This document shows, one piece after another, positions 1-64,000 of a DNA stretch of 64,000 bases (position 1 is its first letter; every line of letters starts with the position of its first letter). Origin of the DNA: Verrucomicrobia bacterium Tous-C9LFEB (GTDB lineage: Bacteria; Verrucomicrobiota; Verrucomicrobiia; Methylacidiphilales; UBA1321). The stretch spans positions 1 through 64,000 of the forward strand of contig NEUU01000008.1 of NCBI GenBank assembly GCA_002304345.1, in the 5' to 3' direction. Both the position numbers and the translations under genes were made by a program. The notes beneath the pieces were generated by a model. It was not told the origin of the DNA and ran no database searches. It saw only the letters and a list, made by a program, of their open reading frames with translations.

Positions 1-41
1 TCCTCTCCCTCAGACCTGAAAAATAATCCACCAAGACAGTT

Positions 42-98
42 GCTCTATCAAGAGGGAAAGGGAACGTGCGGTAGCACCGCGGAACGCCGGGGTGTGTG
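42..98. repeat. Partial copy of the palindromic element at 2132-2246
   Basis: The stretches CTCTATCAAGAGGG (42-55) and CGCCGGGGTGTGTG (86-98) match parts of the right arm of the long palindrome at 2132-2246, but the middle differs. It lies just after the stop codon of the first gene, so it may be a degenerate relative of that intergenic element. No gene is visible in bases 1-110. Confidence 0.5.
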
Positions 99-110
99 GT
101 CCGTTGAAAC

Positions 111-2048
111 TTATTTAAGACCTACGACCACCATCGTGTGGCCTTCGATCCAGTCGAGCTTCACCGTCACGTAACCGTCCGCTTCCGTGAACGCGACCGA
201 TTTGTTCTCCGGCTGCAACATCACGGACTTCACCGGTTGCGACACCTTGATGCCGAGCGTGATGTTCCGCGCCGGAACCGCTTCCTCCACCATCTCCATC
301 GTGGCGGTTTTCTTTTGCGGCACAAAACTCAACAGATGCACGATGTGTTGGCCGGGACGGACATTCGCCACCGCTTCCACATACTTCGCCGCTTCGAGAC
401 GAATCGCCGGTTTCGGCAAAAGCGCTTTCAGCGCCGCTGAGACGAGTTGACGACAGGGCAGATTCGCATGTCGCGCGTAGGCGAGGAACACCGGCAGCGC
501 GAGCAACGCCTCGTTACCGCGCACCACTCCCGCCGCATATTCCGACGTTTCCAGCTTCGACGGCGTTTGCGCGTGCGAACAGAAATGATTCCACGCCCGC
601 TCGAAATAGGGTTCCACGATTTGCGCCAATACCTTATCTCCGGTCTGTGCCTTCACGCGCACGCCGCGCTCGTAGAACACATGATCGCTCTCGGCCAGCG
701 TGCCGCACGTGTCGGCACCGAAGCGCAGATAGGTCGTCGTAAATGGCGAGGCTTCACCTTCGGTCACCTCGCGCAGGATGCGGCCCCCTTTTTTCTGGTA
801 AGCGTCCAAGCGTTGTTTGAGATCCTCCGTCAGCGGCGTCGCGGTCGTGACGATCACCACGGCGTAGTCCTCCCACTTGGCTTCGGGCAGGACAAAGTCG
901 TATTGATAGCCGAGCGGAGTCAGTGCGCGATAAACGCCTTCGAATGTCTCGCGAGCGTGATTGCCGGGTAGATCTTCTGCATAGAGTACCGCGATTTCCT
1001 TCGGTGCTTTCGTGTCCCGCACAAACGGCTCGCACTTCTCAACGTAATCATACACTTGACCGATCACATCGTAGGCACCCTTGTCCAGAATCCCTGCGGG
1101 GTGCAATTGATCGCCGATGCTGCACAACGCGCCATGCGCGAGGGCTTGCGCGCAATCGTATTGCAGCGACGGCACGGTGCGCAGTCCGCCAAAGTCAGCC
1201 CAGCTTTTATGGAATCGCCCCGTCATGCCGAGCGTCGGCATATCGAGCGGCCGCACGAAGCGGATATTCACCGGGAAATATTGATAGCCCCATTGCCCCG
1301 ACGGCAACGCTTCCACTTCCACATGCTTGAGATACTTCTTTTCGTCGCTCAAACGAATGGTTGGTCGGCTGTTGAAGAAAATCGGGACATCCTTTTGATA
1401 CGTCGCCACCAGATCACACAGGCGCTTCATATAGGAATGCGACACCTGACGCGAGTAGGTCGCGCGATCGGCTTCGCACTCGGGATTCAACCCCGCTTTC
1501 ACCATCCCCGCCTTGGCCCAATTCGATACGCTCGGCTGGTCCCAGCACATATCGAAGAAGAGACCATCGACGGGACCAAACTTCTTCATCACTTCCTCCG
1601 TTTGCGCACAGAGGTAATCCACGTAAGGACTCGACATGTCGAGAATCTGCCAGTTGAAGTAATCATTGACCAATGGACGACGGCCGACGCGGGAGCCATC
1701 GGGATTGAGCGCAATCCATTCCGGGTGCGTATTGGCGGCGTATTCATCGCACTGCACACTGAGGTAGATCGGTGTGCGAATCCCTTCCGCCTTCAGCGCG
1801 GCAATCTGCTTTTCCAGCAATCCGCCCTTCAGCGTCGGATGCTTCGCGGGTGCATCGGTCTCGTAGTAGAGGTGACCGTGGTGACACTTCGCAAATAGCG
1901 TGATGCTGTCGACATGCGCCGCCTTCAAGGTTTGCGCGAAGGCCTTGGCGTCAAACTTGGCCCCCACATCGGGAATGGCCGGGCCGGTATGGAAATCGAG
2001 ATGGATCTGGCGAAAGCGGTGCAGGTCGGAAGAGCTCATAATTCGCAC
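111..2048 (-). CDS. Putative glycoside hydrolase (GHL6-like TIM barrel with beta-galactosidase trimerisation-like domain)
   Basis: A 645-residue protein resembling hypothetical glycosyl hydrolase 6: an N-terminal TIM-barrel-like part (about residues 10-330) followed by a beta-galactosidase trimerisation-like, amidotransferase-like fold (about 345-460). The segment DGLFFDMCWDQP near residue 160 carries acidic residues that could be catalytic. No signal peptide is visible, so action on imported oligosaccharides in the cytoplasm is likely. The frame opens with GTG at 2048, four bases after a good GAGGTG ribosome-binding site; ATG at 2039 is the alternative. The substrate is not known. A release of rhamnose or fucose would suit the nearby deoxysugar locus, but three unrelated genes lie between, so this is only a guess. 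Confidence 0.75.
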   Translation of the reverse strand: MRIMSSSDLHRFRQIHLDFHTGPAIPDVGAKFDAKAFAQTLKAAHVDSITLFAKCHHGHLYYETDAPAKHPTLKGGLLEKQIAALKAEGIRTPIYLSVQCDEYAANTHPEWIALNPDGSRVGRRPLVNDYFNWQILDMSSPYVDYLCAQTEEVMKKFGPVDGLFFDMCWDQPSVSNWAKAGMVKAGLNPECEADRATYSRQVSHSYMKRLCDLVATYQKDVPIFFNSRPTIRLSDEKKYLKHVEVEALPSGQWGYQYFPVNIRFVRPLDMPTLGMTGRFHKSWADFGGLRTVPSLQYDCAQALAHGALCSIGDQLHPAGILDKGAYDVIGQVYDYVEKCEPFVRDTKAPKEIAVLYAEDLPGNHARETFEGVYRALTPLGYQYDFVLPEAKWEDYAVVIVTTATPLTEDLKQRLDAYQKKGGRILREVTEGEASPFTTTYLRFGADTCGTLAESDHVFYERGVRVKAQTGDKVLAQIVEPYFERAWNHFCSHAQTPSKLETSEYAAGVVRGNEALLALPVFLAYARHANLPCRQLVSAALKALLPKPAIRLEAAKYVEAVANVRPGQHIVHLLSFVPQKKTATMEMVEEAVPARNITLGIKVSQPVKSVMLQPENKSVAFTEADGYVTVKLDWIEGHTMVVVGLK

Positions 2049-2131
2049 CCTACACCTCTCTTTTCGGGATGCAACTCAAATCTGACACGAGTCAGATCAT
2101 AAAAAACGACTCTCCACTGAGTAAGAGGAAC

Positions 2132-2246
2132 ACACACCCCGGCGCTCCGCGCCCCCCCTCTTGATAGAGGGGATTTCGGCAACTGTGAGTTTCGAGAGCA
2201 TGAATCCCCTCTATCAAGAGGGGGGGCGCGGAGCGCCGGGGTGTGT
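2132..2246. repeat. Perfect 44-bp inverted repeat with 27-bp loop
   Basis: Arms 2132-2175 and 2203-2246 are perfect reverse complements, with the GC-rich core CCCCGGCGCTCCGCGCC near the outer ends. The element lies between the helicase stop codon and the upstream side of the glycoside hydrolase, both on the minus strand. It could end helicase transcription, though it lacks a classical T-run, or be a REP/MITE-like insertion. A partial copy is at 42-98. Confidence 0.85.
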
Positions 2247-2283
2247 CAAAAAATTACCCTATCATGATGGAGGGTCCGACCTA

Positions 2284-4044
2284 TTAGACGGAACGCTTGC
2301 ACCAGAGCTTGCGGTCCTTGAACTGAATGCCGCTGAGCTTGGAGAGAATAAAATCAACATGCTCTTCGGCGACATCAACAAACGATTGCTTCCCCTGCAG
2401 GCGAATCACGCCGACCGTTTCCTTCGGCAATTTCGTCGTGCCGACGATGACACCCACGATATCCCCCGGCTGCACGTCGTGCTCGCGGCCCACGCCCAGC
2501 GTAATGCGCACCATGCCCGGCTCGTGCGACACTTCGCCCGATTTCCGGTCCGCCTTCATGCCGCTGCTTTGGGGCGGACGATCCGCGGGATAGGGACGCT
2601 CGCTGCGCGGCTGGGGGCGATCATAGCGGTCCTGTCGTTCCGACCGTTCCGGTCGATCCCGGCGCTCGTAGCGATCTCCGCCACGGTCGCCGCGCGAATA
2701 ATCATCGCGGCGATTGCCGTAACGCTCCTCCTTAACCTCTTCCTGCGGCGGTTCATCACCGACGCTAAAGAGATGAATCAATGCCGAGGCGATGTCGGTG
2801 GCCAGATAGCCCTGGTCGAGCAAACGCCCGATCATCTCATCCTGACGCTCGTACTTGCCCTCAACTAAGGTCTTCACCAGGGAATCGTAAAAACTGTTCG
2901 CCCGCTTCTCTTCCACTTCCTCCTCGGAAGGAATCCGCTCACGACGGATCTTCGCCTTGGTGAAGCGAATGATGTTCTGCATTTTGTAGAGTTCGCGACC
3001 GGAGACAAACGTGATCGCCTTGCCGCTGCGACCGGCACGACCCGTACGGCCGATGCGGTGGATGTAATCCTCCCCGTCGTGCGGCAGATCGTAGTTGAAC
3101 ACTACTTCGATATCGTCCACGTCGAGACCACGCGCGGCGACATCGGTTGCCACTAAAAATTCCAGCGCCCGCTTGCGGAACTTGCCGATCACGCGTTCAC
3201 GCATGGCCTGGGTCATGTCGCCATGCATCTTGTCCGCCGAGTAACCGCGGGCGATCAAATGCTCCGTGAGTTCATCGACCATCATTTTGGTCGCGCAAAA
3301 AATAATCCCGAACCGGATATCCTGCAGATCGATCAGACGACACAGCACATCGAGCTTCATGCGGCGATCGAGCTCATAATAGACCTGCTCGATTTCCGGC
3401 ATGGTCTGCGCCTGGGTCTCAACCTTGATGTTCACCGGCTTATTCGTGAACGTCTTGATCAGGTCCTGAATCTGGCGCGGCATCGTCGCGGAAAAGAAAA
3501 CGGTCTGGCGCTCTTTCGGGGCCTTGCCGAGCACCGTGCGGATATCTTCCACAAAACCCATGTCGAGCATGCGATCGGCTTCATCGAGAATCACCATGCG
3601 CAATTGATCCATCTTGAGCGAACCGCGCTCGATGTGATCCATGACGCGACCGGGCGTACCAATGACGATTTGCGCTCCGCCATCGAGACCGCGGAATTGG
3701 CGCTCGTACGATTGACCGCCGTAAACGGGCACTTCGCGCACGCCCTTTTTGTAGAAAGCGAGCTTGGCGACTTCCTCAGCCACCTGAACGGCGAGTTCGC
3801 GCGTGGGGCAAAGAATGAGCACCTGCGGCGCGCGCAATTTGACGTCGACTTTTTCGATGGCCGGGATGGCGAAAGCGGCGGTTTTACCGGAGCCGGTCTG
3901 GGATTGACCCACCACATCCTGACCCGCCAAGAGGGCGGGGATGGTCTGGGTTTGGATATGAGAGGCTTCCTCAAAACCCATTTGCGCCACGGCCTTTAGG
4001 AGTTCCGGAGAGAGGCCGAGATCGGCGAATAATTTCTTCTGCAT
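2284..4044 (-). CDS. DEAD-box ATP-dependent RNA helicase (DeaD/CsdA-like)
   Basis: A 586-residue cytoplasmic RNA helicase that unwinds structured RNA, as in ribosome assembly and cold adaptation. It shows the Q motif near residue 25, the Walker A SQTGSGKT near 48-55, LDEADRMLDMGF near 150, the SAT motif FFSATMP near 183 and HRIGRTGRAGR near 328. A low-complexity linker rich in Arg, Asp and Tyr (about 440-505) leads to a C-terminal domain (about 505-580) resembling the DbpA/DeaD RNA-binding domain. The ATG at 4044 is the natural start and is divergent from the DUF72 gene 97 bp away. Family assignment is firm; whether it is DeaD or another paralogue is not settled. Confidence 0.95.
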   Translation of the reverse strand: MQKKLFADLGLSPELLKAVAQMGFEEASHIQTQTIPALLAGQDVVGQSQTGSGKTAAFAIPAIEKVDVKLRAPQVLILCPTRELAVQVAEEVAKLAFYKKGVREVPVYGGQSYERQFRGLDGGAQIVIGTPGRVMDHIERGSLKMDQLRMVILDEADRMLDMGFVEDIRTVLGKAPKERQTVFFSATMPRQIQDLIKTFTNKPVNIKVETQAQTMPEIEQVYYELDRRMKLDVLCRLIDLQDIRFGIIFCATKMMVDELTEHLIARGYSADKMHGDMTQAMRERVIGKFRKRALEFLVATDVAARGLDVDDIEVVFNYDLPHDGEDYIHRIGRTGRAGRSGKAITFVSGRELYKMQNIIRFTKAKIRRERIPSEEEVEEKRANSFYDSLVKTLVEGKYERQDEMIGRLLDQGYLATDIASALIHLFSVGDEPPQEEVKEERYGNRRDDYSRGDRGGDRYERRDRPERSERQDRYDRPQPRSERPYPADRPPQSSGMKADRKSGEVSHEPGMVRITLGVGREHDVQPGDIVGVIVGTTKLPKETVGVIRLQGKQSFVDVAEEHVDFILSKLSGIQFKDRKLWCKRSV

Positions 4045-4141
4045 CGGACCTTATACACCAAACCGGATTCGCCCCCAAGCCTAATTCCCGTGTCACAGTG
4101 GAATCGACTTCAGCCGTCCATTCCCGTACCTTTCCCGTTCC

Positions 4142-5125
4142 ATGCTCGGCTCTCCCAACGACTTCGACCTCGCCGCCCTGCGCACCGCGATCGCCCGATT
4201 GGCGGCGCGCGGGCAGTACGTCGGCACGTCGTCGTGGAAATACGAAGGCTGGCTGGGAATGCTCTACGACGAGCAGCGCTATCTGCACCATGGTAAGATC
4301 AGCAAGAAACGCTTTCAGGAAAACTGCCTCGCCGAGTATGCGCAGACCTTTAAAACCGTGAGCGTCGATGCGGGCTACTATCAATTCCCCACCGTGGAGT
4401 CGCTCGGCAAACTCTGCGCGCAGGTGCCGGACGATTTCCGCTTCAGCTTCAAAGTAACCGACGAAATTACGCTGCGCCATTTTCATAAACTCGAACGGCA
4501 TGGGGATCGCGCGGGCACGGTGAATCCGAATTTCCTGAACGCCGAATTATTCTCCGAACTCTTTCTCGGTCCCTGCTCCGGGTTCAAGGAGAAGATCGGC
4601 CTGTTGATGTTCGAATTCACCACCTTCCAACCCACCGACTACGCCCGCGGGCGGCATTTCGTCGATGACCTCGATACGTTCCTCGGCAAGCTTCCCCGCC
4701 AATGGCAATACGGCGTGGAGGTGCGTAACGAGAGTTTTCTGCGCCCGGAGTATTTCAATTGCCTGCGCGCCCATGGCGTGGCGCACATCTACAATAACTG
4801 GAATCGCATGCCGTCTGTCGCCACGCAAATGGCCATCGCCGGAAGCGAGACAACCGATTTCGTCGCCGCGCGTTTCCTGCTCAAGCCCGGTCGCGGCTTC
4901 GAGGAAGCCGTGGCGAAATTCAAGCCCTATACCGAGATTCGCGAACCCAACCCGGAAGCACGCCGCGCGTTGCGAAAAATCACGGAGAAGAAAACGGAAC
5001 GTCCGTCGTATGCCTTCGTGAATAACCGGCTGGAAGGTTGCTCGCTCAAGACGATCATGGCGGCGTTGGGATTGGAGGAAAACACTCCCCCACCCCCGCC
5101 AATTGACGAGTTTGAGGTGTTGTAG
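4142..5125 (+). CDS. DUF72 (YecE-like) TIM-barrel protein
   Basis: A 327-residue protein with the DUF72 signatures: YVGTSSWKYEGW near residue 26, a conserved VDAGYYQFP segment near 78, FRFSFKVTDEIT near 99 and WQYGVEVRNESF near 195. DUF72 proteins form a TIM barrel, but their reaction is unknown. The usual size is about 240-300 residues; this one has a short N-terminal addition and a C-terminal extension ending in a proline run. It is transcribed away from the helicase and followed by a palindromic repeat. Confidence 0.9.
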   Translation: MLGSPNDFDLAALRTAIARLAARGQYVGTSSWKYEGWLGMLYDEQRYLHHGKISKKRFQENCLAEYAQTFKTVSVDAGYYQFPTVESLGKLCAQVPDDFRFSFKVTDEITLRHFHKLERHGDRAGTVNPNFLNAELFSELFLGPCSGFKEKIGLLMFEFTTFQPTDYARGRHFVDDLDTFLGKLPRQWQYGVEVRNESFLRPEYFNCLRAHGVAHIYNNWNRMPSVATQMAIAGSETTDFVAARFLLKPGRGFEEAVAKFKPYTEIREPNPEARRALRKITEKKTERPSYAFVNNRLEGCSLKTIMAALGLEENTPPPPPIDEFEVL

Positions 5126-5144
5126 CGATTGAACAACATTTGCG

Positions 5145-5196
5145 TTGTAGGGCGGTTCTGTGAACCGCCGCGACGGCACGCAGTGCCGTCCTACAA
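5145..5196. repeat. Intergenic three-way-junction repeat, copy 1
   Basis: Outer arms TTGTAGG and CCTACAA close around two inner hairpins (GGCGGTTC-TGT-GAACCGCC and GACGGCAC-GCA-GTGCCGTC). The same plan occurs at 23962-24014 and, less perfectly, at 37907-37961. All copies are intergenic. The form resembles REP or MITE-type elements. Confidence 0.8.
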
Positions 5197-5228
5197 TTTC
5201 GCAGTCTGAGACTGCGGTTACAACAAAT

Positions 5229-5259
5229 GAAAAACCCCGTGGCTTGCGCCACGGGGTTC
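5229..5259 (-). terminator. Rho-independent terminator of the BMC operon
   Basis: An 11-bp stem (AACCCCGTGGC paired with GCCACGGGGTT) with a TTGC loop, read on the minus strand, is followed by T residues. It lies about 50 bp after the stop codon of the dehydrogenase gene, the last gene of the minus-strand BMC operon. Confidence 0.8.
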
Positions 5260-5310
5260 TCACAAAATTGGCTAGTTGCCTGAGTCAGAAGCAACCAACC
5301 GTACCACCTA

Positions 5311-6234
5311 TCAACCCACCTTGGCCATGGTGTCGTTCAGGGCCTTGGCGGAAGCTTGCAGAGCGTTGAGTTCTTTCGGCCAGAGCTCGAGCTCAAAATG
5401 TCCTTCCACACCCTTGCGGCCGACCACGGTCGGCACGCTGATCGCCACGTTGCGAATCCCGTAGGTTCCGTTCACGAGGCTGGAGACCGGCAGGATCCGC
5501 TTGCGGTCGAGCATGATGCTCTCGGCCACTTCGTTGATCGCCACCGCGACGGCCCAACCGGCACCACCCTTGCGGGAGATGACTTCGGCGCCGCTCTTCT
5601 GGGTGCGTTCGAAAATCTGATTTTGGAAAGTCGGCGTGATGCCGGGGAACTTCAACAGCGGCAGACCGTCCACCGTGGCGGAGGACCAGATCGGCAGCAT
5701 CGTGTCGCCGTGTTCGCCGAGGATCAGCGCGCGCACTTGCGTGGCGGGCAACTTCAGCGACGAGGCGATGAGCGAGTTGAAGCGCGACGTATCGAGCACC
5801 GTGCCGAGGCCGAGCACTTGCGTGGCCGGGAGGCCAGACATCTTGATCGCGAGATGCGTGAGAATGTCGACGGGGTTCGAAACCACGAGGATGATCGCGT
5901 TCGGATTCAGCGTCGCGTCGATCAAGCTCTGCATGATGCCCTTGAAGAGCGACACGTTGCGGTTGATCAAGTCGAGACGGGATTCATCCGGCTTGCGGCG
6001 CAGTCCCGCGGTGATGATGATGAGGTCGGTCTTGGCCACGTCGGCATAAGTGCCGGCTCGGATCACTTGATCCGCCGTGTAGGCCGCGCCATGCATCAAG
6101 TCGAGCGCTTCGCCTTCCGCCGTCGCCGCGTTGGCGTCGAGCAGGACGATTTCCTGGGCGACCTTGCCCAGCTGCAACGCGAACGCCGCGCAGGAGCCGA
6201 CGCGTCCGCCACCACCGATAATGGAAACTTTCAT
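5311..6234 (-). CDS. Lactate/malate dehydrogenase-family NAD enzyme of the BMC locus
   Basis: A 307-residue NAD-dependent dehydrogenase with an N-terminal Rossmann fold (VSIIGGGGRVGS at 3-14), VSNPVDILTH near 118 and the catalytic GEHGD near 173. The residue that separates the family by substrate, before KPDESRLDL, is Arg as in malate dehydrogenases rather than Gln as in lactate dehydrogenases. In PV-type BMC loci this gene is proposed to recycle NADH, perhaps by reducing lactaldehyde to 1,2-propanediol. No obvious encapsulation helix is seen. It is the last gene of the operon, 13 bp after the aldolase, and is followed by a terminator. Confidence 0.9.
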   Translation of the reverse strand: MKVSIIGGGGRVGSCAAFALQLGKVAQEIVLLDANAATAEGEALDLMHGAAYTADQVIRAGTYADVAKTDLIIITAGLRRKPDESRLDLINRNVSLFKGIMQSLIDATLNPNAIILVVSNPVDILTHLAIKMSGLPATQVLGLGTVLDTSRFNSLIASSLKLPATQVRALILGEHGDTMLPIWSSATVDGLPLLKFPGITPTFQNQIFERTQKSGAEVISRKGGAGWAVAVAINEVAESIMLDRKRILPVSSLVNGTYGIRNVAISVPTVVGRKGVEGHFELELWPKELNALQASAKALNDTMAKVG

Positions 6235-6247
6235 GGTGTCTAATTCC

Positions 6248-7315
6248 TTATTTCTTGAGCTGCTTCATGATTTCTTCGGTCACCTTCTGCACGAGACCTT
6301 CGATCTCGGCGTTCGTGACCGGCTCGCTGCTCTCACCGCCGCTGCAACCGCAGGCACCGGTGGAGGGACGGCCTTCCATCTTTTCCCACGGGTCGACTTC
6401 GCAGAGCTGAACGGGCTGCAGGCCGAGGCGGGAATCCGGGAGACCCATCTTCTTCTTCATGTCGAGCAGCTTGCCCATTTCGTCGCACGGGATGCTGGTG
6501 CGATTGTTCGGGAGCTGGTTCGCGATGGCGACGGTGCGGCAATAGGCGTCCGTGATTTCCATCTTGAAGTAGGCGTCTTCGACGCTCGTACCCCAGCAGA
6601 TGACGCCATGGTTGCCCATGAGGATCGACTGGTGCTTCGGCGCGAGCGGGGCGATGACATCATACATGGCCTGGCTGCCGGGAGTGGCGTAGGGGGCGAG
6701 AGGAACGCGGCCCACGAACACTTCGATTTCCGGGATGAGACGTTCCGGCGGTTCCATGCCGACGATCGCGAACGCGGTGGCGTGCACGGGGTGCGCGTGG
6801 CAAACCGACTTCGCTTCGGGTACGCTGTTGAAGATCGCCATGTGGGTCATGAATTCGCTGGTGCGTTTCCACGTACCGGCGAGTTGCTTGCCCTGTCCGT
6901 CGACCAAACAAAGCATGTCCTTCGTGAGGAAACCCTTGCTGACGCCGGTCGGCGTGCAGATGAAGAGGCCGTTGCTCAGGCGGGCGGAAATGTTGCCGCC
7001 GTTGCCGTCGACATATTCACGGGCCCAGATACGGCGACCGATGTCGCAGATTTCGGCCTTGATCTTGTCGGCTTCGGGCGAGTTGTAGATCGCATCGTAA
7101 TCGTTCTTCAGCGGGGCCGCTGCGGCCGGGGCGGCCGAGAGCTGGGTGCCCGTGGTGGCGGGGGCACCGGCACCGGCATCAAATACCAGTCTCACACCGG
7201 CTTCCGACAGCACATCGCGCGCGCCCGGGGTGATCTGCACGTCCCGGTTGTAACGCAGCGTGGTGGCGCCAGTTTTCACGAAGTCTTCAGCTTCTTTTTG
7301 TGCGAATAATTTCAT
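6248..7315 (-). CDS. BMC-associated class II aldolase (L-rhamnulose-1-phosphate / L-fuculose-1-phosphate type)
   Basis: A 355-residue metal-dependent aldolase predicted to cleave rhamnulose-1-phosphate or fuculose-1-phosphate to DHAP and L-lactaldehyde inside the microcompartment. The aldolase core (about 75-290) has GNGGNISARL, PTGVSKG, the metal-binding HAHPVHA motif and MGNHGVI. It is much longer than the usual 215-270 residues. Residues 1-45 form an extra module (AQKEAEDFVKTG, then ITPGARDVLSEAGVRLVF) joined by an Ala/Pro linker. The C-terminus has a Cys-rich linker (GACGCSGG) and an amphipathic helix from about residue 335 resembling an encapsulation peptide. Core function is known for the family; cargo targeting is inferred from the tail. 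Confidence 0.93.
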   Translation of the reverse strand: MKLFAQKEAEDFVKTGATTLRYNRDVQITPGARDVLSEAGVRLVFDAGAGAPATTGTQLSAAPAAAAPLKNDYDAIYNSPEADKIKAEICDIGRRIWAREYVDGNGGNISARLSNGLFICTPTGVSKGFLTKDMLCLVDGQGKQLAGTWKRTSEFMTHMAIFNSVPEAKSVCHAHPVHATAFAIVGMEPPERLIPEIEVFVGRVPLAPYATPGSQAMYDVIAPLAPKHQSILMGNHGVICWGTSVEDAYFKMEITDAYCRTVAIANQLPNNRTSIPCDEMGKLLDMKKKMGLPDSRLGLQPVQLCEVDPWEKMEGRPSTGACGCSGGESSEPVTNAEIEGLVQKVTEEIMKQLKK

Positions 7316-7330
7316 AGTCTTTCGTGCGCC

Positions 7331-7633
7331 TTATTTCCCGGCGCGTTGGGGTTCCTCGGGTTGATAAAAGTGTTCGTCGATGAGGGCGGCGCAGTAAGCG
7401 TCGACCGCATTCGCCGGTGTAAAGGGACGGGCCGCTTCGGCCCCTTCCGCAATGGCAATATCCTGGCCTGCGTCCGCGCCGAGCACGTCATAGACGACGA
7501 TCGACGGGTCATAGACCGCTTTTCCGTTGAGCGTTTCGGCCTTCCACGGCAGGGTCAGCAGCAGGCGCGCCCCGACATATTTCGGGTCGTGCACCGACAG
7601 GACAACGCGGCCAAGGGTGGTTCCAATTCTCAA
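7331..7633 (-). CDS. BMC vertex (pentamer) protein, EutN/CcmL family
   Basis: A 100-residue BMC-P protein that caps shell vertices as a pentamer. It starts with the beta-strand MRIGTTLGRVVLSV and contains the small barrel core typical of EutN/CcmL. Its C-terminal tail (about residue 70 onward) is longer than in minimal family members and charged. It overlaps the preceding vertex gene by four bases, so the two are probably translationally coupled. It is one of three divergent vertex paralogues in this operon. Confidence 0.92.
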   Translation of the reverse strand: MRIGTTLGRVVLSVHDPKYVGARLLLTLPWKAETLNGKAVYDPSIVVYDVLGADAGQDIAIAEGAEAARPFTPANAVDAYCAALIDEHFYQPEEPQRAGK

Positions 7634-7899
7634 TGGAGTCTCTCCTGATCAATGATGCCCATGACGCACCAGCGGGCGGGACTTTTCGGGTCCAAAACGA
7701 CATCGCGGGCCGCCCCGCCGTCGCTGGTGATCATCACGAGCTGATGAATGGCCGCACCCATCGGGTCCACCACAATCTGCGGGGCTCCGTCGATGGAACC
7801 ATCGGGTCCCACCGGCTGGGCAATGAGGAGTCGGTGGCCGTTCAAGCTGCTGTGCTTGACGGTCGACGTCACATGCCCTCGGATACGTGCCAGTTTCAT
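7630..7899 (-). CDS. BMC vertex (pentamer) protein, EutN/CcmL family
   Basis: An 89-residue BMC-P protein close to the canonical length. It has the N-terminal strand MKLARIRGHVTSTVKH, the LNGHRLLIAQPV turn, VDPMGAAIHQLVMI and the C-terminal VMGIIDQ strand. It lies 9 bp after the aldehyde dehydrogenase and overlaps the next vertex gene by four bases. Two further vertex paralogues are in the operon; whether they form mixed or separate pentamers cannot be told from sequence. Confidence 0.94.
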   Translation of the reverse strand: MKLARIRGHVTSTVKHSSLNGHRLLIAQPVGPDGSIDGAPQIVVDPMGAAIHQLVMITSDGGAARDVVLDPKSPARWCVMGIIDQERLH

Positions 7900-7908
7900 T
7901 TTTTCGGA

Positions 7909-9330
7909 TTAAAACATGTTCAAGCTGTTGACCATGACGCAACGGCGTGAGCGTGTGAACGTCATCGGGGTCGTCACGCCTTCGCCGGTCGGCGTGGCGA
8001 TGCTGAAGCTCAGGAAGCCTTCGCCTCCGAGTCCCAACCCCGTCATGCTCGGGCCGTTCTTGATGAACAGCGTCGTGTCGATGTCCTGCGCCATGCGGGT
8101 CAGGTTCTTCACGTTTTGCGAGTGCATGATACCGGTGTGCTTGTAACCGTGTTCGGACTTGATCGCTTCGGCGAGACCTTCTTCGAAGTTCTTCACGCGA
8201 ACGATCGGCAGGAAGGGCATCATCTGCTCTTCGTCAACGAAGAGATGCTTCGCATCCGTTTCACCGATGAGGAGGTCCGTCGCAGGAGCGACATTGAGGC
8301 CGATCTGCTTCGCGAGCACGGCGGCGTCGGCACCGATGAACTTCTTGTTCACCGAGGCGTGACCGCAACCTGCGCCCTGTCCTTCGGGGAAGGTAAAGGC
8401 AACCTTGGTCAGCGCGTCGACTTGTGAGCCGTTGAGCAGGACCGCTCCGGCGCTCTTCATCGCGGCGATGAGCTTGTCCGCAACAGACTCGACGACGAAC
8501 ACTTGCTTTTCACCAATGCAGAGCAGGTTGTTGTCGTAAGCCGCACCTTGAATGATGCTGCGGGCCGCGAGCTCGATATCGGCCGTCTCGTCGACGACGA
8601 CGGGAGGATTGCCCGGGCCGGCGCAGATGGCGCGTTTGCCGGTCTTCATCGCCGAGCGCACGACGGCGGGGCCGCCGGTAACGCAAAGGAGCTTGATCTT
8701 GTCATGCTTGACCATGGTGTCGAACGTCTCGAGCGAAGGCTTGAGAACGGTCGTCAACAGATCGGTGATGCCGGTCGATTGATAAATGGCTTCGTTGTAG
8801 GCACGAATCGCGATGGCCGCGCACTGGCTGGCCGAGGGATGCGTGTTGTAGCAAACCGCATTGCCCGCCGCGATCATGTTGATCGCGTTGCCGGTCAACG
8901 TCGGCACGCTGTGGGTGGACGGAGTGATCGCACCGATGACGCCCCACGGGGCGAAGTCGATGATGGTGAGACCGAAGTCGCCGCTGAACGCCATGCGTTC
9001 GAGGAATTCCACACCGGGGACGAGTTCGGCGCAAATGCCGAGCTTCTCGATCTTGTGCGGGAGGCGGCCAATCTTGGTTTCGTTGAATTCGATCGTGCCC
9101 CACTCCTTCGCGTTTTGCGCGCTGAGCTTGCGAATGGCGTTAATGGCACCCTTGCGGGCCTTGATTCCGCCTTCCTGCAATTTGAGGAACGACTCGTGAG
9201 CCGCGTTGGCGGCATCCTCCATGCGATCGTAAACGCCAAAGCCGGTCTTACCGGACTCAGCGGCCGCGATCTGCGGACGGAGGCGGGAGAGCACTTCGCT
9301 CACCACCTGGGCAATCAATTTATCATCCAT
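7909..9330 (-). CDS. CoA-acylating aldehyde dehydrogenase (PduP/EutE-like), BMC cargo
   Basis: A 473-residue enzyme of the acylating aldehyde dehydrogenase family, predicted to convert L-lactaldehyde, CoA and NAD to lactyl-CoA and NADH in the compartment lumen. The catalytic cysteine is C271 in NNLLCIGEK, and GPGNPPVVVDE near 238 is typical of the family. Residues 1-18 (MDDKLIAQVVSEVLSRLR) form an amphipathic helix like known N-terminal encapsulation peptides, followed by a flexible stretch. It lies between vertex genes, as in other PV-type loci. The lactaldehyde substrate is inferred from the pathway; propionaldehyde or acetaldehyde would be alternatives. Confidence 0.95.
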   Translation of the reverse strand: MDDKLIAQVVSEVLSRLRPQIAAAESGKTGFGVYDRMEDAANAAHESFLKLQEGGIKARKGAINAIRKLSAQNAKEWGTIEFNETKIGRLPHKIEKLGICAELVPGVEFLERMAFSGDFGLTIIDFAPWGVIGAITPSTHSVPTLTGNAINMIAAGNAVCYNTHPSASQCAAIAIRAYNEAIYQSTGITDLLTTVLKPSLETFDTMVKHDKIKLLCVTGGPAVVRSAMKTGKRAICAGPGNPPVVVDETADIELAARSIIQGAAYDNNLLCIGEKQVFVVESVADKLIAAMKSAGAVLLNGSQVDALTKVAFTFPEGQGAGCGHASVNKKFIGADAAVLAKQIGLNVAPATDLLIGETDAKHLFVDEEQMMPFLPIVRVKNFEEGLAEAIKSEHGYKHTGIMHSQNVKNLTRMAQDIDTTLFIKNGPSMTGLGLGGEGFLSFSIATPTGEGVTTPMTFTRSRRCVMVNSLNMF

Positions 9331-9357
9331 GTCTGAAACTTTCTTTTATTCGGCGAA

Positions 9358-9666
9358 TCAATGGGCCTTGTAGATCACGTTGCGGGCGATATCGATCGTA
9401 TCGACAATCCCCACCACCACGGCATCCACCGGCTGTTCCTTGTCCTTGACCCCGTTGCGGGCGGAGCTTCCCTGGACAATGAGAACCAGTTCACCCTCAC
9501 CCGCACCAAGCTGGTCAACGGCCACCAGAGTCGAGGAGCCCTTCTTGAATTCCTTCGAGGCGGGCGAGTCGACGTAGAGAGGACGGACGAGCAGGAATTT
9601 GCTGCCCGTCATCTTCTCGTTCTTCTTGGTGGCGACAATGCTGCCTTCCACCTGGGCCAGTATCAT
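9358..9666 (-). CDS. BMC vertex (pentamer) protein, EutN/CcmL family
   Basis: A 102-residue BMC-P protein with the N-terminal strand MILAQVEGSIVATKK, a VRPLYVD segment, VDQLGAGEGELVLIVQGSSA and a C-terminal DAVVVGIVDTIDI strand. The GxGxGELV core and the SSAR motif are the best matches to EutN/CcmL of the three vertex proteins here. It is followed 27 bp later by the aldehyde dehydrogenase and preceded by a hexameric shell gene, which supports membership of the shell operon. Confidence 0.94.
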   Translation of the reverse strand: MILAQVEGSIVATKKNEKMTGSKFLLVRPLYVDSPASKEFKKGSSTLVAVDQLGAGEGELVLIVQGSSARNGVKDKEQPVDAVVVGIVDTIDIARNVIYKAH

Positions 9667-9693
9667 AATTTTGGGGCGGTCAGTGAGACCGCT

Positions 9694-9978
9694 TTATTTA
9701 CCGGCCTTGGGCAACACGATGGCGAGGTCGTTGTGGGGGCGGGCGATGACGCTGGCCGAGACAACTTCACCGAGGCTCTGCGCGGCGGTCTTGCCGGATT
9801 CGATGGCGGCCTTGACGGCGGCGACATCACCGGTGACGGCGACCGTGACCATGGCGTTGCCGACCTGCGTGAACGGGCCGACGAGAGTGACGTTGGCGGA
9901 CTTGAGCATCGCGTCCGTGGCTTCGACGAGCGCGACCAGACCGCGCGTTTCAATCATACCGACTGCTTGTTGTGACAT
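9694..9978 (-). CDS. BMC hexameric shell protein (BMC-H)
   Basis: A 94-residue single-domain BMC shell protein (QQAVGMIETRGLVALVEA at the N-terminus, GDVAAVKAAIESG near 50, SVIARPHNDL near 76). Six copies form a flat hexamer that tiles the shell. The loop that lines the central pore reads QVGNAM here, unlike the KIGSG and IGGG loops of the two other shell paralogues in the operon, so its pore may pass different metabolites. It lies 27 bp upstream of a vertex gene and 52 bp after acetate kinase. Confidence 0.97.
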   Translation of the reverse strand: MSQQAVGMIETRGLVALVEATDAMLKSANVTLVGPFTQVGNAMVTVAVTGDVAAVKAAIESGKTAAQSLGEVVSASVIARPHNDLAIVLPKAGK

Positions 9979-10030
9979 ATCGTTACCTTTTTTCTATTTG
10001 GGTTGTTGTTAATTTTTCTGAAATGACTTT

Positions 10031-11230
10031 TTACTTCGCGCCCAGTTTCGTCCAGGCGTTGCGTGCGATGATGATTTCCTCATTGGTGGGAATCACCCGC
10101 ACTTGAATCTTGGAGTCCGGCGCACTGATCACGGCTTCCTGGCTGCGAACCGTCGCGTTGAACTTCTTGTCGAGCTTGAGCCCGCAGAAGGTCAGACCTT
10201 CGCAGACCGCCTCGCGCACCTGCCAGTCGTTCTCTCCGATACCGCCGGTGAAGACAATGACGTCCGCACCGTCGAGCTCGACGAGAAATTGACCGACATA
10301 CTTGCGAATCGCTCCGACGAAGACGTCGATGGCTACCCGCGCGTTTTCATTGCCCTTGCCCACCGCTTCCCAAAGATCGCGGACATCGCCCGTGGGCAAT
10401 CCCGACATTCCCTTGAGACCGGCATTCTTGGAGAGTTCCGACGCTGCCTTGTCCAATCCCAGCCCGCACTCGCGCGCCAGATAGGTGAAGGCAAACACGT
10501 CGAAATCGCCCACTCGATTGTTTTGTGGCAGACCGCTCTGCGGTGTCATACCCCAACTGGAATCAACCGCCGTGCCGTCCTTGACCGCGGCAATCGAGGA
10601 GCTCCCGCCCAAGTGGCAGGAAATCAAACGCATCTTCTTCGAACCGACGAGTTCCGCCGAACGCTCGGTGATGAAGCGGTGGCTCGCGCCATGGAATCCA
10701 TAGCGGCGAATCCCGTACTTCTCCTCCCACTCCAGCGGCACCGGGAAGCGGCGGTTATGCAACGGAACGTTGTCATAAAAGGCCGTTTCAAACGTGCCGA
10801 CGCACGGAATCCCCGCATACAACTTGTGGCAGGCGCGCACTCCCGCCACGTAGGGCGGATTGTGGGCCGGGAACAGGCTGTAGAGATCTTCCATGGCCTT
10901 GAGCACCGTCTCATCCAGGACTTGCGTTCCTGAGATGTTCTTGGCACCCACGGGCTTGAAGCCGAAGGCGGCGAGCTCGTGAAAGCTGCCGAGCACCTTC
11001 CCAATCAAATGCTTTTCCGCGAGGGAAAAAGCGGCGGCGTGATCCGGGCAGGCATCCTCGCCCGAAACCGCTTCCTGTCCTTCCACCTGGATTTTCCACG
11101 GGGAAAGAGGGCTGCCGATACGCTCCACGCCACCGCGCGCCAGCAGGCGTTCGGAGGGCATTTCGAACAAGCGGAACTTGAACGAGGTGGTGCCGATATT
11201 GGCAACGAGGATTTTGTTCGATTGGGACAT
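10031..11230 (-). CDS. ackA: Acetate kinase family acyl kinase
   Basis: A 399-residue ASKHA-fold kinase: ILVANIGTTSFKFRLF at the N-terminus, YGIRRYGFHGASHRFI near 170, SCHLGGSSSIAAV near 203 and the C-terminal FTGGIGEND segment near 327. In this operon it would turn the acyl-phosphate made by PduL (lactyl-phosphate, possibly acetyl-phosphate) into the free acid with ATP formation. No encapsulation helix is evident, so it may act in the cytosol. Its placement between hexameric shell genes is typical of PV-type BMC loci. The family name is certain; lactyl-phosphate as substrate is inferred. Confidence 0.95.
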   Translation of the reverse strand: MSQSNKILVANIGTTSFKFRLFEMPSERLLARGGVERIGSPLSPWKIQVEGQEAVSGEDACPDHAAAFSLAEKHLIGKVLGSFHELAAFGFKPVGAKNISGTQVLDETVLKAMEDLYSLFPAHNPPYVAGVRACHKLYAGIPCVGTFETAFYDNVPLHNRRFPVPLEWEEKYGIRRYGFHGASHRFITERSAELVGSKKMRLISCHLGGSSSIAAVKDGTAVDSSWGMTPQSGLPQNNRVGDFDVFAFTYLARECGLGLDKAASELSKNAGLKGMSGLPTGDVRDLWEAVGKGNENARVAIDVFVGAIRKYVGQFLVELDGADVIVFTGGIGENDWQVREAVCEGLTFCGLKLDKKFNATVRSQEAVISAPDSKIQVRVIPTNEEIIIARNAWTKLGAK

Positions 11231-11267
11231 TGTCGTGTGTTGATCAGTGATGCTGAACCAAGACTAC

Positions 11268-11564
11268 TTATTTGGTGGCGGCGGGCTTGTTGAGGAACTT
11301 GCCGAGCTTCACCAGGTCTTCGTGCGGACGGGGGATCACATGGACCGCCACGACTTCGCCGATGGAGGCAGCCGCCGTTGCGCCGGCTTCCACCGCCGCC
11401 TTGACGCCCGCGACATCGCCGCGAACAAACACGGCCACGTTGCCGGAGCCGATCTTTTCCCAACCCACCACTTCGACATTGGCGGCCTTGAGCATCGCGT
11501 CGGTCGCTTCGAACTGGGCGGTCAGGCCCTTGGTTTCAATCATTCCTAAAGCTTGTGCTGACAT
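11268..11564 (-). CDS. BMC hexameric shell protein (BMC-H)
   Basis: A 98-residue BMC-H protein ([42 protein letters not shown]). The pore loop reads KIGSGN, the common form in propanediol and ethanolamine shell hexamers. A short Ala/Thr/Lys tail follows the conserved domain. It is 34 bp from the next shell gene and 37 bp from acetate kinase, both on the same strand. Confidence 0.97.
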
Positions 11565-11598
11565 AGTATCTTTTTCCTTTATGAGATTCGTTCGTGAT

Positions 11599-11865
11599 TT
11601 AGAGGAAGGTCTTCAACAGCTCGGGGCTGGGGCGGGCGATGACGTGGGAGGCCACGAGATTGCCAATGCGCTTGGAGGCTTCCTTACCGGCTTCGACGGC
11701 CGCCTTGACGCTGCCGATATCACCCTGGATGACCGTGGTGATCAATCCGCCACCGATGGGGATCAATTTGATGAGTTGCACGTTCGCGGCTTTGACCATC
11801 GCGTCGCTGGCTTCCACCAGGCCGACGTAGCCACGGGTTTCAATGAGACCGATTGCTTCATTCAT
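11599..11865 (-). CDS. BMC hexameric shell protein (BMC-H)
   Basis: An 88-residue BMC-H protein of minimal length ([42 protein letters not shown]). The pore loop is PIGGGL. It is the first shell gene of the operon, separated from pduL by a 180-bp gap that holds an AT-rich inverted repeat. The three hexamer genes and three vertex genes, with no tandem-domain trimer gene in the window, match the known PV-type shell gene set. Confidence 0.97.
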
Positions 11866-11917
11866 GCTTGTTATTTCCTATTGTTAGTTGGGGTTGAGTA
11901 TTACGAAAACGATGTTC

Positions 11918-12031
11918 TTTTTTTGACGAAATTAACGATATTTACGAAATTTGAAGAATGAGATTTTCTGATTCAGGAAACTTCTTTCCTGTCTTTCAAT
12001 TTTGTTAATTCCGTTAATTTCGTCTAAAATT
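11918..12031. repeat. AT-rich inverted repeat, GACGAAATT family, copy A
   Basis: Left arm (about 11918-11951, TTTGACGAAATTAACG) and right arm (about 11998-12031, CCGTTAATTTCGTC) are imperfect reverse complements around a loop of about 45 bp. It lies between pduL and the first shell gene. Related copies are at 15293-15398 and 29628-29796, also between genes read in one direction. Confidence 0.8.
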
Positions 12032-12045
12032 CTTTGCCTTATTTA

Positions 12046-12714
<669 letters not shown>

Positions 12715-12765
12715 ATTTATCTGGATTCCAACGTTTGGGTTTAAAGTTTGAGTTAAGCTGTTGTT

Positions 12766-13542
12766 TTAAGCTGAAATGACCTGACCTTTTTTAGTCTGAA
12801 TCCCGCGCTTCTCCAGCAAGGCCGGGGTCGCGTCGGTGATCAGGGAAAAATTCGCCTTCCAGTCCACCAGCAGATAATCCGTCTGCGTGTCGAGCTTCTG
12901 CGCATCCAAACACACACAGGACTGGGTAGAACGTTTGAAGACCGCGAGCTGAAAGTCAATGACATCCGGCTGGGAATTCCAGATTCCCTCCGCCGTCATG
13001 CCTTCCGCGCCGAGAAAGGCGTGGTCGAACTTCCACAGCTTCAACGTCTGCAGGGCCACGCCGCCCAACAGGAGCGACTGGCGATAGAAAAGTTGGCCGC
13101 CGAGCAAATGCACCGCGTAACCGCGCACCGGGCCGAGCATTTCCGCGATCGGCAACGAGTTCGTCACCAGCGTCAGTCCGCGAATCGGCTTCTGGCGCAG
13201 CACATCGGCCAGCGCAAAGAGGGTCGTACCGACGTCGAGGAAGCAGGTGGAGTTCGGCTTGATCAAATCATGCACCGCGAGGGCGATGCGCTTCTTCGCC
13301 TCGGGAGCGCGGACCTGACGTTCGCGGAACGAGGAAAAGGTCTGGTCAAAGGAACTCATCGCGCCGCCGTACGTGCGGGTGATCTTGTGTTCCTGCGCCA
13401 GCACCGCGAGATCGCGGCGGGCGGTCGCTTCAGAGACGCCGAGCTTGTCGCACAGCTCCGTCAGCGGGAGAAAACGGTGTTGTTGCAGCAGCTGGGCCAG
13501 GCGGGAACGCCGGGCTTGGACATACTTCACTGCAACTTTCAT
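12766..13542 (-). CDS. DeoR-family transcriptional regulator of the rhamnose BMC locus
   Basis: A 258-residue regulator with an N-terminal winged helix-turn-helix (about 5-60, including LTELCDKLGVSEATARRDLA) and a C-terminal sugar-phosphate-sensing domain (about 75-235, with DVGTTLFALADVL and a late KANFSLITD segment). ATG at 13542 is chosen because AAGGTG lies eight bases upstream; an open extension to 13581 merely reads the operator. It is the first gene of the minus-strand BMC operon and faces rhamnulokinase. Two palindromes in the divergent promoter region are its probable operators. The effector may be rhamnulose-1-phosphate or a related phosphate, inferred only. Confidence 0.92.
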   Translation of the reverse strand: MKVAVKYVQARRSRLAQLLQQHRFLPLTELCDKLGVSEATARRDLAVLAQEHKITRTYGGAMSSFDQTFSSFRERQVRAPEAKKRIALAVHDLIKPNSTCFLDVGTTLFALADVLRQKPIRGLTLVTNSLPIAEMLGPVRGYAVHLLGGQLFYRQSLLLGGVALQTLKLWKFDHAFLGAEGMTAEGIWNSQPDVIDFQLAVFKRSTQSCVCLDAQKLDTQTDYLLVDWKANFSLITDATPALLEKRGIQTKKGQVISA

Positions 13543-13563
13543 GGCGTCACCTTCTGCGATTAT

Positions 13564-13581
13564 ATGATTGGAGTCAATCAT
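13564..13581. promoter_or_regulatory. Probable DeoR operator, site 1
   Basis: ATGATTG-GAGT-CAATCAT is a perfect 7-4-7 palindrome, 22 bp upstream of the repressor start. It is an inverted copy of site 2, with matching AT-rich flanks. The two centres are exactly 80 bp apart. Confidence 0.75.
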
Positions 13582-13643
13582 TAAATTGCAACCGACGCAA
13601 TTTTGTCACCAGCCAAAAGCCCGCAACCGGACTATTAGTTTTT

Positions 13644-13661
13644 ATGATTGACTCCAATCAT
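13644..13661. promoter_or_regulatory. Probable DeoR operator, site 2
   Basis: ATGATTG-ACTC-CAATCAT, a perfect 7-4-7 palindrome, with flanks that match site 1 when inverted. It lies about 135 bp upstream of rhamnulokinase. Occupation of both sites could loop the intervening DNA and silence both directions. Confidence 0.75.
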
Positions 13662-13795
13662 ATAAAGGAAGATTATCTAACATCATGTCAAGGAGCCGTT
13701 TTGCCCGTCTGCAAAATCGCCCACGCCGAACGCCCTCATCCCGCGCTCCGGTTTTGTAACCCCAACCCTACTTACCCTTTACCCCTTTTTCTCTT

Positions 13796-15274
13796 ATGCC
13801 CCAACGTCACTATGTCGCCTGCGATCTCGGTGCCGATAGCGGCCGCGTCATTCTCGGCACGCTCGAAAACGGCAAACTCGCCCTCGAAGAAATCCACCGC
13901 TTCCCCACCGGAGCCCTCCCGGTGCGCGATACCCTGCGCTGGAATATCCTCCGCATCTTCGAGGAGATCAAGACCGGCCTGCGCCTCGTGGCCAAGCGCA
14001 ATCTGAAGATCTCCGGCATCAGCACCGACTCGTGGGGCGTGGACTACGCGTTCCTCTTCGGCAACGAGCCGTTCCTGACCCAGCCCTATCATTACCGCGA
14101 CGTGCGCACGGATAAGGGATTCGAACAAGCGTTTGCCGTGGTGCCGAAGAAGGAAATCTTCGAGCAGACCGGCATCCAGTTCATGACGCTCAACACGCTC
14201 TATCAGCTCCACGCCGATCTGCGCGAACGTCCCGAGATTCTCAATCTCAGCGAGCAGTTCCTTTGCATCGCCGACTATTTCAATTTCCTTTTCTCCAACG
14301 TGAAAGCGGTGGAGGAATCGATGGCGAGCACGACGCAGCTCTATAATCCCACCACCCACGCGTGGGCCAAGCCGCTGATCGAGAAGCTCGGTCTGCCGTA
14401 TCGCGTATTCCCGAAGGTCGTTCCCTCCGCCTCGATCCTCGGCCCGGTCGCCCCGACCCTCGCGGCGGAGTTGAACTGGCAGGAGACGAAAGTCGTCGCG
14501 ACCTGTTCGCACGACACCGGCGCAGCCGTCGCCGCGGTTCCCGGTGAAGGCGATGACTGGGCCTATTTGAGCTCCGGCACGTGGTCACTGCTCGGCATCG
14601 AGAGCCCCACGCCGATTATTAATGCGGAAAGTCTCGAGAAGAATTTCACCAACGAAATCGGCGTCGGCGGTTCGATCCGCTTCCTGAAGAACATCGTCGG
14701 TCTCTGGATGGTGCAGGAATCGCGCCGCACGTGGACGCTCGCGGGTGAGAAGTATTCCTTCGAGGAGCTCAGCCATCTCGCGACGGAAGCCCCCTCGTTG
14801 CGCAGCCTGATCAACCCCACCTCGGCCCGCTTCGCCAAGCCGAACGATATGCCAAAGAAGGTCGCCGACTACTGTCGCGAGACCGGCCAGCCCGTGCCGG
14901 AAACTCCCGGCCAGATCATCCGCACGATTTACGAGAGCCTGGCACTCCTCTATTCCCTCACTCTCGAAAACCTCGAGCATCTCTCCGGCCGCAAGATCAA
15001 CCGCCTGCACATCGTCGGCGGCGGCGGCAAGGACAAGCTCCTGAATCAATTCACCGCCAACGCCATTGGCCGCCCTGTCTACGCCGGTCCGATGGAATGC
15101 ACCGCGGTGGGCAATCTCCTCATCCAGGCGCTCGCGTTGGGCGACATCAAAACCCACGCCGACCTGCGCACCATCGTCCGCAACACCTTCCCGCTCGACA
15201 CGTACAAGCCGGAGAACGAAGCGGTCTTTGCCAAGGCCCGCCATCGCTTTGCCAAGTTGCCCGTGCTAGATTAA
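13796..15274 (+). CDS. rhaB: Rhamnulokinase (FGGY family)
   Basis: A 492-residue sugar kinase that phosphorylates L-rhamnulose at O1 with ATP. N-terminal ACDLGADSGRVILG (8-21) and the WNILRIFEEI and GISTDSWGVDYAFL segments (near 50 and 75) are typical of RhaB. The ATP-binding half includes SSGTWSLLG near 260 and HIVGGGGKDKLLNQ near 405. It is read divergently from the DeoR gene, with the twin operators between them. The isomerase downstream on the plus strand favours rhamnulose over fuculose as substrate. No Shine-Dalgarno site is seen before ATG 13796. Confidence 0.93.
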   Translation: MPQRHYVACDLGADSGRVILGTLENGKLALEEIHRFPTGALPVRDTLRWNILRIFEEIKTGLRLVAKRNLKISGISTDSWGVDYAFLFGNEPFLTQPYHYRDVRTDKGFEQAFAVVPKKEIFEQTGIQFMTLNTLYQLHADLRERPEILNLSEQFLCIADYFNFLFSNVKAVEESMASTTQLYNPTTHAWAKPLIEKLGLPYRVFPKVVPSASILGPVAPTLAAELNWQETKVVATCSHDTGAAVAAVPGEGDDWAYLSSGTWSLLGIESPTPIINAESLEKNFTNEIGVGGSIRFLKNIVGLWMVQESRRTWTLAGEKYSFEELSHLATEAPSLRSLINPTSARFAKPNDMPKKVADYCRETGQPVPETPGQIIRTIYESLALLYSLTLENLEHLSGRKINRLHIVGGGGKDKLLNQFTANAIGRPVYAGPMECTAVGNLLIQALALGDIKTHADLRTIVRNTFPLDTYKPENEAVFAKARHRFAKLPVLD

Positions 15275-15292
15275 GATAATAAGACAAAGGCA

Positions 15293-15398
15293 TTTTTGAC
15301 GAAATTTACGGAATTAACGAAATCCTCAAGACACAAACTTTCTAACTCCTTTTTCCCTCCCCTTAATTCCGTAAATTCCGTTAATTTCGTCAAAAAAA
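15293..15398. repeat. AT-rich inverted repeat, GACGAAATT family, copy B
   Basis: The arms at 15293-15323 (TTTTTGACGAAATTTACGG at the outer end) and 15365-15398 are near-perfect reverse complements around a 41-bp loop. It lies between rhaB and lutA, which are read in the same direction. It could attenuate, terminate or protect the transcript ends. Confidence 0.85.
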
Positions 15399-15414
15399 TC
15401 CCCGTTCCCCTGCC

Positions 15415-16131
15415 ATGAAAATCTCCCTCTTCATCCCCTGCTTCATCAACCAGTTTTATCCGCAAGTGGGGATTCACATGGTCGAGATCCTCGAGCGTCT
15501 CGGCCACACGGTCGACTATCCCGAGCGTCAGACCTGTTGCGGCCAGCCGCCGTTCAACTCCGGTTATTGGGACGAGAGCCGCACCGCGGCGGTGAATATC
15601 CTCGAAGCCTTTCAGGATTCCGAAATCGTCGTCTCCGCTTCCGGTTCCTGCGGCGCGATGTTGAAAGTTTTTTACGGCGATCTCTTCAAGGATACGCCGC
15701 ACGAAAAAGCGGCGAAGGAACTCTCCGCCAAGACGTGGGAATTCTCCGACTTCCTCGTGAACAAGCTCGGCGTCACCGACGTCGGCGCGAAGTTCAACGC
15801 GAAGGTCACCTTCCATGACGGCTGCCACGGCTTGCGCGAACTCGGCATTCACGACGCGCCCCGCCAGTTGCTCGCCAAAGTGCAGGGCCTCGAACTCGTC
15901 GAGATGCAGGACGGCCCCATTTGCTGCGGCTTTGGCGGCACCTTCGCCGTGAAGTACCCCACGATTTCCACCGCCATGGGCGAGGTCAAAAGTGACCTCA
16001 TCCTCGCCACCGGAGCCGATTATGTCGTCTCCAATGACTCCAGTTGCCTGATGCACATTCAGGGCTACATGGATCGCGAGAAGAAAAAAGTCAAAGGCCT
16101 CCACCTCGCTGAAGTCCTCGCCCAAAGATAA
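15415..16131 (+). CDS. lutA: Lactate utilisation protein A, cysteine-rich Fe-S subunit
   Basis: A 238-residue protein with two CCG domains, the hallmark of LutA/GlcF/HdrB-type subunits: QTCCGQPPFN near 39 with SGSCGAML near 77, and FHDGCHGLREL near 137 with ICCGFGGTFAV near 165. LutA, LutB and LutC together oxidise L-lactate to pyruvate in Bacillus and other bacteria. Here they would use lactate from the microcompartment pathway. The start follows the AT-rich inverted repeat; lutB begins five bases after its stop. Confidence 0.93.
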   Translation: MKISLFIPCFINQFYPQVGIHMVEILERLGHTVDYPERQTCCGQPPFNSGYWDESRTAAVNILEAFQDSEIVVSASGSCGAMLKVFYGDLFKDTPHEKAAKELSAKTWEFSDFLVNKLGVTDVGAKFNAKVTFHDGCHGLRELGIHDAPRQLLAKVQGLELVEMQDGPICCGFGGTFAVKYPTISTAMGEVKSDLILATGADYVVSNDSSCLMHIQGYMDREKKKVKGLHLAEVLAQR

Positions 16132-16136
16132 ATCCC

Positions 16137-17546
16137 ATGATCGCTCCCAAATCCCTTTTCAAACGCGACTCCGCCATCAACGCGGCGGACGTCCCGCGCC
16201 GCACCTTCGTCCGCAACGCCCTCCACGGGTACGAGGTCAAACGCGACCTGAACAAAGCCAAGTTCCAGGATTGGCAATCGGCCCGCGAGACCGCCTCGGA
16301 AATCAAATTCGAAGGCATCAATCACCTCGACAAATACCTCGCCGAATTCGCGAAGAACGCGGAAGCGCGCGGCACCAAAGTTTTCTTCGCCAGCACGCCC
16401 ACCCAGGCCCGCGAGTATATCATCAACCTCGCCCGCGAGAAAAACGTCCGCTCGATCATCAAGTCCAAGACGATGACCAGCGAGGAAATCCACCTCAACG
16501 ACGCGCTCGAAAAAGAAGGCTTTGGCGTGGTCGAATCCGACCTCGGCGAGTTCATCCAGCAGCTCCGCAACGAGCCGCCCTATCACTTCGTCTTTCCCTG
16601 CATGCACCTCAAGCGGGACGAGATCAGCCAGCTTTTCCACGACAAGATCGGCTCCGCGCAGACGGACAGTCCCGAAGAGTTGACTATGATCGCGCGCCGT
16701 TTCCTGCGGGAAAAATACATTCAGGCGGACATGGGCATCAGTGGCGCGAACTTCATCGTCGCGGAAACCGGCATGATCTCGGTCACGGAAAACGAAGGTA
16801 ATGCGCGCCTGACCACTTCGCTGCCGAAGATCCACGTGGCGCTCGTGGGCATCGAAAAAATTCTTCCCAAGCTCGAAGATCTCTCCCTCTTCCTCCCCAT
16901 GCTCGGCACCGCCGGGGCGGGTCAGCTCATGACCGGCTACAACACCATGTTCGGCGGCCCCCGCCAGCCCGGTGAAACCGACGGCCCGGAGGAATTCCAC
17001 GTCGTCCTGATCGATAACCACCGCACCGAACTGCTCGCCGACGCGGAACAACGCGACGCGCTCCACTGCATCCGCTGCGGCGCGTGCCTCAACGTCTGCC
17101 CCGTGTTCAAGAACATCGGCGGTCACACCTACGGCACCACCTATGCCGGTCCCGTCGGCTCGGTCATCACCCCCCACCTGCGCGGCCTGCAGGATTGGAA
17201 ACATCTTTCCGGCGCGTCCTCGCTTTGCGGCGCGTGCACCGAAGCGTGTCCGGTCAAGATCGACCTGCACCATCACCTCCTCCAAAACCGTCGCAACGCG
17301 GCGGCCGAAAAACCGGTCTGGTGGGAAAAGTCGCTCTGGATTGGCTTCGCCCTCCTCATGCGCCAACCGACGCTTTACTACTGGCTGACCAAGACCGCGC
17401 CGATCGCGCAATTCTTCCATCCGCTCGTGAAAGGCTCAATCCTCGATCCCATGCAGGCATGGACCCGCACCCGCGAGTTTCCCATGTCGGCCACGACGAC
17501 CTTCAAGGATTACTGGAAACAAAAGAAAAAGCAGGGCGCCCGCTAG
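16137..17546 (+). CDS. lutB: Lactate utilisation protein B, ferredoxin-like Fe-S subunit
   Basis: A 469-residue protein with an N-terminal LUD-type domain (about 60-290) and two [4Fe-4S] motifs, CIRCGACLNVCPVF near 311 and CGACTEACPVKIDL near 364. A C-terminal segment (about 395-450) includes a hydrophobic stretch. It is the electron-transfer part of the LutABC lactate oxidase. Gene order lutA-lutB-lutC with short gaps is the standard arrangement and indicates one transcript. Confidence 0.94.
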   Translation: MIAPKSLFKRDSAINAADVPRRTFVRNALHGYEVKRDLNKAKFQDWQSARETASEIKFEGINHLDKYLAEFAKNAEARGTKVFFASTPTQAREYIINLAREKNVRSIIKSKTMTSEEIHLNDALEKEGFGVVESDLGEFIQQLRNEPPYHFVFPCMHLKRDEISQLFHDKIGSAQTDSPEELTMIARRFLREKYIQADMGISGANFIVAETGMISVTENEGNARLTTSLPKIHVALVGIEKILPKLEDLSLFLPMLGTAGAGQLMTGYNTMFGGPRQPGETDGPEEFHVVLIDNHRTELLADAEQRDALHCIRCGACLNVCPVFKNIGGHTYGTTYAGPVGSVITPHLRGLQDWKHLSGASSLCGACTEACPVKIDLHHHLLQNRRNAAAEKPVWWEKSLWIGFALLMRQPTLYYWLTKTAPIAQFFHPLVKGSILDPMQAWTRTREFPMSATTTFKDYWKQKKKQGAR

Positions 17547-17591
17547 CCTTCCCACTGAAAACGGAAAACCTCGAACCGAAAACTTTCCCCC

Positions 17592-18296
17592 ATGTCCTCT
17601 CCCTCTACTGCCGACAGCCGCGACGCTCTCTTCGCCCGCATCCGCGAAGCGCTCGCCAATCCCGCCATCTCACACGCGCACGAACATCCGGTTCATCCGG
17701 CCAACGTCACGCCCGAAGCCACCCTCTCGCAATGGCTCCCCGCCGTCGGGGCCACCTTCGAGGAGCAACTCGATCTCTTCGCCCGCAACAGCGTCGACCT
17801 CAAGACCGAATTCAAAGTCGTCGCGTCGGCGGAAGAAGCCGCAGCGCATCTGAACGCCCTCGCGACGGAAAACAAATGGACCAAGGTCGCCACACATCGC
17901 GGCTCCATTAATGACGCCGTCGCGGCCCAGCTCACCACACCCGTCTATCGCGTGGATGATCAGTTCGACAAAGTGCAGCTCGAAACCTGCGATGCCGGCA
18001 TCACCGAGTGCGAAGCGCTCGTTGCGCAAACCGGTTCCGTCTGCCTCACCGCTCCCAGCAGCGGCGGACGTTCGCTCTCCGTCCTGCCCCCGCACCACGT
18101 CGTCCTCGCGCGTCGCAGCCAACTCATCGCCGACCTGCCCGCCGCCTACGCCCTGCTCAAAACCAAGTACGGCGCGAAGGGGTACCCCAGCTTCATCTCC
18201 TTCACCACCGGCCCCAGCCGCACCGGCGACATCGAACGCATCCTCGTCCTCGGCGCGCACGGCCCGAAGAAGTTGACCGTGCTGTTGCTGCCGTAA
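17592..18296 (+). CDS. lutC: Lactate utilisation protein C, LUD domain
   Basis: A 234-residue LUD-domain protein, third subunit of the LutABC L-lactate oxidation system. The C-terminal half shows the conserved ECEALVAQTGSVCL near 140, LPPHHVVL near 165 and FTTGPSRTGDIE near 205. It ends eight bases before the convergent AraC gene, so it is the last gene of the rhaB-lutABC unit. Confidence 0.92.
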   Translation: MSSPSTADSRDALFARIREALANPAISHAHEHPVHPANVTPEATLSQWLPAVGATFEEQLDLFARNSVDLKTEFKVVASAEEAAAHLNALATENKWTKVATHRGSINDAVAAQLTTPVYRVDDQFDKVQLETCDAGITECEALVAQTGSVCLTAPSSGGRSLSVLPPHHVVLARRSQLIADLPAAYALLKTKYGAKGYPSFISFTTGPSRTGDIERILVLGAHGPKKLTVLLLP

Positions 18297-18303
18297 AGGC
18301 GGA

Positions 18304-19326
18304 TCAGCCTTTCGGCTGCTGGATCGACGCGCTCAGCGACGCCTGCGCCGCGAGCCACGAATTGCCCTCCGCCAACACTTCGGAGTAGAACGCCTCGGAG
18401 CGATACTTCGCCAGCTTGTCGCCCAACTGTCGTTCCATCCGGCGTCGGTACTCCCGCGCATTCACGCCGTAGTACTGGCGAAAACTCCGCGCGAATTGCT
18501 TCGGCTCCGCCCAACCCACACGCCGCCCCACTTCGCCCACGGGAATGCTCTCGGCCAACAATAACGTCGCCGCGAGTTCCGCCCGCCGGTTCGCCAGATA
18601 CTTCATCGGCGCGAAACCCGTGTTCGCATGGAACAACCGCACGAGGTAACTCGGATTCACATGCAACTCCGCGGCCAATTGCCCCAGCGTCCAGGTCCGC
18701 GACATGTCCTGTTCGAAAAGTTGCAACGCCCGCCGCACCGAAGGATGCACATCCAGCGGCCGCTCCGGCGAACTCCGGATACGCTGGCCCGATTTCGCCA
18801 GCAGATTCAGCACGAGGAACAAACGCCCCAACACCTCCACCCGCAGGCCATCCGACTTGGCGTACGCTTCGTGCAAGGCATCCAATGTCTTTCGCAACTC
18901 CGGCAAATCGCGCGGCCGGATCTTCAATTCGATCAGGTCCGGATTATACGCCCGCGACGGCGGCAGCAATTCCCGCATCTCCGGGTCCTGCTCCGTCCAC
19001 GCCAGCTCATGCTGCAGTAACTGCGGCGAGAGCATGCAATTGTAAATCTCCAGATTGCGGCACTTCGCGTACCCGTGCCACGCCCCCGGCGGAATGATGA
19101 AAACGCTGCCGGGCCGGATCATTTTCGAACCGCGCACGGTCAAATGCATCGCCTGCCCCTTCAGCACAAAAGCCAATTCCAGGTAAGCGTGATCGTGCGC
19201 CCCCGTGTCGCCGTGCGATGCGATATGATTCATCCAGAACCACGTCCCCTGCGCGACCCGCACACGGTGAAAGGCCCCCTTCTGCTTGAAGATGGCGTCG
19301 CCGGGCAGCTTCGGTGGTTTTTGCAC
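18304..19326 (-). CDS. AraC-family transcriptional regulator with N-terminal cupin
   Basis: A 340-residue regulator: an N-terminal cupin sensor domain (about 20-105, with HDHAYLELAFVLKG and PGSVFIIPPGAWHGY) and a C-terminal double helix-turn-helix (about 200-295, including WTLGQLAAELHVNPSYLVRL). A 45-residue tail follows the DNA-binding domain. It is divergent from L-rhamnose isomerase, 97 bp away, and is most simply a sugar-responsive activator of that gene. The start is GTG at 19326; no better ATG is available in frame. Confidence 0.9.
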   Translation of the reverse strand: MQKPPKLPGDAIFKQKGAFHRVRVAQGTWFWMNHIASHGDTGAHDHAYLELAFVLKGQAMHLTVRGSKMIRPGSVFIIPPGAWHGYAKCRNLEIYNCMLSPQLLQHELAWTEQDPEMRELLPPSRAYNPDLIELKIRPRDLPELRKTLDALHEAYAKSDGLRVEVLGRLFLVLNLLAKSGQRIRSSPERPLDVHPSVRRALQLFEQDMSRTWTLGQLAAELHVNPSYLVRLFHANTGFAPMKYLANRRAELAATLLLAESIPVGEVGRRVGWAEPKQFARSFRQYYGVNAREYRRRMERQLGDKLAKYRSEAFYSEVLAEGNSWLAAQASLSASIQQPKG

Positions 19327-19423
19327 CCGATCATAATGTCAAGAATTGCGAAGTATTTCTATTAAAAAACGGTAACACTTTTTTTGGCATCCAGCCTAGG
19401 CTTTGTCCTTACCTACATTTCCC

Positions 19424-20623
19424 ATGAAAGACCAAAACATCAGCAAAGTGTTCCGCGCGTTGGATCAGTTCGAAATTGAAACACCCAGCTGGGGCTATGC
19501 CGACACCGGCACCCGCTTCGGCAAATTCCTCCAGGATGCCGCTGCCATCAGCATCGAGGACAAGCTCGCCGACGCCGGCCAGGTGAACGCCTTCACCGGT
19601 TGTTGCCCTACCGTCGCCGTGCACGTCCTCTGGGACTTCAAGAAGGGCCAGAACCCCGCCGACGTGGTCAAGCTCGCCCGCAAGAACGGCGTGAAAATCG
19701 GCTCCATCAACCCGAATCTTTTTCAGGATCAGGAATACAAATACGGTTCCTTCTGCAACACCGACCCGAAAGTGCGCCAGCATGCGCTGCAGCATTCCTT
19801 CGATAGCGTCGAACTCGGCAAGCAGGTCGGCAGCGACATCATTTCGTTCTGGATGGCCGACGGTTCCAACTATCCCGGCCAGGCCAATATCCGCCAGCGC
19901 AAGGCGTTCATGGAAGAGTGCTTCCAGAAGGTGCACAAGAAACTCTCCAAAAAACAGACGATGGTCATCGAGTACAAGCCCTTCGAACCGACCTTCTACC
20001 ACACCGACATCGCCGACTGGGGCATGTCCTACCTCTTCTGCAAAAACGCCGGACCGCAAGCCAAGGTCCTCGTCGACACGGGTCACCACTACGGCTCGCA
20101 GAACATCGAGCAGATCGTCACGTGGCTCCTTGATGAGAACATGCTCGGTGGCTTCCACTTCAACGACCGCCGTTACGCGGATGACGATCTCACGCTCGGC
20201 TCGATCGATCCGTATCAGGTCTTCCGCATCTTCCACGAGATCCTCTACTTCACCTTCGAAAAGGGTCGCGCGCCGAAGATCGCCTACATGATCGACCAGT
20301 CGCACATCGACAAGCCCAAGATCGAAGCGATGCTCCAGACGGTCACCACCGCGCAGGAACTTTTCGCCAAGGCCGCGCTCGTGGATCACAAGCAGCTCGC
20401 CGTCCTGCAGAAGAAGAATCAGCAAGTCGACGCCGAAGAACTCGTGCGCCGCGCCTTCTTCACCGACGTCACGCCTTACCTCAAGGCCTGGCGCAAGGCC
20501 AACGACCTGCCGGTCAACCCGCTGCTCGCCTTCCGCCAGAGCGGTTACGAAACCAAGATCGCCGCGGAACGCAAGGCGCGCCGCATCGAACTCGGTATCG
20601 GCGGCGGCTCGAGCTACGCGTAA
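19424..20623 (+). CDS. rhaI: L-rhamnose isomerase (RhaI type, TIM barrel)
   Basis: A 399-residue metal-dependent aldose-ketose isomerase, interconverting L-rhamnose and L-rhamnulose. It resembles the Pseudomonas/Bacillus RhaI lineage rather than E. coli RhaA. Segments bearing expected metal and catalytic residues are visible: VIEYKPFEPTFYHTD near 181, VLVDTGHHYGSQNIEQ near 211, GGFHFNDRRYADDDL near 240 and DQSHIDKPKIEAM near 289. ATG 19424 is preferred to the in-frame TTG at 19403. A strong terminator follows. The pathway context (rhamnulokinase, class II aldolase) agrees with rhamnose. Confidence 0.93.
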   Translation: MKDQNISKVFRALDQFEIETPSWGYADTGTRFGKFLQDAAAISIEDKLADAGQVNAFTGCCPTVAVHVLWDFKKGQNPADVVKLARKNGVKIGSINPNLFQDQEYKYGSFCNTDPKVRQHALQHSFDSVELGKQVGSDIISFWMADGSNYPGQANIRQRKAFMEECFQKVHKKLSKKQTMVIEYKPFEPTFYHTDIADWGMSYLFCKNAGPQAKVLVDTGHHYGSQNIEQIVTWLLDENMLGGFHFNDRRYADDDLTLGSIDPYQVFRIFHEILYFTFEKGRAPKIAYMIDQSHIDKPKIEAMLQTVTTAQELFAKAALVDHKQLAVLQKKNQQVDAEELVRRAFFTDVTPYLKAWRKANDLPVNPLLAFRQSGYETKIAAERKARRIELGIGGGSSYA

Positions 20624-20644
20624 GAGCGTGATGCTCCACCCTAT

Positions 20645-20714
20645 AACGCTTCGCCCCAAGTGAAGCGTTTGGGTTAAATACAAAAAAGGCGGCATGAAAA
20701 TGCCGCCTTTTTTT
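20645..20714. terminator. Bidirectional terminator between rhaI and the HPt gene
   Basis: A 13-bp stem (AAAAAAGGCGGCA paired with TGCCGCCTTTTTT, 20682-20714) with a six-base loop ends in T-runs in both directions and lies between convergent genes. A second small hairpin (AACGCTTC paired with GAAGCGTT) occupies 20645-20669. Confidence 0.88.
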
Positions 20715-20731
20715 GTGCGCGAAAGAGCTTA

Positions 20732-21124
20732 TTAGCTCCGCAGCGACGGGAACCGATCCTCGAGTTTCGCCATGGAAGAAATCAGGCTCTTCTCCAGTTG
20801 GCTGACCAACCGGTCCCATTCCCGGTCACTGGGCGTACGATGCAAATACTCGATATGGCCCAGCCGGTTCGATAAATCCACAAAACCCAGGCTGCGAGCC
20901 GCGCCCTTGAGATAATGCGCGTTCTTGGAGAGCACCTCTTTTTCCGTCAGGTGCAAACTTTCCTTCAACTCCCGGATCCGGTGCGTCGCATCGAGCGCGA
21001 AATCCTGATAAATCCCCCGAACCTCATCCGGCAGAACCGTCTTGTCTCCCACCAGTAAATCCACCTGTTCCCAGTCCACAAATTGGGGCTCCACCGTCGC
21101 GCAATAATTGGTTTTCACAACCAA
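20732..21124 (-). CDS. HPt (histidine phosphotransfer) domain protein
   Basis: A 130-residue protein whose centre carries the HPt motif KNAHYLKGAARSLGF (about 68-82); the His would accept phosphate from a receiver domain. The rest is predicted helical, matching a four-helix HPt bundle. No partner kinase or response regulator gene is next to it, so it serves a phosphorelay encoded elsewhere. The frame opens at TTG 21124; GTG 21118 is another possible start. It is on the same strand as the cyclase gene 61 bp upstream, so the two may be co-transcribed. Confidence 0.8.
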   Translation of the reverse strand: MVVKTNYCATVEPQFVDWEQVDLLVGDKTVLPDEVRGIYQDFALDATHRIRELKESLHLTEKEVLSKNAHYLKGAARSLGFVDLSNRLGHIEYLHRTPSDREWDRLVSQLEKSLISSMAKLEDRFPSLRS

Positions 21125-21185
21125 TCACATCGGCAGGGTTAATGAGCGACTTTAGCGGCTTGCGCAAACAATTTTTCAGCCCGGA

Positions 21186-21872
21186 TCAAACCCCGTCGGA
21201 CGGCAGTTTTCCCATCAATTCGAACACCTCCACCGGCTGGCTGAGACCCCGGATCGGGATGCCCCCCAACGGTCGGAACTGGAACTGATCCGCCACCTCG
21301 TTCATGGCCGCTTCACTGAGTAAAATGCGGGAACCGAGCTCCTTGTTGAGCGACTCCAGCCGCGACGCCAAATTCACCGTACCCCCGATCACCGTGTACT
21401 CGCTGCGCTCGCCAAAACCGATCTCCCCGGCAATCACATCGCCGTAGTGCAAACCGATGCCCAGCCCCAGCCCATACGGCTTCAACATCTTCTCGAGGTT
21501 TTGACGCAAAGCCAGTGCTACATTGGCCGCAGCCGCCATCGGCTCGGGAATTTCCACCGGCACGCCAAAAAGAATGAGCGCCCCGTCCCCGATAAACTTG
21601 TTCACCGTACCGCCCTGCGCCGAAGCGATCACCACGATATGCTCCCAATAATTCGCCAGCAACGCGGCCACTTCACAAGGCGGCTTGCCATCGGAATAGG
21701 CCGTGAACCCGCGGATATCGCAAAACATCACCGCCGTCCGCACCAACCGGGGCGGTTGCGGCCCCTCCGCATTCAGCAACGTTTCGGCAATTTCCGGAGA
21801 AAAATACCGGCCCAGAATGGCCTCTGTCCGCTGAGCCCGGCTCGGTTCACCCGTGGGAATGGTGCTCGACAT
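21186..21872 (-). CDS. Class III adenylate/guanylate cyclase catalytic protein
   Basis: A 228-residue cytoplasmic cyclase made almost only of the catalytic domain. Metal-binding aspartates are D52 (MFCDIRGFT) and D96 (NKFIGDGALILFG); the transition-state residues N167 and R171 lie in GGTVNLASRLES. The base-contacting Lys (K92) is present, but the position that is Asp in typical adenylate cyclases (GDTVN) is Gly here, so base specificity is uncertain. ATG 21872 is chosen because upstream in-frame sequence overlaps the divergent superoxide dismutase promoter region. The residues before the domain (YFSPEIAETLL) are typical of bacterial cyclases. Confidence 0.88.
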   Translation of the reverse strand: MSSTIPTGEPSRAQRTEAILGRYFSPEIAETLLNAEGPQPPRLVRTAVMFCDIRGFTAYSDGKPPCEVAALLANYWEHIVVIASAQGGTVNKFIGDGALILFGVPVEIPEPMAAAANVALALRQNLEKMLKPYGLGLGIGLHYGDVIAGEIGFGERSEYTVIGGTVNLASRLESLNKELGSRILLSEAAMNEVADQFQFRPLGGIPIRGLSQPVEVFELMGKLPSDGV

Positions 21873-21933
21873 GCCGTTACATTGCCATCCTTCGCCACTC
21901 AAGGCAATCCCGCACCCTTTGACAGCGCTCCTT

Positions 21934-22692
21934 ATGCGGTTTACGTTCTCGCTTATGATTACGAGACGCGATGCCCTTCGGGCGGCAGCCATGACCTTTA
22001 TTGCCGCAGCCACCGGTTCCACTCTCTCATCCCCCCGCGCCACGGCAGCGGAGCCCGCCGCTCCCGCCAGTGCGACGCCGCCCGCTCCGGGTGGCCCCTT
22101 CGTCCTGCCTCCGCTCCTGTATCCGCCGGATGCGCTCGAGCCCTACATCGATGCCCGCACCATGACGATCCATCACGACAAACATCACGCCGCCTACGTC
22201 AACAACGCCAACAAGGCGCTCGTCGGGCAGGACGCACTCGCCAAGCTCTCCGCCGAGGAGATCCTGCGCCAACTCGCCACCATCCCCGAACCGTTGCGCA
22301 CCACCCTGCGCAATAATGTGGGCGGTCACGTCAACCACAGCTTCTTCTGGTTGCTCCTGCAAAAGGACGGCGGCCAGCCGAAGGGCGAACTCGCCCGGAA
22401 AATCAACGCCACGTTCGGACCACTCGAGGCGTTCCAAAAACAATTCAGCGATGCGGCCCTGAAAGTCTTCGGCAGCGGTTGGGCGTGGCTCAGCCTGACC
22501 CCCGACAAAAAGCTCGTCATCGAAACCACCGCGAATCAGGACAACCCCATCTCCCACGGCAACAAACCGCTGTTGGGAATCGACGTTTGGGAACACGCCT
22601 ATTATCTGAAATACCAGAACGTCCGCGCCGATTACATCGCCGCGTTCACCAAGGTCATCAACTGGGAATTCGTCGCCTCGCGACTCGGGTAA
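21934..22692 (+). CDS. Exported superoxide dismutase, Mn-type Fe/Mn family
   Basis: A 252-residue protein from ATG 21934 (or 245 from ATG 21955). ITRRDALRAAAM plus a hydrophobic run and an Ala-rich region suggest a Tat signal, so the enzyme acts outside the cytoplasm. The mature part has the metal ligands in TIHHDKHHAAYV, GGHVNHSFFW and DVWEHAYY. GGHVNHSFFW and the ANQDNP motif are the form seen in manganese enzymes rather than iron ones. It removes superoxide. Tat export of a metal-loaded dismutase is plausible, because Tat carries folded proteins. Confidence 0.92.
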   Translation: MRFTFSLMITRRDALRAAAMTFIAAATGSTLSSPRATAAEPAAPASATPPAPGGPFVLPPLLYPPDALEPYIDARTMTIHHDKHHAAYVNNANKALVGQDALAKLSAEEILRQLATIPEPLRTTLRNNVGGHVNHSFFWLLLQKDGGQPKGELARKINATFGPLEAFQKQFSDAALKVFGSGWAWLSLTPDKKLVIETTANQDNPISHGNKPLLGIDVWEHAYYLKYQNVRADYIAAFTKVINWEFVASRLG

Positions 22693-22743
22693 CGGGATTG
22701 GATTGAGTTCGTCGCTTATTTTCAAATCCCAAACCTTCTCAGC

Positions 22744-22830
22744 CGATCCTTCGACAAGCTCAGACTAACGCCAGATGCGTAATACTGGGTCCAGCGTCAC
22801 GCTGGTCATCCTGAGCTTGTCGAAGGATCG
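22744..22830. repeat. Dispersed CTTGTCGAAGG hairpin element, copy 1
   Basis: Inverted ends CGATCCTTCGACAAGCTCAG (22744-22763) and its complement (22811-22830) enclose a short middle with the small palindrome CCAGCGTCACGCTGG. The part 22784-22830 is identical, inverted, to 33134-33180 (47 bp). Bases 22831-22983 hold further palindromic repeats (for example GGGCTCAACGAGCCC) and no gene. Confidence 0.8.
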
Positions 22831-22983
22831 CGTGGGATGGTGGACGATGCGACAATCATCTTGAAAGCAGGTTAGAATAAGCACGCTGTCCGGGCTCAAC
22901 GAGCCCGGCTACAACTCTACCGCAAGAGTTTGGCTTCTCACTATATCTCGGGATGTAGCCGCCCTCGTTGAGGGCGGACTCCC

Positions 22984-23187
22984 CTAAACCGCACCCTTGA
23001 ACCGCGCGGCGTCGATGATCGACCACAGGTGGATCACCCACCCGAGCAGAAAGAACCAGAGGATGCCCGCCAGCACAAACATGATGGCGGCGAGCAGGAA
23101 CCGGCCCTGCACCAATTGGCCAAGGCCGGGGACAAAGAAGCTGCAGACCGCGGCGATAACGTTTCCAGTGGATCCTTGACCGGCCAT
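22984..23187 (-). CDS. Small membrane protein, TM2-like
   Basis: A 67-residue protein from ATG 23187. It has two hydrophobic stretches (about 9-23 and 29-55) around a PGLGQLVQGR motif, which resembles TM2/DUF5683-type small membrane proteins. Function is unknown. It starts eight bases after the NIL-domain gene and may be the last gene of that operon. Its role there, if any, is not evident. Confidence 0.7.
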   Translation of the reverse strand: MAGQGSTGNVIAAVCSFFVPGLGQLVQGRFLLAAIMFVLAGILWFFLLGWVIHLWSIIDAARFKGAV

Positions 23188-23194
23188 AATGATT

Positions 23195-23443
23195 TTATCC
23201 TTCGATGGTGTTGATTTCGACGGGTTCGACCTGCACGCCCGCCCCTTCGAGCCACTTGACGGCAGACTTGATTTCCTCGCGCTCGCCTTCGAGTTCGAGG
23301 GCAATAATACCGACTTCCTTCGTCACGCTGGAGCTGCGGATATTAAAGATCACCTTGTACTTCTGGCTCATCTCCCAGATGAGCGGACGGGTGACGCCGT
23401 TTGCATCGAACGTGAGCCAAAATCGTTGTTTTTCCTGAGCCAT
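23195..23443 (-). CDS. NIL domain protein
   Basis: An 82-residue stand-alone NIL domain (PF09383-like), a ferredoxin-like fold first known from the C-terminus of MetN methionine transporter ATPases, where it binds methionine. Signature segments are RFWLTFDANGVTRPLIWEMS and NIRSSSVTKEVGIIALELEG. ATG 23443 is chosen because the frame upstream only reads the adjacent inverted repeat. In the same direction and close by are the sulfur-carrier-like protein and threonine synthase-like enzyme, under one SAM riboswitch. NIL proteins are also linked to anaerobic homocysteine formation, so a sulfur amino acid role is inferred. Confidence 0.88.
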   Translation of the reverse strand: MAQEKQRFWLTFDANGVTRPLIWEMSQKYKVIFNIRSSSVTKEVGIIALELEGEREEIKSAVKWLEGAGVQVEPVEINTIEG

Positions 23444-23485
23444 GGGTGGAGTATCCGCAGATTTTGAGGAGTAAGAAAGGAGAAA

Positions 23486-23631
23486 GTCCGCAGATTTCGC
23501 AGATTTACACAGATTAAAGACTTTGTTTTTGAACCAGAAAATCAAGAGACCAAACGAGCTGGCGCTCTCCTGATCCCAATCAATTCCCTGGCCTTTTTAA
23601 TCTGTGTGAATCTGCGAAATCTGCGGACTGT
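23486..23631. repeat. Inverted repeat with GCAGATTTCGCAGATT arms
   Basis: The arms 23486-23518 and 23597-23630 are reverse complements with about one mismatch (GTCCGCAGATTTCGCAGATT at the outer end), around a loop of about 78 bp. The element sits between the sulfur-carrier-like gene and the NIL gene within one predicted operon. Confidence 0.88.
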
Positions 23632-23640
23632 CCCCGCTGG

Positions 23641-23916
23641 TCAACCGCCCGCGATGGCCGGGACGATGCTGACCTCGTCGTTGTCCTTGATCGCCGTGTT
23701 CTTATCGTCGAGGAACCGGACGTCCTCGCCGTTCACGTAGATATTCACGAAACGGCGCAGGTTCCCCTGCTCGTCGACGAGACGTTCACCGATACCGGGA
23801 AAAGCCTTTTCGAGATTCTGGATCACTTCGGAAACCGTCGAGCCGGAGCCTTCGACTGTGTCCTGGTTGCTGGTAAGTCCACGCAAAGGCGTGGGGATGC
23901 TGACTTGGATGGGCAT
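23641..23916 (-). CDS. ThiS/MoaD-family ubiquitin-like sulfur carrier
   Basis: A 91-residue beta-grasp protein that ends in AIAGG. The C-terminal Gly-Gly is the site where such carriers are adenylated and turned into a thiocarboxylate that donates sulfur. The central NLRRFVNIYVNGEDVRFL is typical of MoaD-like proteins. No molybdopterin or thiamine genes are nearby. Its neighbours are a threonine synthase-like PLP enzyme and a NIL protein, so it may supply sulfur for amino acid synthesis. No activating E1-like enzyme is in the window, so that step would rely on a gene elsewhere. Confidence 0.9.
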   Translation of the reverse strand: MPIQVSIPTPLRGLTSNQDTVEGSGSTVSEVIQNLEKAFPGIGERLVDEQGNLRRFVNIYVNGEDVRFLDDKNTAIKDNDEVSIVPAIAGG

Positions 23917-23961
23917 ATTCTTTGGGAGAAATTTCTAAAGAGTCCTGATCGCGTGGTTTTC

Positions 23962-24014
23962 TGTAGGGCGCTTCGGTGAAGCGCCATGGCGGCTCACCGA
24001 GCCGCCCTACAGTC
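23962..24014. repeat. Intergenic three-way-junction repeat, copy 2
   Basis: CTGTAGG and CCTACAG enclose two hairpins (GGCGCTTC-GGT-GAAGCGCC and GGCGGCTC-ACC-GAGCCGCC). Same plan as 5145-5196. It lies between the threonine synthase-like gene and the carrier gene. Confidence 0.8.
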
Positions 24015-24071
24015 CGAGTTCCATCGTGAAATCAAAGCTCTTCGTCATTCCGTTGATTGTTGATGTAAAAG

Positions 24072-25331
24072 TTACTGCGCTGCTTCGAGGGCTTCTTCTG
24101 CGGCAATGAGTTGATCGAATTCGCGCAAGCTCGGCTTGATCAGGCGCGGTTTCGCCAGATGTTCCTGCAACGCCTCGGACGTCTTCAAGCCGTGACCGGT
24201 GATGCACAGCACGATCGGACCATTGTCCGCGATCTTGCCCGATGCGATCATCTTCTTCGCGCATGCGACGGTAACGCCGCCCGCCGTCTCGGCAAAGATG
24301 CCTTCGGTTTCCGCCAGCAACTTGATCGCCTCGATGATCTCCGCGTCGGTCGCATCCTCGGCGCTGCCGCCGGTCTTGCGCATCGTATTCACCGCGTAGT
24401 AACCGTCCGCCGGGGTGCCGATGGCGAGCGATTTCGCGATCGTGTTCGGCTTCGGCTGCGGCTTGATCAGGTCGGTGCCCGACTTGTGCGCGAACGCAAT
24501 CGGATTACAACCCGTCGCCTGCGCGCCGTGGATGTGGAAAGGCGTTTCGTCGAGCAGGCCGACCTTGATCGCTTCCTCGTACGACTTCGTGATCTTCGTC
24601 AGGAGCGAACCGCTCGCCATCGGAACGACCGTGTGGGTCGGGATGCGCCAGCCGAGTTGCTCGGCAATTTCGAAGCCCATCGACTTCGAACCTTCAGCGT
24701 AGTAGGGACGCAAATTCACATTCACGAAACCCCAGCCGTACTTGCCCGCGATCTCGGAACAAAGGCGGTTCACCTGATCGTACGCGCCGTGAATACCGAT
24801 CACGTTCGTGCCGTACACGAGACTGTTCAACACCTTGCTCGCTTCCAGATCCGCGGGAATCAGCACATAGCTCTTCAGCCCGGCACTCGCCGCGTTGGCC
24901 GCGACGCTGTTGGCCAGATTGCCAGTCGACGCACACGCGACGATCTTGAAACCGAGTTCCTTCGCGCGGGAGAGCGCCACCGAAACCACGCGATCCTTGA
25001 ACGAAAGCGTGGGGTAATTCACCGTGTCATTCTTGACGTAAAGTTCTTTGACGCCGAGCGCCTTCGCCAGACGGTCCGCCTTCACCAGCGGCGTATATCC
25101 CACCTGGAGGCCGACAGTCGGTTCGGCATCAATGGGGAGCAGCTCGCGGTAACGCCACATCGTCTGCGGGCGCGATTCGATCTTCGCTCGCGAGATCGCG
25201 GAGCGGATCAGGTCGTAGTCGTAATCAGCCTCGAGCGGGCCGAAATCAAATTCGCAAACGTGGATCGCCTTCTTGGGGTAACGACGGCCGCACTCGCGAC
25301 ACTTCAAGTGGTTGAAGAATTCTGTAGCCAT
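24072..25331 (-). CDS. thrC: Threonine synthase-family PLP enzyme
   Basis: A 419-residue fold-type II PLP enzyme. An N-terminal zinc-ribbon-like part (CRECGRRYP then VCEFDFGPL) precedes the catalytic domain; the PLP lysine is in NYPTLSFKDRV near 118, and STGNLANSVAANAA near 145 is the phosphate-binding loop. Standard threonine synthase turns O-phosphohomoserine into threonine. Here the gene follows a SAM-I riboswitch and leads a unit with a ThiS/MoaD-like carrier and a NIL protein. This makes a role on the methionine side, such as sulfur transfer to O-phosphohomoserine, a serious alternative. Family is certain; the true reaction is not. The gene symbol follows homology only. Confidence 0.85.
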   Translation of the reverse strand: MATEFFNHLKCRECGRRYPKKAIHVCEFDFGPLEADYDYDLIRSAISRAKIESRPQTMWRYRELLPIDAEPTVGLQVGYTPLVKADRLAKALGVKELYVKNDTVNYPTLSFKDRVVSVALSRAKELGFKIVACASTGNLANSVAANAASAGLKSYVLIPADLEASKVLNSLVYGTNVIGIHGAYDQVNRLCSEIAGKYGWGFVNVNLRPYYAEGSKSMGFEIAEQLGWRIPTHTVVPMASGSLLTKITKSYEEAIKVGLLDETPFHIHGAQATGCNPIAFAHKSGTDLIKPQPKPNTIAKSLAIGTPADGYYAVNTMRKTGGSAEDATDAEIIEAIKLLAETEGIFAETAGGVTVACAKKMIASGKIADNGPIVLCITGHGLKTSEALQEHLAKPRLIKPSLREFDQLIAAEEALEAAQ

Positions 25332-25403
25332 AGGATTAATCTCGCTCCCATCAAGAATCGAGTATGGAGGAGAAGAAACGGCAACTCACGATACAGCGTC
25401 GCC

Positions 25404-25536
25404 GTCTCTCATCCCCTCCGCAGTCAAGCGGAGCTGGGTTTGGCACCAGCAGAAAAGAGCATCGCCACTCGGCGCGCCTCGTCTCGGTTGCCGCGGTTTC
25501 ACAGGGCCAGTCCCTCCACCGCTCTCGATAAGAGTT
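25404..25536 (-). promoter_or_regulatory. SAM-I (S-box) riboswitch
   Basis: On the minus strand the region shows the S-box core in order: CTCTTATC opening P1, GGTGGAGGGACTGGCCC, TGAAACCGCGGCAACC, GGTGCCAAACCCAGC, then a P4 hairpin and GATGAGAG closing P1. The two P1 strands pair over eight bases. About 70 bases lie between the aptamer and the ATG at 25331; they contain a candidate terminator-like hairpin (ACGGCGAC paired with GTTGCCGT, followed by TTCTTCT). High SAM should therefore switch the downstream operon off. Confidence 0.93.
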
Positions 25537-25796
25537 TCAATACCTTTAAAGCACCTTGCTTATGGTGTCAACACCTCTTATTGCCGATAGACTTTCGACA
25601 TGGAATGAAAGTACTACATCGCAACAATAGTCATCTCACTCGATTGGTCTTCTTCACTCCGTCATCCCGAGCGTATCCGAGGGATCGGGCAAAGGGGCGG
25701 TACAGGGGTGGATGGGCTGACAATCATTTCCCACGACCAAGATTCGCGATAATTACGATTGAGGTTTCATCAAGAGCTGCCTTAAATAGCCACATT
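25537..25796. other. Non-coding stretch upstream of the PPK2 gene
   Basis: Holds the promoter region for the riboswitch (minus strand) and the upstream region of the kinase gene (plus strand). A degenerate member of the GTCATCC...GGATCGG repeat family is at about 25661-25690. No ORF with good support is seen. Confidence 0.5.
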
Positions 25797-26591
25797 GTGG
25801 GCCAACCATTCGTCGTCACTCCCAAGATCAAGCTGAAACAATTCGACCCCAACTTTTCCAACGGGCTCGATAAAGACGAGATCCGCGAGGAAACCGCCCA
25901 GTTGCACAAGCGCATCGGCGAACTTCAATATCTCCTCTACTCCAACGCCAACCACGCCGTCGTGGTGCTCTTTCAGGGCATGGACGCCGCGGGCAAGGAC
26001 AGCTCTGTGCGCAACCTGCTCGTGCACGTGAATCCCGCAGGCGTGGAAACCGCCAATTTCAAGGAGCCGAGCTCCGAGGAGCGCGCCCATGATTTCCTCT
26101 GGCGCATCCACAAGGCCGTGCCGCGCTACGGCAACATCGGCGTGTTCAACCGCTCCCACTACGAGGAAGTGCTCGTCGCGCGGGTGAACAAGCTCGTGCC
26201 CAAGGAAATCTGGCAGGCGCGCTACGCGCAGATCAATGCGTTCGAGAAAATCCTCGCGCAGAACAACGTCATCCTCCTCAAATTTTTCCTACACCTCAGC
26301 AAGGAAGAGCAGGCTGAACGCTTGCGTGACCGGTTGCAGGACCCGCGCAAAAACTGGGAATTCCGCGCGAGCGACCTGGATACACGCGCCCATTGGGACG
26401 AGTACCAAGTGGCCTTCGAAGACATGCTGAACGAATGCAGCACCCCCGCCTGCCGCTGGCACGTATTGCCCGCCGACCGCAAATGGTACCGCGATTATCT
26501 CGTGGCCAAGCGTGTGGTGGAAGCGCTGGAAGATCTGAAGATGAGCTGGCCCAAACCCAAGGAAGATTTGTCGAAAATTAAAATTGTATGA
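25797..26591 (+). CDS. Polyphosphate kinase 2 family nucleotide phosphotransferase
   Basis: A 264-residue PPK2-fold kinase that moves phosphate between polyphosphate and nucleotides. Walker A is FQGMDAAGKDSS near 62-73; VFNRSHYEEVL near 123 and the lid-region DRLQDPRKNWEF near 190 are typical. The subclass, AMP or ADP preferring, cannot be set safely. The frame is open far upstream but only as antisense of the threonine synthase-like gene; GTG at 25797 is the first good start before the conserved region. The stop overlaps the ATG of the ankyrin lipoprotein (ATGA), so the two are translationally coupled. Confidence 0.92.
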   Translation: MGQPFVVTPKIKLKQFDPNFSNGLDKDEIREETAQLHKRIGELQYLLYSNANHAVVVLFQGMDAAGKDSSVRNLLVHVNPAGVETANFKEPSSEERAHDFLWRIHKAVPRYGNIGVFNRSHYEEVLVARVNKLVPKEIWQARYAQINAFEKILAQNNVILLKFFLHLSKEEQAERLRDRLQDPRKNWEFRASDLDTRAHWDEYQVAFEDMLNECSTPACRWHVLPADRKWYRDYLVAKRVVEALEDLKMSWPKPKEDLSKIKIV

Positions 26592-27445
26592 AAATCCGTT
26601 CCCTCCGTCTTTTCACCATCGCCCTCGTTCCCCTGCTCGCGCTTGGCGCCTGCAAAAAGCCGACCCGCACTCGGGACGGCAGTGATGACAAACCCGCCAC
26701 GAAACGCGAAGCGAAACAGCAGGAAACGGACAAAGCCGTGGCCGAAATCGATTCGCGCCAGTCGGGCCTGAACAAGGCGCTTCTGCAAGCGGTCAAAGAC
26801 AACAATCCGGACGGCATCAACGACGCGCTGACCAAGGGCGGCAACCCGAACTTCGTCGGACCCGAAGGCAAGAGCGCTCTCCAGATGGTGATCGCCAGCG
26901 GCCACAAAGACCTCACCGTCCTCATGATCGGCAAGGGCGCAGACCCGTCCTCGAAAACCGCCGATGGCAACACCAGCCTGATTCTCGCCATTCAATCGAA
27001 CCAGCCGGAAATCGCGCTGCTCCTCATCGAAAAAGGAGCCGACTGCAAGATGAAGGACAAGTCAGGCGGACAGGCCATCCACTACGCCGCGAAAGCGGGG
27101 CAAGGGGCCGTCGTCGCCGCCTTGTTCAACTCTGGCGTGAGCCATCAAGCCTTCGACGCCAAGCATGACTACCCGATCACCCTCGCTGCCGCTTCGGGCA
27201 ATGTGGAATCGGTCAAAGCGTGCATTGATGCCGGCGCAAATGTGAATGCCGCCAATGGCGACGGCGCGACGGCGCTCATTGTCGCTGCGGATAAAGGTCA
27301 CCTCGAAATCGTGAAGCTCCTCATCGAAAACGGAGCCGACGGTTCGATCAAGGATAAGGCCGGAAAGAGCGCCCTCGCCCACGCCACGGCGGGCAATCAC
27401 CTCCCCGTAATCGACGCAATCAAGGCCACCGGCGCCACGGAATAA
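26588..27445 (+). CDS. Ankyrin-repeat lipoprotein
   Basis: A 285-residue protein with a lipoprotein signal peptide: a charged start, hydrophobic core and lipobox LALGAC, with Cys near residue 22. A charged linker (about 25-55) is followed by about six ankyrin repeats (about 60-280), recognisable by motifs such as TALIVAADKGHLEIVKLLIE. It is probably anchored to the inner leaflet of the outer membrane or the outer face of the inner membrane, and binds a protein partner. It overlaps the kinase gene by four bases; the link between the two functions is unknown. Confidence 0.9.
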   Translation: MKIRSLRLFTIALVPLLALGACKKPTRTRDGSDDKPATKREAKQQETDKAVAEIDSRQSGLNKALLQAVKDNNPDGINDALTKGGNPNFVGPEGKSALQMVIASGHKDLTVLMIGKGADPSSKTADGNTSLILAIQSNQPEIALLLIEKGADCKMKDKSGGQAIHYAAKAGQGAVVAALFNSGVSHQAFDAKHDYPITLAAASGNVESVKACIDAGANVNAANGDGATALIVAADKGHLEIVKLLIENGADGSIKDKAGKSALAHATAGNHLPVIDAIKATGATE

Positions 27446-27533
27446 GCCCCGGTCCGTGATCTTTTCAGCGAGCGTGGAAGAACCCAACTCCAAGTAGTCT
27501 GTCGTATGACGACAGATCATGAGGCTTCCACAC

Positions 27534-27667
27534 CGATCCTTCGACAAGCTCAGGATGACGTGGAATGAAAGTAAGGTTTTAGGTAACTTTCTGCTCTTAC
27601 AAGAACTCCTCGCCACCGTTTGAGATTACTTCCTCAACCCGTCATCCTGAGCTTGTCGAAGGATCAG
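27534..27667. repeat. Dispersed CTTGTCGAAGG hairpin element, copy 2
   Basis: Terminal inverted repeats (CGATCCTTCGACAAGCTCAG at 27534 and the complement ending at 27666) enclose about 80 bp that is clearly related to the middle of the element at 33225-33350, for example CCGTTTGAG followed by TTACT. The MITE-like plan, ends plus shared core, suggests a mobile or formerly mobile sequence. The rest of 27446-27739 shows no gene. Confidence 0.8.
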
Positions 27668-27739
27668 CTCGCATGGACGCAGGAGGCGACAAATCAAAAG
27701 GAATCGGCTCAACCCTTAGGAACAGAACCCTCCGCCCCG

Positions 27740-28573
27740 CTATTTCTTCGCGTCAGCCGGAGCCGGATCTTTTCCCGGCTTGGCGTTGTGATTCAGCAAG
27801 TCCCGCACTTCCTGCACGCTCAAGCTGCGATTCGGCAAATCCTTCGTATTGCCGAGCGTCTTGTCGATCGCTTCCATGTCCTGCTTGATCCGATCCGCTT
27901 CGGGACCCGTATAGGTCGGCATATCGATCATCCGATTGTATCCGAGTGCGCTTTGTGACGAAAACCCCGACTCCTTCAGCGGAATATTCGGCTTGTTCTC
28001 GTCATAGCCCGTAAAATTTCCCGGCAACGCGTAACTGCGCGCCGCGTATGTCTTGTCCATTGTGACCGAGGGCGGCAGAAATTCCTTTCCGCCGACGTTT
28101 GCCGATTGGCCAAAAACGCCGTCGGCTCCCTTCGTCGCGAAGCTCTTGTTGAAGCTGGTATTGGCGGAACCAAACACCGAACTGCCCTTGTCGCCGTTCG
28201 GTCCCAGGGAGAAAGATTTGTTCGCGTCGGTGGGCGGCGCCATCTTCGTCGGATCAAAGAACCCCTCCTCCGCCAGCAGGGGCGCAGCCGTCAACAGCGC
28301 TGCGGTAAGCAGAGCGTGCGTAAAGAACCGGACTGACGCCTTAGAACCTATCCACGATTTTTTTGGGGTGGGGCTGGGGAGAGAGAGGGGAGAAGGCGAG
28401 GCGCCAGCGACGATTGTATTGGGAAATACGTGAGGAGCGCCGCAACGAAGCCTTCTCCCCTCTCTCGGCCCAGTCCGAAGGATTGCCGCTTTTTTGCCTC
28501 CGCAGAGCGGCGGAGACAAAATTTCTGGCAACGCCACTCCCAAAAAGATCGTGGATAGGTTCTTAATGGGCAT
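27740..28573 (-). CDS. Secreted protein of unknown function carrying an in-frame MITE-like insertion
   Basis: A 277-residue reading frame from ATG 28573. Residues 1-4 are followed by about 74 codons that come from the inserted element at 28344-28562, then SVRFFTHALLTAALLTAAP, which looks like a signal peptide ending at LLAEEG. The mature part (about 175 residues) is rich in Asn, Ser and Gly and has motifs such as FDPTKMAPPTDANKSFSLG, but no family I recognise. Removing the insert would give MPIK joined directly to ASVRFFTHALL in frame, a normal signal peptide. With the insert, the signal starts far inside, so export may now fail or use an internal start. Confidence 0.65.
   Translation of the reverse strand: MPIKNLSTIFLGVALPEILSPPLCGGKKAAILRTGPREGRRLRCGAPHVFPNTIVAGASPSPLSLPSPTPKKSWIGSKASVRFFTHALLTAALLTAAPLLAEEGFFDPTKMAPPTDANKSFSLGPNGDKGSSVFGSANTSFNKSFATKGADGVFGQSANVGGKEFLPPSVTMDKTYAARSYALPGNFTGYDENKPNIPLKESGFSSQSALGYNRMIDMPTYTGPEADRIKQDMEAIDKTLGNTKDLPNRSLSVQEVRDLLNHNAKPGKDPAPADAKK
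28344..28562. mobile_element. MITE-like element, 219 bp, with TTA target duplication
   Basis: Terminal inverted repeats GAACCTATCCACGAT (left end 28344, right end 28562) are flanked by direct repeats TTA at 28341-28343 and 28563-28565. An inner perfect inverted repeat of 17 bp (GAGAGAGGGGAGAAGGC at about 28380 and its complement at about 28449) adds structure. No transposase is encoded. Element plus duplication is 222 bp, a multiple of three, and keeps the host reading frame open. Confidence 0.82.
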
Positions 28574-28620
28574 GCGGGCGATTGTGCCTTCTTTCAGAGG
28601 GAGAGTCAACCCGGCGCACA

Positions 28621-29613
28621 CTACCCTTGCGACTGGATCTGCGCCGGAGCCTGATTCGACGCCCACAACGCCTGCGTCAATCTCGGATCGCCGGTGGACC
28701 GCCGCACGCTCACCTTGACCGAGAGCAACTGCTGCTGCGCTCCCTTGTACACGCCCCGCAAGGGCGGCACATCGGCGTAATCCCGGCCCACGCCGATCTG
28801 CACATGGCGTTCGCTCTCGAGAATGTTATTCGTCGGGTCCAACCCGATCCAGTGACCGTTCGGGCAATAGACCTCCACCCACGCGTGGCTCGCCGTCGCG
28901 CCGATCAGCTTCGCCTCTTCCTCCACATCCTCGTCGAACCCCGGCAACAAACCCGCCGCGCCGTTGCGACGCTCACTGCGCAACGCGGCCGCGTCCGTCT
29001 CGATGTAACCGCTCACGTAACGCGCGGGCAATCCGGCGGCGCGAAACAGCGCGATCATGACATGCGCGAAATCCTGGCAAACGCCCCGCCGCGTCTCGAT
29101 GACCTGATCGATCGGCGTGCTGATATCCGTCACGCCCGACTCGTACTTGAATGTCTTGAACAAATATTGATTCAACCCCAGCACCGTCTCCACGAACGGC
29201 GCGGACGACGGCAACAGCTTCGTCGCCAGCTCTTCGACGGTCGGCGACAGCGGCACATGCTCCGACGGCATCAGAAAATCATAGAGCTCCATCCGGCGCG
29301 GCCAGCACAAGCGCACCGCTTCGCTCACGGTCAGATCCAGCCCGCTGAAACCGTCCGGCAACAACCGCGTCTCCACCGTGCTGCGCGACGTCACCGTCAG
29401 GCTGCGATGCCGGAACGGCACCGACATGGCTTCCACGAAATTCCCGTAGTAATCCGTGTACGTCTCCAGCGGCACCTGCGGATTCACCTCCGTCGTGTGA
29501 CTCACCACCACCTGCTTCAGCGTATTGCGCGGACGCACGCGCAGTTCGGTGTAAGATTCCACCGCCGGAGCGGAGTAGTCGTACTCAGTCGTGTGAACGA
29601 TTTGAAAGTGCAT
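28621..29613 (-). CDS. Transglutaminase-like cysteine peptidase
   Basis: A 330-residue protein with an N-terminal transglutaminase-associated domain (about 1-140, MHFQIVHTTEYDYSAP onward) and a transglutaminase-like core. The triad is visible as Cys in ETRRGVCQDFAH near 173, His in ASHAWVEVY near 243 and Asp in GLDPTNN near 260. ATG 29613 is chosen over upstream in-frame sequence that reads the adjacent repeat. Transglutaminase-like proteins paired with ATP-grasp/alpha-E proteins form a widespread cluster of unproven role, suggested to make and cut peptide-like bonds. It is the downstream partner of the next entry. Confidence 0.9.
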   Translation of the reverse strand: MHFQIVHTTEYDYSAPAVESYTELRVRPRNTLKQVVVSHTTEVNPQVPLETYTDYYGNFVEAMSVPFRHRSLTVTSRSTVETRLLPDGFSGLDLTVSEAVRLCWPRRMELYDFLMPSEHVPLSPTVEELATKLLPSSAPFVETVLGLNQYLFKTFKYESGVTDISTPIDQVIETRRGVCQDFAHVMIALFRAAGLPARYVSGYIETDAAALRSERRNGAAGLLPGFDEDVEEEAKLIGATASHAWVEVYCPNGHWIGLDPTNNILESERHVQIGVGRDYADVPPLRGVYKGAQQQLLSVKVSVRRSTGDPRLTQALWASNQAPAQIQSQG

Positions 29614-29627
29614 GCGAAGGAGGGGGA

Positions 29628-29796
29628 TTTTTTGACGAAATTTACGGAATTGACGAAATTCAATTTCAATACAACAGACTCTCGAAATCAATAAAACCTA
29701 CCTGAACCTCCGACAGAGTTTTCCACTTTCCTGAGTTCCTGATTGGTCATTTGCCTTTTCCTAATTTCGTAAATTCCGTTAATTTCGTCAAAAAAA
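29628..29796. repeat. AT-rich inverted repeat, GACGAAATT family, copy C
   Basis: The arms at 29628-29660 and 29763-29796 (TTTTTGACGAAATT at the outer ends) enclose about 100 bp. It fills the space between the ATP-grasp/alpha-E stop codon and the transglutaminase start, both minus strand. Confidence 0.85.
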
Positions 29797-32397
29797 CTAA
29801 TCCCGCTCCGCCTGCGGTGGCGTCGCCGCCTGATGGTTCAGGTAATGATCCGCGATGAGGGAATTAAAGTTCAATAGCCGTTGCGTCAGCGTGTCCAGCC
29901 ACTCCGCGAACTGCTTCGTCCGCGCCCGCGGCAACGCATCAGGGTTCGGCTCCTCCACCTCGCTGAACGCGGGTGAAAAATAGGGCGCGATGTCCGCATA
30001 GGCCAGATCGCTCGCCAGATGTTGCGCGTAGCGAATCGGCGTCTCCGCCAAGGGCGTGGCGCGTTCGCCGAAGATCTGCCGCAGTGACCGCACCATCTCC
30101 TGCAGGGAAAACAACAGCGAGCGCGGGAACCGCTCATCCTGCAACAGCAGCAACGCCACCTGCGACGCCACCGGTCGCGACTTGTAATAGCTGCGGTACG
30201 CGTACTGCCCCGCCAGCATACGCAACAGTGCATCGAGATTGATATCCTCCGTCAGCGAGGACGCGGGTTGCCGCTCGTCGTTCCGCTTCAGGAACACCTG
30301 CTTCATCGTCAACAACGTGAACACGCCAGACTCCATGAAGCGGCCGATGCGCCAGAAATTCCACGCATCGTCATGCACCATGTGTTTTTCCATGCTGCCG
30401 GAAAGTTCATCCAGCGCCGTCAGCACATCGCTATGCAACGTCATCTCGCGCAGCGATTCCTCCACCGTGGCCGAGGATCGTTCCTTCACCGTCATCGAAA
30501 ATTGCAGATGCAGCCGGTTGATCACCGTCCACACTTCCGGCGGCAACGCCTCGCGAATCTGCTGCGCGTTCTGGCGGCACGAACTCAAACACGAAATCAC
30601 CGACGCGTAATTATCCTGATCCAGCAAAATGTAATCCGCCAGCGTCGTCGTCTTTTCCTTCTGGAACGTCGCCTTTTTGAAGAAACTCGTCGGATGTCCC
30701 GTCGCCGCCGCGAGCGCTTCCCACAACGGATGCCACGCCTTCGGATTATCGTTATCCTCCGCGCGAATCTGCTGCAGCACCCGCAGGATGCGCACCGTCG
30801 CCTCCGCCCGTTCCGCGTAGCGACCGATCCAGAACAACGCGTCCGCCGTGCGGCTACCGAGCCGCAGACGATTCTGCCGCTGGCGCACGCCCGTGGCCGC
30901 GGGAGTCGAATGCAATTCCCTCCGGCTGTCGCGCAAGAGCCACGTATCCTTGCTCCCGCCACCCGAAGCCGACGCCACGATCAGCGAACCTTCCTTCAGT
31001 GCCATGCGCGTCAGCACGCACGACGTCGCCGTCGCGCCGCCCGCGCCGTTCAACACGAACGCCCGCATGCTCACATGCCGTCCGCGCAAGCCCTCCTCCG
31101 TCCACGTCGGCACGGTTGAGAATCGAATCAATGGCTGTGCGATGAACTCACCGGGCTTCGCCTCGATCCGTTTTTTCAACTCGTCCCACTGCTTTTCCTC
31201 GAGCTGTTCGCCGAGCCAGACGCTCGCCGGGCCGCGCGTGGAAAGCGTCTTGAAGACATACTTCCGCCAGTTGTCGAAAACGAATTCCCGCATGTCGATG
31301 TCGCGGAAATTCAACGTCGGCACCGCCGGGAGCATGTGTTTCGTCCCGAGATAAAATTCCGTCATCTGCGGCAGATACGCCGCCAGCGCGCGATTATCCG
31401 CCAGCCCGGAGCCGAGCGAATTCGCCACCGTGACCGTCCCCTGCCGCACGCACGAGAGCAATCCCGGAATGCCGAATCGGCCATCGCCGCGATTGGTGAC
31501 CGGGTCGACATACGAACCGTCGATGCGGCGATAGATCACATTCACGCGATCGAGGCCGCTGATCGTTTTCAGATAGACCTCGCTGTCGAGCACGATCAAA
31601 TCGCCCGACTGCACCAGCGGAATACCCATCTGCCGCGCCAGCGCCGCGTGATCATAATAGGCCTCGTGATAAATCCCCGGTGAGAGCAGCACCACCTTCG
31701 CCACGCTGCTGCCGCCCGGCGCCGCCGCCTGCAACGTCTCCAGCAACTGCGACGGGTAATGGTAAATCGGCGTCAGCGGCACATCCTCCATGAACTGCGG
31801 CGTCACCTGGCTGAGAATGCGCCGGTTCTGCAACGCGTAGCCCGCGCCGGTCGGATTGGAAATCTGATCCTCCATCACGATCCAGCGCCCGTCTTCGTTG
31901 CGGATCAAATCCGTCGCGGAGACATGCAAATGCACATCCTGCGTCACCTTCACGCCCACACATTCGCGGCGAAAATGCGGATCGGAATACACCACCTCGT
32001 ACGGCACGAGGCCCGCCTTCAAAATATCCTGTCCCGTGTAAATATCGTTGAGAAACGCATTCCACGCGCGTGCGCGATTGACCAAGCCCTGCTCCAGATC
32101 CGCCCACTCCTCCGCCGCCACCGTCAATGGCAACAGATCGAACGGCAAGATGCGTTCGCCACCGGCCCGCTTGTCATTGATGTGAAAAGTAATGCCCTGA
32201 TCGCGCATCAAATCCTGCGCCGTGCGCGTCAACCGACCCAGCGCTTCCGGCGACAGCGCGCCCATCGTCTCCCGCAGGCGCTTGCAGACCGCCTTGACGC
32301 CGGGATGACTGCTGGCCCACTCGTCAACTGTGCCGCCGCTCAACGGATGCTCATCCGTTTCCAGCCGGACCTTGGCAGCAGTGGAGGCGACAGTCAT
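29797..32397 (-). CDS. Circularly permuted ATP-grasp / alpha-E fusion protein
   Basis: An 866-residue fusion. The N-terminal part (about 60-480) is the circularly permuted ATP-grasp type 1 domain (DUF404/DUF407): FLNDIYTGQDILKAG near 125, YALQNRRILSQV near 195, NSLGSGLADNRALAAYLPQ near 320. The C-terminal part (about 520-850) is an all-helical alpha-E domain (DUF403), starting near LGSRTADALFWIGRYAERAE. In many genomes these are two genes. Predicted role: ATP-dependent amide ligation to a peptide or modified substrate, with the transglutaminase next door acting on the product; this is family-level inference. ATG 32397 is the first plausible start. Confidence 0.92.
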   Translation of the reverse strand: MTVASTAAKVRLETDEHPLSGGTVDEWASSHPGVKAVCKRLRETMGALSPEALGRLTRTAQDLMRDQGITFHINDKRAGGERILPFDLLPLTVAAEEWADLEQGLVNRARAWNAFLNDIYTGQDILKAGLVPYEVVYSDPHFRRECVGVKVTQDVHLHVSATDLIRNEDGRWIVMEDQISNPTGAGYALQNRRILSQVTPQFMEDVPLTPIYHYPSQLLETLQAAAPGGSSVAKVVLLSPGIYHEAYYDHAALARQMGIPLVQSGDLIVLDSEVYLKTISGLDRVNVIYRRIDGSYVDPVTNRGDGRFGIPGLLSCVRQGTVTVANSLGSGLADNRALAAYLPQMTEFYLGTKHMLPAVPTLNFRDIDMREFVFDNWRKYVFKTLSTRGPASVWLGEQLEEKQWDELKKRIEAKPGEFIAQPLIRFSTVPTWTEEGLRGRHVSMRAFVLNGAGGATATSCVLTRMALKEGSLIVASASGGGSKDTWLLRDSRRELHSTPAATGVRQRQNRLRLGSRTADALFWIGRYAERAEATVRILRVLQQIRAEDNDNPKAWHPLWEALAAATGHPTSFFKKATFQKEKTTTLADYILLDQDNYASVISCLSSCRQNAQQIREALPPEVWTVINRLHLQFSMTVKERSSATVEESLREMTLHSDVLTALDELSGSMEKHMVHDDAWNFWRIGRFMESGVFTLLTMKQVFLKRNDERQPASSLTEDINLDALLRMLAGQYAYRSYYKSRPVASQVALLLLQDERFPRSLLFSLQEMVRSLRQIFGERATPLAETPIRYAQHLASDLAYADIAPYFSPAFSEVEEPNPDALPRARTKQFAEWLDTLTQRLLNFNSLIADHYLNHQAATPPQAERD

Positions 32398-32533
32398 ACA
32401 ATGAGCATACCCCAGAGCAGGTTCCATGCGCAAGGCAGGGCTGAGCCCTGCACTCAATATTGTTGTCGAAAGAGACTCAATTCCCGCAATACCACTTGCA
32501 ACCGACGCAATCCTGATTACGTTTCCTCCCGCC

Positions 32534-33076
32534 ATGGACCACACCGCGCTGCCCACCGTCGTCTACTACGTCGCCGCCAGTCTCGACGGCTTCATCGCCA
32601 CGCCCGAGGGTGGCCTCGACTGGCTCACCCGCTACGATAAGGACCCCGAGGTTGCGCAAGATTTCCCCGCCTTCGAGCAGACCATCGACAGTCTCGTCAT
32701 GGGCAGCAAAACCTACGAGTTCCTCCTCCAGCACGGCACCTGGCCTCATCCCGGAAAACCGTGCTGGGTCCTCACCTCCCGCACCTTGCCCGCCCTCTCG
32801 CCCGACATTCTCTTCACCCAAGCCACGCCCCGGCAGATCCTCGAAGAAGCCGCCCAACGCGGTTGCCGCCGCCTCTGGCTCGTCGGCGGTGGAGCCGTCG
32901 CAGGCACGTTTCAACGCGACGGCCTCATCAACGAATACCGCATCACCTACGCCCCCATCATCCTCGGCGCAGGCATCCCCCTCTTCAGCCCCTCCACACC
33001 CGACGAACCGCTCCGCACCGTGAGTGTGAAACCCTTTGCCTGCGGTCTCACCCAAATTCAGTTGGTGCGGGAATAA
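32534..33076 (+). CDS. RibD C-terminal / dihydrofolate reductase-like protein
   Basis: A 180-residue protein of the RibD_C family: VVYYVAASLDGFIATPEGG at the N-terminus, SLVMGSKTYEFLL near 52 and LWLVGGGAVAGTFQRDGLI near 113. The fold binds NADPH, but stand-alone members mostly have no proven substrate. Not true folate reductase, since the genomic context gives no folate or riboflavin link. ATG 32534 fits the family start; upstream in-frame sequence contains a palindromic repeat near 32436. Confidence 0.88.
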   Translation: MDHTALPTVVYYVAASLDGFIATPEGGLDWLTRYDKDPEVAQDFPAFEQTIDSLVMGSKTYEFLLQHGTWPHPGKPCWVLTSRTLPALSPDILFTQATPRQILEEAAQRGCRRLWLVGGGAVAGTFQRDGLINEYRITYAPIILGAGIPLFSPSTPDEPLRTVSVKPFACGLTQIQLVRE

Positions 33077-33463
33077 TATCGCTGAGAGAAAGAAGGTTTG
33101 ATTTGGATAATCACATCTCTTGGCGAAGCAGGCCGATCCTTCGACAAGCTCAGGATGACCAGCGTGACGCTGGACCCAGTATGACGCATGTGACGTCAAC
33201 CGTACTGGATGCAACGTCACGTTGCTCGACAAGCTCAGAATGACGCGGAATGAAGGTAATGTTTTGGGTAACCTTGAACTCTCATCAGAACTCTTCGCTA
33301 CCGTTTGAGGTTACTCCCCAACCCGTCATCCTGAGCTTGTCGAAGGATCGGTTGAGAAGGTTTGGGGCGTGGAAAATGAACAACTAAGGCGTTCCCGCTT
33401 TTAATTCGGCACACCAACGCCCCACCCGTGGCGAAGCGTTACAGGGTGCAGGGCTCAGCCCTG
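33077..33463. repeat. Repeat-filled intergenic region
   Basis: No gene is seen. Contains a 47-bp block (33134-33180) identical, inverted, to 22784-22830; a CTTGTCGAAGG-type hairpin element at 33225-33350 related to 27534-27667; and a CACCCGTGGCGAAGCGT...CAGGGCTCAGCCCTG block at about 33423-33464 that recurs at 39765-39803. Confidence 0.82.
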
Positions 33464-34462
33464 CTAGAAACTCACATTCAACGTCACACCGCAACCCGCG
33501 TTGACGTTCGTATAATCCGCGAACGAAGGATCATCCGATTCCTTCACATCGTAGCTCACGAACGTGCGCACCGACGCCCACTGCGTCAGCGCATAGGAAA
33601 AGGCCGTTCCCACCGAGAACAGGTAATCGTTGCGACTGCCGTTCACATTCACATAGTCCGTGTACAGGAAGCGAAAATAGGGCTGCAGATACAGGTTCGG
33701 AATCAACTCCTGCGTGAACGAAAGCCGCACACCGTGATCGATGCGATCGTTGATATTCTGCGCCGGGAGCGGATCGACCACCGTCAGGTGATAGATGCCT
33801 TGATACTCCATCGAGAAGAACATCGAGTCCGAGATCGGGAAGAATTTGCCAATCGTCCAGCTCGGGTTGTACTCCTTGTAAAACTCCGTGTAATCCGCTG
33901 TTGGTCCCTCATGCGACAGCAGCCGGTTCCACTCGAACCCCGCCGCCACATACCAGTTATCCTTGAAGCGATACCGCAGATCCGTGAACAGCGTCTCCAC
34001 GTCGAAATCGAAATTGTTCAACTGGTTCGTCGTGTTATCCATCCCGTAGTTGTACCACTGGTAACGGAAACCCACGCGCGGCGCAAATTGTCCACCGCCC
34101 ATGTCGAACGGCGTCGGCGCGATCGCCACCTGCACCGTGTTCACCAGAATCGTGGTATCAATCGGGTTTTGCTCGGTCAGCAGCATGTTCGACGTGTAGT
34201 AATACTGGCTGTCCACCGTCGCCTCCACCCACTTGCGGCGCGGCTTGGAACGGACAATAAACTGCGGTCCCACATCCGACGATTCCCCCTCGTACAATTC
34301 CGGTGCCAGCTCGTTCGAGGCATCTGTCGCGGTCTGAATCCGCGTATCCACCTGCTGCTGGTTGAACTGCTGCATGCGCTCCACTTGACCCGCCACCTGC
34401 GCCAAAGCCGCATTCGCGCTCCACATCAAAAGCAGGCCAGGAAGGATCGCGACACAACGCAT
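33464..34462 (-). CDS. Outer-membrane beta-barrel protein
   Basis: A 332-residue secreted protein. From ATG 34462 it begins with a typical signal peptide (MRCVAILPGLLLMWSANAAL, cleavage after about ALA). A Gln-rich, coiled-coil-prone stretch (about 22-45) is followed by alternating strands rich in Tyr and Trp and a terminal LNVSF, all fitting an outer-membrane barrel. An in-frame ATG at 34516 would put 18 residues before the signal. The family is not recognised, so cargo or role is unknown. Its promoter region faces the TauE-type gene. Confidence 0.85.
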   Translation of the reverse strand: MRCVAILPGLLLMWSANAALAQVAGQVERMQQFNQQQVDTRIQTATDASNELAPELYEGESSDVGPQFIVRSKPRRKWVEATVDSQYYYTSNMLLTEQNPIDTTILVNTVQVAIAPTPFDMGGGQFAPRVGFRYQWYNYGMDNTTNQLNNFDFDVETLFTDLRYRFKDNWYVAAGFEWNRLLSHEGPTADYTEFYKEYNPSWTIGKFFPISDSMFFSMEYQGIYHLTVVDPLPAQNINDRIDHGVRLSFTQELIPNLYLQPYFRFLYTDYVNVNGSRNDYLFSVGTAFSYALTQWASVRTFVSYDVKESDDPSFADYTNVNAGCGVTLNVSF

Positions 34463-34624
34463 CCGCTTCCCTTGAAGGTAAAGTCTCTGTACGATTGCTG
34501 TAATATTTTGAACCACTTTAGTGTGCCTTATATCTACTTACGAACGAATCACCTAGCCATGCGGAAAAAAGATGTCAATCTTCAACATCGCGATCTTTTT
34601 CGTAAACACCTCTAAAGTAATGTG

Positions 34625-35380
34625 ATGCACTGGTACCCCGAGCTCCTCTCTTACGCCTGGATGCTGGCCGCCATCGCCGCCCTCTGCATTGGTTTGGCCA
34701 AGGCCGGGCTGGGAGGATTCGGTATGTTGACCGTCCTCTTCATGGCCGAAGTACTCCCCGCGCGCGAATCCACTGGTGTCGTGCTGCCCCTCCTCATTGT
34801 CGGCGACCTCTTTGCCGTCCACGCCTATCGGCACCATGCGCAATGGCGTTACATCCGGCATTTATTGGCCCCTGCCCTAGTGGGTATCGGTATGGGCTAC
34901 CTCGCAATGAATGCCATTCCGGACAAAAACTTCAAACACGTCATGGGCTGGATCATCCTCGGCCTGACCCTGCTCCAGTGGTCGCGCCAGTTCTTCAACG
35001 AAGCCACCATCACCCGCCTCGCCCACACCCACGTCTTCGGCTACTCCATGGGCGGCCTCGGCGGGGCGTCCACCATGATGGCCAACGCCGCTGGCCCCGT
35101 CATGAGCCTCTACTTCCTCGCCGTCAATCTGCCCAAGTACGAACTCATCGGCACCGCCGCCTGGTTCTTCCTCATCGTCAACGTCACCAAGATCCCCTTC
35201 AGCGCCCACCTCGGCTTGATTAACTTCACCTCCATGGCCCTCGTCGCCATGCTCGCCCCGTTCGTCGTCATCGGCATCGGCGTCGGCAAGGCCGTCATCC
35301 ACCTCGTCCCGCAAAAAGTCTTCGAATGGCTCCTCCTCGTCACCGCCGCCGCCGGAGCCATCCGCCTGATCTGCTCCTAG
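34625..35380 (+). CDS. TauE/SafE-family membrane exporter
   Basis: A 251-residue inner-membrane protein with about seven or eight hydrophobic segments. IGLAKAGLGGFGMLTVLF near 22 and the mid-protein GGLGGASTMMANAAGPV near 140 are the paired, family-typical motifs of TauE/SafE permeases. Such proteins move sulfite, organosulfonates or related anions, but the substrate cannot be read from sequence. ATG 34625 is preferred over GTG 34622. Divergent from the barrel protein, with about 160 bp between them. Confidence 0.9.
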   Translation: MHWYPELLSYAWMLAAIAALCIGLAKAGLGGFGMLTVLFMAEVLPARESTGVVLPLLIVGDLFAVHAYRHHAQWRYIRHLLAPALVGIGMGYLAMNAIPDKNFKHVMGWIILGLTLLQWSRQFFNEATITRLAHTHVFGYSMGGLGGASTMMANAAGPVMSLYFLAVNLPKYELIGTAAWFFLIVNVTKIPFSAHLGLINFTSMALVAMLAPFVVIGIGVGKAVIHLVPQKVFEWLLLVTAAAGAIRLICS

Positions 35381-35861
35381 CAGCGTGACGCTGGACCCCG
35401 TAACGCTCACGCCCGATCTGGACCTCTGGTGTAGCCGAAGCCGTTGGCTTCGGCGGGCGCAAGCTCACCGACAGGGGCTCTCGGCAACGATGAATCCCGA
35501 TCGCCACAGCCTTCCTACTTAGTACCTAGAACTCCGTACTTCGTACTTTTTCCTGCCGCCCCTGCGGCAAAAATCTCGCACACGTAGCTCACATAGCTCA
35601 CCTAACGCAAACTCTCCGGGCGAATCTGTGCTTAAATGGCTCCATGCGCCCAGCCCATGCCCTGAAATTTCCCATCTCCCAGGTGAGATTTCCTCTCCTC
35701 ACCCGCACGGCACGGAATCAACGCCTTCGAAAAACTGTCGACGTCTGGAGCCGTTCGGAGCTGCGATCTCGTTTTTTTCACCCCGCGCCCTTTCACTCTC
35801 TTATTTACGCCCCGCGAGCGACCCCGTAATCTTCGGCTGAATCACATCACCCCAGCTCTTT
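35381..35861. other. Intergenic region with several repeat fragments
   Basis: No convincing gene. It holds CAGCGTGACGCTGG (about 35382), a block GCCGAAGCC...GCTCTCGGCAACG at about 35437-35488 that recurs inverted at about 62231-62280, and CACGTAGCTCA...CTCACCTAACGC at about 35581-35608, related to 55425-55445. A small hairpin (GAAATTTCCCATCTCCC with GGTGAGATTTC) lies near 35665-35690. Confidence 0.6.
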
Positions 35862-37235
35862 ATGCAATTGATCCCCTGGCTCGCCTCTCTCAAACGCACT
35901 TTCCCCGGCCCACAACTGCGCACCGACGAGAAAACCCTCGCTGCGTACGGCGGTGACGCGTGGTTCGCCTCGCACCAGCCCGATGCGGTTTTCTTCCCGC
36001 GCAAAGCCGAGGACGTCGCGAAGCTCCTCAAGTTCGCCACCCGCCACAAAATTCCCGTCACCGCGCGCGGCGCGGGCAAGGGCTACGTCGGCGGTTGCGT
36101 TCCCGAACACGGCGGCATCGTCGTCTCGTTTGAGAAGATGAACCGCATTCTTGAGATCAACCAACCCGACGGCGTGGCGGTCGTGCAACCGGGCGTGATC
36201 ACTGGCCACCTGCAAACCGCCGTGGAAAAAGTCGGCCTCTTCTACCCGCCCGATCCCGCCAGCCTGAAGGACTGCTTCATCGGCGGCAACGTCGCCACGA
36301 ACGCGGGCGGTCCGCGCTGCGTGAAGTACGGCGTCACGCGCCACTACATCCTCGGCCTGCAAGTCGCCCTCGCAGACGGCACGCTCGTGCGCGTCGGCGG
36401 TCGCACACACAAGAACAAGTCCGGCCTCGATCTGGTCGGCATGTTCGTCGGCTCCGAGGGACTCCTCGGTCTCGTCACGGAAATCACCGTGCGCTTGCTC
36501 CCGCTCCCGCGCGCCCGCGCCGTCTTCTCCGCCGGATTCCGCACCGCGCCGCAAGCCGCCGCCGCCGTGCAGGCGATTCTCGCAAACGGCTTCCTCCCCT
36601 CCGCGCTCGAAGTGGCGGATCAATTCACCCTGCGCGCCGCGCGCAAACATCTCGGCGGCGAACTCGTCCCGCCGGGCGCGGCCTGCCTCATTGTCGAGAT
36701 CGACGGCCAGCCCGCCTCGGTTCGCTCGGAAGCGAAGCAACTGCTCGCGATCATTCGGCGTGCCGGTGGATTGCAGATTCGCTCCGCCCTCACGCCGCGC
36801 GATGCGGAAAAAATCTGGGACCTGCGCCGCGGCTTCTCGATGTCGCTCAAGGCCACCGGCCTTACCAAGCTCAACGAGGACATCACCGTCCCGCGCGGCA
36901 AACTGGTCGATCTCTTCGCCTTCGCCGCCAAGCTGCAAAAGAAATACGGCCTCGCCGTCGCCAGCTTCGGCCACGCAGGGGACGGCAACATCCACGTGAA
37001 TATCATGGTCGACCTCACCCAACCCGGCGTGAAACCGAAAATGCATCGCGCGCTCGACGAACTCTTCACCCAGGTCATCGCGTGGAATGGCGCCATCACC
37101 GGCGAACACGGCATCGGCCTCGCCAAATTGCGCTGGTGGAAAAAAGCCGCCTCGCCCGAATTGCGCGCCCTCCATCGCACCGTCAAACTCGCCCTCGACC
37201 CGCACCGCCTCCTCAACCCCGGAAAGTTTATCTAG
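35862..37235 (+). CDS. FAD-linked oxidase, GlcD / D-lactate dehydrogenase type
   Basis: A 457-residue flavoprotein. The PCMH-type FAD-binding domain (about 35-215) has PVTARGAGKGYVGG, PPDPASLKDCFIGGNVATNAGGP and SEGLLGLVTEITVRLLP; the C-terminal FAD oxidase domain ends with GHAGDGNIHVN and GEHGIGLAKL. Enzymes of this type oxidise 2-hydroxy acids such as glycolate or D-lactate. No GlcE or GlcF partner is adjacent, so the electron acceptor is unknown. A link to lactate from the BMC pathway is possible but the gene is 15 kb away. The following gene is 111 bp downstream. Confidence 0.92.
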   Translation: MQLIPWLASLKRTFPGPQLRTDEKTLAAYGGDAWFASHQPDAVFFPRKAEDVAKLLKFATRHKIPVTARGAGKGYVGGCVPEHGGIVVSFEKMNRILEINQPDGVAVVQPGVITGHLQTAVEKVGLFYPPDPASLKDCFIGGNVATNAGGPRCVKYGVTRHYILGLQVALADGTLVRVGGRTHKNKSGLDLVGMFVGSEGLLGLVTEITVRLLPLPRARAVFSAGFRTAPQAAAAVQAILANGFLPSALEVADQFTLRAARKHLGGELVPPGAACLIVEIDGQPASVRSEAKQLLAIIRRAGGLQIRSALTPRDAEKIWDLRRGFSMSLKATGLTKLNEDITVPRGKLVDLFAFAAKLQKKYGLAVASFGHAGDGNIHVNIMVDLTQPGVKPKMHRALDELFTQVIAWNGAITGEHGIGLAKLRWWKKAASPELRALHRTVKLALDPHRLLNPGKFI

Positions 37236-37346
37236 AAGCAGTCAGCACTCAGCTATCAGTTGTCAGCCGTCCATTTTTCAGTATACAGGAGAATCATCGG
37301 CCCTCCTCTGAACGCTGAGAGCTGAAAGCTGACCGCTCTTTTTCTC

Positions 37347-37871
37347 ATGCTCACGCCCGACGACATCAACTACGCGATCGAGAACACGCACGTCATCCTG
37401 CCGCCCCGGCAGCGCCTCGCCACCTTCGGCACATCGTTGATCAACTACTACCTCATCACCGAGGACATGGACGCGATCAACCTCACCCGCGTCCGCGAAG
37501 GCCAGATCCACGCCGAGCGGCCAGAGATCATGTCGCCCGAACACTTCTCCCGCCTCATGCTCGAAGGCTTCGGCGAACGCGCCCAGGAATTCGCCGACTT
37601 CCTCAGCACAAATAGTCAAAAGCTCGCCTTCCTCAAGTACGGTTTCCGCTTCCGCAAGGCCGACATCCGCTCCTACGAAGCCCACCTCTCCCTCGCCGAA
37701 ATCACCGACAAGGTAAAGGTCGACGTCACCGCCAAAAGCGATCCCCTCTCCGCCGTCCTCACCGGCATCGACGACGGCTGGGAAGTCTGCCTGATCAAAT
37801 TCATGGTCGACCTCATCCAATCCTCCAGCGGCCAGAACTTCGACGACTTCCGCAAGCGCGGGTTGCTCTAA
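37347..37871 (+). CDS. Conserved hypothetical protein
   Basis: A 174-residue protein with no domain I recognise. It begins MLTPDDINYAIENTHVILPP and is mixed alpha/beta with many acidic residues and no signal peptide or membrane segment. GC-rich codon use matches the core genes, and the frame is intact, so it is probably real. It follows the oxidase gene after a gap holding dispersed GCTGAAAGCTGA-type repeats and precedes a palindromic repeat. Confidence 0.75.
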   Translation: MLTPDDINYAIENTHVILPPRQRLATFGTSLINYYLITEDMDAINLTRVREGQIHAERPEIMSPEHFSRLMLEGFGERAQEFADFLSTNSQKLAFLKYGFRFRKADIRSYEAHLSLAEITDKVKVDVTAKSDPLSAVLTGIDDGWEVCLIKFMVDLIQSSSGQNFDDFRKRGLL

Positions 37872-37906
37872 GCAGGTTGAGTCGATAAGCCCATCCTCAT
37901 CCGAAC

Positions 37907-37961
37907 TGTAGGGCGGTTCTGTGAACCGCCGCTGCGGCTCACCAAGAGCCGCACGTTCAGG
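37907..37961. repeat. Intergenic three-way-junction repeat, copy 3 (degenerate)
   Basis: CTGTAGGGCGGTTCTGTGAA and a GCGGCTC...GAGCCGC hairpin match copies 1 and 2, but the outer right arm has changed to CGTTCAG. Confidence 0.7.
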
Positions 37962-38005
37962 AGTCGGCCATCCGAAATCCCCTTTGAAATCTCAAATCTG
38001 AAATT

Positions 38006-38986
38006 TCAAATTCCCAGCCCCAACTCCAACTGATTCTCCATCCCGAGCGCCCACGCCTCCACACCCCGCGCCCGCAACGTCGCCGCGAACTCCCGCGCAA
38101 AACCGTGCACCGTGTACACCCGCTTCGGCTGCACCGCCTCCACGAACTTCAACAGATCCGGAAAATCCGCGTGATCCGATAACGCAAACGCCGCGTCGCA
38201 GCCATAGCGATAAATCGCTCCCGAATCCAATGCCCAACCCGACACCATCGCCGTGCGCCGTTTCGCCACGCCCTCCAGCCACGCGCCCTGCGGCGGACCA
38301 ATCACCACGTGACCCGCCACATTCGCCGCGTCAAATTCCCGGTATGCCGGAAACGTCATCCCGAGCGATTCATACACTCGGGTCATCGCCACCGAAGCCG
38401 CGTGCATCATCACCGGCAACTCCGCTTCCGCCAGCAACGCCAGCACCTCCTGACTCTTCCCCAGCGAGTATGCCCACAACACCGGCGTCACACCTTCCGA
38501 CAACGCCGCGCGACAGAACGCCACCATCGACGCCGCCACTTCTTCCGTCGGTGGCATCACATAGCGCCGCAAGCCGAATGTCGTCTCCATGATCAACACG
38601 TCCGCACGCGGCGTCGCGCATCGCTCCGCGGTCAGTCCCGGACGCAACTTGAAATCGCCCGTGTACAACAAACTCTCCTCCTCGTGCCGCACCCACAATT
38701 GCGCCGAGCCCAGCACATGCCCCGCCGCAAACAACTTCACCTCCGCGGCGCCGTTCGCCAATGTGTGCGCTTGCTCGAAAGCCAACACCGTTTCCTCTCG
38801 CTCGCCCTTCAATCGTCCACGCAACAAACGACTGGTTCCTTCTGTACACACGACATGACGATGCGAACCAATGTGATCAAAATGCGCATGCGAAATGAAC
38901 GACAGATCCACACGCTTCCGCGCATCGCAATGCAACGCCACCTGCGGCAAGTGAATTCCATTAGAGAGAGTGATTTTCCAAGCCAT
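38006..38986 (-). CDS. MBL-fold nuclease-like protein (beta-CASP/exonuclease type)
   Basis: A 326-residue metallo-beta-lactamase-fold protein with the metal motif SHAHFDHIGSH near residue 30 and LLYTGDFKLR near 105, plus a C-terminal ALSDHADFPDLL and VYTVHGFA as in mRNA-3'-end-processing and ligase-associated exonucleases. It probably acts on nucleic acid in the cytoplasm. The usual partner, an ATP-dependent DNA ligase gene, is not in the window. ATG 38986 gives the family-length start; the frame is open to 39022. Confidence 0.85.
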   Translation of the reverse strand: MAWKITLSNGIHLPQVALHCDARKRVDLSFISHAHFDHIGSHRHVVCTEGTSRLLRGRLKGEREETVLAFEQAHTLANGAAEVKLFAAGHVLGSAQLWVRHEEESLLYTGDFKLRPGLTAERCATPRADVLIMETTFGLRRYVMPPTEEVAASMVAFCRAALSEGVTPVLWAYSLGKSQEVLALLAEAELPVMMHAASVAMTRVYESLGMTFPAYREFDAANVAGHVVIGPPQGAWLEGVAKRRTAMVSGWALDSGAIYRYGCDAAFALSDHADFPDLLKFVEAVQPKRVYTVHGFAREFAATLRARGVEAWALGMENQLELGLGI

Positions 38987-39077
38987 GCAGATTTTGCCTA
39001 GTTCGCGTGAACCAAGGTTCACTCATTCCAATTTAAAGTCAAAAACAAGCATTTCCCCCCTCTCAACCGGGCAACTT

Positions 39078-39105
39078 TTGCACTTGGTATGAGAGGTGCT
39101 ATAAT
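39078..39105 (+). promoter_or_regulatory. Sigma-70-like promoter of the TPR gene
   Basis: TTGCAC (39078-39083), a 16-base spacer and TATAAT (39100-39105) match the housekeeping consensus. It lies about 100 bp before the start at 39203; AAAGGAG at about 39182 may be the ribosome-binding site. Confidence 0.6.
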
Positions 39106-39202
39106 AAATGAAGAAATCTTAAAAAACCCGTTTACATTCACCTAAAAAAGAGTTGTGTTAGATATAGAAAAGTTCTATCTCGAAAGGAGCATAGATTAAA
39201 AA

Positions 39203-39682
39203 ATGAGCCCGGAACGTTGCATGGATGCAGCTCGAGGTTATCTCTACCTCGGCTTGCCAGATGAAGCCCTCTCGGAAATCGAGCCGGTTCCGTTCAGCCA
39301 CCGCTTCAACCGTGAATTCATGGAGCTGCGCACCGCCATCCACATGGCCCGCAAGCAATGGCTCGAAGCCCTCGTCATCGCCCGCAACGTCTGCCACCTT
39401 TTCCCCTCCTCCGAGCGCGGCTTTCTCGACGCCTCCCGCTGCCTCCACAAGCTCGGCCGCACCCAGGAAGCCAAGGACGTCCTCCTGCAGGCTCCCTCTT
39501 CCCTGCGCACCAAGGCCGTGCACCACTATCAGATGTCCCGCCTCGAAGCCAAGATGGGCAACGTCGACAACGCCCGCAAGTCCCTCAAGCGCGCCATCGC
39601 CCTCGACCCCAAATACCGCAAGCTCGCCTCCAAAGCCGACGAACTCCGCGATATCTTCCAGACCATCGCCGAAGAGTCCTAG
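39203..39682 (+). CDS. TPR-repeat protein
   Basis: A 159-residue, fully helical protein with about four tetratricopeptide repeats; the clearest is MGNVDNARKSLKRAIALDP near 116-134. No signal peptide. TPR proteins hold partner proteins; no partner is evident. A near-consensus promoter lies upstream, and a CAGGGCTCAGCCCTG palindrome about 105 bp downstream. Confidence 0.85.
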   Translation: MSPERCMDAARGYLYLGLPDEALSEIEPVPFSHRFNREFMELRTAIHMARKQWLEALVIARNVCHLFPSSERGFLDASRCLHKLGRTQEAKDVLLQAPSSLRTKAVHHYQMSRLEAKMGNVDNARKSLKRAIALDPKYRKLASKADELRDIFQTIAEES

Positions 39683-39764
39683 CAGGGCTGGACTAACTCA
39701 TCTCCGTCGTCTTCAGCTAGGGTTAGGTCACGCCCTGCAACAGTCTTTCTTCAAATAACTCCAC

Positions 39765-39803
39765 CCGTGGCGAAGCGTCGCTGGGTCCAGGGCTCAGCCC
39801 TGG
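39765..39803. repeat. CACCCGTGGCGAAGCGT / CAGGGCTCAGCCCTG repeat
   Basis: This block matches about 33425-33463 almost base for base and ends in a 15-base near-palindrome. It is intergenic in both places. Confidence 0.75.
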
Positions 39804-39890
39804 CTAAAGTTTTGCGGGGGAGATGCCGTTGACTACACAAGAGCTGGCTCATCCAAGCCAGATTCAGCCTTAACCAGGAATGGAGAACCC

Positions 39891-40430
39891 ATGAACCGAG
39901 TCGACGTCCCCAACCGCAGAAACGAAAAATTGGTCCTGAAAAAATCCGACATGAACGCCGTCAATCTGGCGCTCTCCCTCGCCGACAAAGGCACCGGCAA
40001 CCTCTTCCCCCCCTACGAAGCCTATCGCTACATCCTCAACGGCTCACTCACCGGCATCTCCCTCTTCAGCGTCTGGAAAGGCCAACTCCCAATCCTCGCC
40101 TCCTTCATCACCTGGTCCGACGAAGGGCTCGAAAAACTGCGCCCCGCCGTTTCCAAAGTCTACCAGCGCATGGTCGGCCCCATTCGCATCGAATCCGAAA
40201 CCGAGCTCGTCGATATCGAACTCCCCCAAAGCCTGCCCCAGGTTGTCTCCATCCCCTGCGAGGATTTTAACAATCTCGACGAAGAAGAACGTAAATTCAT
40301 CCTCGAGTTCGAACAAACCATGGCTTGGGCCATCCTCGTCGAACGTCGCTGCCTCGACGCCAACCGCACCAGCGGCAGCCTCGACCTCGAGGACGCCACC
40401 GCCGAAGCCCTCGCCGGTAGCTGCGCCTAA
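39891..40430 (+). CDS. Conserved hypothetical protein
   Basis: A 179-residue cytoplasmic protein without a recognised domain. It starts MNRVDVPNRRNEKLVLKKSD, preceded by GGAATGGAG as a possible ribosome-binding site. The second half is acidic and helical (DEEERKFILEFEQTMAWAIL). Codon use is like the core genome. It is the last core gene before the integrated element and ends about 110 bp before tRNA-Pro. Confidence 0.72.
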   Translation: MNRVDVPNRRNEKLVLKKSDMNAVNLALSLADKGTGNLFPPYEAYRYILNGSLTGISLFSVWKGQLPILASFITWSDEGLEKLRPAVSKVYQRMVGPIRIESETELVDIELPQSLPQVVSIPCEDFNNLDEEERKFILEFEQTMAWAILVERRCLDANRTSGSLDLEDATAEALAGSCA

Positions 40431-40495
40431 AGTTTGTCCCCCGAGCCCTCGACAGAAAGCCTGCACAACAGGCTTTCCAATTTAAAAGATCGCCA

Positions 40496-41872
40496 CTAAC
40501 CTGCGACTCGTGCACCATCTCCATGCTGCACAAGGTAATCCGGAGCGTAGCTCAGCTTGGTAGAGCACTTGGTTTGGGACCAAGACGTCGCAGGTTCAAA
40601 TCCTGTCGCTCCGATTTTCCGCCATCCCGCGACATCTTGCGAAAAAGTGGGATTTCTCCTCTGTAGAACGACCTCCAAGACCGCATTTTCGTTGCGACAT
40701 TCTGCGACCGTTTTTGACGAGTTTTGACAATTTGCGGTAGAATTTTTAGTCCATTCCGTAGTCCACTTAGCCTGTCGCCGCTTCATCTTCAGTCCCGTAG
40801 TCTCCACGTGAGGCTTAAAACCCGCCGCATCCCTGTCCAAAATGGCGGCATCCGAATAGACTCCTGTGGTCAAATTCGGACTGGAATGTCTTGCCGCGTG
40901 CTGAGTCACCGAGACGGACGCCCCGTTCTGTTGCATCAGAGTAATAAAAGTACCCCGCAATGCGTGAAAATCGGCATAGCGGCCATTTTCATCGCAGTAA
41001 GGGATTCCCACGGCAGCCAAATCTTTGGCGAGTGTCTTAGGCCGAGGAACAAACTTAACGACTCGATCTTCTGGCATGCCCATCCGTTGCCGAAGCTCAG
41101 CCGCAAACTCTGGATTAATGCTCAAGGGCTGGAATTTCCGATTCTTGGTTATTTCAGGCGGCATCACCAAAATAGGCGTTGGCCGATCCAGTAGAAAATA
41201 CTTCCAGCGCAGTTGCCTAATTTCGTTGCGGCGCAGGCCTAAGCCAAAACCAATCTTGTACGCAAAGGCTCGATCCTCTGGCGAACTGGCGCACAGCTGA
41301 CCGATTTGCTCCACCGTCAATGAACGCCTTAGCCGCTTTCGCCCTTCCCCCTTGGGTACATTCAGCGCCGCCAACGGATTGACTGCCAGCAGACCATTGC
41401 GCACCGCCCACGACATGAACATTTGCCAATGCTTCGCCTTATTGACCAAGGACCGATCGGCCAAACCGGATTGCCCTGCCAGCCACCGCTGCAGAGGTTG
41501 AGGCTTAATGTCAGCCAGACGCCGAAACGAGCAAACCGCCATGGCTTGCTCCAAATCCCTCTTAGCGTCCTTACAGTACACGGCCACTCTCCCCAGCTCC
41601 TGCAAGTCTTGCAAGTAGGCGGCCACATGCTCCGCTAACGGCCTCGTAGCGTTGGTGAACTCCTTGTCTGTAGGTTCTAATCCTATCTCCTGACGGCCCC
41701 GCTTGCGCACCTCAGCCAGAGCCTTGCTTTGCGCCACGAGCTTATCGGGCGACTTCAGGTTAATCAGGATCAAGCGTCCAGACTCATCTTTCCAATGGCA
41801 GTAATAGCTTTTGGATTCAACCACTTTACCGTCGATACAACGCTTGCGTTTAAAGACAGGTACATTGTTCAT
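40496..41872 (-). CDS. int: Tyrosine recombinase/integrase
   Basis: A 458-residue integrase in the integrated state. An N-terminal arm-binding part and a SAM-like core-binding domain (about 75-165) precede the catalytic domain (about 185-345) with R214 (GLGLRRNEIRQL), H303 and R306 (DFHALRGTF), H329 (AARHSS) and nucleophile Y339 (TTGVYSDA). Residues 428-458 are encoded by the tRNA-Pro antisense strand, outside the element. In the excised circle the frame would instead continue for 66 other residues found at 45118-45317. It overlaps the HTH gene by four bases. Confidence 0.95.
   Translation of the reverse strand: MNNVPVFKRKRCIDGKVVESKSYYCHWKDESGRLILINLKSPDKLVAQSKALAEVRKRGRQEIGLEPTDKEFTNATRPLAEHVAAYLQDLQELGRVAVYCKDAKRDLEQAMAVCSFRRLADIKPQPLQRWLAGQSGLADRSLVNKAKHWQMFMSWAVRNGLLAVNPLAALNVPKGEGRKRLRRSLTVEQIGQLCASSPEDRAFAYKIGFGLGLRRNEIRQLRWKYFLLDRPTPILVMPPEITKNRKFQPLSINPEFAAELRQRMGMPEDRVVKFVPRPKTLAKDLAAVGIPYCDENGRYADFHALRGTFITLMQQNGASVSVTQHAARHSSPNLTTGVYSDAAILDRDAAGFKPHVETTGLKMKRRQAKWTTEWTKNSTANCQNSSKTVAECRNENAVLEVVLQRRNPTFSQDVAGWRKIGATGFEPATSWSQTKCSTKLSYAPDYLVQHGDGARVAG
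40541..40614 (+). tRNA. tRNA-Pro (anticodon TGG)
   Basis: A full cloverleaf: acceptor CGGAGCG with CGCTCCG, D-arm GCTC...GAGC, anticodon arm CTTGG-TTTGGGA-CCAAG with anticodon TGG, T-arm with TTCAAAT, discriminator A; CCA is not encoded. Its 3' end is the integration site of the element that follows. Confidence 0.97.
40591..40636. repeat. attL, left 46-bp attachment repeat
   Basis: Identical to 45318-45363. It begins in the T-arm of tRNA-Pro and runs 22 bp past the tRNA end, so integration leaves the tRNA complete. Confidence 0.92.
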
Positions 41873-42051
41873 GCTAACTCCATTCCGAAATGTTCGCGTT
41901 CAAAATCGCGAATGACTTCCAAAGGCCAGCTTTTGTGTCCAAGAAAATAAACGGGCTCGGGAATTTCCTTGGAGTGAATTTTTCTCTCGAGTGTACGGCG
42001 TGTAACGCCCCAGCGCTGAGCCAGCATAACGATTGATAATCGTGTCGGCAT
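41869..42051 (-). CDS. Excisionase-like helix-turn-helix protein
   Basis: A 60-residue protein with a MerR/excisionase-type winged HTH: RLSIVMLAQRWGVTRRTLER followed by a wing-like PVYFLGHKSWPLEVI. It overlaps int by ATGA, the usual arrangement for directionality factors. It probably bends attachment DNA and favours excision. ATG 42051 is chosen; ATG-like 42063 adds four residues. The 200-bp region upstream has A/T-rich palindromes around ACGCGTT that may be its binding sites or the promoter. Confidence 0.8.
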   Translation of the reverse strand: MPTRLSIVMLAQRWGVTRRTLERKIHSKEIPEPVYFLGHKSWPLEVIRDFEREHFGMELA

Positions 42052-42063
42052 ATAGTTCCTCAC

Positions 42064-42266
42064 AGTAGGTCAAAAAGCGTAAAAACGCGTTTTGACGATT
42101 TTTTTAGGTTCTATCTGCCGATCTTGGGAGCCAGCGCTACCAACCCAATTTCGGTTACTTTAAGCCCCCGCGTCAAAATGCACTGTTTCCGTGGTATTTA
42201 GTTAACGCGTTTTTTAAGGGAATCTGCCAACGGATGTTTCTTCTCTATATACTGATATAGAAACTG
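42064..42266. other. Non-coding region upstream of the excisionase gene
   Basis: AT-rich. Contains AAAAACGCGTTTT (about 42080-42092) and TTAACGCGTTTTTT (about 42203-42216), sharing an ACGCGTTTT core. These may be regulator or excisionase sites. No ORF is seen. Confidence 0.45.
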
Positions 42267-42800
42267 TCAATTACTTTTTCTATAATAATCAATAGCCGTC
42301 GTCGAAAATTTGAAGGCCGTAGTAATCTGAGCATGGAGCGCTCTTGTTTCATATTCTCTTTTTACTTGGACGTGACAAATGGGAATAGCCGCACCGGTTA
42401 ATGCCGAATCCACGAAGTGATCCCGGCTCTTGCGATTCTCTTGAGCATGAGTCCGATCATCTAGTTCGATCACCCCTAATACTTTCATGGTAGCAGGATG
42501 CACACAAACAAAGTCCACGTGTTTCCCGGCTATCCTGTTAAAGGCGGCGTAATAGCCTCTCCTGCCATTCAAACTCTTGGGGCGAATGATGTCTGCCAGT
42601 CGCACCTTAGGGAAGATCGTAAACGCACCTCCTATAGCTTTTTGCAAGCTGCGGTAAAACGCCTGTTCTGCAGGGGTAAGGAGAATAACTTGCGCCTCGT
42701 AATTTCCATCCCTTTGGCTAGTGGATTTGCCTTCGACCAGCAACTTTAAAATGGCACAGACAACGATCAGCAAAACCGCAACAACAATAAGTGTTCCCAT
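42267..42800 (-). CDS. DUF2726 protein with N-terminal membrane anchor
   Basis: A 177-residue protein: one transmembrane helix at the N-terminus (about 3-22) followed by a DUF2726 domain (about 35-150) with FPKVRLADII, HVDFVCVHPATMKVLGVIELDD and SRDHFVDSAL. The fold is related to restriction-endonuclease-like nucleases, and the D-x(n)-E-x-D pattern in this one is kept. Role in the element is unknown. ATG 42800 is chosen over TTG 42806. Confidence 0.82.
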   Translation of the reverse strand: MGTLIVVAVLLIVVCAILKLLVEGKSTSQRDGNYEAQVILLTPAEQAFYRSLQKAIGGAFTIFPKVRLADIIRPKSLNGRRGYYAAFNRIAGKHVDFVCVHPATMKVLGVIELDDRTHAQENRKSRDHFVDSALTGAAIPICHVQVKREYETRALHAQITTAFKFSTTAIDYYRKSN

Positions 42801-42840
42801 GGCCAAAGATTACGCGGTCATCACAGAAAGACGCAACAAC

Positions 42841-42862
42841 AAAAGCGCGCTATAGCGCGCTT
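42841..42862. promoter_or_regulatory. Candidate operator of the XRE repressor
   Basis: AAGCGCGCTATAGCGCGCTT is a perfect 20-bp palindrome about 22 bp before the repressor start and 43 bp from the start of the divergent DUF2726 gene. Position and symmetry suit autoregulation. Confidence 0.65.
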
Positions 42863-42882
42863 ACAAAATAGCATACTGCGGC

Positions 42883-43113
42883 ATGATTAAGAACGTGAAG
42901 CAATCACCCCACGTCATTTTTGGGAGGAATCTCTGCCGACTCCGCAACGAAGCCGGACTGACTCAGGAAGCCTTGGCTGAAAAAGCCGACATCAGCCGCC
43001 GCTTCCTTCAGGAGATTGAGGCAGGAACTAAAAATCCTACCGTAAATGTAATCGTCCCGCTGAAGAGATCTCTCAAGTGTAATTGGAACGAACTTATGGA
43101 AAACTGCATTTAG
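42883..43113 (+). CDS. XRE-family repressor
   Basis: A 76-residue helix-turn-helix protein with the Cro/CI-type fold (FGRNLCRLRNEAGLTQEALA, then DISRRFLQEIEAGTKNPT). It is the only plus-strand gene of the element and lies between two divergent minus-strand genes, in the position of an immunity-type repressor. A palindrome AAAGCGCGCTATAGCGCGCTT (about 42841-42861) just upstream is a likely operator. Confidence 0.88.
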   Translation: MIKNVKQSPHVIFGRNLCRLRNEAGLTQEALAEKADISRRFLQEIEAGTKNPTVNVIVPLKRSLKCNWNELMENCI

Positions 43114-43123
43114 TTTGCAGATT

Positions 43124-43726
43124 TTATTCTTTAGATTCCTTTAACCCTTTTTCGATCATAGCCGGTAGCGAGAATAAAAAAGCTCCTAGGGCCATAGCAA
43201 AATCAAAAACTCTTTTTGCGTCTTCTACATTAGGCATGGCTTCAGCTTCATCAGCATGTCGTTGATCGTTAGCTTGCAGCCTAACTTGGTGGGCCCATTT
43301 TGCCATTTCCTTCGTAATTAAGTGCTCGGTAGCAGCTTTCTCTATGCGTTCATAGAGGGAGCCATCCTTATACCCTTTTACCTTTAGCATCGCATCGACA
43401 GCACTAGCAGCAACCATAATAGATGCCGCAGGAGTATGAAGCGACTCGTTAGCTTGCATTAAATAATCCCGAGGCCGCTGTGGAATATTTACGTCAATAG
43501 AGGTAGATTTTGGAAAATAGTTAATTACCTCTAACTCTGCTCGTTTGGCGTATGCTGAAACCAACATGCTACAGTTGGAACATAGATACACTCGCCAGAC
43601 TTGGATAGGAAATCCATTCTGTTGCTGAGTATTGAATTCCCCAACTTTCGATAGTAATGGCCTAGCTATTCCGCAATGTGGACAGCGTTGCAGTTCTAGA
43701 TTCTGTGAGAGCAAAAGAATATTCAT
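43124..43726 (-). CDS. DUF4145 protein with zinc-ribbon-like N-terminus
   Basis: A 200-residue protein. Two Cys pairs (CPHCG near 15-19 and CSNC near 49-52) suggest a zinc ribbon; the rest matches DUF4145, a helical domain common in mobile elements and near restriction genes, including AASIMVAASAVDAMLKVKGY and QANDQRHADE. Function is unknown. It ends 10 bp from the convergent repressor gene. Confidence 0.82.
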   Translation of the reverse strand: MNILLLSQNLELQRCPHCGIARPLLSKVGEFNTQQQNGFPIQVWRVYLCSNCSMLVSAYAKRAELEVINYFPKSTSIDVNIPQRPRDYLMQANESLHTPAASIMVAASAVDAMLKVKGYKDGSLYERIEKAATEHLITKEMAKWAHQVRLQANDQRHADEAEAMPNVEDAKRVFDFAMALGAFLFSLPAMIEKGLKESKE

Positions 43727-43893
43727 ACTACTTACTTATTAAAAGAATGCTCGAAAGCATTCGAAGATCAAGCGCGAAGCACGCTGTGTCACGTGAGGCG
43801 GCAACGGTAACGAAACAACGGCTTCTTTTTCAGGCACGCCAATTTCGCGCCAAGGCTTTGGCACGAAATCGGACTTGTGCGGAGATTGAGAGT

Positions 43894-43926
43894 AGAAATC
43901 GCCCCTTTTTTTGCGGGGGGCGATTT
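43894..43926. terminator. Hairpin downstream of rep
   Basis: AAATCGCCCC and GGGGCGATTT form a 10-bp stem around a T-rich loop. It lies 56 bp beyond the rep stop codon on the minus strand and could end rep transcription or serve as a single-strand origin. The rest of 43727-43981 shows no gene. Confidence 0.5.
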
Positions 43927-43981
43927 GCTCAGGACGCAGAGCGGAAAGTAAATACGTTTTTACTCCAACATCCGCCGCGCT

Positions 43982-44815
43982 TCAGCACTTTGCGGGCCCC
44001 TTCATCCAACGCGCCAATTTTGTCGCATCACACTGATTCCAGCTTGCGGTAAGAGAGTCGAAACCGCTACTCAGTGGAGGTTTTTCCAGCAGAGTTGTCA
44101 GTGAGTACTTTTGTTTCTGCGGTGCTTTATGTGAGTTCTTGCGTCTTTCTAAAGCCCTCCTCATGACCTCAGCTCGACGGTCACTCACTATCCGCTTTTG
44201 AGCCTTTGCCTCCCCATACATTCTTTCCCATGCCAGACGTCGCATATGCTCGAGTTTCATGAGCCGAACGGCCTTCCAGTTTCCATCTATTATCGCCACG
44301 CGAAATCTCATGTAGTCAGCGAAGGAAATTTTATGCCCTTTGAAGATACGAGCCATCCATTCTGAAATTGTATCTACCTTTTCAATGTCCCGGACTTTGA
44401 CTCCCTTAAAACCCCCAATCGTGTGCCACCTTTGAGCACCTGCAAACCACCGACCTTTGGACTTCCCTAGATATTTGGAAAGGTAGTAAAGCTGTTGCCT
44501 ATCTTTTACAACCGCCACCTGCATACGCCCAAATCCGTGACGGACGCCAATGCTCCTAAGCACATTCACGTTCAGGCGACGATTTACGATGCAGTGAAAA
44601 TGCAACCCGTGGTTAGCATGTAGCTCCGTAACTTTAACCCCAAATACTGTCCCGTTGTATTTCCTCTGAACATCACGGATAAACCATGACCACAGCTCAC
44701 ACGCCTGCCAATCAGGAACCACCTTAATAAAGGTGAATGTCCAAAAATAGAGATTGGGAAAGGTATCGACTAGCTTATCGACCGTCATGAGAAACGCCGC
44801 TTTGGACTTATTCAT
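43982..44815 (-). CDS. rep: HUH-type rolling-circle replication initiator
   Basis: A 277-residue protein with the two HUH motifs: HANHGLHFHCIVNRR near 66-80 (His-hydrophobic-His) and the catalytic Tyr region QLYYLSKYLGKSKG near 108-121. The start of the protein contains FWTFTF near 26, which resembles motif 1. This layout is shared with replication-associated proteins of small plasmids and microviruses or inoviruses. It would nick the leading-strand origin and start replication of the excised circle. A strong hairpin lies just upstream. The basic C-terminal third (about 175-240) may bind DNA. Confidence 0.85.
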   Translation of the reverse strand: MNKSKAAFLMTVDKLVDTFPNLYFWTFTFIKVVPDWQACELWSWFIRDVQRKYNGTVFGVKVTELHANHGLHFHCIVNRRLNVNVLRSIGVRHGFGRMQVAVVKDRQQLYYLSKYLGKSKGRWFAGAQRWHTIGGFKGVKVRDIEKVDTISEWMARIFKGHKISFADYMRFRVAIIDGNWKAVRLMKLEHMRRLAWERMYGEAKAQKRIVSDRRAEVMRRALERRKNSHKAPQKQKYSLTTLLEKPPLSSGFDSLTASWNQCDATKLARWMKGPAKC

Positions 44816-44844
44816 GGGGGAAACGTTTATATATTAACAAGGTT

Positions 44845-44880
44845 AGAGGGCGCGGCTCGCCTGCGGCGAGCGAGCGCCCT
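44845..44880. other. Candidate double-strand origin hairpin upstream of rep
   Basis: AGGGCGCGGCTCGC...GGCGAGCGAGCGCCCT forms a near-perfect 16-bp stem with a short loop, 30 bp before the rep start. It is the strongest GC-rich hairpin in an AT-rich element. Rolling-circle origins commonly sit at hairpins beside rep; the nick site itself cannot be named. Confidence 0.5.
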
Positions 44881-44908
44881 AGCGCTGTCAAAATTGAGAC
44901 GGTTCGCG

Positions 44909-45121
44909 TCATGGCCGCTCCAAATGCGTCACTGCAGGAGATTTGCTCGGAAGCAGCTCAATGGAGTATCCCTTACGCTCCTCTCGCAGAATGACTGAAT
45001 GACGCGACCGCTGGGCCACCTTCTCAAGCAACTCATAAAAGAAGGCCGAGTCGATCCCTCCCCGCGTGTAATGGTAAAGGAGCGACGCAATTTCAAGCTC
45101 AGCATGGCTCAGGAATTTCAT
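44909..45121 (-). CDS. Small hypothetical protein of the element
   Basis: A 70-residue protein starting at ATG 45121 after a strong GGAGGGG ribosome-binding site. It begins MKFLSHAELEIASLLYHYTR and is mostly helical, with no recognised domain. Its start overlaps the stop codon of the detached integrase tail (ATGA), so in the circular form it would be translationally coupled to int. It precedes rep on the same strand. Confidence 0.75.
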   Translation of the reverse strand: MKFLSHAELEIASLLYHYTRGGIDSAFFYELLEKVAQRSRHSVILREERKGYSIELLPSKSPAVTHLERP

Positions 45122-45384
45122 TTCCCCTCCATTCCTGAATCGACCGACGCGATAATGGAGAGAATCGCTTGTTGCAAGGGGGGCGACAAACGCGGCCAAA
45201 GCTGGACAATCCGCACCAGAGCGAGCGCCGACTCCGATTCAGTCCATTTTTCAGTCCACTGAGTGTTTATGGTCTTGCAACTATTCTGAGCCCCAGTAAC
45301 TTGCGTAGGTGGATCAACAGGTTCAAATCCTGTCGCTCCGATTTTCCGCCATCCCGCGACATCGAGTGCTTTCGACAATCTCAA
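45118..45384 (-). other. Detached integrase C-terminal coding segment across attR
   Basis: The frame through attR reads AGWRKIGATGFEP, exactly as the int frame does through attL, and continues into 66 residues (QWTEKWTESESALALV and ILSIIASVDSGMEGK among them). The offset between the two att copies, 4727 bp, keeps the codon phase, so in the excised circle these codons fuse to int and give a protein of about 493 residues. In the integrated state only a weak TTG start is available, so this segment is probably untranslated. Confidence 0.8.
45318..45363. repeat. attR, right 46-bp attachment repeat
   Basis: Exact copy of 40591-40636, including the last 24 bases of tRNA-Pro. It marks the right end of the element. 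Confidence 0.92.
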
Positions 45385-45767
45385 AAAGACAGCCTTACTT
45401 CGTCGTTTTATTTATCGTCTCAATGACGGCAACGCCGCACGCAGAAACCGAAAGCGGGGAAGCGTAGTGAGGCATTCGTACCGAGGGCTCGGCGAGGACA
45501 TAAGTAAAAGCGAATGAGAATATTAGCGTTACTCTCTTTTAATAGAATCACGCTGCCGGGTTAATGCCGTACTGGCATGTTCGCCTTGATTTACAATTGA
45601 AAAAAAAAGTTCCCTGCCTACGCTCAGAACTATCTATGAGGGGAATGGGGAAATGGGGTAGGGCGGGATTCAACGACAAAAGCAATCATTTGTCGACCAG
45701 TTTTACTTCTTTCAATTTTCTTCGTTGGGGACTCCATTTTTAATCAGGGCAGGAGCTTCGTGTACTT
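45385..45767. other. Non-coding region between attR and the giant protease gene
   Basis: No supported gene or strong repeat. AGGAG at 45751-45755 lies 12 bases before the protease ATG. Composition is intermediate in GC. Confidence 0.5.
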
Positions 45768-48700
45768 ATGAATAGTAATAACCGTTTTTTAATTTCGGTT
45801 CTGGGCGTTTTAATTTTGCTGGCTCTGATCGTTGGAGGGAGCGCGTATTACAGGCAAACCCATCCCCGGCAAAACGCGGTGGGAGTATCTCATCGCCCCG
45901 GCAATCTGGATCGGAATACGACCGGTAATTTGGGAAAATCGAGCTTGCCGGGCGTGGCGACAGGCCGCAAGGCAGGAAGCACTTTTATCCAAACCTCTTC
46001 AGCGGCCAAAGGAAAAGGCGGCGCAGTAAAATCGAAAGAAACTCCCATGGCTTCCGTGCGAGGAGCTTTCTTGAAAGATGCCCAGAAGGTTGCCTATCGG
46101 GATGAACCGGCCAATGCGTCAGGGGAATTCAAACGCGTCAGCCTTTGGCGGACGAATATGAAATATCCTCTTCTTCGCGTGGAAGAGGTAATTATCCGCG
46201 AAGGTCCGCTGAACGAGGAGATCGTGATTTCTCAGCAGGCGTCGGTCGCAGATCATATTGTAATCAAAATCCAGCCTGGAGTTTCGGATCAAGACTTCAA
46301 CAAAATGGTAAATGGACAAGGCGCGACGATCTTAAGAAAGATTGCCGGAACCGATTTGTATATCGTGCATTTGCCTAACGCCCATCTTGATACACTACCT
46401 CAAGCGGTCGCGAGTTTCAGCGCGAAGAAAGACCTTCTCCAATATGCGGAATCTGACCCCGTAGTGAGCACTCAGCTTACCGCGAACGATCCCAATTACT
46501 CTCAGGAATGGGGCCTGCACAATACCGGGCAGACCGGCGGTAAAGTTGGGGCGGATATTGATGCGCCTAACGCCTGGAGTGTCACCACTGGCAGCTCCGC
46601 AATTACCGTGGCCGTCATTGATACCGGAGTCGATTCTACGCATCCCGATCTAGCGACGAATATTGATACCGTTAACGGCTGGAATTTTTACAACGACAAT
46701 AACAACCCGGCTGACGACAATTTTCACGGCACTCACGTTTCCGGAACAATCGGCGCGGTCGGCAACAACAGCGTCGGCGTAACCGGCGTCGCGTGGAAGG
46801 TGAAAATCCTGCCTTTAAAATTTCTCTCCGCGAACGGCAGTGGCTACCTTAGTGACGCAATTGCGGCCATTCAGTATGGCATCTCTAAAAGAGTCAACAT
46901 CATGTCCAATTCGTGGGGCGGCGGCGGCTATTCTCAAGCACTGAAAGACACCATTGATGCGGCGGCGCAGGCCAACATCCTTTTTGTAGCTGCGGCCGGG
47001 AACGACTCCAACAACAATGACCTGCAACCAACATACCCCGCGGCCTACGCCTGTTCAAATATCATTGCGGTGGCAGCGACAGATGCCAATGATCAACTAG
47101 CGAGCTTCTCCAATTATGGCGCGACCACAGTGCAAATCTCCGCTCCTGGCGTCGGAATTCTCAGTACATTCCCCGTAGTCACCACGACAGCCATGCAGAG
47201 TCGTGGTCTCTCGGCCAGTTACGGTCGGATCAGTGGAACCTCCATGGCAACACCGCACGTAACGGGTGCCGCCGTGCTGGCACTGACGCAAAACCCTTCC
47301 CTGACCGTTTCACAACTTCGGTCTCTGCTAATCCAACGTTGCGCCCATCTATCCAACCTAGCGGGCCTCGTACAAGGCGGCAACCGGCTGAATGCGTACA
47401 ATCTCGTTAATTCGGCATGGCAGTCCGCCCCCCCACAACTCGGCCTGTTGAAATTCAAGATGGATGACTCGGAAGGCAACAATGATGGCTATTCCAATCC
47501 GGGTGAAATCATCCACGTGACGCCGACCATTATGAATTCTGGCGGCCAAACAGCCTCTGGCGTCACACTCCAGCTCGTCTCCCAGCAGGCCACGGCCACC
47601 ATTCTCACTCTCTCAAACATTACCGCGGGCGATTCCAATCCGTACCAACCACTTACGCCTCTTATCCCTTTTCGCATTCAACTCAGCACCGCATTGACTG
47701 ATAATGCCGTGCTTAATTTTGACCTGCTCATCATCCAAAAAGACGGAACCACCACTCATGCGCCCTTCACCATAGCCGTAACAAAGCCGCAGCCGAAGGC
47801 GGAAGTTACGCTCAATTTCGCCTGCGGCGAAATGAAAGCAGATCCCGTCCGCAACCTCGTCTATTTGATTAATAAGACTGACCACCGCGTTCTGGCAATT
47901 GACACGGCCCAAGGCCAGGTAAGTGCTGTCGGAGCCTTGGATGGAGATCCCACGGTAAAGGCCCCGGTTGAAAACGGCTCATTGCAATCCGGCCAAATGG
48001 CAATTTCTCGCGACGGGACCAAACTCTTTGTGGCCCTCACCTCGGATAATAAGATTCAAGTCTTGTCCCTTCCCGATCTCACTCCCTTATACACGCTCGA
48101 TGTAGATTTCTCCCCCGAAAGTCTGGCCATTGGCGTGAGTGATCGCTTGTACGCCTCATCGACCGACTACTGGGGAAAAATCCGGGAAGTCAATAGTACC
48201 ACCGGGCAAACAGTCCAGACCTTCGATAAGGGCAATAGCCAACAGTTCTATATGCATGCCCTGCTACGCACCAATCTTGACGGCACGAGTCTCTATGTAG
48301 CCGAAACAGGCCTCAATGTCGTCGGTGGCCCCGGCTATGTATATCAATACAATATCACCGGTGCGCAGGCCTCCTTATCAAAGCAACACCCGTTCTCGAT
48401 GGTTTATCTCAAAGATTTTGCCATCGATGAACCGCAGCAACGCCTCTATACGATGAACGGCGGAATCTATGGAGTTCAAGTGACTGATATGGTTTCCGGA
48501 ACCTACGGCGACGTGTGGCCGCTCAACAGTGCTTATGGTGTTGGCCTGGCCTTCCTGTCGAACGACTCGGTCATCTACGGCGTCTCTGGAGATCCCTATG
48601 CCGGCACAATTCGCAAATTCCAACGCACGGATGGCGCCGTTTTAGGGGATTACATCGTAGGAAATAATGGCGCCGCCATACCCTCCCGAGGGATTGCCAT

Positions 48701-51700
48701 CACTCCCAATGGAGCCCTGATTTACATTAAAGATCAATACACCGGCAACGCCACGCAGTGCAAAGTTGGCATCGTCGGGCGCGCATCACTGACGGTGAAC
48801 AATCCGCCACCGACCCCAGCGACGGCGGCAATCAAGCTGGCCTCCATCCAATTCTCAGACCTCGAAGGGAACGGCAATTCCATTCCGAACTCGGGTGAGA
48901 TCATCACCCTCACGCCAACTTTGGCCAATAGCGGCGCCGTATCCGCCACCGATGTCACTGTGCAAATTTCGGTCGGAAGTGGTGGGACACTCCTGTCGTC
49001 TGCCACACAGACGCTCAACACCATTACTGGCGGCACGTCCCAAACAGCGAACGCTTGCCGGATACAATTGGTTTCAGGTTTGGCCGCCGGGACAACCATT
49101 CCTGTCTCATTCACAGTCACTTGGAACGGCACCCAAACTAAGACCTTCACCTACACAGTGATTATCCAAGCAGATCGCACCACCGCTGAAATTCAAAGCT
49201 CACTGCAGTTCGGCGAAATTCTTGCGGACCAACAGCGTAATATTGTTTATGTGATCGATAAACGTAATTTGCGCCTTCTCGCTTTAAATACAGACACGGG
49301 CCATGTCGACATGGCAGTCGCTCTCGCTCGCCCTAGTTCTGCATCGGGAACACCCCCCACACCCGGTGCCATGGCGGAATCCGTAGACGGCACAAAACTG
49401 TATGTAGCGCTGAATAAGTCAAAAATGATCCAAGTATTTTCGCTGCCAGATCTCACACCGCTGGCCGTCTGGAGCTACGATTTCGAACCGTGCCTACTCA
49501 CCACCAGTTCGGTGGATTCTCTATACTGTATTACTTCGGATCCTACGCAAAATCTCGTGCAAATCAACTCCTCAACCGGTGCCGTACTGGGGCATATTGG
49601 TGATTGGACATCCAGCGGATACGGTGCACGAGGGGAGTTGATCCGCAATGCGGCTGGAACCGAAATCTATAGCACAAAATATGCGTCCAGCACCATCACC
49701 CGCTACACGGTCGGGGCGAATGGCGCCCTCAGCATTCTGTCCAACTATTCATCTGCCAGCGCCGCATTTGCATTGGATGAAAGCCGCTCCTGCCTCTATA
49801 TCCTAAGCAGCAATACAACGGTATCCGTTCGATCCCTTGCGGGAGTAACTCTTGCCTCATGGGCATCCGGCTGGGGCTCCATTTCCTACCTCCCCGGAAG
49901 CACGTCAGTACTGGCCTTGTCCTCTGGCTCGAGCGGCGCGATGATCCGAAGATTCTCCTGCACTAGCGGCGCTGTATTGCAAGACTACCCGATAAATGGT
50001 GGAGACGTCGTTCCGCATGGGCTGGCAACAACCCCAAACGGACGCACCGTTTACGTCAAGAACAGCTGGATTGGCTCCTCAACGGCTGACTCTGTCGACG
50101 GCTATCGGTACTGGATAGGGATCATCGGACTTGGCTCCATCGATCTGGATGTTCCCGGAAACGTTCCTGTCGTGCTGAAAAACGTTACATTGACAGATCC
50201 AGCCCCTGGCAACACAGACGGATACGCTAATCCCGGCGAAACCATTCAACTGGCCGCTGTGCTCAAAAATGTGAGTGCGTACAGCTTGAATAATATCACC
50301 GTCGAACTGCTCTCCTCCAATCCATTGGCCGTAGTGCAATCACCATCCCTGCGCACAATTGGAAACGTGAATAGCTATGTCAGCTTCACTCCTTCACCAA
50401 ACTTCGCCGTGGTACTGAACTCTTCATTGACCGATGGCGCGGAAATTAAGCTGACCTTCCGCGTGACATCCAGCGCCGGAACACAACTCATCCCCTATTC
50501 TCTGATTATATCGGCTCCCGTGAATGCAGAAACTCAGGTTCCTTTTGCCATTGGGGAGATGATTGCCGATCGAACACGCAATCTCGCCTATGTCATAGAT
50601 AAAACCAACCAGCGCTTGATAGCCATCGATACCGAAGCAGGGAATGTCGCCAAATCGGCCAAATTGGTTGGAGATCCCGGCGAGGGTCGAATGACCATTT
50701 CACCCGACGGATCCAGGCTCTACGTAGCGATTGCAAATGCGAATAAAATTCAGTCATTCAATCTCCCTGCCCTTGAGCAAGCTGATATTATCGATCTCAA
50801 TTTTTCTCCAATTGGACTTGCTGCCGCGTCTGACGGCAAATTATATGCAAGCTCGGCAAGCAGCGGCTATTTGTGGCAAATCGACCCTGCAACGGGCCAA
50901 ATAATAGGCCAGTTTGGCAGAAGAACGTACTACTATGGTTCCGCGCTCAAGCTGAGCGGCGATGGAAGTCGATTGTATATTGCGGAACTTGGCTTGAGCA
51001 GTTCAACCGCGCAACTGGATGAATATCTAATCAGAACATCTGGGATGCCAATATATAATGGCTGGTATCCCTATAGCATGGCTAATGACATTGACCTTGC
51101 TGTAGACGATACTTACGGAAGAATTTATGTTATGGCGGGTGGAATTTACGGAATTGGCGTCACAGATATGACCACCGGCATCGGCAATCTAATCTGGCCC
51201 TTCGGCGCCCCCTATGGAGTAGCCATGTGTTTTCTACCGGGTGGAAATGTCATATATGGCGGCTGTGGGTCCACCTATGATTACGCCATCTATAAGTTTG
51301 ATCGAGTCAGCGGACAAAGAATTGGTAGAATGGTGGCGCCTAAACCGAATGCCGATTTAATGCCTCGAGCGATGGTGATTACCGCCAATGGTCGAATCAT
51401 TTATGGAAAATCCGAATGGACAGGCTCAGGAGCAGGAATAGGTGGATATTACTACACTCTTGGCATTATTGGCCGTGCTTCACTGACTATCAATTCACCC
51501 AGTTTAGCACCGACACTCTACCTCGGAGCAGACCAACTCGTCCGCTTATCGAACGCTGCATCGCTCTCGCTTTCTTCTTCAAGTACTGACAATTTGACAA
51601 CCAACTGGACCATCGTAAATGGCCCAAAGGGAGCCTTCTTTGATGCCGCTGACGCCAACAACAGCGCCGCAGCCAGCTTCTCTGCCCCAGGCGTATACCG

Positions 51701-52496
51701 TGTACGAGCCACCGCCAACAACGGATCAAGCCATGCCAGCGACGAAATCACCGTTACTGTCCTTCCTGACCCCGCCAGCGTTTCTGTTACAGCACCAGCA
51801 CCAATCGCAATTCAAGGAATGGCCGCTGGCCAATTGATGTTCAGCCGCACGGGTCTGTCGAGCGGAGCATTGGACGTTGCCTACACCGTTTCCGGCACAG
51901 CTATTCCAGGCAGCGACTACGCTTCCTTGACCGGCACGATCACGATTCCTGATGGCTACTCATCCACATCAATTCAAATTGTTCCACTAAGAGTTGCGAC
52001 CACCGATTCCACCGTCACAGTTCAACTGACCACCTCCACCAACTATAATCTTGGGATCTCCCAGTCAGCGACCGTTACGTTCAAAAAACGCTCCTTTGAT
52101 AGCTGGCAAGCAGCGAAACTCAGTGGTCAAATAACCTCGAATCAATCCGCATCCGCGTCTCCATCAGGAGATGGCATTCCTAACCTCATCAAATATGCAT
52201 TGCAATTAGATCCGCTGGCAAATGCGACCGCAGGATTGCCCACCACAAATACAGCGACGCAAAACGGCAACCATTACCAGACCTTGACATACAAGCGACT
52301 TCAAAATGTTTCTGACATCACCTATCAAGTGGAAGTATCCAACGATCTCCTGCATTGGGACTCCGGCACAACCTACACCACAGAAACCAGCGTTGTTCCA
52401 AACAGCGACGGGACAGAAACTGTGACCGCGCAAGATAAAATCTCGATCGGGACAGTGCCCACGCGTTTTATCCGTCTCAAGATTGTCAAACCATAG
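45768..52496 (+). CDS. Giant subtilisin-like secreted protease with three propeller modules
   Basis: A 2242-residue protein. A signal anchor (about 8-27) is followed by a long linker, an inhibitor-like propeptide region (about 150-235) and a subtilisin S8 domain with D285 (VAVIDTGVDSTHPD), H320 (FHGTHVSG) and S492 (GTSMATPHV). Then come three tandem modules, each a CARDB-like beta-sandwich (DGYSNPGE, IPNSGE, DGYANPGE) and a YVTN/NHL-type propeller (for example VYLINKTDHRVLAIDT). An Ig-like and a Calx-beta domain (about 2000-2110) precede a C-terminal domain common in secreted Verrucomicrobia proteins (DGIPNLIKYAL...RFIRLKIVKP). It probably acts at the cell surface. More AT-rich than core genes. 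Confidence 0.9.
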   Translation: MNSNNRFLISVLGVLILLALIVGGSAYYRQTHPRQNAVGVSHRPGNLDRNTTGNLGKSSLPGVATGRKAGSTFIQTSSAAKGKGGAVKSKETPMASVRGAFLKDAQKVAYRDEPANASGEFKRVSLWRTNMKYPLLRVEEVIIREGPLNEEIVISQQASVADHIVIKIQPGVSDQDFNKMVNGQGATILRKIAGTDLYIVHLPNAHLDTLPQAVASFSAKKDLLQYAESDPVVSTQLTANDPNYSQEWGLHNTGQTGGKVGADIDAPNAWSVTTGSSAITVAVIDTGVDSTHPDLATNIDTVNGWNFYNDNNNPADDNFHGTHVSGTIGAVGNNSVGVTGVAWKVKILPLKFLSANGSGYLSDAIAAIQYGISKRVNIMSNSWGGGGYSQALKDTIDAAAQANILFVAAAGNDSNNNDLQPTYPAAYACSNIIAVAATDANDQLASFSNYGATTVQISAPGVGILSTFPVVTTTAMQSRGLSASYGRISGTSMATPHVTGAAVLALTQNPSLTVSQLRSLLIQRCAHLSNLAGLVQGGNRLNAYNLVNSAWQSAPPQLGLLKFKMDDSEGNNDGYSNPGEIIHVTPTIMNSGGQTASGVTLQLVSQQATATILTLSNITAGDSNPYQPLTPLIPFRIQLSTALTDNAVLNFDLLIIQKDGTTTHAPFTIAVTKPQPKAEVTLNFACGEMKADPVRNLVYLINKTDHRVLAIDTAQGQVSAVGALDGDPTVKAPVENGSLQSGQMAISRDGTKLFVALTSDNKIQVLSLPDLTPLYTLDVDFSPESLAIGVSDRLYASSTDYWGKIREVNSTTGQTVQTFDKGNSQQFYMHALLRTNLDGTSLYVAETGLNVVGGPGYVYQYNITGAQASLSKQHPFSMVYLKDFAIDEPQQRLYTMNGGIYGVQVTDMVSGTYGDVWPLNSAYGVGLAFLSNDSVIYGVSGDPYAGTIRKFQRTDGAVLGDYIVGNNGAAIPSRGIAITPNGALIYIKDQYTGNATQCKVGIVGRASLTVNNPPPTPATAAIKLASIQFSDLEGNGNSIPNSGEIITLTPTLANSGAVSATDVTVQISVGSGGTLLSSATQTLNTITGGTSQTANACRIQLVSGLAAGTTIPVSFTVTWNGTQTKTFTYTVIIQADRTTAEIQSSLQFGEILADQQRNIVYVIDKRNLRLLALNTDTGHVDMAVALARPSSASGTPPTPGAMAESVDGTKLYVALNKSKMIQVFSLPDLTPLAVWSYDFEPCLLTTSSVDSLYCITSDPTQNLVQINSSTGAVLGHIGDWTSSGYGARGELIRNAAGTEIYSTKYASSTITRYTVGANGALSILSNYSSASAAFALDESRSCLYILSSNTTVSVRSLAGVTLASWASGWGSISYLPGSTSVLALSSGSSGAMIRRFSCTSGAVLQDYPINGGDVVPHGLATTPNGRTVYVKNSWIGSSTADSVDGYRYWIGIIGLGSIDLDVPGNVPVVLKNVTLTDPAPGNTDGYANPGETIQLAAVLKNVSAYSLNNITVELLSSNPLAVVQSPSLRTIGNVNSYVSFTPSPNFAVVLNSSLTDGAEIKLTFRVTSSAGTQLIPYSLIISAPVNAETQVPFAIGEMIADRTRNLAYVIDKTNQRLIAIDTEAGNVAKSAKLVGDPGEGRMTISPDGSRLYVAIANANKIQSFNLPALEQADIIDLNFSPIGLAAASDGKLYASSASSGYLWQIDPATGQIIGQFGRRTYYYGSALKLSGDGSRLYIAELGLSSSTAQLDEYLIRTSGMPIYNGWYPYSMANDIDLAVDDTYGRIYVMAGGIYGIGVTDMTTGIGNLIWPFGAPYGVAMCFLPGGNVIYGGCGSTYDYAIYKFDRVSGQRIGRMVAPKPNADLMPRAMVITANGRIIYGKSEWTGSGAGIGGYYYTLGIIGRASLTINSPSLAPTLYLGADQLVRLSNAASLSLSSSSTDNLTTNWTIVNGPKGAFFDAADANNSAAASFSAPGVYRVRATANNGSSHASDEITVTVLPDPASVSVTAPAPIAIQGMAAGQLMFSRTGLSSGALDVAYTVSGTAIPGSDYASLTGTITIPDGYSSTSIQIVPLRVATTDSTVTVQLTTSTNYNLGISQSATVTFKKRSFDSWQAAKLSGQITSNQSASASPSGDGIPNLIKYALQLDPLANATAGLPTTNTATQNGNHYQTLTYKRLQNVSDITYQVEVSNDLLHWDSGTTYTTETSVVPNSDGTETVTAQDKISIGTVPTRFIRLKIVKP

Positions 52497-52748
52497 AGAG
52501 TATTATTGACGTCATTTAAAATGATTCATTTCCACTTTCAAAAAATGACATCGCCATACAGAACTTGACCGGAGTGCTTTTTTTACAGCATTGAGGAGAT
52601 GGAACAAGTGCCTAGAATCTCCCACCACTGCCCGAAAATTGGTCTCTTGCAGGCATCTATGGCCTTCTGATAGTATCATACCCTCTATTTAATTGTCTTT
52701 GCACCCTTACCTTGCGTTAGCCACGTAAGTGGCTGTAAATCAATATAA

Positions 52749-52833
52749 GCCCGAGTGATGGAATGGCAGACATACAGGACTTAAAATCCTGAGGTTCGAA
52801 AGGACCGTGCGGGTTCGACCCCCGCCTCGGGCA
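52749..52833 (+). tRNA. tRNA-Leu (anticodon TAA)
   Basis: An 85-base class II tRNA: acceptor GCCCGAG with CTCGGGC, anticodon arm CAGGA-CTTAAAA-TCCTG with anticodon TAA, a long variable arm, T-loop TTCGACC and discriminator A; CCA is not encoded. Decayed mobile sequences follow it directly. Confidence 0.96.
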
Positions 52834-52955
52834 CTCTGTAAAACTTGATTTTTTGAGTTTTTATGACGCCAATCGTCATAAAAAACCATGCGGAGTCAAA
52901 TTCCCCATGAATCGATCGGTTGCGGCCAGGATCTACCGCACGCCAGTGGCAAGCT

Positions 52956-53469
52956 ATGACAACTATACTCCATCCTACTGAATTGGAGGTAAACGGCAGC
53001 GTCAAATTTTCGCCGACCTCGCAAAAGCCGAAGCGGAGGGGCAAGCAGCGATAGCTCGGACGATGTAATCCACATCGAAGCGGAGCTCCCGGAGATGCTT
53101 TTCGGACACAACGGACGACTGATCAAGAGCCAGGGAGAAACAGATCTGGCACTGGAGAAATTGCTCGCCCATCTCGACACCGTCTCAGTTCCGACAAGAT
53201 CCGAGCTAATCGAGCACTTCACCCGCATCGATCTGGCATGGCACTTCCAGCTGAAGTTCGAGGAAATAGAGCCCTTCTACCGCAACGCTTATATCCATGG
53301 GATTCGATCCAAGCCTAGCATTTATAAGACCGGCATCCACGTCAAGGGAACAGATCTGGAATTCTAGATCCATGACAAGGAGGCCCAAATGCGAAAGAAA
53401 GGATTAGAGACGATGAATACTGAATCCGTGCTTCGTGTAGAATTCCGATTGAGTAGCGCTAAGCTATAG
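52956..53469 (+). pseudogene. Decayed phage/plasmid replication protein (gene II/X-like)
   Basis: ATG 52956 opens MTTILHPTELEVNGSVKFSP, which must shift frame by one base near 53050 to continue as VIHIEAELPEMLFGHNGRLI, FTRIDLAWHFQL, then a stop at 53365 followed by HDKEAQMRKKG and VLRVEFRLSSAKL. The order (FGHNG, FTRIDLxW, YDK-like, VLRVEFRL) is that of gene II/X-type rolling-circle replication proteins of filamentous phages and related plasmids. One frameshift and one stop make it inactive. It suggests an old insertion at tRNA-Leu. Confidence 0.6.
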
Positions 53470-53538
53470 CATTTCAAATAAAACTATCGCCGTTATTTTG
53501 GGAAGTGGAGTAGGGTGTTAGCCCACGAGGAAAACGCT

Positions 53539-54112
53539 CTCAGTGGATCTTCGGGAAAGGATATTGGCTTGCTACGATGAAGGAGTTGGAAGCCGGGAGG
53601 AGGTTGCCAAACGGTATCGAGTTTCCCTGGGGATGGTCAAAAAGTGACTGACCCAACGCAGCAAGACCGGACAGATTGAGCCGCGACACCGCTACTCCGA
53701 ACGCAAACCTTACTTTACCACTGTTCATCGTAATCGGATGGGATAGTCGCCGTCTGGTGTTTATCGACCAATCCGGAGCCAAGGCCAATATGACGCGCTT
53801 GTATGGTCGCGCCTTCAAGGGGCAACGAGTGGTCGACGACGCTCCTCACGGTCATTGGAGCACCACGACCATGATCTCCTCCATTCGCAGTGATGGTTCG
53901 ACGGCCTGCATGACCACCGAGGGACCAACCACCGCCGAGGTGTTCCGAACCTATGTTCGATCCTTCCTTCTGCCCACTCTACGCGGCGGCGACATTGTGA
54001 TCCTCGACAATCTCTCCTTTCACAAAGACAGCCACGCCATTGAACTGATCCAACAGGCTGGCGCGCATGTCTGGTTCTTGCCTTCCTACAGCCCTGACCT
54101 CCATCCGCGCTC
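53539..54112 (+). pseudogene. IS630-family transposase remnant
   Basis: The N-terminal part reads like an HTH (RERILACYDEGVGSREEVAK, RVSLGMVKK then a stop); after a deletion, WDSRRLVFIDQSGAKANMTR, GHWSTTTMISSI and VILDNLSFHKDSHAIELIQQ carry the DDE features (D in FIDQSG, D in ILDNL). It breaks off at LPSYSPDLHP, before the final catalytic Glu, where IS66 sequence begins. Stops, deletion and truncation show it is dead. Confidence 0.85.
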
Positions 54113-54450
54113 CGCCTGGCAAAGGCACCACCAACACAGGTTCTGCAACATCGGCAGTCTTCCGGCCATGATCCACCACCGCTTCCACCCAACGCAGAGG
54201 TTTGCGGTTGGTTGGCAGTAGCTGTGGCTCAGTCGCTGGAAGTGCCTCGGCCGTGACGGCCTTCTTCGCTCGCCGCCGCTTCTGCGCCCACGACGCAAAC
54301 GTCGTATACTGGATCCCGGCCCATTGCGCGAATGCGGCCCCGCTCATACTCCTCCAGCAATGCCTCGCGCCTCTCCTTCGATGTGCGCACCCGCCCCAAC
54401 TCATCGGTCTTGATAATCTGCACGTCCTCCAATCCGTTCGTAGTCGTCAT
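54110..54450 (-). pseudogene. IS66-family accessory ORF (TnpA-like) remnant
   Basis: On the minus strand, TDELGRVRTSKERREALLEE, then after a frame change SGAAFAQWAGIQYTTFASWA, LRWVEAVVDHG and LPGGARMEVR match the small first protein of IS66 elements. The transposase gene is missing and the 3' end abuts the IS630 fragment, so the two were joined by deletion or nested insertion. Confidence 0.78.
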
Positions 54451-54475
54451 AGTCAGAGACACTACGACGTCTACA

Positions 54476-54964
54476 CTATCTCTTATAGGGGGGCTGGACG
54501 TGACGCTTACTGGATGTCGTTGTTGGAGCGGCAAGGTAGAGAATGAGGGCGGAGGCGAAGAGAAGAGCATCGCGGCCAAGTGCGGCCCAGAGTTTGAGGC
54601 GAGTGGGAACGCCGACCTCGCCAAAGCAGTTGCAATTGATGATGAGCCCGCGCGCGAGGGCGGAGGCAATGGCGGCGGCGAAGACGATGGTCATGAGGAG
54701 AACGGCGAAGGCGCCGAGTCGACGGGGACGGCCCAGAATGAGGAGGAGTCCGGCGAAGATCTCAACGGGAGGAAGTGTCAGCGCAAGCGGGATGATCAGT
54801 TCGCGAGGCAGGAGGCGGAAGGCATAGATGGCGTCAGCGAATCGCCATGGGTTGTGCAGCTTGAGGGCTCCCGCATAGATAAAGACCACGCCGAGGACCA
54901 CGGAGAGGGCGATGTAACCAAGCTGGCGCAGCCAGGGAGGGATGAGTGAGAGCAGGCGCGACAT
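54476..54964 (-). CDS. DoxX/MauE-like membrane protein
   Basis: A 162-residue inner-membrane protein with four hydrophobic helices (about 12-34, 55-80, 85-108, 130-150). The conserved IYAGALKLHNPWRFADAIYA near 27-46 and the INCNCFGE motif near 112 match the DoxX/MauE family, whose members take part in redox or quinone-linked reactions. ATG 54964 has a GGGAGG ribosome-binding site. The preceding short ORF encodes a single-helix Cys-ended peptide, possibly a partner. Confidence 0.87.
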   Translation of the reverse strand: MSRLLSLIPPWLRQLGYIALSVVLGVVFIYAGALKLHNPWRFADAIYAFRLLPRELIIPLALTLPPVEIFAGLLLILGRPRRLGAFAVLLMTIVFAAAIASALARGLIINCNCFGEVGVPTRLKLWAALGRDALLFASALILYLAAPTTTSSKRHVQPPYKR

Positions 54965-54975
54965 GAACCCTCCCG

Positions 54976-55137
54976 TTAACAACCGCAGTTTGCGGCGCGT
55001 TCCTTCGGAGTGGAGTAGAGAAACGGCAGCGGCTTGGTCCGGCTCGCATTGCAGGCCAGCCCCACCCCGGCCCCGAGAACGAGGAGAAGCAGGAAGCCCA
55101 TCACGTCACGAAACAGTCTGGAGAAGCGGAAGTGCAT
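54976..55137 (-). CDS. Short membrane peptide upstream of the DoxX/MauE gene
   Basis: A 53-residue ORF from ATG 55137. It begins MHFRFSRLFRDVMGFLLLL, has one hydrophobic helix (about 12-30) and ends KERAANCGC. It lies 11 bp upstream of the DoxX/MauE gene on the same strand. In related arrangements a membrane-anchored rhodanese-like protein stands here; if so, this copy has lost the catalytic domain. It could also be a real small protein whose CxC end works with the partner's CNC motif. Confidence 0.5.
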   Translation of the reverse strand: MHFRFSRLFRDVMGFLLLLVLGAGVGLACNASRTKPLPFLYSTPKERAANCGC

Positions 55138-55573
55138 AGAGCGGAGGAATTACGGTCCTACCAGACTGAAATCAATCCTGCCGATGTCAACCCCGCCCGT
55201 GGGAAAGCAGAGCTGGGAGGGGTGGAAAACTTTTTTGAGATCGCGCTCCCAAGCGCTCCCAACGTCACCAGCCCTCCCCTTCCCCAAAGGAACCCACTGC
55301 GGCGGGAGACGCGGTGGCGAGGCGAACAACGGAATGCGATGGAGAAGGGCTTTCATGGACTCGATGGCTGGGCTTTGAGTCCAATTGAAGCAGGTTTACG
55401 GCCGAAACGTTAGCCTTAGATGCGTTAGGTGAGCTACGTGTGCGATATTTTCACTCAATCTGCCGTTTTCGACTCGGAAAGACTCAGGAAAAGATGCCTG
55501 CCTATCTCTTCATTCAGGCGGTTATTCTGCCCTGTCCTCTATTTCTCTTGTCCCCTTTTATTGCCCGTGCTGT
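55138..55573. other. Non-coding region with repeat fragments
   Basis: No supported gene. It has CTCCCAAGCGCTCCC near 55246, the block GCGTTAGGTGAGCTACGTG (55425-55443) related to 35581-35608, and pyrimidine-rich fragments near 55490-55560 (AAGATGCCTGCC, CTGTCC) that resemble the inverted repeat at 55835-55905. Confidence 0.5.
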
Positions 55574-55759
55574 TCATTTATTTCTTCTAAAACAAAAAAT
55601 TGCGTAAATAAAGAAAACAAAAAGCACCACGAATATTAAGCCGCTATGAGGAGCATCCCAAAATCTCCAAGAAATCTGATGTATATTCCATTTATAAAAT
55701 CGAACGCAAATAAGCGTGTAAATTAAAATAAAACTAGCTATATACAAAACAATTTTCAT
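55574..55759 (-). CDS. Small AT-rich membrane protein
   Basis: A 61-residue ORF with two hydrophobic segments (about 3-20 and 40-57) around a charged/aromatic stretch (YKWNIHQISWRFWD). It is far more AT-rich than the core genes. It lies on the same strand as, and beyond, the Rhs and immunity genes. It may be an orphan immunity or accessory gene, but no homologue is recognised. Confidence 0.5.
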   Translation of the reverse strand: MKIVLYIASFILIYTLICVRFYKWNIHQISWRFWDAPHSGLIFVVLFVFFIYAIFCFRRNK

Positions 55760-55834
55760 TGAACTTAAATGGATGATCTATTACGCACATTTTTGCGCGG
55801 AAGAAAATAAAGGAAGATAAAGGGAGAAGATAAA

Positions 55835-55905
55835 GGGGACAGGCATCTTTAAATTCTTTTTTTCAAAATTATTCTAAAAACGACCTATTAAAGATGCCTG
55901 TCCCC
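55835..55905. repeat. Inverted repeat GGGGACAGGCATCTTTAA
   Basis: Perfect 18-bp arms at 55835-55852 and 55888-55905 with a 35-bp AT-rich loop. Degenerate relatives are scattered nearby, as near 55490 and 55988. It looks like a REP-type unit between two small ORFs. Confidence 0.8.
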
Positions 55906-55996
55906 CTTCATTTCTTGTTCTCCGTCCGCAGGGATTTTAAACCGTATTATTTCCTCAACAAATACCTCTCGGCTAAAACGCAATTCTGCCTGCCCC

Positions 55997-56164
55997 CTAT
56001 TTCCATTGATTGTATAGAATAATTGCGAGAATTAAATAAATGACAATTACATATCTGATACCTATTTTTCTTCTTTTCTCAATAGGCTCCGATTTTATAA
56101 AAATAAAATAAGATAAAATCGAAAATGCAACGACACATAATTCAATCAAATTTCGGGATGGCAT
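55997..56164 (-). CDS. Small AT-rich membrane protein
   Basis: A 55-residue ORF starting MPSRNLIELCVVAFSILSYF, with two hydrophobic helices (about 6-23 and 36-51) and a basic turn (EKRRKIGIR). Low GC, the same strand and the same size class as the 61-residue ORF and the 93-residue putative immunity protein. No Shine-Dalgarno site is evident. Possibly part of a displaced toxin-immunity array. Confidence 0.45.
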   Translation of the reverse strand: MPSRNLIELCVVAFSILSYFIFIKSEPIEKRRKIGIRYVIVIYLILAIILYNQWK

Positions 56165-56244
56165 AGTCGAATATATATGTGATTTATGCTCAATTATGAT
56201 TCCATAGAATCCCTACATTTTCTTTTCTTATCCTTGAAGTCTAA

Positions 56245-57229
56245 GGGGTCAGTTCCTTGATTTCTTGATTTTACTAAGTACCGTTGAAAGCGAGTTAGCG
56301 GTACCCATTTGCAGACGCTGGGCTATCCAGCTGACTGTCACGGTCGTTTCTCTTCTGAGTCGTTGCGCCACCTTGATCTTATCCTTGTCGCTTTTGCGGC
56401 GACTGACAAGTTCTTCCGATGTCCACCGTCGCTTCTTGATCTCCTCTGATACAATAGCTTCCGCCTGCGCTTGGACGTCGTGCTGGCGATGAAGAGAGGG
56501 ATGCGCTTTGCGCGTTTTACCCTCGATCTGCTGGAGTAGTTGCTGCCTATGCAGGTCATCTCCTACCTGCCAACCGCGCGTCAACTGTTTTTCTGCTTCG
56601 AGAGTCTTGCCTCGTAATGCTTCCAGTCGTTCGCCCATGTGCTTTCTGCCAGCGAGGGTATCGGGCATTCCCGTGGTCAGAAAAAGGCGCTGCACTGCCA
56701 GCCATGTCGGACGCTTCCGGCTTAGGTAAGCCGACCAACTGCTCCATTTGTAGCAACTCAGCATTTGTCCGCGCTTGAGAAGCTTCGCACGATCAGGATT
56801 GAGGTGAACATAGTCGCATACTTGTTGGAAATAGTCACTCTCGGGGCTGACTACCAATGCCTTGTAGCGTCCCGCAAACACATGTCCTACCAGGCGGTGC
56901 TTGTGGTTAAAGCGATTCGTATAGACTCCCAGCAGCCATTTCATTCCAGCAACCAAATTTGCCTCGGGAGTCTCCACGACCAGATGAAAGTGATTTCCCA
57001 TGAGGCAATACGCATGGATCAGCCACCCCGTCTTCTCCTGCACCTGCTTGAGTCCCGACAGAAACAATTCACGATCCGCCTCATCAAGAAAGATAGCCTC
57101 CCGACGATCCCCTCGACTCATTACATGATAGATCGCCCCCGGAAACTCGATGCGAATACTGCGCGCCATATCGACCAATCTAACGCAATCTCCGCCAACT
57201 TTCAATCAAGAAATCAAGGGACTGACCCC
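56245..57229. mobile_element. RAYT unit flanked by 26-bp inverted repeats
   Basis: GGGGTCAGTTCCTTGATTTC (from 56245) and its complement (ending at 57229) are 26-bp arms with one mismatch. Between them lies one Y1 transposase gene. The stop codon of that gene is within the left arm. Confidence 0.85.
56249..57169 (-). CDS. REP-associated tyrosine transposase (Y1, RAYT)
   Basis: A 306-residue single-strand HUH transposase: MARSIRIEFPGAIYHVMSRG at the start, MGNHFHLVVETP near 47-58 (HUH) and the catalytic Tyr in VCDYVHLNPDRAKLL near 112. The C-terminal extension (about 160-306) ends in an HTH-like TVSWIAQRLQMGTANSLST. Such enzymes bind and spread REP sequences and are usually single-copy. ATG 57169 is chosen; upstream in-frame codons enter the repeat. 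It is placed between the immunity candidate and two small ORFs. Confidence 0.92.
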   Translation of the reverse strand: MARSIRIEFPGAIYHVMSRGDRREAIFLDEADRELFLSGLKQVQEKTGWLIHAYCLMGNHFHLVVETPEANLVAGMKWLLGVYTNRFNHKHRLVGHVFAGRYKALVVSPESDYFQQVCDYVHLNPDRAKLLKRGQMLSCYKWSSWSAYLSRKRPTWLAVQRLFLTTGMPDTLAGRKHMGERLEALRGKTLEAEKQLTRGWQVGDDLHRQQLLQQIEGKTRKAHPSLHRQHDVQAQAEAIVSEEIKKRRWTSEELVSRRKSDKDKIKVAQRLRRETTVTVSWIAQRLQMGTANSLSTVLSKIKKSRN

Positions 57230-57270
57230 TTTCCTTCTTTCCTTTCGCCTTGCTTCCCCTATTTATGCTC

Positions 57271-57552
57271 CTATTCGCCCCGTATTAACTTAAAAATAAA
57301 AAAAATAACGAAACCTAAACATAAATATATAAATGTTGAAATAATCCCAGCAATGGGAAAAAAAGGATTCGAATAACCCATGCAAATAGCATCGACGATT
57401 CCTAAGATGAATGTCGAAAAAATAGCAGAAATGAATAAATGTCGCGTTTCAGTTTTTCTAAAAATAGCAAATAAAATTGATACTACCGTCCCAATCCCTA
57501 AGATGATAGTCCAAGAAGTCACTGCTATGGGAATGGTGGTATTACTGTCCAT
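57271..57552 (-). CDS. Putative immunity protein, three-helix membrane protein
   Basis: A 93-residue protein from ATG 57552 with three hydrophobic segments (about 8-30, 38-57, 65-90) and almost no soluble part. It overlaps the 3' end of the Rhs gene by 28 bases and is AT-rich, like the toxin-tail region. In polymorphic toxin loci the gene directly after the toxin encodes immunity; a membrane protein fits a phospholipase toxin that attacks lipid. No homologue is recognised, so the role rests on position. Confidence 0.6.
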   Translation of the reverse strand: MDSNTTIPIAVTSWTIILGIGTVVSILFAIFRKTETRHLFISAIFSTFILGIVDAICMGYSNPFFPIAGIISTFIYLCLGFVIFFIFKLIRGE

Positions 57553-60500
57553 GGTGGCAATGGGGGAGCATATACTGGCGGTATATTGGCATTTTGAGCA
57601 TTTCGATACGCATCGCCGCCGCGATACTTTACAGCTAGATAATAAAGATATGCTTGAGCTATACAATCCCCACTTCCTTTGGGACATGATTTTAGCATAT
57701 CATTAAGGAATTCACTATCGCAATCAGCCTTTAATTTGCAAGGATTACTGTAACACGCATCATGCTTCTCACATGCGTCACTAAAATTGTATCGCCTGAA
57801 TAAGTCACCTTCAGGGGTGATAACTTCTGTTGGCCCCGAGCCGCATGCTAATCCTAATGGATCCTGAAGATTGATTGGCTGATTCATTACATACGCATAC
57901 AGATTTATCCCCTGCCTTATTTCAGCGTTCTTGAGCGGATCACGTGATAGCCACCTCGCCATATTCGGTTCATAGGCACGATACTTGGCCAAACAGAGAT
58001 TGCTTGGCGCATGGTAATAGTGCCCTGTATAAAGGAAATCAGCATCCACGTCGCCACTCAACTTGGTGACACGGCCATAGGGATCGTAGTCGTAGCGAGC
58101 ATGCACCGAACCAGAAGAGTCGGTGACTTCGCGAATGCTGCCCAAGTGATCTTTCGTGTAGAAGTAGGATGAGCTACCAGCAATATCGCTGAAGCCTTGT
58201 GGATAGTAGCGTTTGGTGGTGACGTTAGTGGCGTCACGCTCCTCGGCGATGGTATTGCCATTCCAAATCAAGCATTTGAAATTTGAAAGGGAACCATTGT
58301 CTTTCTCCAGGATTTTGACGCGGCAACCCTGTCCGTTGTAAACAAACTCGGTGCGCTTGGTGGTGCCGGCGTAGTTGATGGCCACGAGTTGGTTCTTCGC
58401 ATCCCATTCATAGGTGCGGGTGCCGTCATCGAGCAGGTTACCATTGTCATCGTAGGTCAATGGCCGGGGACCGGAGGCGGTGGTGACGACCTGATAGGCT
58501 TGGGAGGCAGTCTGGTCGCGGAAGTCCTTCGCGCTCACTGTAAAGGTATTCGTCCCGCCCGTGACATTGACCTTGGCCCAGAAGTTGGTACCTCCCAAAA
58601 CCGTGGCGGGAGCGCCGTTAACGGTGACGGTGGTGTCTTTACTCGTCGTGCCGGAGACGAGCATCTGGCCGGAACCGCCGTCGAGTTGGGTCAGTTGGTT
58701 GACGTTGTTGAACGACCCCTTGGACGGTTGTTGGTCGATCTGTTCGGTCGTGCGGTTCCCGGCCTTGTCGTAGATGTAATGGAAGGAAGACGGGAGGCCG
58801 GAGACTGGAGACCGGAGGTGGGCGGAGGTCAATTGGTAGGAGCCATCATAGCCGTACTCGTAATCCCGGAGCGGCAGCGCCCCAAGCTGTTGTTGCCAGC
58901 GGATGATTTGCCCCGCTGTATCGTACTCGTAGTTGAACTTGCTGATGACATTCGATGAGGGGTCGAGGTGCTTGATCTCCTTGAGCCGTTCATCGCCGTT
59001 TCCCGTGCCTGCGGCGGCGGTGTTGCCCCAGTAGCTGTAGCTGGTGGTTTGTGCGTTGGGATAGATGATCTGTGCCAGATGTCCCGTCGCGTTGACGTAG
59101 CTGTAGGTGAACGTGCCGAGAGGATTGCTGGTCGTCGTCACGCGCCCCATCGTATCAAATGCCACCGAGGATGTCACACCGTTGAGGGCTTGAGCCGTAA
59201 CGCGCCCCAACTGGTCGTAGGTGTAAGTGATGGTGTCGTTGGCATAAGGGCCGTCCAAGGACGCGAGGTTCCCCGCCCCGATCTGACTATTGTACGGGTT
59301 GTAGCCGTAGGTGGTGATTCCCTCTCCGTCGGTCATAGAAGCCAAGCGGGGGTAGACGGGATCGTAGGCATACGTGACCTGTGGCGTAAAAACAGTACTA
59401 GAATAGGAAACGGTCGCCACACGGTTATCCACCGCATACCGATAATGAGTGACATTTCCCACCGCATCGGTCGATGACTTCAAGCGGCTGGTGGTATTTT
59501 CGTAGGTGTAAGTGGTCTGAGTATTATCGGCATAGGTCTTGGCTGTAACACGCCCCTGGGTGTCGTAGCTCCACTTGGTAATATTGCCCGCGCCATCGGT
59601 AAGAGTTTGCAGAGAACCGCACTTGCACCAATCATAGGAAAGAATTCGGTTTTCCGGGTCCTGTGAGGCAACTATCTGACGAATCGCATTGACCCACTGG
59701 CGTGACCAACGGCCTTTGCGGTCTCGAGCCCATTCTTTATCCAATCGATTATACGTGACCTGATCGTAGGTGTTGTCAGGATAAGTGATCTTGGTGACGC
59801 GATCGAAATCATCGTAATCCGTAGTAGTCATATAGCCTTCGCTATCGGTGACAGTGCGGACGCGGCCCTTAGAGTCATAGGTATAGGTGGTAACGTCTGC
59901 GTTTCCGGGTAATGGTCCGTTGACAGACTGGAGACGTCCAGCCAAGGTGCCCGTCGTGAAATAGGTATAAGTGGTGGTTTCGCCTTTGGGATTGGTACTA
60001 GTCAAAACCTGACCCGCCGTATTGTAGCTGATGGTGCTGGTCTGGCCCGCTGCATCGGTAGAGGTCTGCGGTTGGTGATCGATATAGCTGCCGTAAGACG
60101 ACAGCAAATCGGAACCCGAAACGCCGTTGTGCTGGCGGATTTGGAGTAGGTCGACTCCATTGGTGTCGTAGGTATAAAGCGTGGTGCGGCCCACGGGATC
60201 CGTGGTGGAAAGAGTGCGGCCTTCGTAGTTATAGGTACGACGACTGATTTGAGTAGTCCCATCGTCGAGGACCCGAGCCGTGGCGCTGCGGAAAGGAAGC
60301 TGATCCATCCGAATCCGAGTGGAGTCGGTTTGTCCCTGATAATTATACCAGACACGATTTTCGAGCGGTCGTTTTTCGCTCTCGAGAACGTTCGTCACCC
60401 CGTAAGGTCCGGTGACCCAATGACGGATATAGGCCTTGGCATAGAAAGCCGCGGTTCCCCTGTCAGTATTAGCAATCTCCAGTTCCTTCATGGTTTTCTT

Positions 60501-62093
60501 GTCCCAATAGAAGGTATTGCGCTGATTCAACTCGGTGGTATTCGTGAGAAAACCCGAGGCGGAAGGAATACCTCCAGTTGCCGGCATGAGGTTTGAGCTA
60601 AGGCTGGAGCAGTATTCGAGCCTTTCCTTATTGCCCTCGGGGTCGGTGACCTGAATGGCATAGGTCTTAAAATTGTCCAAGGTGGTGGAATCGAACTTGG
60701 TGGTGCCGTAGGGGGTAGTCATCGAGTTGATGACGTAGGCCTCGGTAATGCCGTTGACGGTCTGAACAATATCGCTCTTGTAGGTGAATTGGGAGGTGAG
60801 ATTGATCTGGTCGGTGATGGAGCGAAGTCGGCCCAAAGCATCGTAGGTCAGGCGGGCGGTGCGCCCGTAAGGATCGGTGACCTTGGTGATCTTGAACGGA
60901 TCAGCGGAAAGCTCATAGGAATAGGTCAGCTTGTTTCCGACGTCATCCGTGACATCCAACAATCGATGCTGGCCATCGTAATGGAGGATGGCCATATTGC
61001 CCTGAGGATCCGTTACCGAAGTAAGGAAGACCCGGCGATTTTCTCCTGTACCAACGGCCTGACTGTATACCTCTATCGTGCCGTCGGGGAATTGACGTGT
61101 ATAGGTAATGGGAGCATCGGAAATGCGGCGCAAGATGGCGCGGGAACGATGCGCCGTTTCATAGGCTTTCGTCTCGGGATCGAAATTGAAATGAGGTTCG
61201 ACTCCGCCACCGCGCAAGTAGAGATAGGCCGCTCCGTTGGGCAGATTGCTGTCGTTCTGGACATAGGAAATCCAATTATGATTCCAGTGAGGGCCTACAT
61301 TGGAAAAATCAAATCCATTTTCCGGCAGATAATTTTCCTGCTGGCTATACGTCAATCGCATGGAGATGTCCGGTCCACGTGGAGAGGAATAACTCAACGG
61401 AATGTCGCGCAAATTCAGCGTACCATACACCGGATGAAGGGAGTATACGGGCATACCGCAGCCTCCTCCTCCGCCCCCCCCACCGCTGCCGGCGCCTCCG
61501 CCATTTCCGTTGCCGTTACCGCCACTGCCTCCCTCGCCATCCCCACCACCACCGTTATTGCTATTACTTGGTGGAATCCAAGGATCAGGGGATAACGGAA
61601 GATTAATGATGAGTTCTTTCGGTCCTTTTTCCGAGGCAATGTAATCAGGCTTATTGGGAATTCCCCAATTAATCCACGAAAAGGCCGGACTCGATTTCGA
61701 CACTATTACAAAATTCCATGTCATCAAAACGTCTGCCGGAGGAGCGTATAGTGGCGTCGTGACACCGCCTGAGTATGTGTGCGTGGAACCTGACAGAGGA
61801 GTACCGCCATCATATCGAATAAATACCACCGTTGATGCGCCCCCAACAAGGCCATTCGATTCCACTACGACTCCCTCATTCGGTCCGTAACCAAACTTGA
61901 TCAGATACGGGCCAGGCACGGTTCCTTTCCCGGCATGAACTATCGCTTTGATCGTCACCCAATCGCACTGCCAATTTAGCCAATTCCAGTTGAAATGACA
62001 TTCTTCTTCGTACTTTCCCTCTTCTGAATAAGCAGGCATCGCAATAAGGAAGAACAGGAAGGCGAGAACGGCGGCGGCGAGCCATGCGGACAT
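57525..62093 (-). CDS. Rhs/YD-repeat protein with C-terminal phospholipase A2-like toxin domain
   Basis: A 1522-residue protein from ATG 62093. A signal peptide (AAAVLAFLFFLIAMPAYSEE) is followed by a beta-rich domain, a Gly/Asn linker, a DUF6531-like start (GCGMPVYSLHPVYGTLNLRD) and about 1000 residues of YD repeats (such as TYTYDSKGRVRTVTD). The Rhs core ends with YDPYGRV, RAYEPNMARWLSRDPL and the junction QDPLGL. The last 105 residues differ: YNFSDACEKHDACYSNP and DCDSEFLNDMLKSC show the CxxHDxCY catalytic and calcium-binding pattern of phospholipase A2. The frame is open to 62402, but that part reads a dispersed repeat. A putative immunity gene overlaps the end. Confidence 0.9.
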   Translation of the reverse strand: MSAWLAAAVLAFLFFLIAMPAYSEEGKYEEECHFNWNWLNWQCDWVTIKAIVHAGKGTVPGPYLIKFGYGPNEGVVVESNGLVGGASTVVFIRYDGGTPLSGSTHTYSGGVTTPLYAPPADVLMTWNFVIVSKSSPAFSWINWGIPNKPDYIASEKGPKELIINLPLSPDPWIPPSNSNNGGGGDGEGGSGGNGNGNGGGAGSGGGGGGGGCGMPVYSLHPVYGTLNLRDIPLSYSSPRGPDISMRLTYSQQENYLPENGFDFSNVGPHWNHNWISYVQNDSNLPNGAAYLYLRGGGVEPHFNFDPETKAYETAHRSRAILRRISDAPITYTRQFPDGTIEVYSQAVGTGENRRVFLTSVTDPQGNMAILHYDGQHRLLDVTDDVGNKLTYSYELSADPFKITKVTDPYGRTARLTYDALGRLRSITDQINLTSQFTYKSDIVQTVNGITEAYVINSMTTPYGTTKFDSTTLDNFKTYAIQVTDPEGNKERLEYCSSLSSNLMPATGGIPSASGFLTNTTELNQRNTFYWDKKTMKELEIANTDRGTAAFYAKAYIRHWVTGPYGVTNVLESEKRPLENRVWYNYQGQTDSTRIRMDQLPFRSATARVLDDGTTQISRRTYNYEGRTLSTTDPVGRTTLYTYDTNGVDLLQIRQHNGVSGSDLLSSYGSYIDHQPQTSTDAAGQTSTISYNTAGQVLTSTNPKGETTTYTYFTTGTLAGRLQSVNGPLPGNADVTTYTYDSKGRVRTVTDSEGYMTTTDYDDFDRVTKITYPDNTYDQVTYNRLDKEWARDRKGRWSRQWVNAIRQIVASQDPENRILSYDWCKCGSLQTLTDGAGNITKWSYDTQGRVTAKTYADNTQTTYTYENTTSRLKSSTDAVGNVTHYRYAVDNRVATVSYSSTVFTPQVTYAYDPVYPRLASMTDGEGITTYGYNPYNSQIGAGNLASLDGPYANDTITYTYDQLGRVTAQALNGVTSSVAFDTMGRVTTTSNPLGTFTYSYVNATGHLAQIIYPNAQTTSYSYWGNTAAAGTGNGDERLKEIKHLDPSSNVISKFNYEYDTAGQIIRWQQQLGALPLRDYEYGYDGSYQLTSAHLRSPVSGLPSSFHYIYDKAGNRTTEQIDQQPSKGSFNNVNQLTQLDGGSGQMLVSGTTSKDTTVTVNGAPATVLGGTNFWAKVNVTGGTNTFTVSAKDFRDQTASQAYQVVTTASGPRPLTYDDNGNLLDDGTRTYEWDAKNQLVAINYAGTTKRTEFVYNGQGCRVKILEKDNGSLSNFKCLIWNGNTIAEERDATNVTTKRYYPQGFSDIAGSSSYFYTKDHLGSIREVTDSSGSVHARYDYDPYGRVTKLSGDVDADFLYTGHYYHAPSNLCLAKYRAYEPNMARWLSRDPLKNAEIRQGINLYAYVMNQPINLQDPLGLACGSGPTEVITPEGDLFRRYNFSDACEKHDACYSNPCKLKADCDSEFLNDMLKSCPKGSGDCIAQAYLYYLAVKYRGGDAYRNAQNANIPPVYAPPLPPWTVIPPFP

Positions 62094-62398
62094 ACGGTGC
62101 TTGATAGATGTGAGACGGGACAATCCCTTGCCCTGTGGCGCGATTCCTTGACGGAGTTGGGAAGGATGGGACGACAGGGCACACACCCGGGCGGGGGATT
62201 TCGGCTGGTGGAATTCAACGTTGCCGAGAGCCCCGGTCTGATTCGCTTGCGACCCGCCGAAGCCAGCGGCTTCGGCACCACCGGAGGTTTGGCGGCGAGG
62301 TGAACGAGTGGAGAACGTGTGATGGGAAGCACACATCCCGCCTTCGGCATGAGGAAGACGGGACTCCGAGGTGGCGGGGGTGTGGCGCGAGGGCGTGT
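62094..62398. repeat. Region with dispersed repeat before the Rhs gene
   Basis: Open on the minus strand in frame with the Rhs gene, but it contains (minus strand, about 62231-62280) GCCGAAGCCGCTGGCTTCGG and GGGGCTCTCGGCAACG, which match 35437-35488. The encoded 103 residues look unlike a domain. It is most likely an untranslated leader. A coupled start at 62402, overlapping the upstream gene by ATGA, cannot be excluded. Confidence 0.6.
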
Positions 62399-64000
62399 TC
62401 ATGGGACGGGGACGGCGTTGGTGGGTTGTGTAAGCTGGATGGTGGGCGGGTTGGTGTCGCCGGGGTCACCGGTGGATTTGGTGGGGTCGTCGGGATAGGC
62501 GTCGAGGTAGTCGGGGACGCCGTCGCGGTCGCGGTCGCTGGTGGTATTGACTCCGGTGACGGGGATGCCGGTCTTGGCGGCGAGTCCGTCTTTGATGCCG
62601 TCGCCATTGGTGTCGGCGTTGTTGGGGTCGCTGCCGAGTTGGTATTCCTGGAGGTTGGTGAGGCCGTCGAGGTCATTATCGGCGGTGGCGCTGGTGACGC
62701 CGTTTTGGGTGGCCCAGGTGTTGTCGATGCCGTCGTGGTTGGTGTCGTTGATATAGAATTGGGCGGTGGCGATGGGGCTGGGGTCCTGGCCGTTGGCGAT
62801 GGCGGTGGCTTTGACGGTGGTGGTGCGGTTGATGTTGAGGGCGCCGGTGTAGGTGGGGGAGTTGATGGTGGGGTCGGTGCCGTCGAGGGTGTAGTGGATC
62901 TCGGCGGTGGGCATGTCGGCGCAGGTGATGGTGACGGCTTGGGCGGTGGGGTAGTCGCCGCCGGCGGGGCTGATGGCGGGGGTGTGGGTGCGGGCGCCAA
63001 TGGTGTAGCGGTTGACGAGGTAGGTCTGGATGGCGAGGCGTTCGGCGTCGGTGAGTTTGCGGTTGTAGAGGAGGATTTCGGCGATGTCGCCCTGGTAGAG
63101 GGCGTCGAGGGGCCAGTTGCTTTTGCCGATGTAGTTGAGGGTGCGGGTGATGTTGGGGATGGCTCCGCCGCTGCCTTGTTTTCGACCCTGGGCCTGGAGG
63201 TAGCCGTCGTTGTAGAGGCGGATCTGGGTGCCGTCGTAGTCGGCCTGGAGGATCTGGAAGAGGCCGGGTTGGAGGGCGTTGATGCCGTCGGCGGCGTGGA
63301 GGGCGAGGACGCTGCCGCCGGTGTAGAGGTCGAGCCGAAGCGCGGCGGTGGTGGCGTCACGGGAGAGGACGAGGTTGTTGCTGGGGCTTCCGTTGCCGAA
63401 GTCGAAGAATTTGGCGTTGGAAGCGGAGGCCGTGGGTCGGGCGACGACGATGGCCGTCATGCCAGAGGTGAAGTCGGCAAACCCGGGGAGGCATTGGAAG
63501 AATTGGGTCGCGCCGTCAAAGTGGATGGCGGGGAGTCCGTTGATGGCTCCTGCGGCAAGGGTGGGCCGGACGCCGGACAGGTATTGGACGGCGTGGCGGC
63601 TGCCGGCGGATTGGTCTTTCCAGCGGGTGACGGTGGAGCTGCCGGGCGCGGTTTCCACCGCGGTGTCAGCCTTGAGCCAGAGTTGGAGTCCGCTCGAGGG
63701 TACGGGGAGCACGGGGTTGATGACGAAGTCGGCGGTGCTGATTTCGCTGAGGGCGCCGTTGTTGTAGAAGTTGCGGGCCTTGAGGGTAGTGCTGGCGGTG
63801 ATGGTGATGGGGCCGCTGTAGCTGGTGGAGGCGGCGGTGGGGGTGTCGCCGTTGAGGGTGTAGCGGGTGACGGAGTCGGGCGGCGTGTTGAGGACGGTGA
63901 CGGTCTGGGTGTCTTTGAAGGTGCCACCGTCGGGTGAGAGGAGCGGGGCGGCGAGGCCAATGTTGTATTTCTTGGCGAGGTAGGTCTCGACGGCCTGGCG
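62399..64000 (-). CDS. Secreted LamG-like / chitobiase-C-like / TSP3 protein (5' end beyond the window)
   Basis: The frame is open through the right edge, so the start is missing; at least 533 residues are seen. From the N-side: a chitobiase C-terminal-type domain (LLSPDGGTFKDTQTVTVLN), a LamG/concanavalin-like domain (LQLWLKADTAVE, GDIAEILLYNRKLTDAERLA), a second chitobiase-type domain (SPAGGDYPTAQAVTIT) and calcium-binding thrombospondin type 3 repeats (DTNGDGIKDG, DRDRDGVPD). The end, NPPTIQLTQPTNAVPVP, is proline-rich. It is probably a surface polysaccharide-binding or adhesive protein. Its stop overlaps a possible start of the Rhs frame. Confidence 0.88.
   Translation of the reverse strand, partial: RQAVETYLAKKYNIGLAAPLLSPDGGTFKDTQTVTVLNTPPDSVTRYTLNGDTPTAASTSYSGPITITASTTLKARNFYNNGALSEISTADFVINPVLPVPSSGLQLWLKADTAVETAPGSSTVTRWKDQSAGSRHAVQYLSGVRPTLAAGAINGLPAIHFDGATQFFQCLPGFADFTSGMTAIVVARPTASASNAKFFDFGNGSPSNNLVLSRDATTAALRLDLYTGGSVLALHAADGINALQPGLFQILQADYDGTQIRLYNDGYLQAQGRKQGSGGAIPNITRTLNYIGKSNWPLDALYQGDIAEILLYNRKLTDAERLAIQTYLVNRYTIGARTHTPAISPAGGDYPTAQAVTITCADMPTAEIHYTLDGTDPTINSPTYTGALNINRTTTVKATAIANGQDPSPIATAQFYINDTNHDGIDNTWATQNGVTSATADNDLDGLTNLQEYQLGSDPNNADTNGDGIKDGLAAKTGIPVTGVNTTSDRDRDGVPDYLDAYPDDPTKSTGDPGDTNPPTIQLTQPTNAVPVP

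Follow-up and report, generated by a model that had tools for sequence, protein, structure and literature searches.

What becomes of an integrase gene when the site at which its element recombines lies within the gene's own reading frame? The question is raised by a locus in the window, the 64,000-nucleotide stretch of DNA analyzed here (positions 1 to 64,000 of contig NEUU01000008.1 from Verrucomicrobia bacterium Tous-C9LFEB), which holds a 4.7-kb integrative element of the rolling-circle type whose entire attP probably lies inside the int coding sequence. An exact 46-bp direct repeat, read here on the minus strand, occurs at 40591–40636 and again at 45318–45363, with a spacing of 4,727 bp. 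The first copy adjoins a complete tRNA-Pro(tgg) gene at the int end of the element (40541–40614, plus strand; ARAGORN), the integration target, and corresponds to int codons ~413–427 (DVAGWRKIGATGFEP); the distal copy is read in the identical phase. In its chromosomal form, int (40496–41872, minus strand; PF00589) encodes 458 amino acids, the 31 residues beyond the core being supplied by the chromosome, antisense to tRNA-Pro (40496–40590, minus strand). Read round the closed circle, the gene encodes 493 amino acids, with 66 residues past the core; this circle-only tail and its stop (45118–45317, minus strand; tail profile A3) are an orphan frame when the element is integrated. The original prediction had held that int and the frame at 45118–45384 share a phase across the repeat, that the circular gene ends in a 66-residue tail whose stop overlaps a 70-residue gene followed by rep, and that integration replaces this tail with 31 residues antisense to the tRNA; all three claims were confirmed on the sequence.

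How much of the enzyme does recombination exchange? The window integrase matches PF00589 (E = 2.6e-7) and carries the R-K-H-x-x-R-H-Y catalytic set of tyrosine recombinases. These residues (R214, K243, H303, R306, H329, and Y339) lie upstream of the core and are invariant in alignment A1. Because they all precede residue 340, only the far C terminus is exchanged.

What follows the tail in the circle? Its stop codon (TGA) overlaps the start of a 70-amino acid open reading frame, orf70 (44909–45121, minus strand; ATGA, AAATGAAA), for which family searches, including PHROG, gave no match. Between orf70 and rep lies a GC-rich hairpin (44849–44880, minus strand; −17.7 kcal/mol, z = −3.4), a candidate double-strand replication origin. 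The rep gene (43982–44815, minus strand) encodes a rolling-circle initiator of the G2P type with the HUH motif LHFHCIV, and it matches PF23343 just below the Pfam cutoff (E = 4.7e-6) and PHROG 3419 (E = 1.2e-5). On the other side of int, the stop of a gene for an xis-like HTH protein (41869–42063, minus strand; weak match to PHROG 66) overlaps the int start (ATGA; GCATGAAC). Since the tail stop likewise overlaps the next start, xis, int, tail, orf70, and rep make up one compact gene series in the circle. A simple sigma-70 scan of 44750–45770, weak evidence in itself, found no promoter, and rep may still have a promoter of its own when integrated. The remaining genes include two for cargo proteins, a DUF2726 protein (42267–42806, minus strand; PF10881) and a DUF4145 protein (43124–43726, minus strand; PF13643). 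A Cro/C1-type HTH gene (42883–43113, plus strand; PF01381), probably encoding a repressor, diverges from the xis-int side; the palindromic sequence AAAAAGCGTAAAAACGCGTTTTGACGATTTTT upstream of xis (42072–42103) is a possible operator for it.

How is the integration site arranged in the absence of the element? The tRNA-Pro and tRNA-Leu genes are 44 bp apart in a congeneric genome that has no element between them and 12 kb apart in the window, so the interval consists of the 4.7-kb element and ~7.4 kb of other DNA. This other DNA (45364–52748) includes a gene for a 2,242-amino acid repeat protein, subtilisin-like by motif, that is perhaps cargo of an older island. In the window, 22 bp of the 46-bp repeat fall outside tRNA-Pro; the figure for relatives is usually 0–5 bp. 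An older second integrase behind the distal copy was considered as the source of these 22 bp and was rejected, as no int remnant is found there. The window's own genome carries a second orphan tail (G000:C23:21991–22149), probably from a decayed element: a tRNA-Ala gene lies at a distance of ~19 kb in the direction expected, but there is no recognizable int. Searches of viral contigs and phage records returned no relative, and hence no natural circle was found; a plasmid search yielded distant integrases only, at ~24–30% identity among the matches listed.

Is the in-frame tail present in related elements? A scan of 142 related genomes turned up relatives of int, and the better matches mostly had 25–37% identity; for scanning genome contigs, alignment A2 was suitable (A1 was too diverse). 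Family members occur, for example, in the cultured Haloferula luteola, Luteolibacter pohnpeiensis, and Planctomycetales ZRK34. Their int 3′ ends almost all run antisense into a tRNA gene, be it for Met, Tyr, Val, Gln, Pro, Glu, Ser, Asp, Ala, Cys, His, Leu, Arg, or, in cases added later, Asn. Such an overlap was found at 26 of 30 different family loci (the count omits a duplicate and a locus that only adjoins its tRNA, and it includes an open reading frame running through its tRNA) and at none of nine other integrases; in most of those nine, a tRNA lies close to the start of the gene instead. For relatives whose other element end was available, the distal core was taken as the longest exact match, chosen regardless of frame, and phases were compared only afterward. 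In all 22 elements with an uninterrupted core (the window and 21 relatives; cores of 19–46 bp), int continues in phase into a homologous tail, and 18 of the 22 were not in the training set of the tail profile, to which the other four contributed. The finding that the original prediction had named as its refutation, relatives with an unconserved tail frame, did not turn up among the 22. The elements range from 2.4 to ~107 kb. If all were independent, the chance of this outcome would be (1/3)^22 = 3e-11; because the elements are related, the independent tests are fewer than 22.

Did the tail keep pace when the integrase moved to another tRNA or another frame? Together, the 22 elements use all three antisense frames and over a dozen tRNA isotypes. 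The int tree requires 16 tRNA changes and ~7 frame changes (the starred branches force ~5), and the tail followed each frame change; the window integrase sits on a long branch, at 32% identity or less to the other rows of the tree. Genome G234 has related elements side by side at a single tRNA-Asn (L149 and L152), and their two integrases read the same core in different frames—as NGCPGWDRTSD in one and KMAARAGIEP in the other—each with its own tail in phase. L080 and G025 have diverged cores that are in phase over the T-loop segment but contain a 2-bp offset, and they were left out of the 22. The core search gave no convincing core for L146 and L140.

Some loci depart from the simple layout. 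At one (G074, 7371–10281), two integrase genes are adjacent: the first has its complete tail within one open reading frame and overlaps the second, which ends in tRNA-Met and has a matching orphan tail ~27 kb away. At another (G123:C5, 61317–169000), ~107 kb separates int from an orphan tail in phase with it, which suggests a very large element; the core is 28 bp long, and an int-like fragment stands immediately upstream of its distal copy. At the small end, a 2.4-kb element (L090, 8891–11374) apparently has little besides int and tail.

What kind of segment is the tail? Its last ~30 residues read LxxVVxAWPxLxxxLKxAILAIVxS, and the W and the next L are invariant in 12 sequences. AlphaFold2 predicts a low-confidence lead followed by a confident helical hairpin, the conserved part (45130–45240, minus strand; two helices, mean pLDDT ~82–92 per 10-residue block). 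Over the full length of the tail, dN was below dS in six of six pairs compared (e.g., 0.079 vs. 0.241), although the last 35 codons alone did not have dN below dS in the pair L138/L145. By these sequence measures, the tail is a protein segment under purifying selection. No Pfam or NCBIfam model covers it, and a PDB fold search with the tail model matched no solved structure. Of 388 genomes in the window's phylum, 38 carry the tail, as do 65 of 294 in the phylum of Planctomycetales ZRK34. It is mostly a short orphan open reading frame, as expected if most genomes are sequenced with the element integrated.

Repeats with the look of arm-type sites also fall within the coding sequence. In the window, a pair TGGACT(N6)TGGACT with 12-bp spacing lies inside int (40748–40765, minus strand), a layout shared by relatives, and another with the same spacing inside the tail (45241–45258, minus strand). 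In most elements, the strongest direct repeat flanking the core falls near −140 to −159 and +35 to +78 and exceeds shuffled sequences; inverted repeats across the core are shorter than direct ones in nearly all. The window's own exact direct repeat across the core is only 8 bp, which is not above shuffles, with TGGACT twice on each side. These paired repeats look like candidate arm-type sites; since they flank the core, the whole of attP, from P arm to P′ arm, would be coding.

How general is the placement of rep behind the tail? A rolling-circle rep lies 3′ of the tail on the strand of int in 16 of 19 elements below 9 kb (window included, along with one degenerate copy, in G096), and in the small relatives its start usually overlaps the tail stop. 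Most of these genes belong to PF23343 (some just below the cutoff), two to Rep_1, and one to Rep_trans; thus, different rep families share one slot. Elements of ~20 kb (G004b, G008a, and G025) keep the tail but lack an adjacent rep, so the coupling does not hold throughout the family.

How does this arrangement compare with known systems? In Tn916-type elements, excision places promoter-bearing DNA from the int side next to genes of the opposite end, but those are conjugation genes rather than rep, and the int frame is unswapped. Archaeal "suicidal" (SSV-type) integrases resemble the window integrase in having the recombination site within the gene (PMC8371274). There, however, integration splits the N-terminal from the catalytic part, whereas the window's catalytic domain stays whole: its catalytic residues end near position 339, and the core begins at codon ~413. 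Closer precedents exist for each half of the design. A review describes how, in the Myxococcus phages Mx8 and Mx9, attP is located toward the 3′ end of int, which acquires a new 3′ end and a changed recombination specificity on integration, the swapped form of Mx8 Int staying active (PMC6070905). As in the window, attP is inside int and integration swaps the C terminus, and in Mx8 Int, too, an antisense-tRNA-like peptide (STGLEP) precedes a long tail. Mx8 Int nevertheless scores only ~2–3 bits against both int profiles of the window's family, does not match the tail profile, and by sequence is not a member; Mx8 is also a large tailed phage with no rep annotated behind int. For the haloarchaeal virus SNJ2, the accessible text describes excision as joining int to far-end genes, including a rolling-circle Rep, and as building a replication operon and a new open reading frame across attP (PMC13107129). 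The likeness is a same-strand rolling-circle rep that lies downstream of int only in the circle, as in the window and most small relatives. SNJ2 differs in being archaeal, in that the new frame, as described there, lies downstream of int rather than forming its own C terminus, and in that this text describes no family-wide tail. A literature search that covered few subscription papers found no description of the present family, its tail, or its frame tracking.

We therefore regard an explanation from the circular form—attP within int, tail and rep coupled to circularity—as very probable. In the circle, translation of int would run on past the core to the end of the tail with its helical hairpin; full-length integrase would be made, and ribosomes would continue to rep. 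Integration at a tRNA 3′ end would swap the tail for arbitrary tRNA-antisense residues and leave tail and rep at the element's far end, with int no longer upstream. The hairpin may be needed for full integrase function, most likely in integration or in assembly with other integrase molecules, and the tailless enzyme would be weaker or altered, so that integration would be stabilized. By analogy with Mx8, the chromosomal integrase is probably altered rather than dead, and by analogy with SNJ2, the circle is probably the main source of rep expression. The anatomy is read directly; from it, and with good precedent, we infer a "circularity switch" that controls which form of the integrase is made as well as the expression of rep. 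We hold more tentatively, at somewhat short of an even chance, that topology itself is the signal: only in circular form would the element encode the complete integrase and lead ribosomes on to rep, integration would disarm the recombinase and shut off replication, and excision would restore both, the frame being re-established at each new tRNA.

Could the tail be explained without a role in recombination? The open frame might do no more than pass ribosomes along from int to rep by translational coupling, its residues being neutral, and the stop-start overlap of tail and rep in most small elements fits such a role; yet the conserved hairpin residues, the excess of dS over dN, and the retention of the tail in ~20-kb elements with no rep behind it make this unlikely. 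The tail might instead be a degradation or stability signal, the two integrase forms differing in half-life and not in recombination chemistry. A short helical stretch at the C terminus, placed behind a long linker modeled with low confidence, could act in this way, but no known degron is recognized in the tail, and we consider this account rather improbable. That the chromosomal end is the normal one and the circular tail a chance read-through of the att repeat is so improbable that it hardly competes with the circular-form explanation. Antisense tRNA frames are often open, and read-through of a tRNA is thus not rare by itself, but this account is already contradicted by the 22 of 22 elements in which int, in one or another of three frames, is in phase with a homologous tail, and the chromosomal ends show no likeness among relatives beyond the residues that the tRNA dictates.

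What does the design mean for these elements? Both of its halves have precedents, the C-terminal swap in Mx8/Mx9 and the circle-only int-rep operon in SNJ2, and, judged from sequence, the same in-frame arrangement recurs in many Verrucomicrobia and some Planctomycetes. What had been a curiosity of two Myxococcus phages becomes the design of a whole family found in at least two phyla. It combines a protein domain that is under selection and encoded only in the circle, an attP that probably lies wholly within coding sequence, and a modular slot for rep. Standard annotation is predicted to give these integrases the wrong end, made of tRNA-antisense residues, and to miss the real C terminus as an orphan open reading frame. 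The family also offers many natural cases for studying how integrases can move to new tRNA targets without closing their own frames. If the topology reading is true, the Verrucomicrobia and Planctomycetes would harbor a large, undescribed integrase family that signals by the topology of its own DNA.
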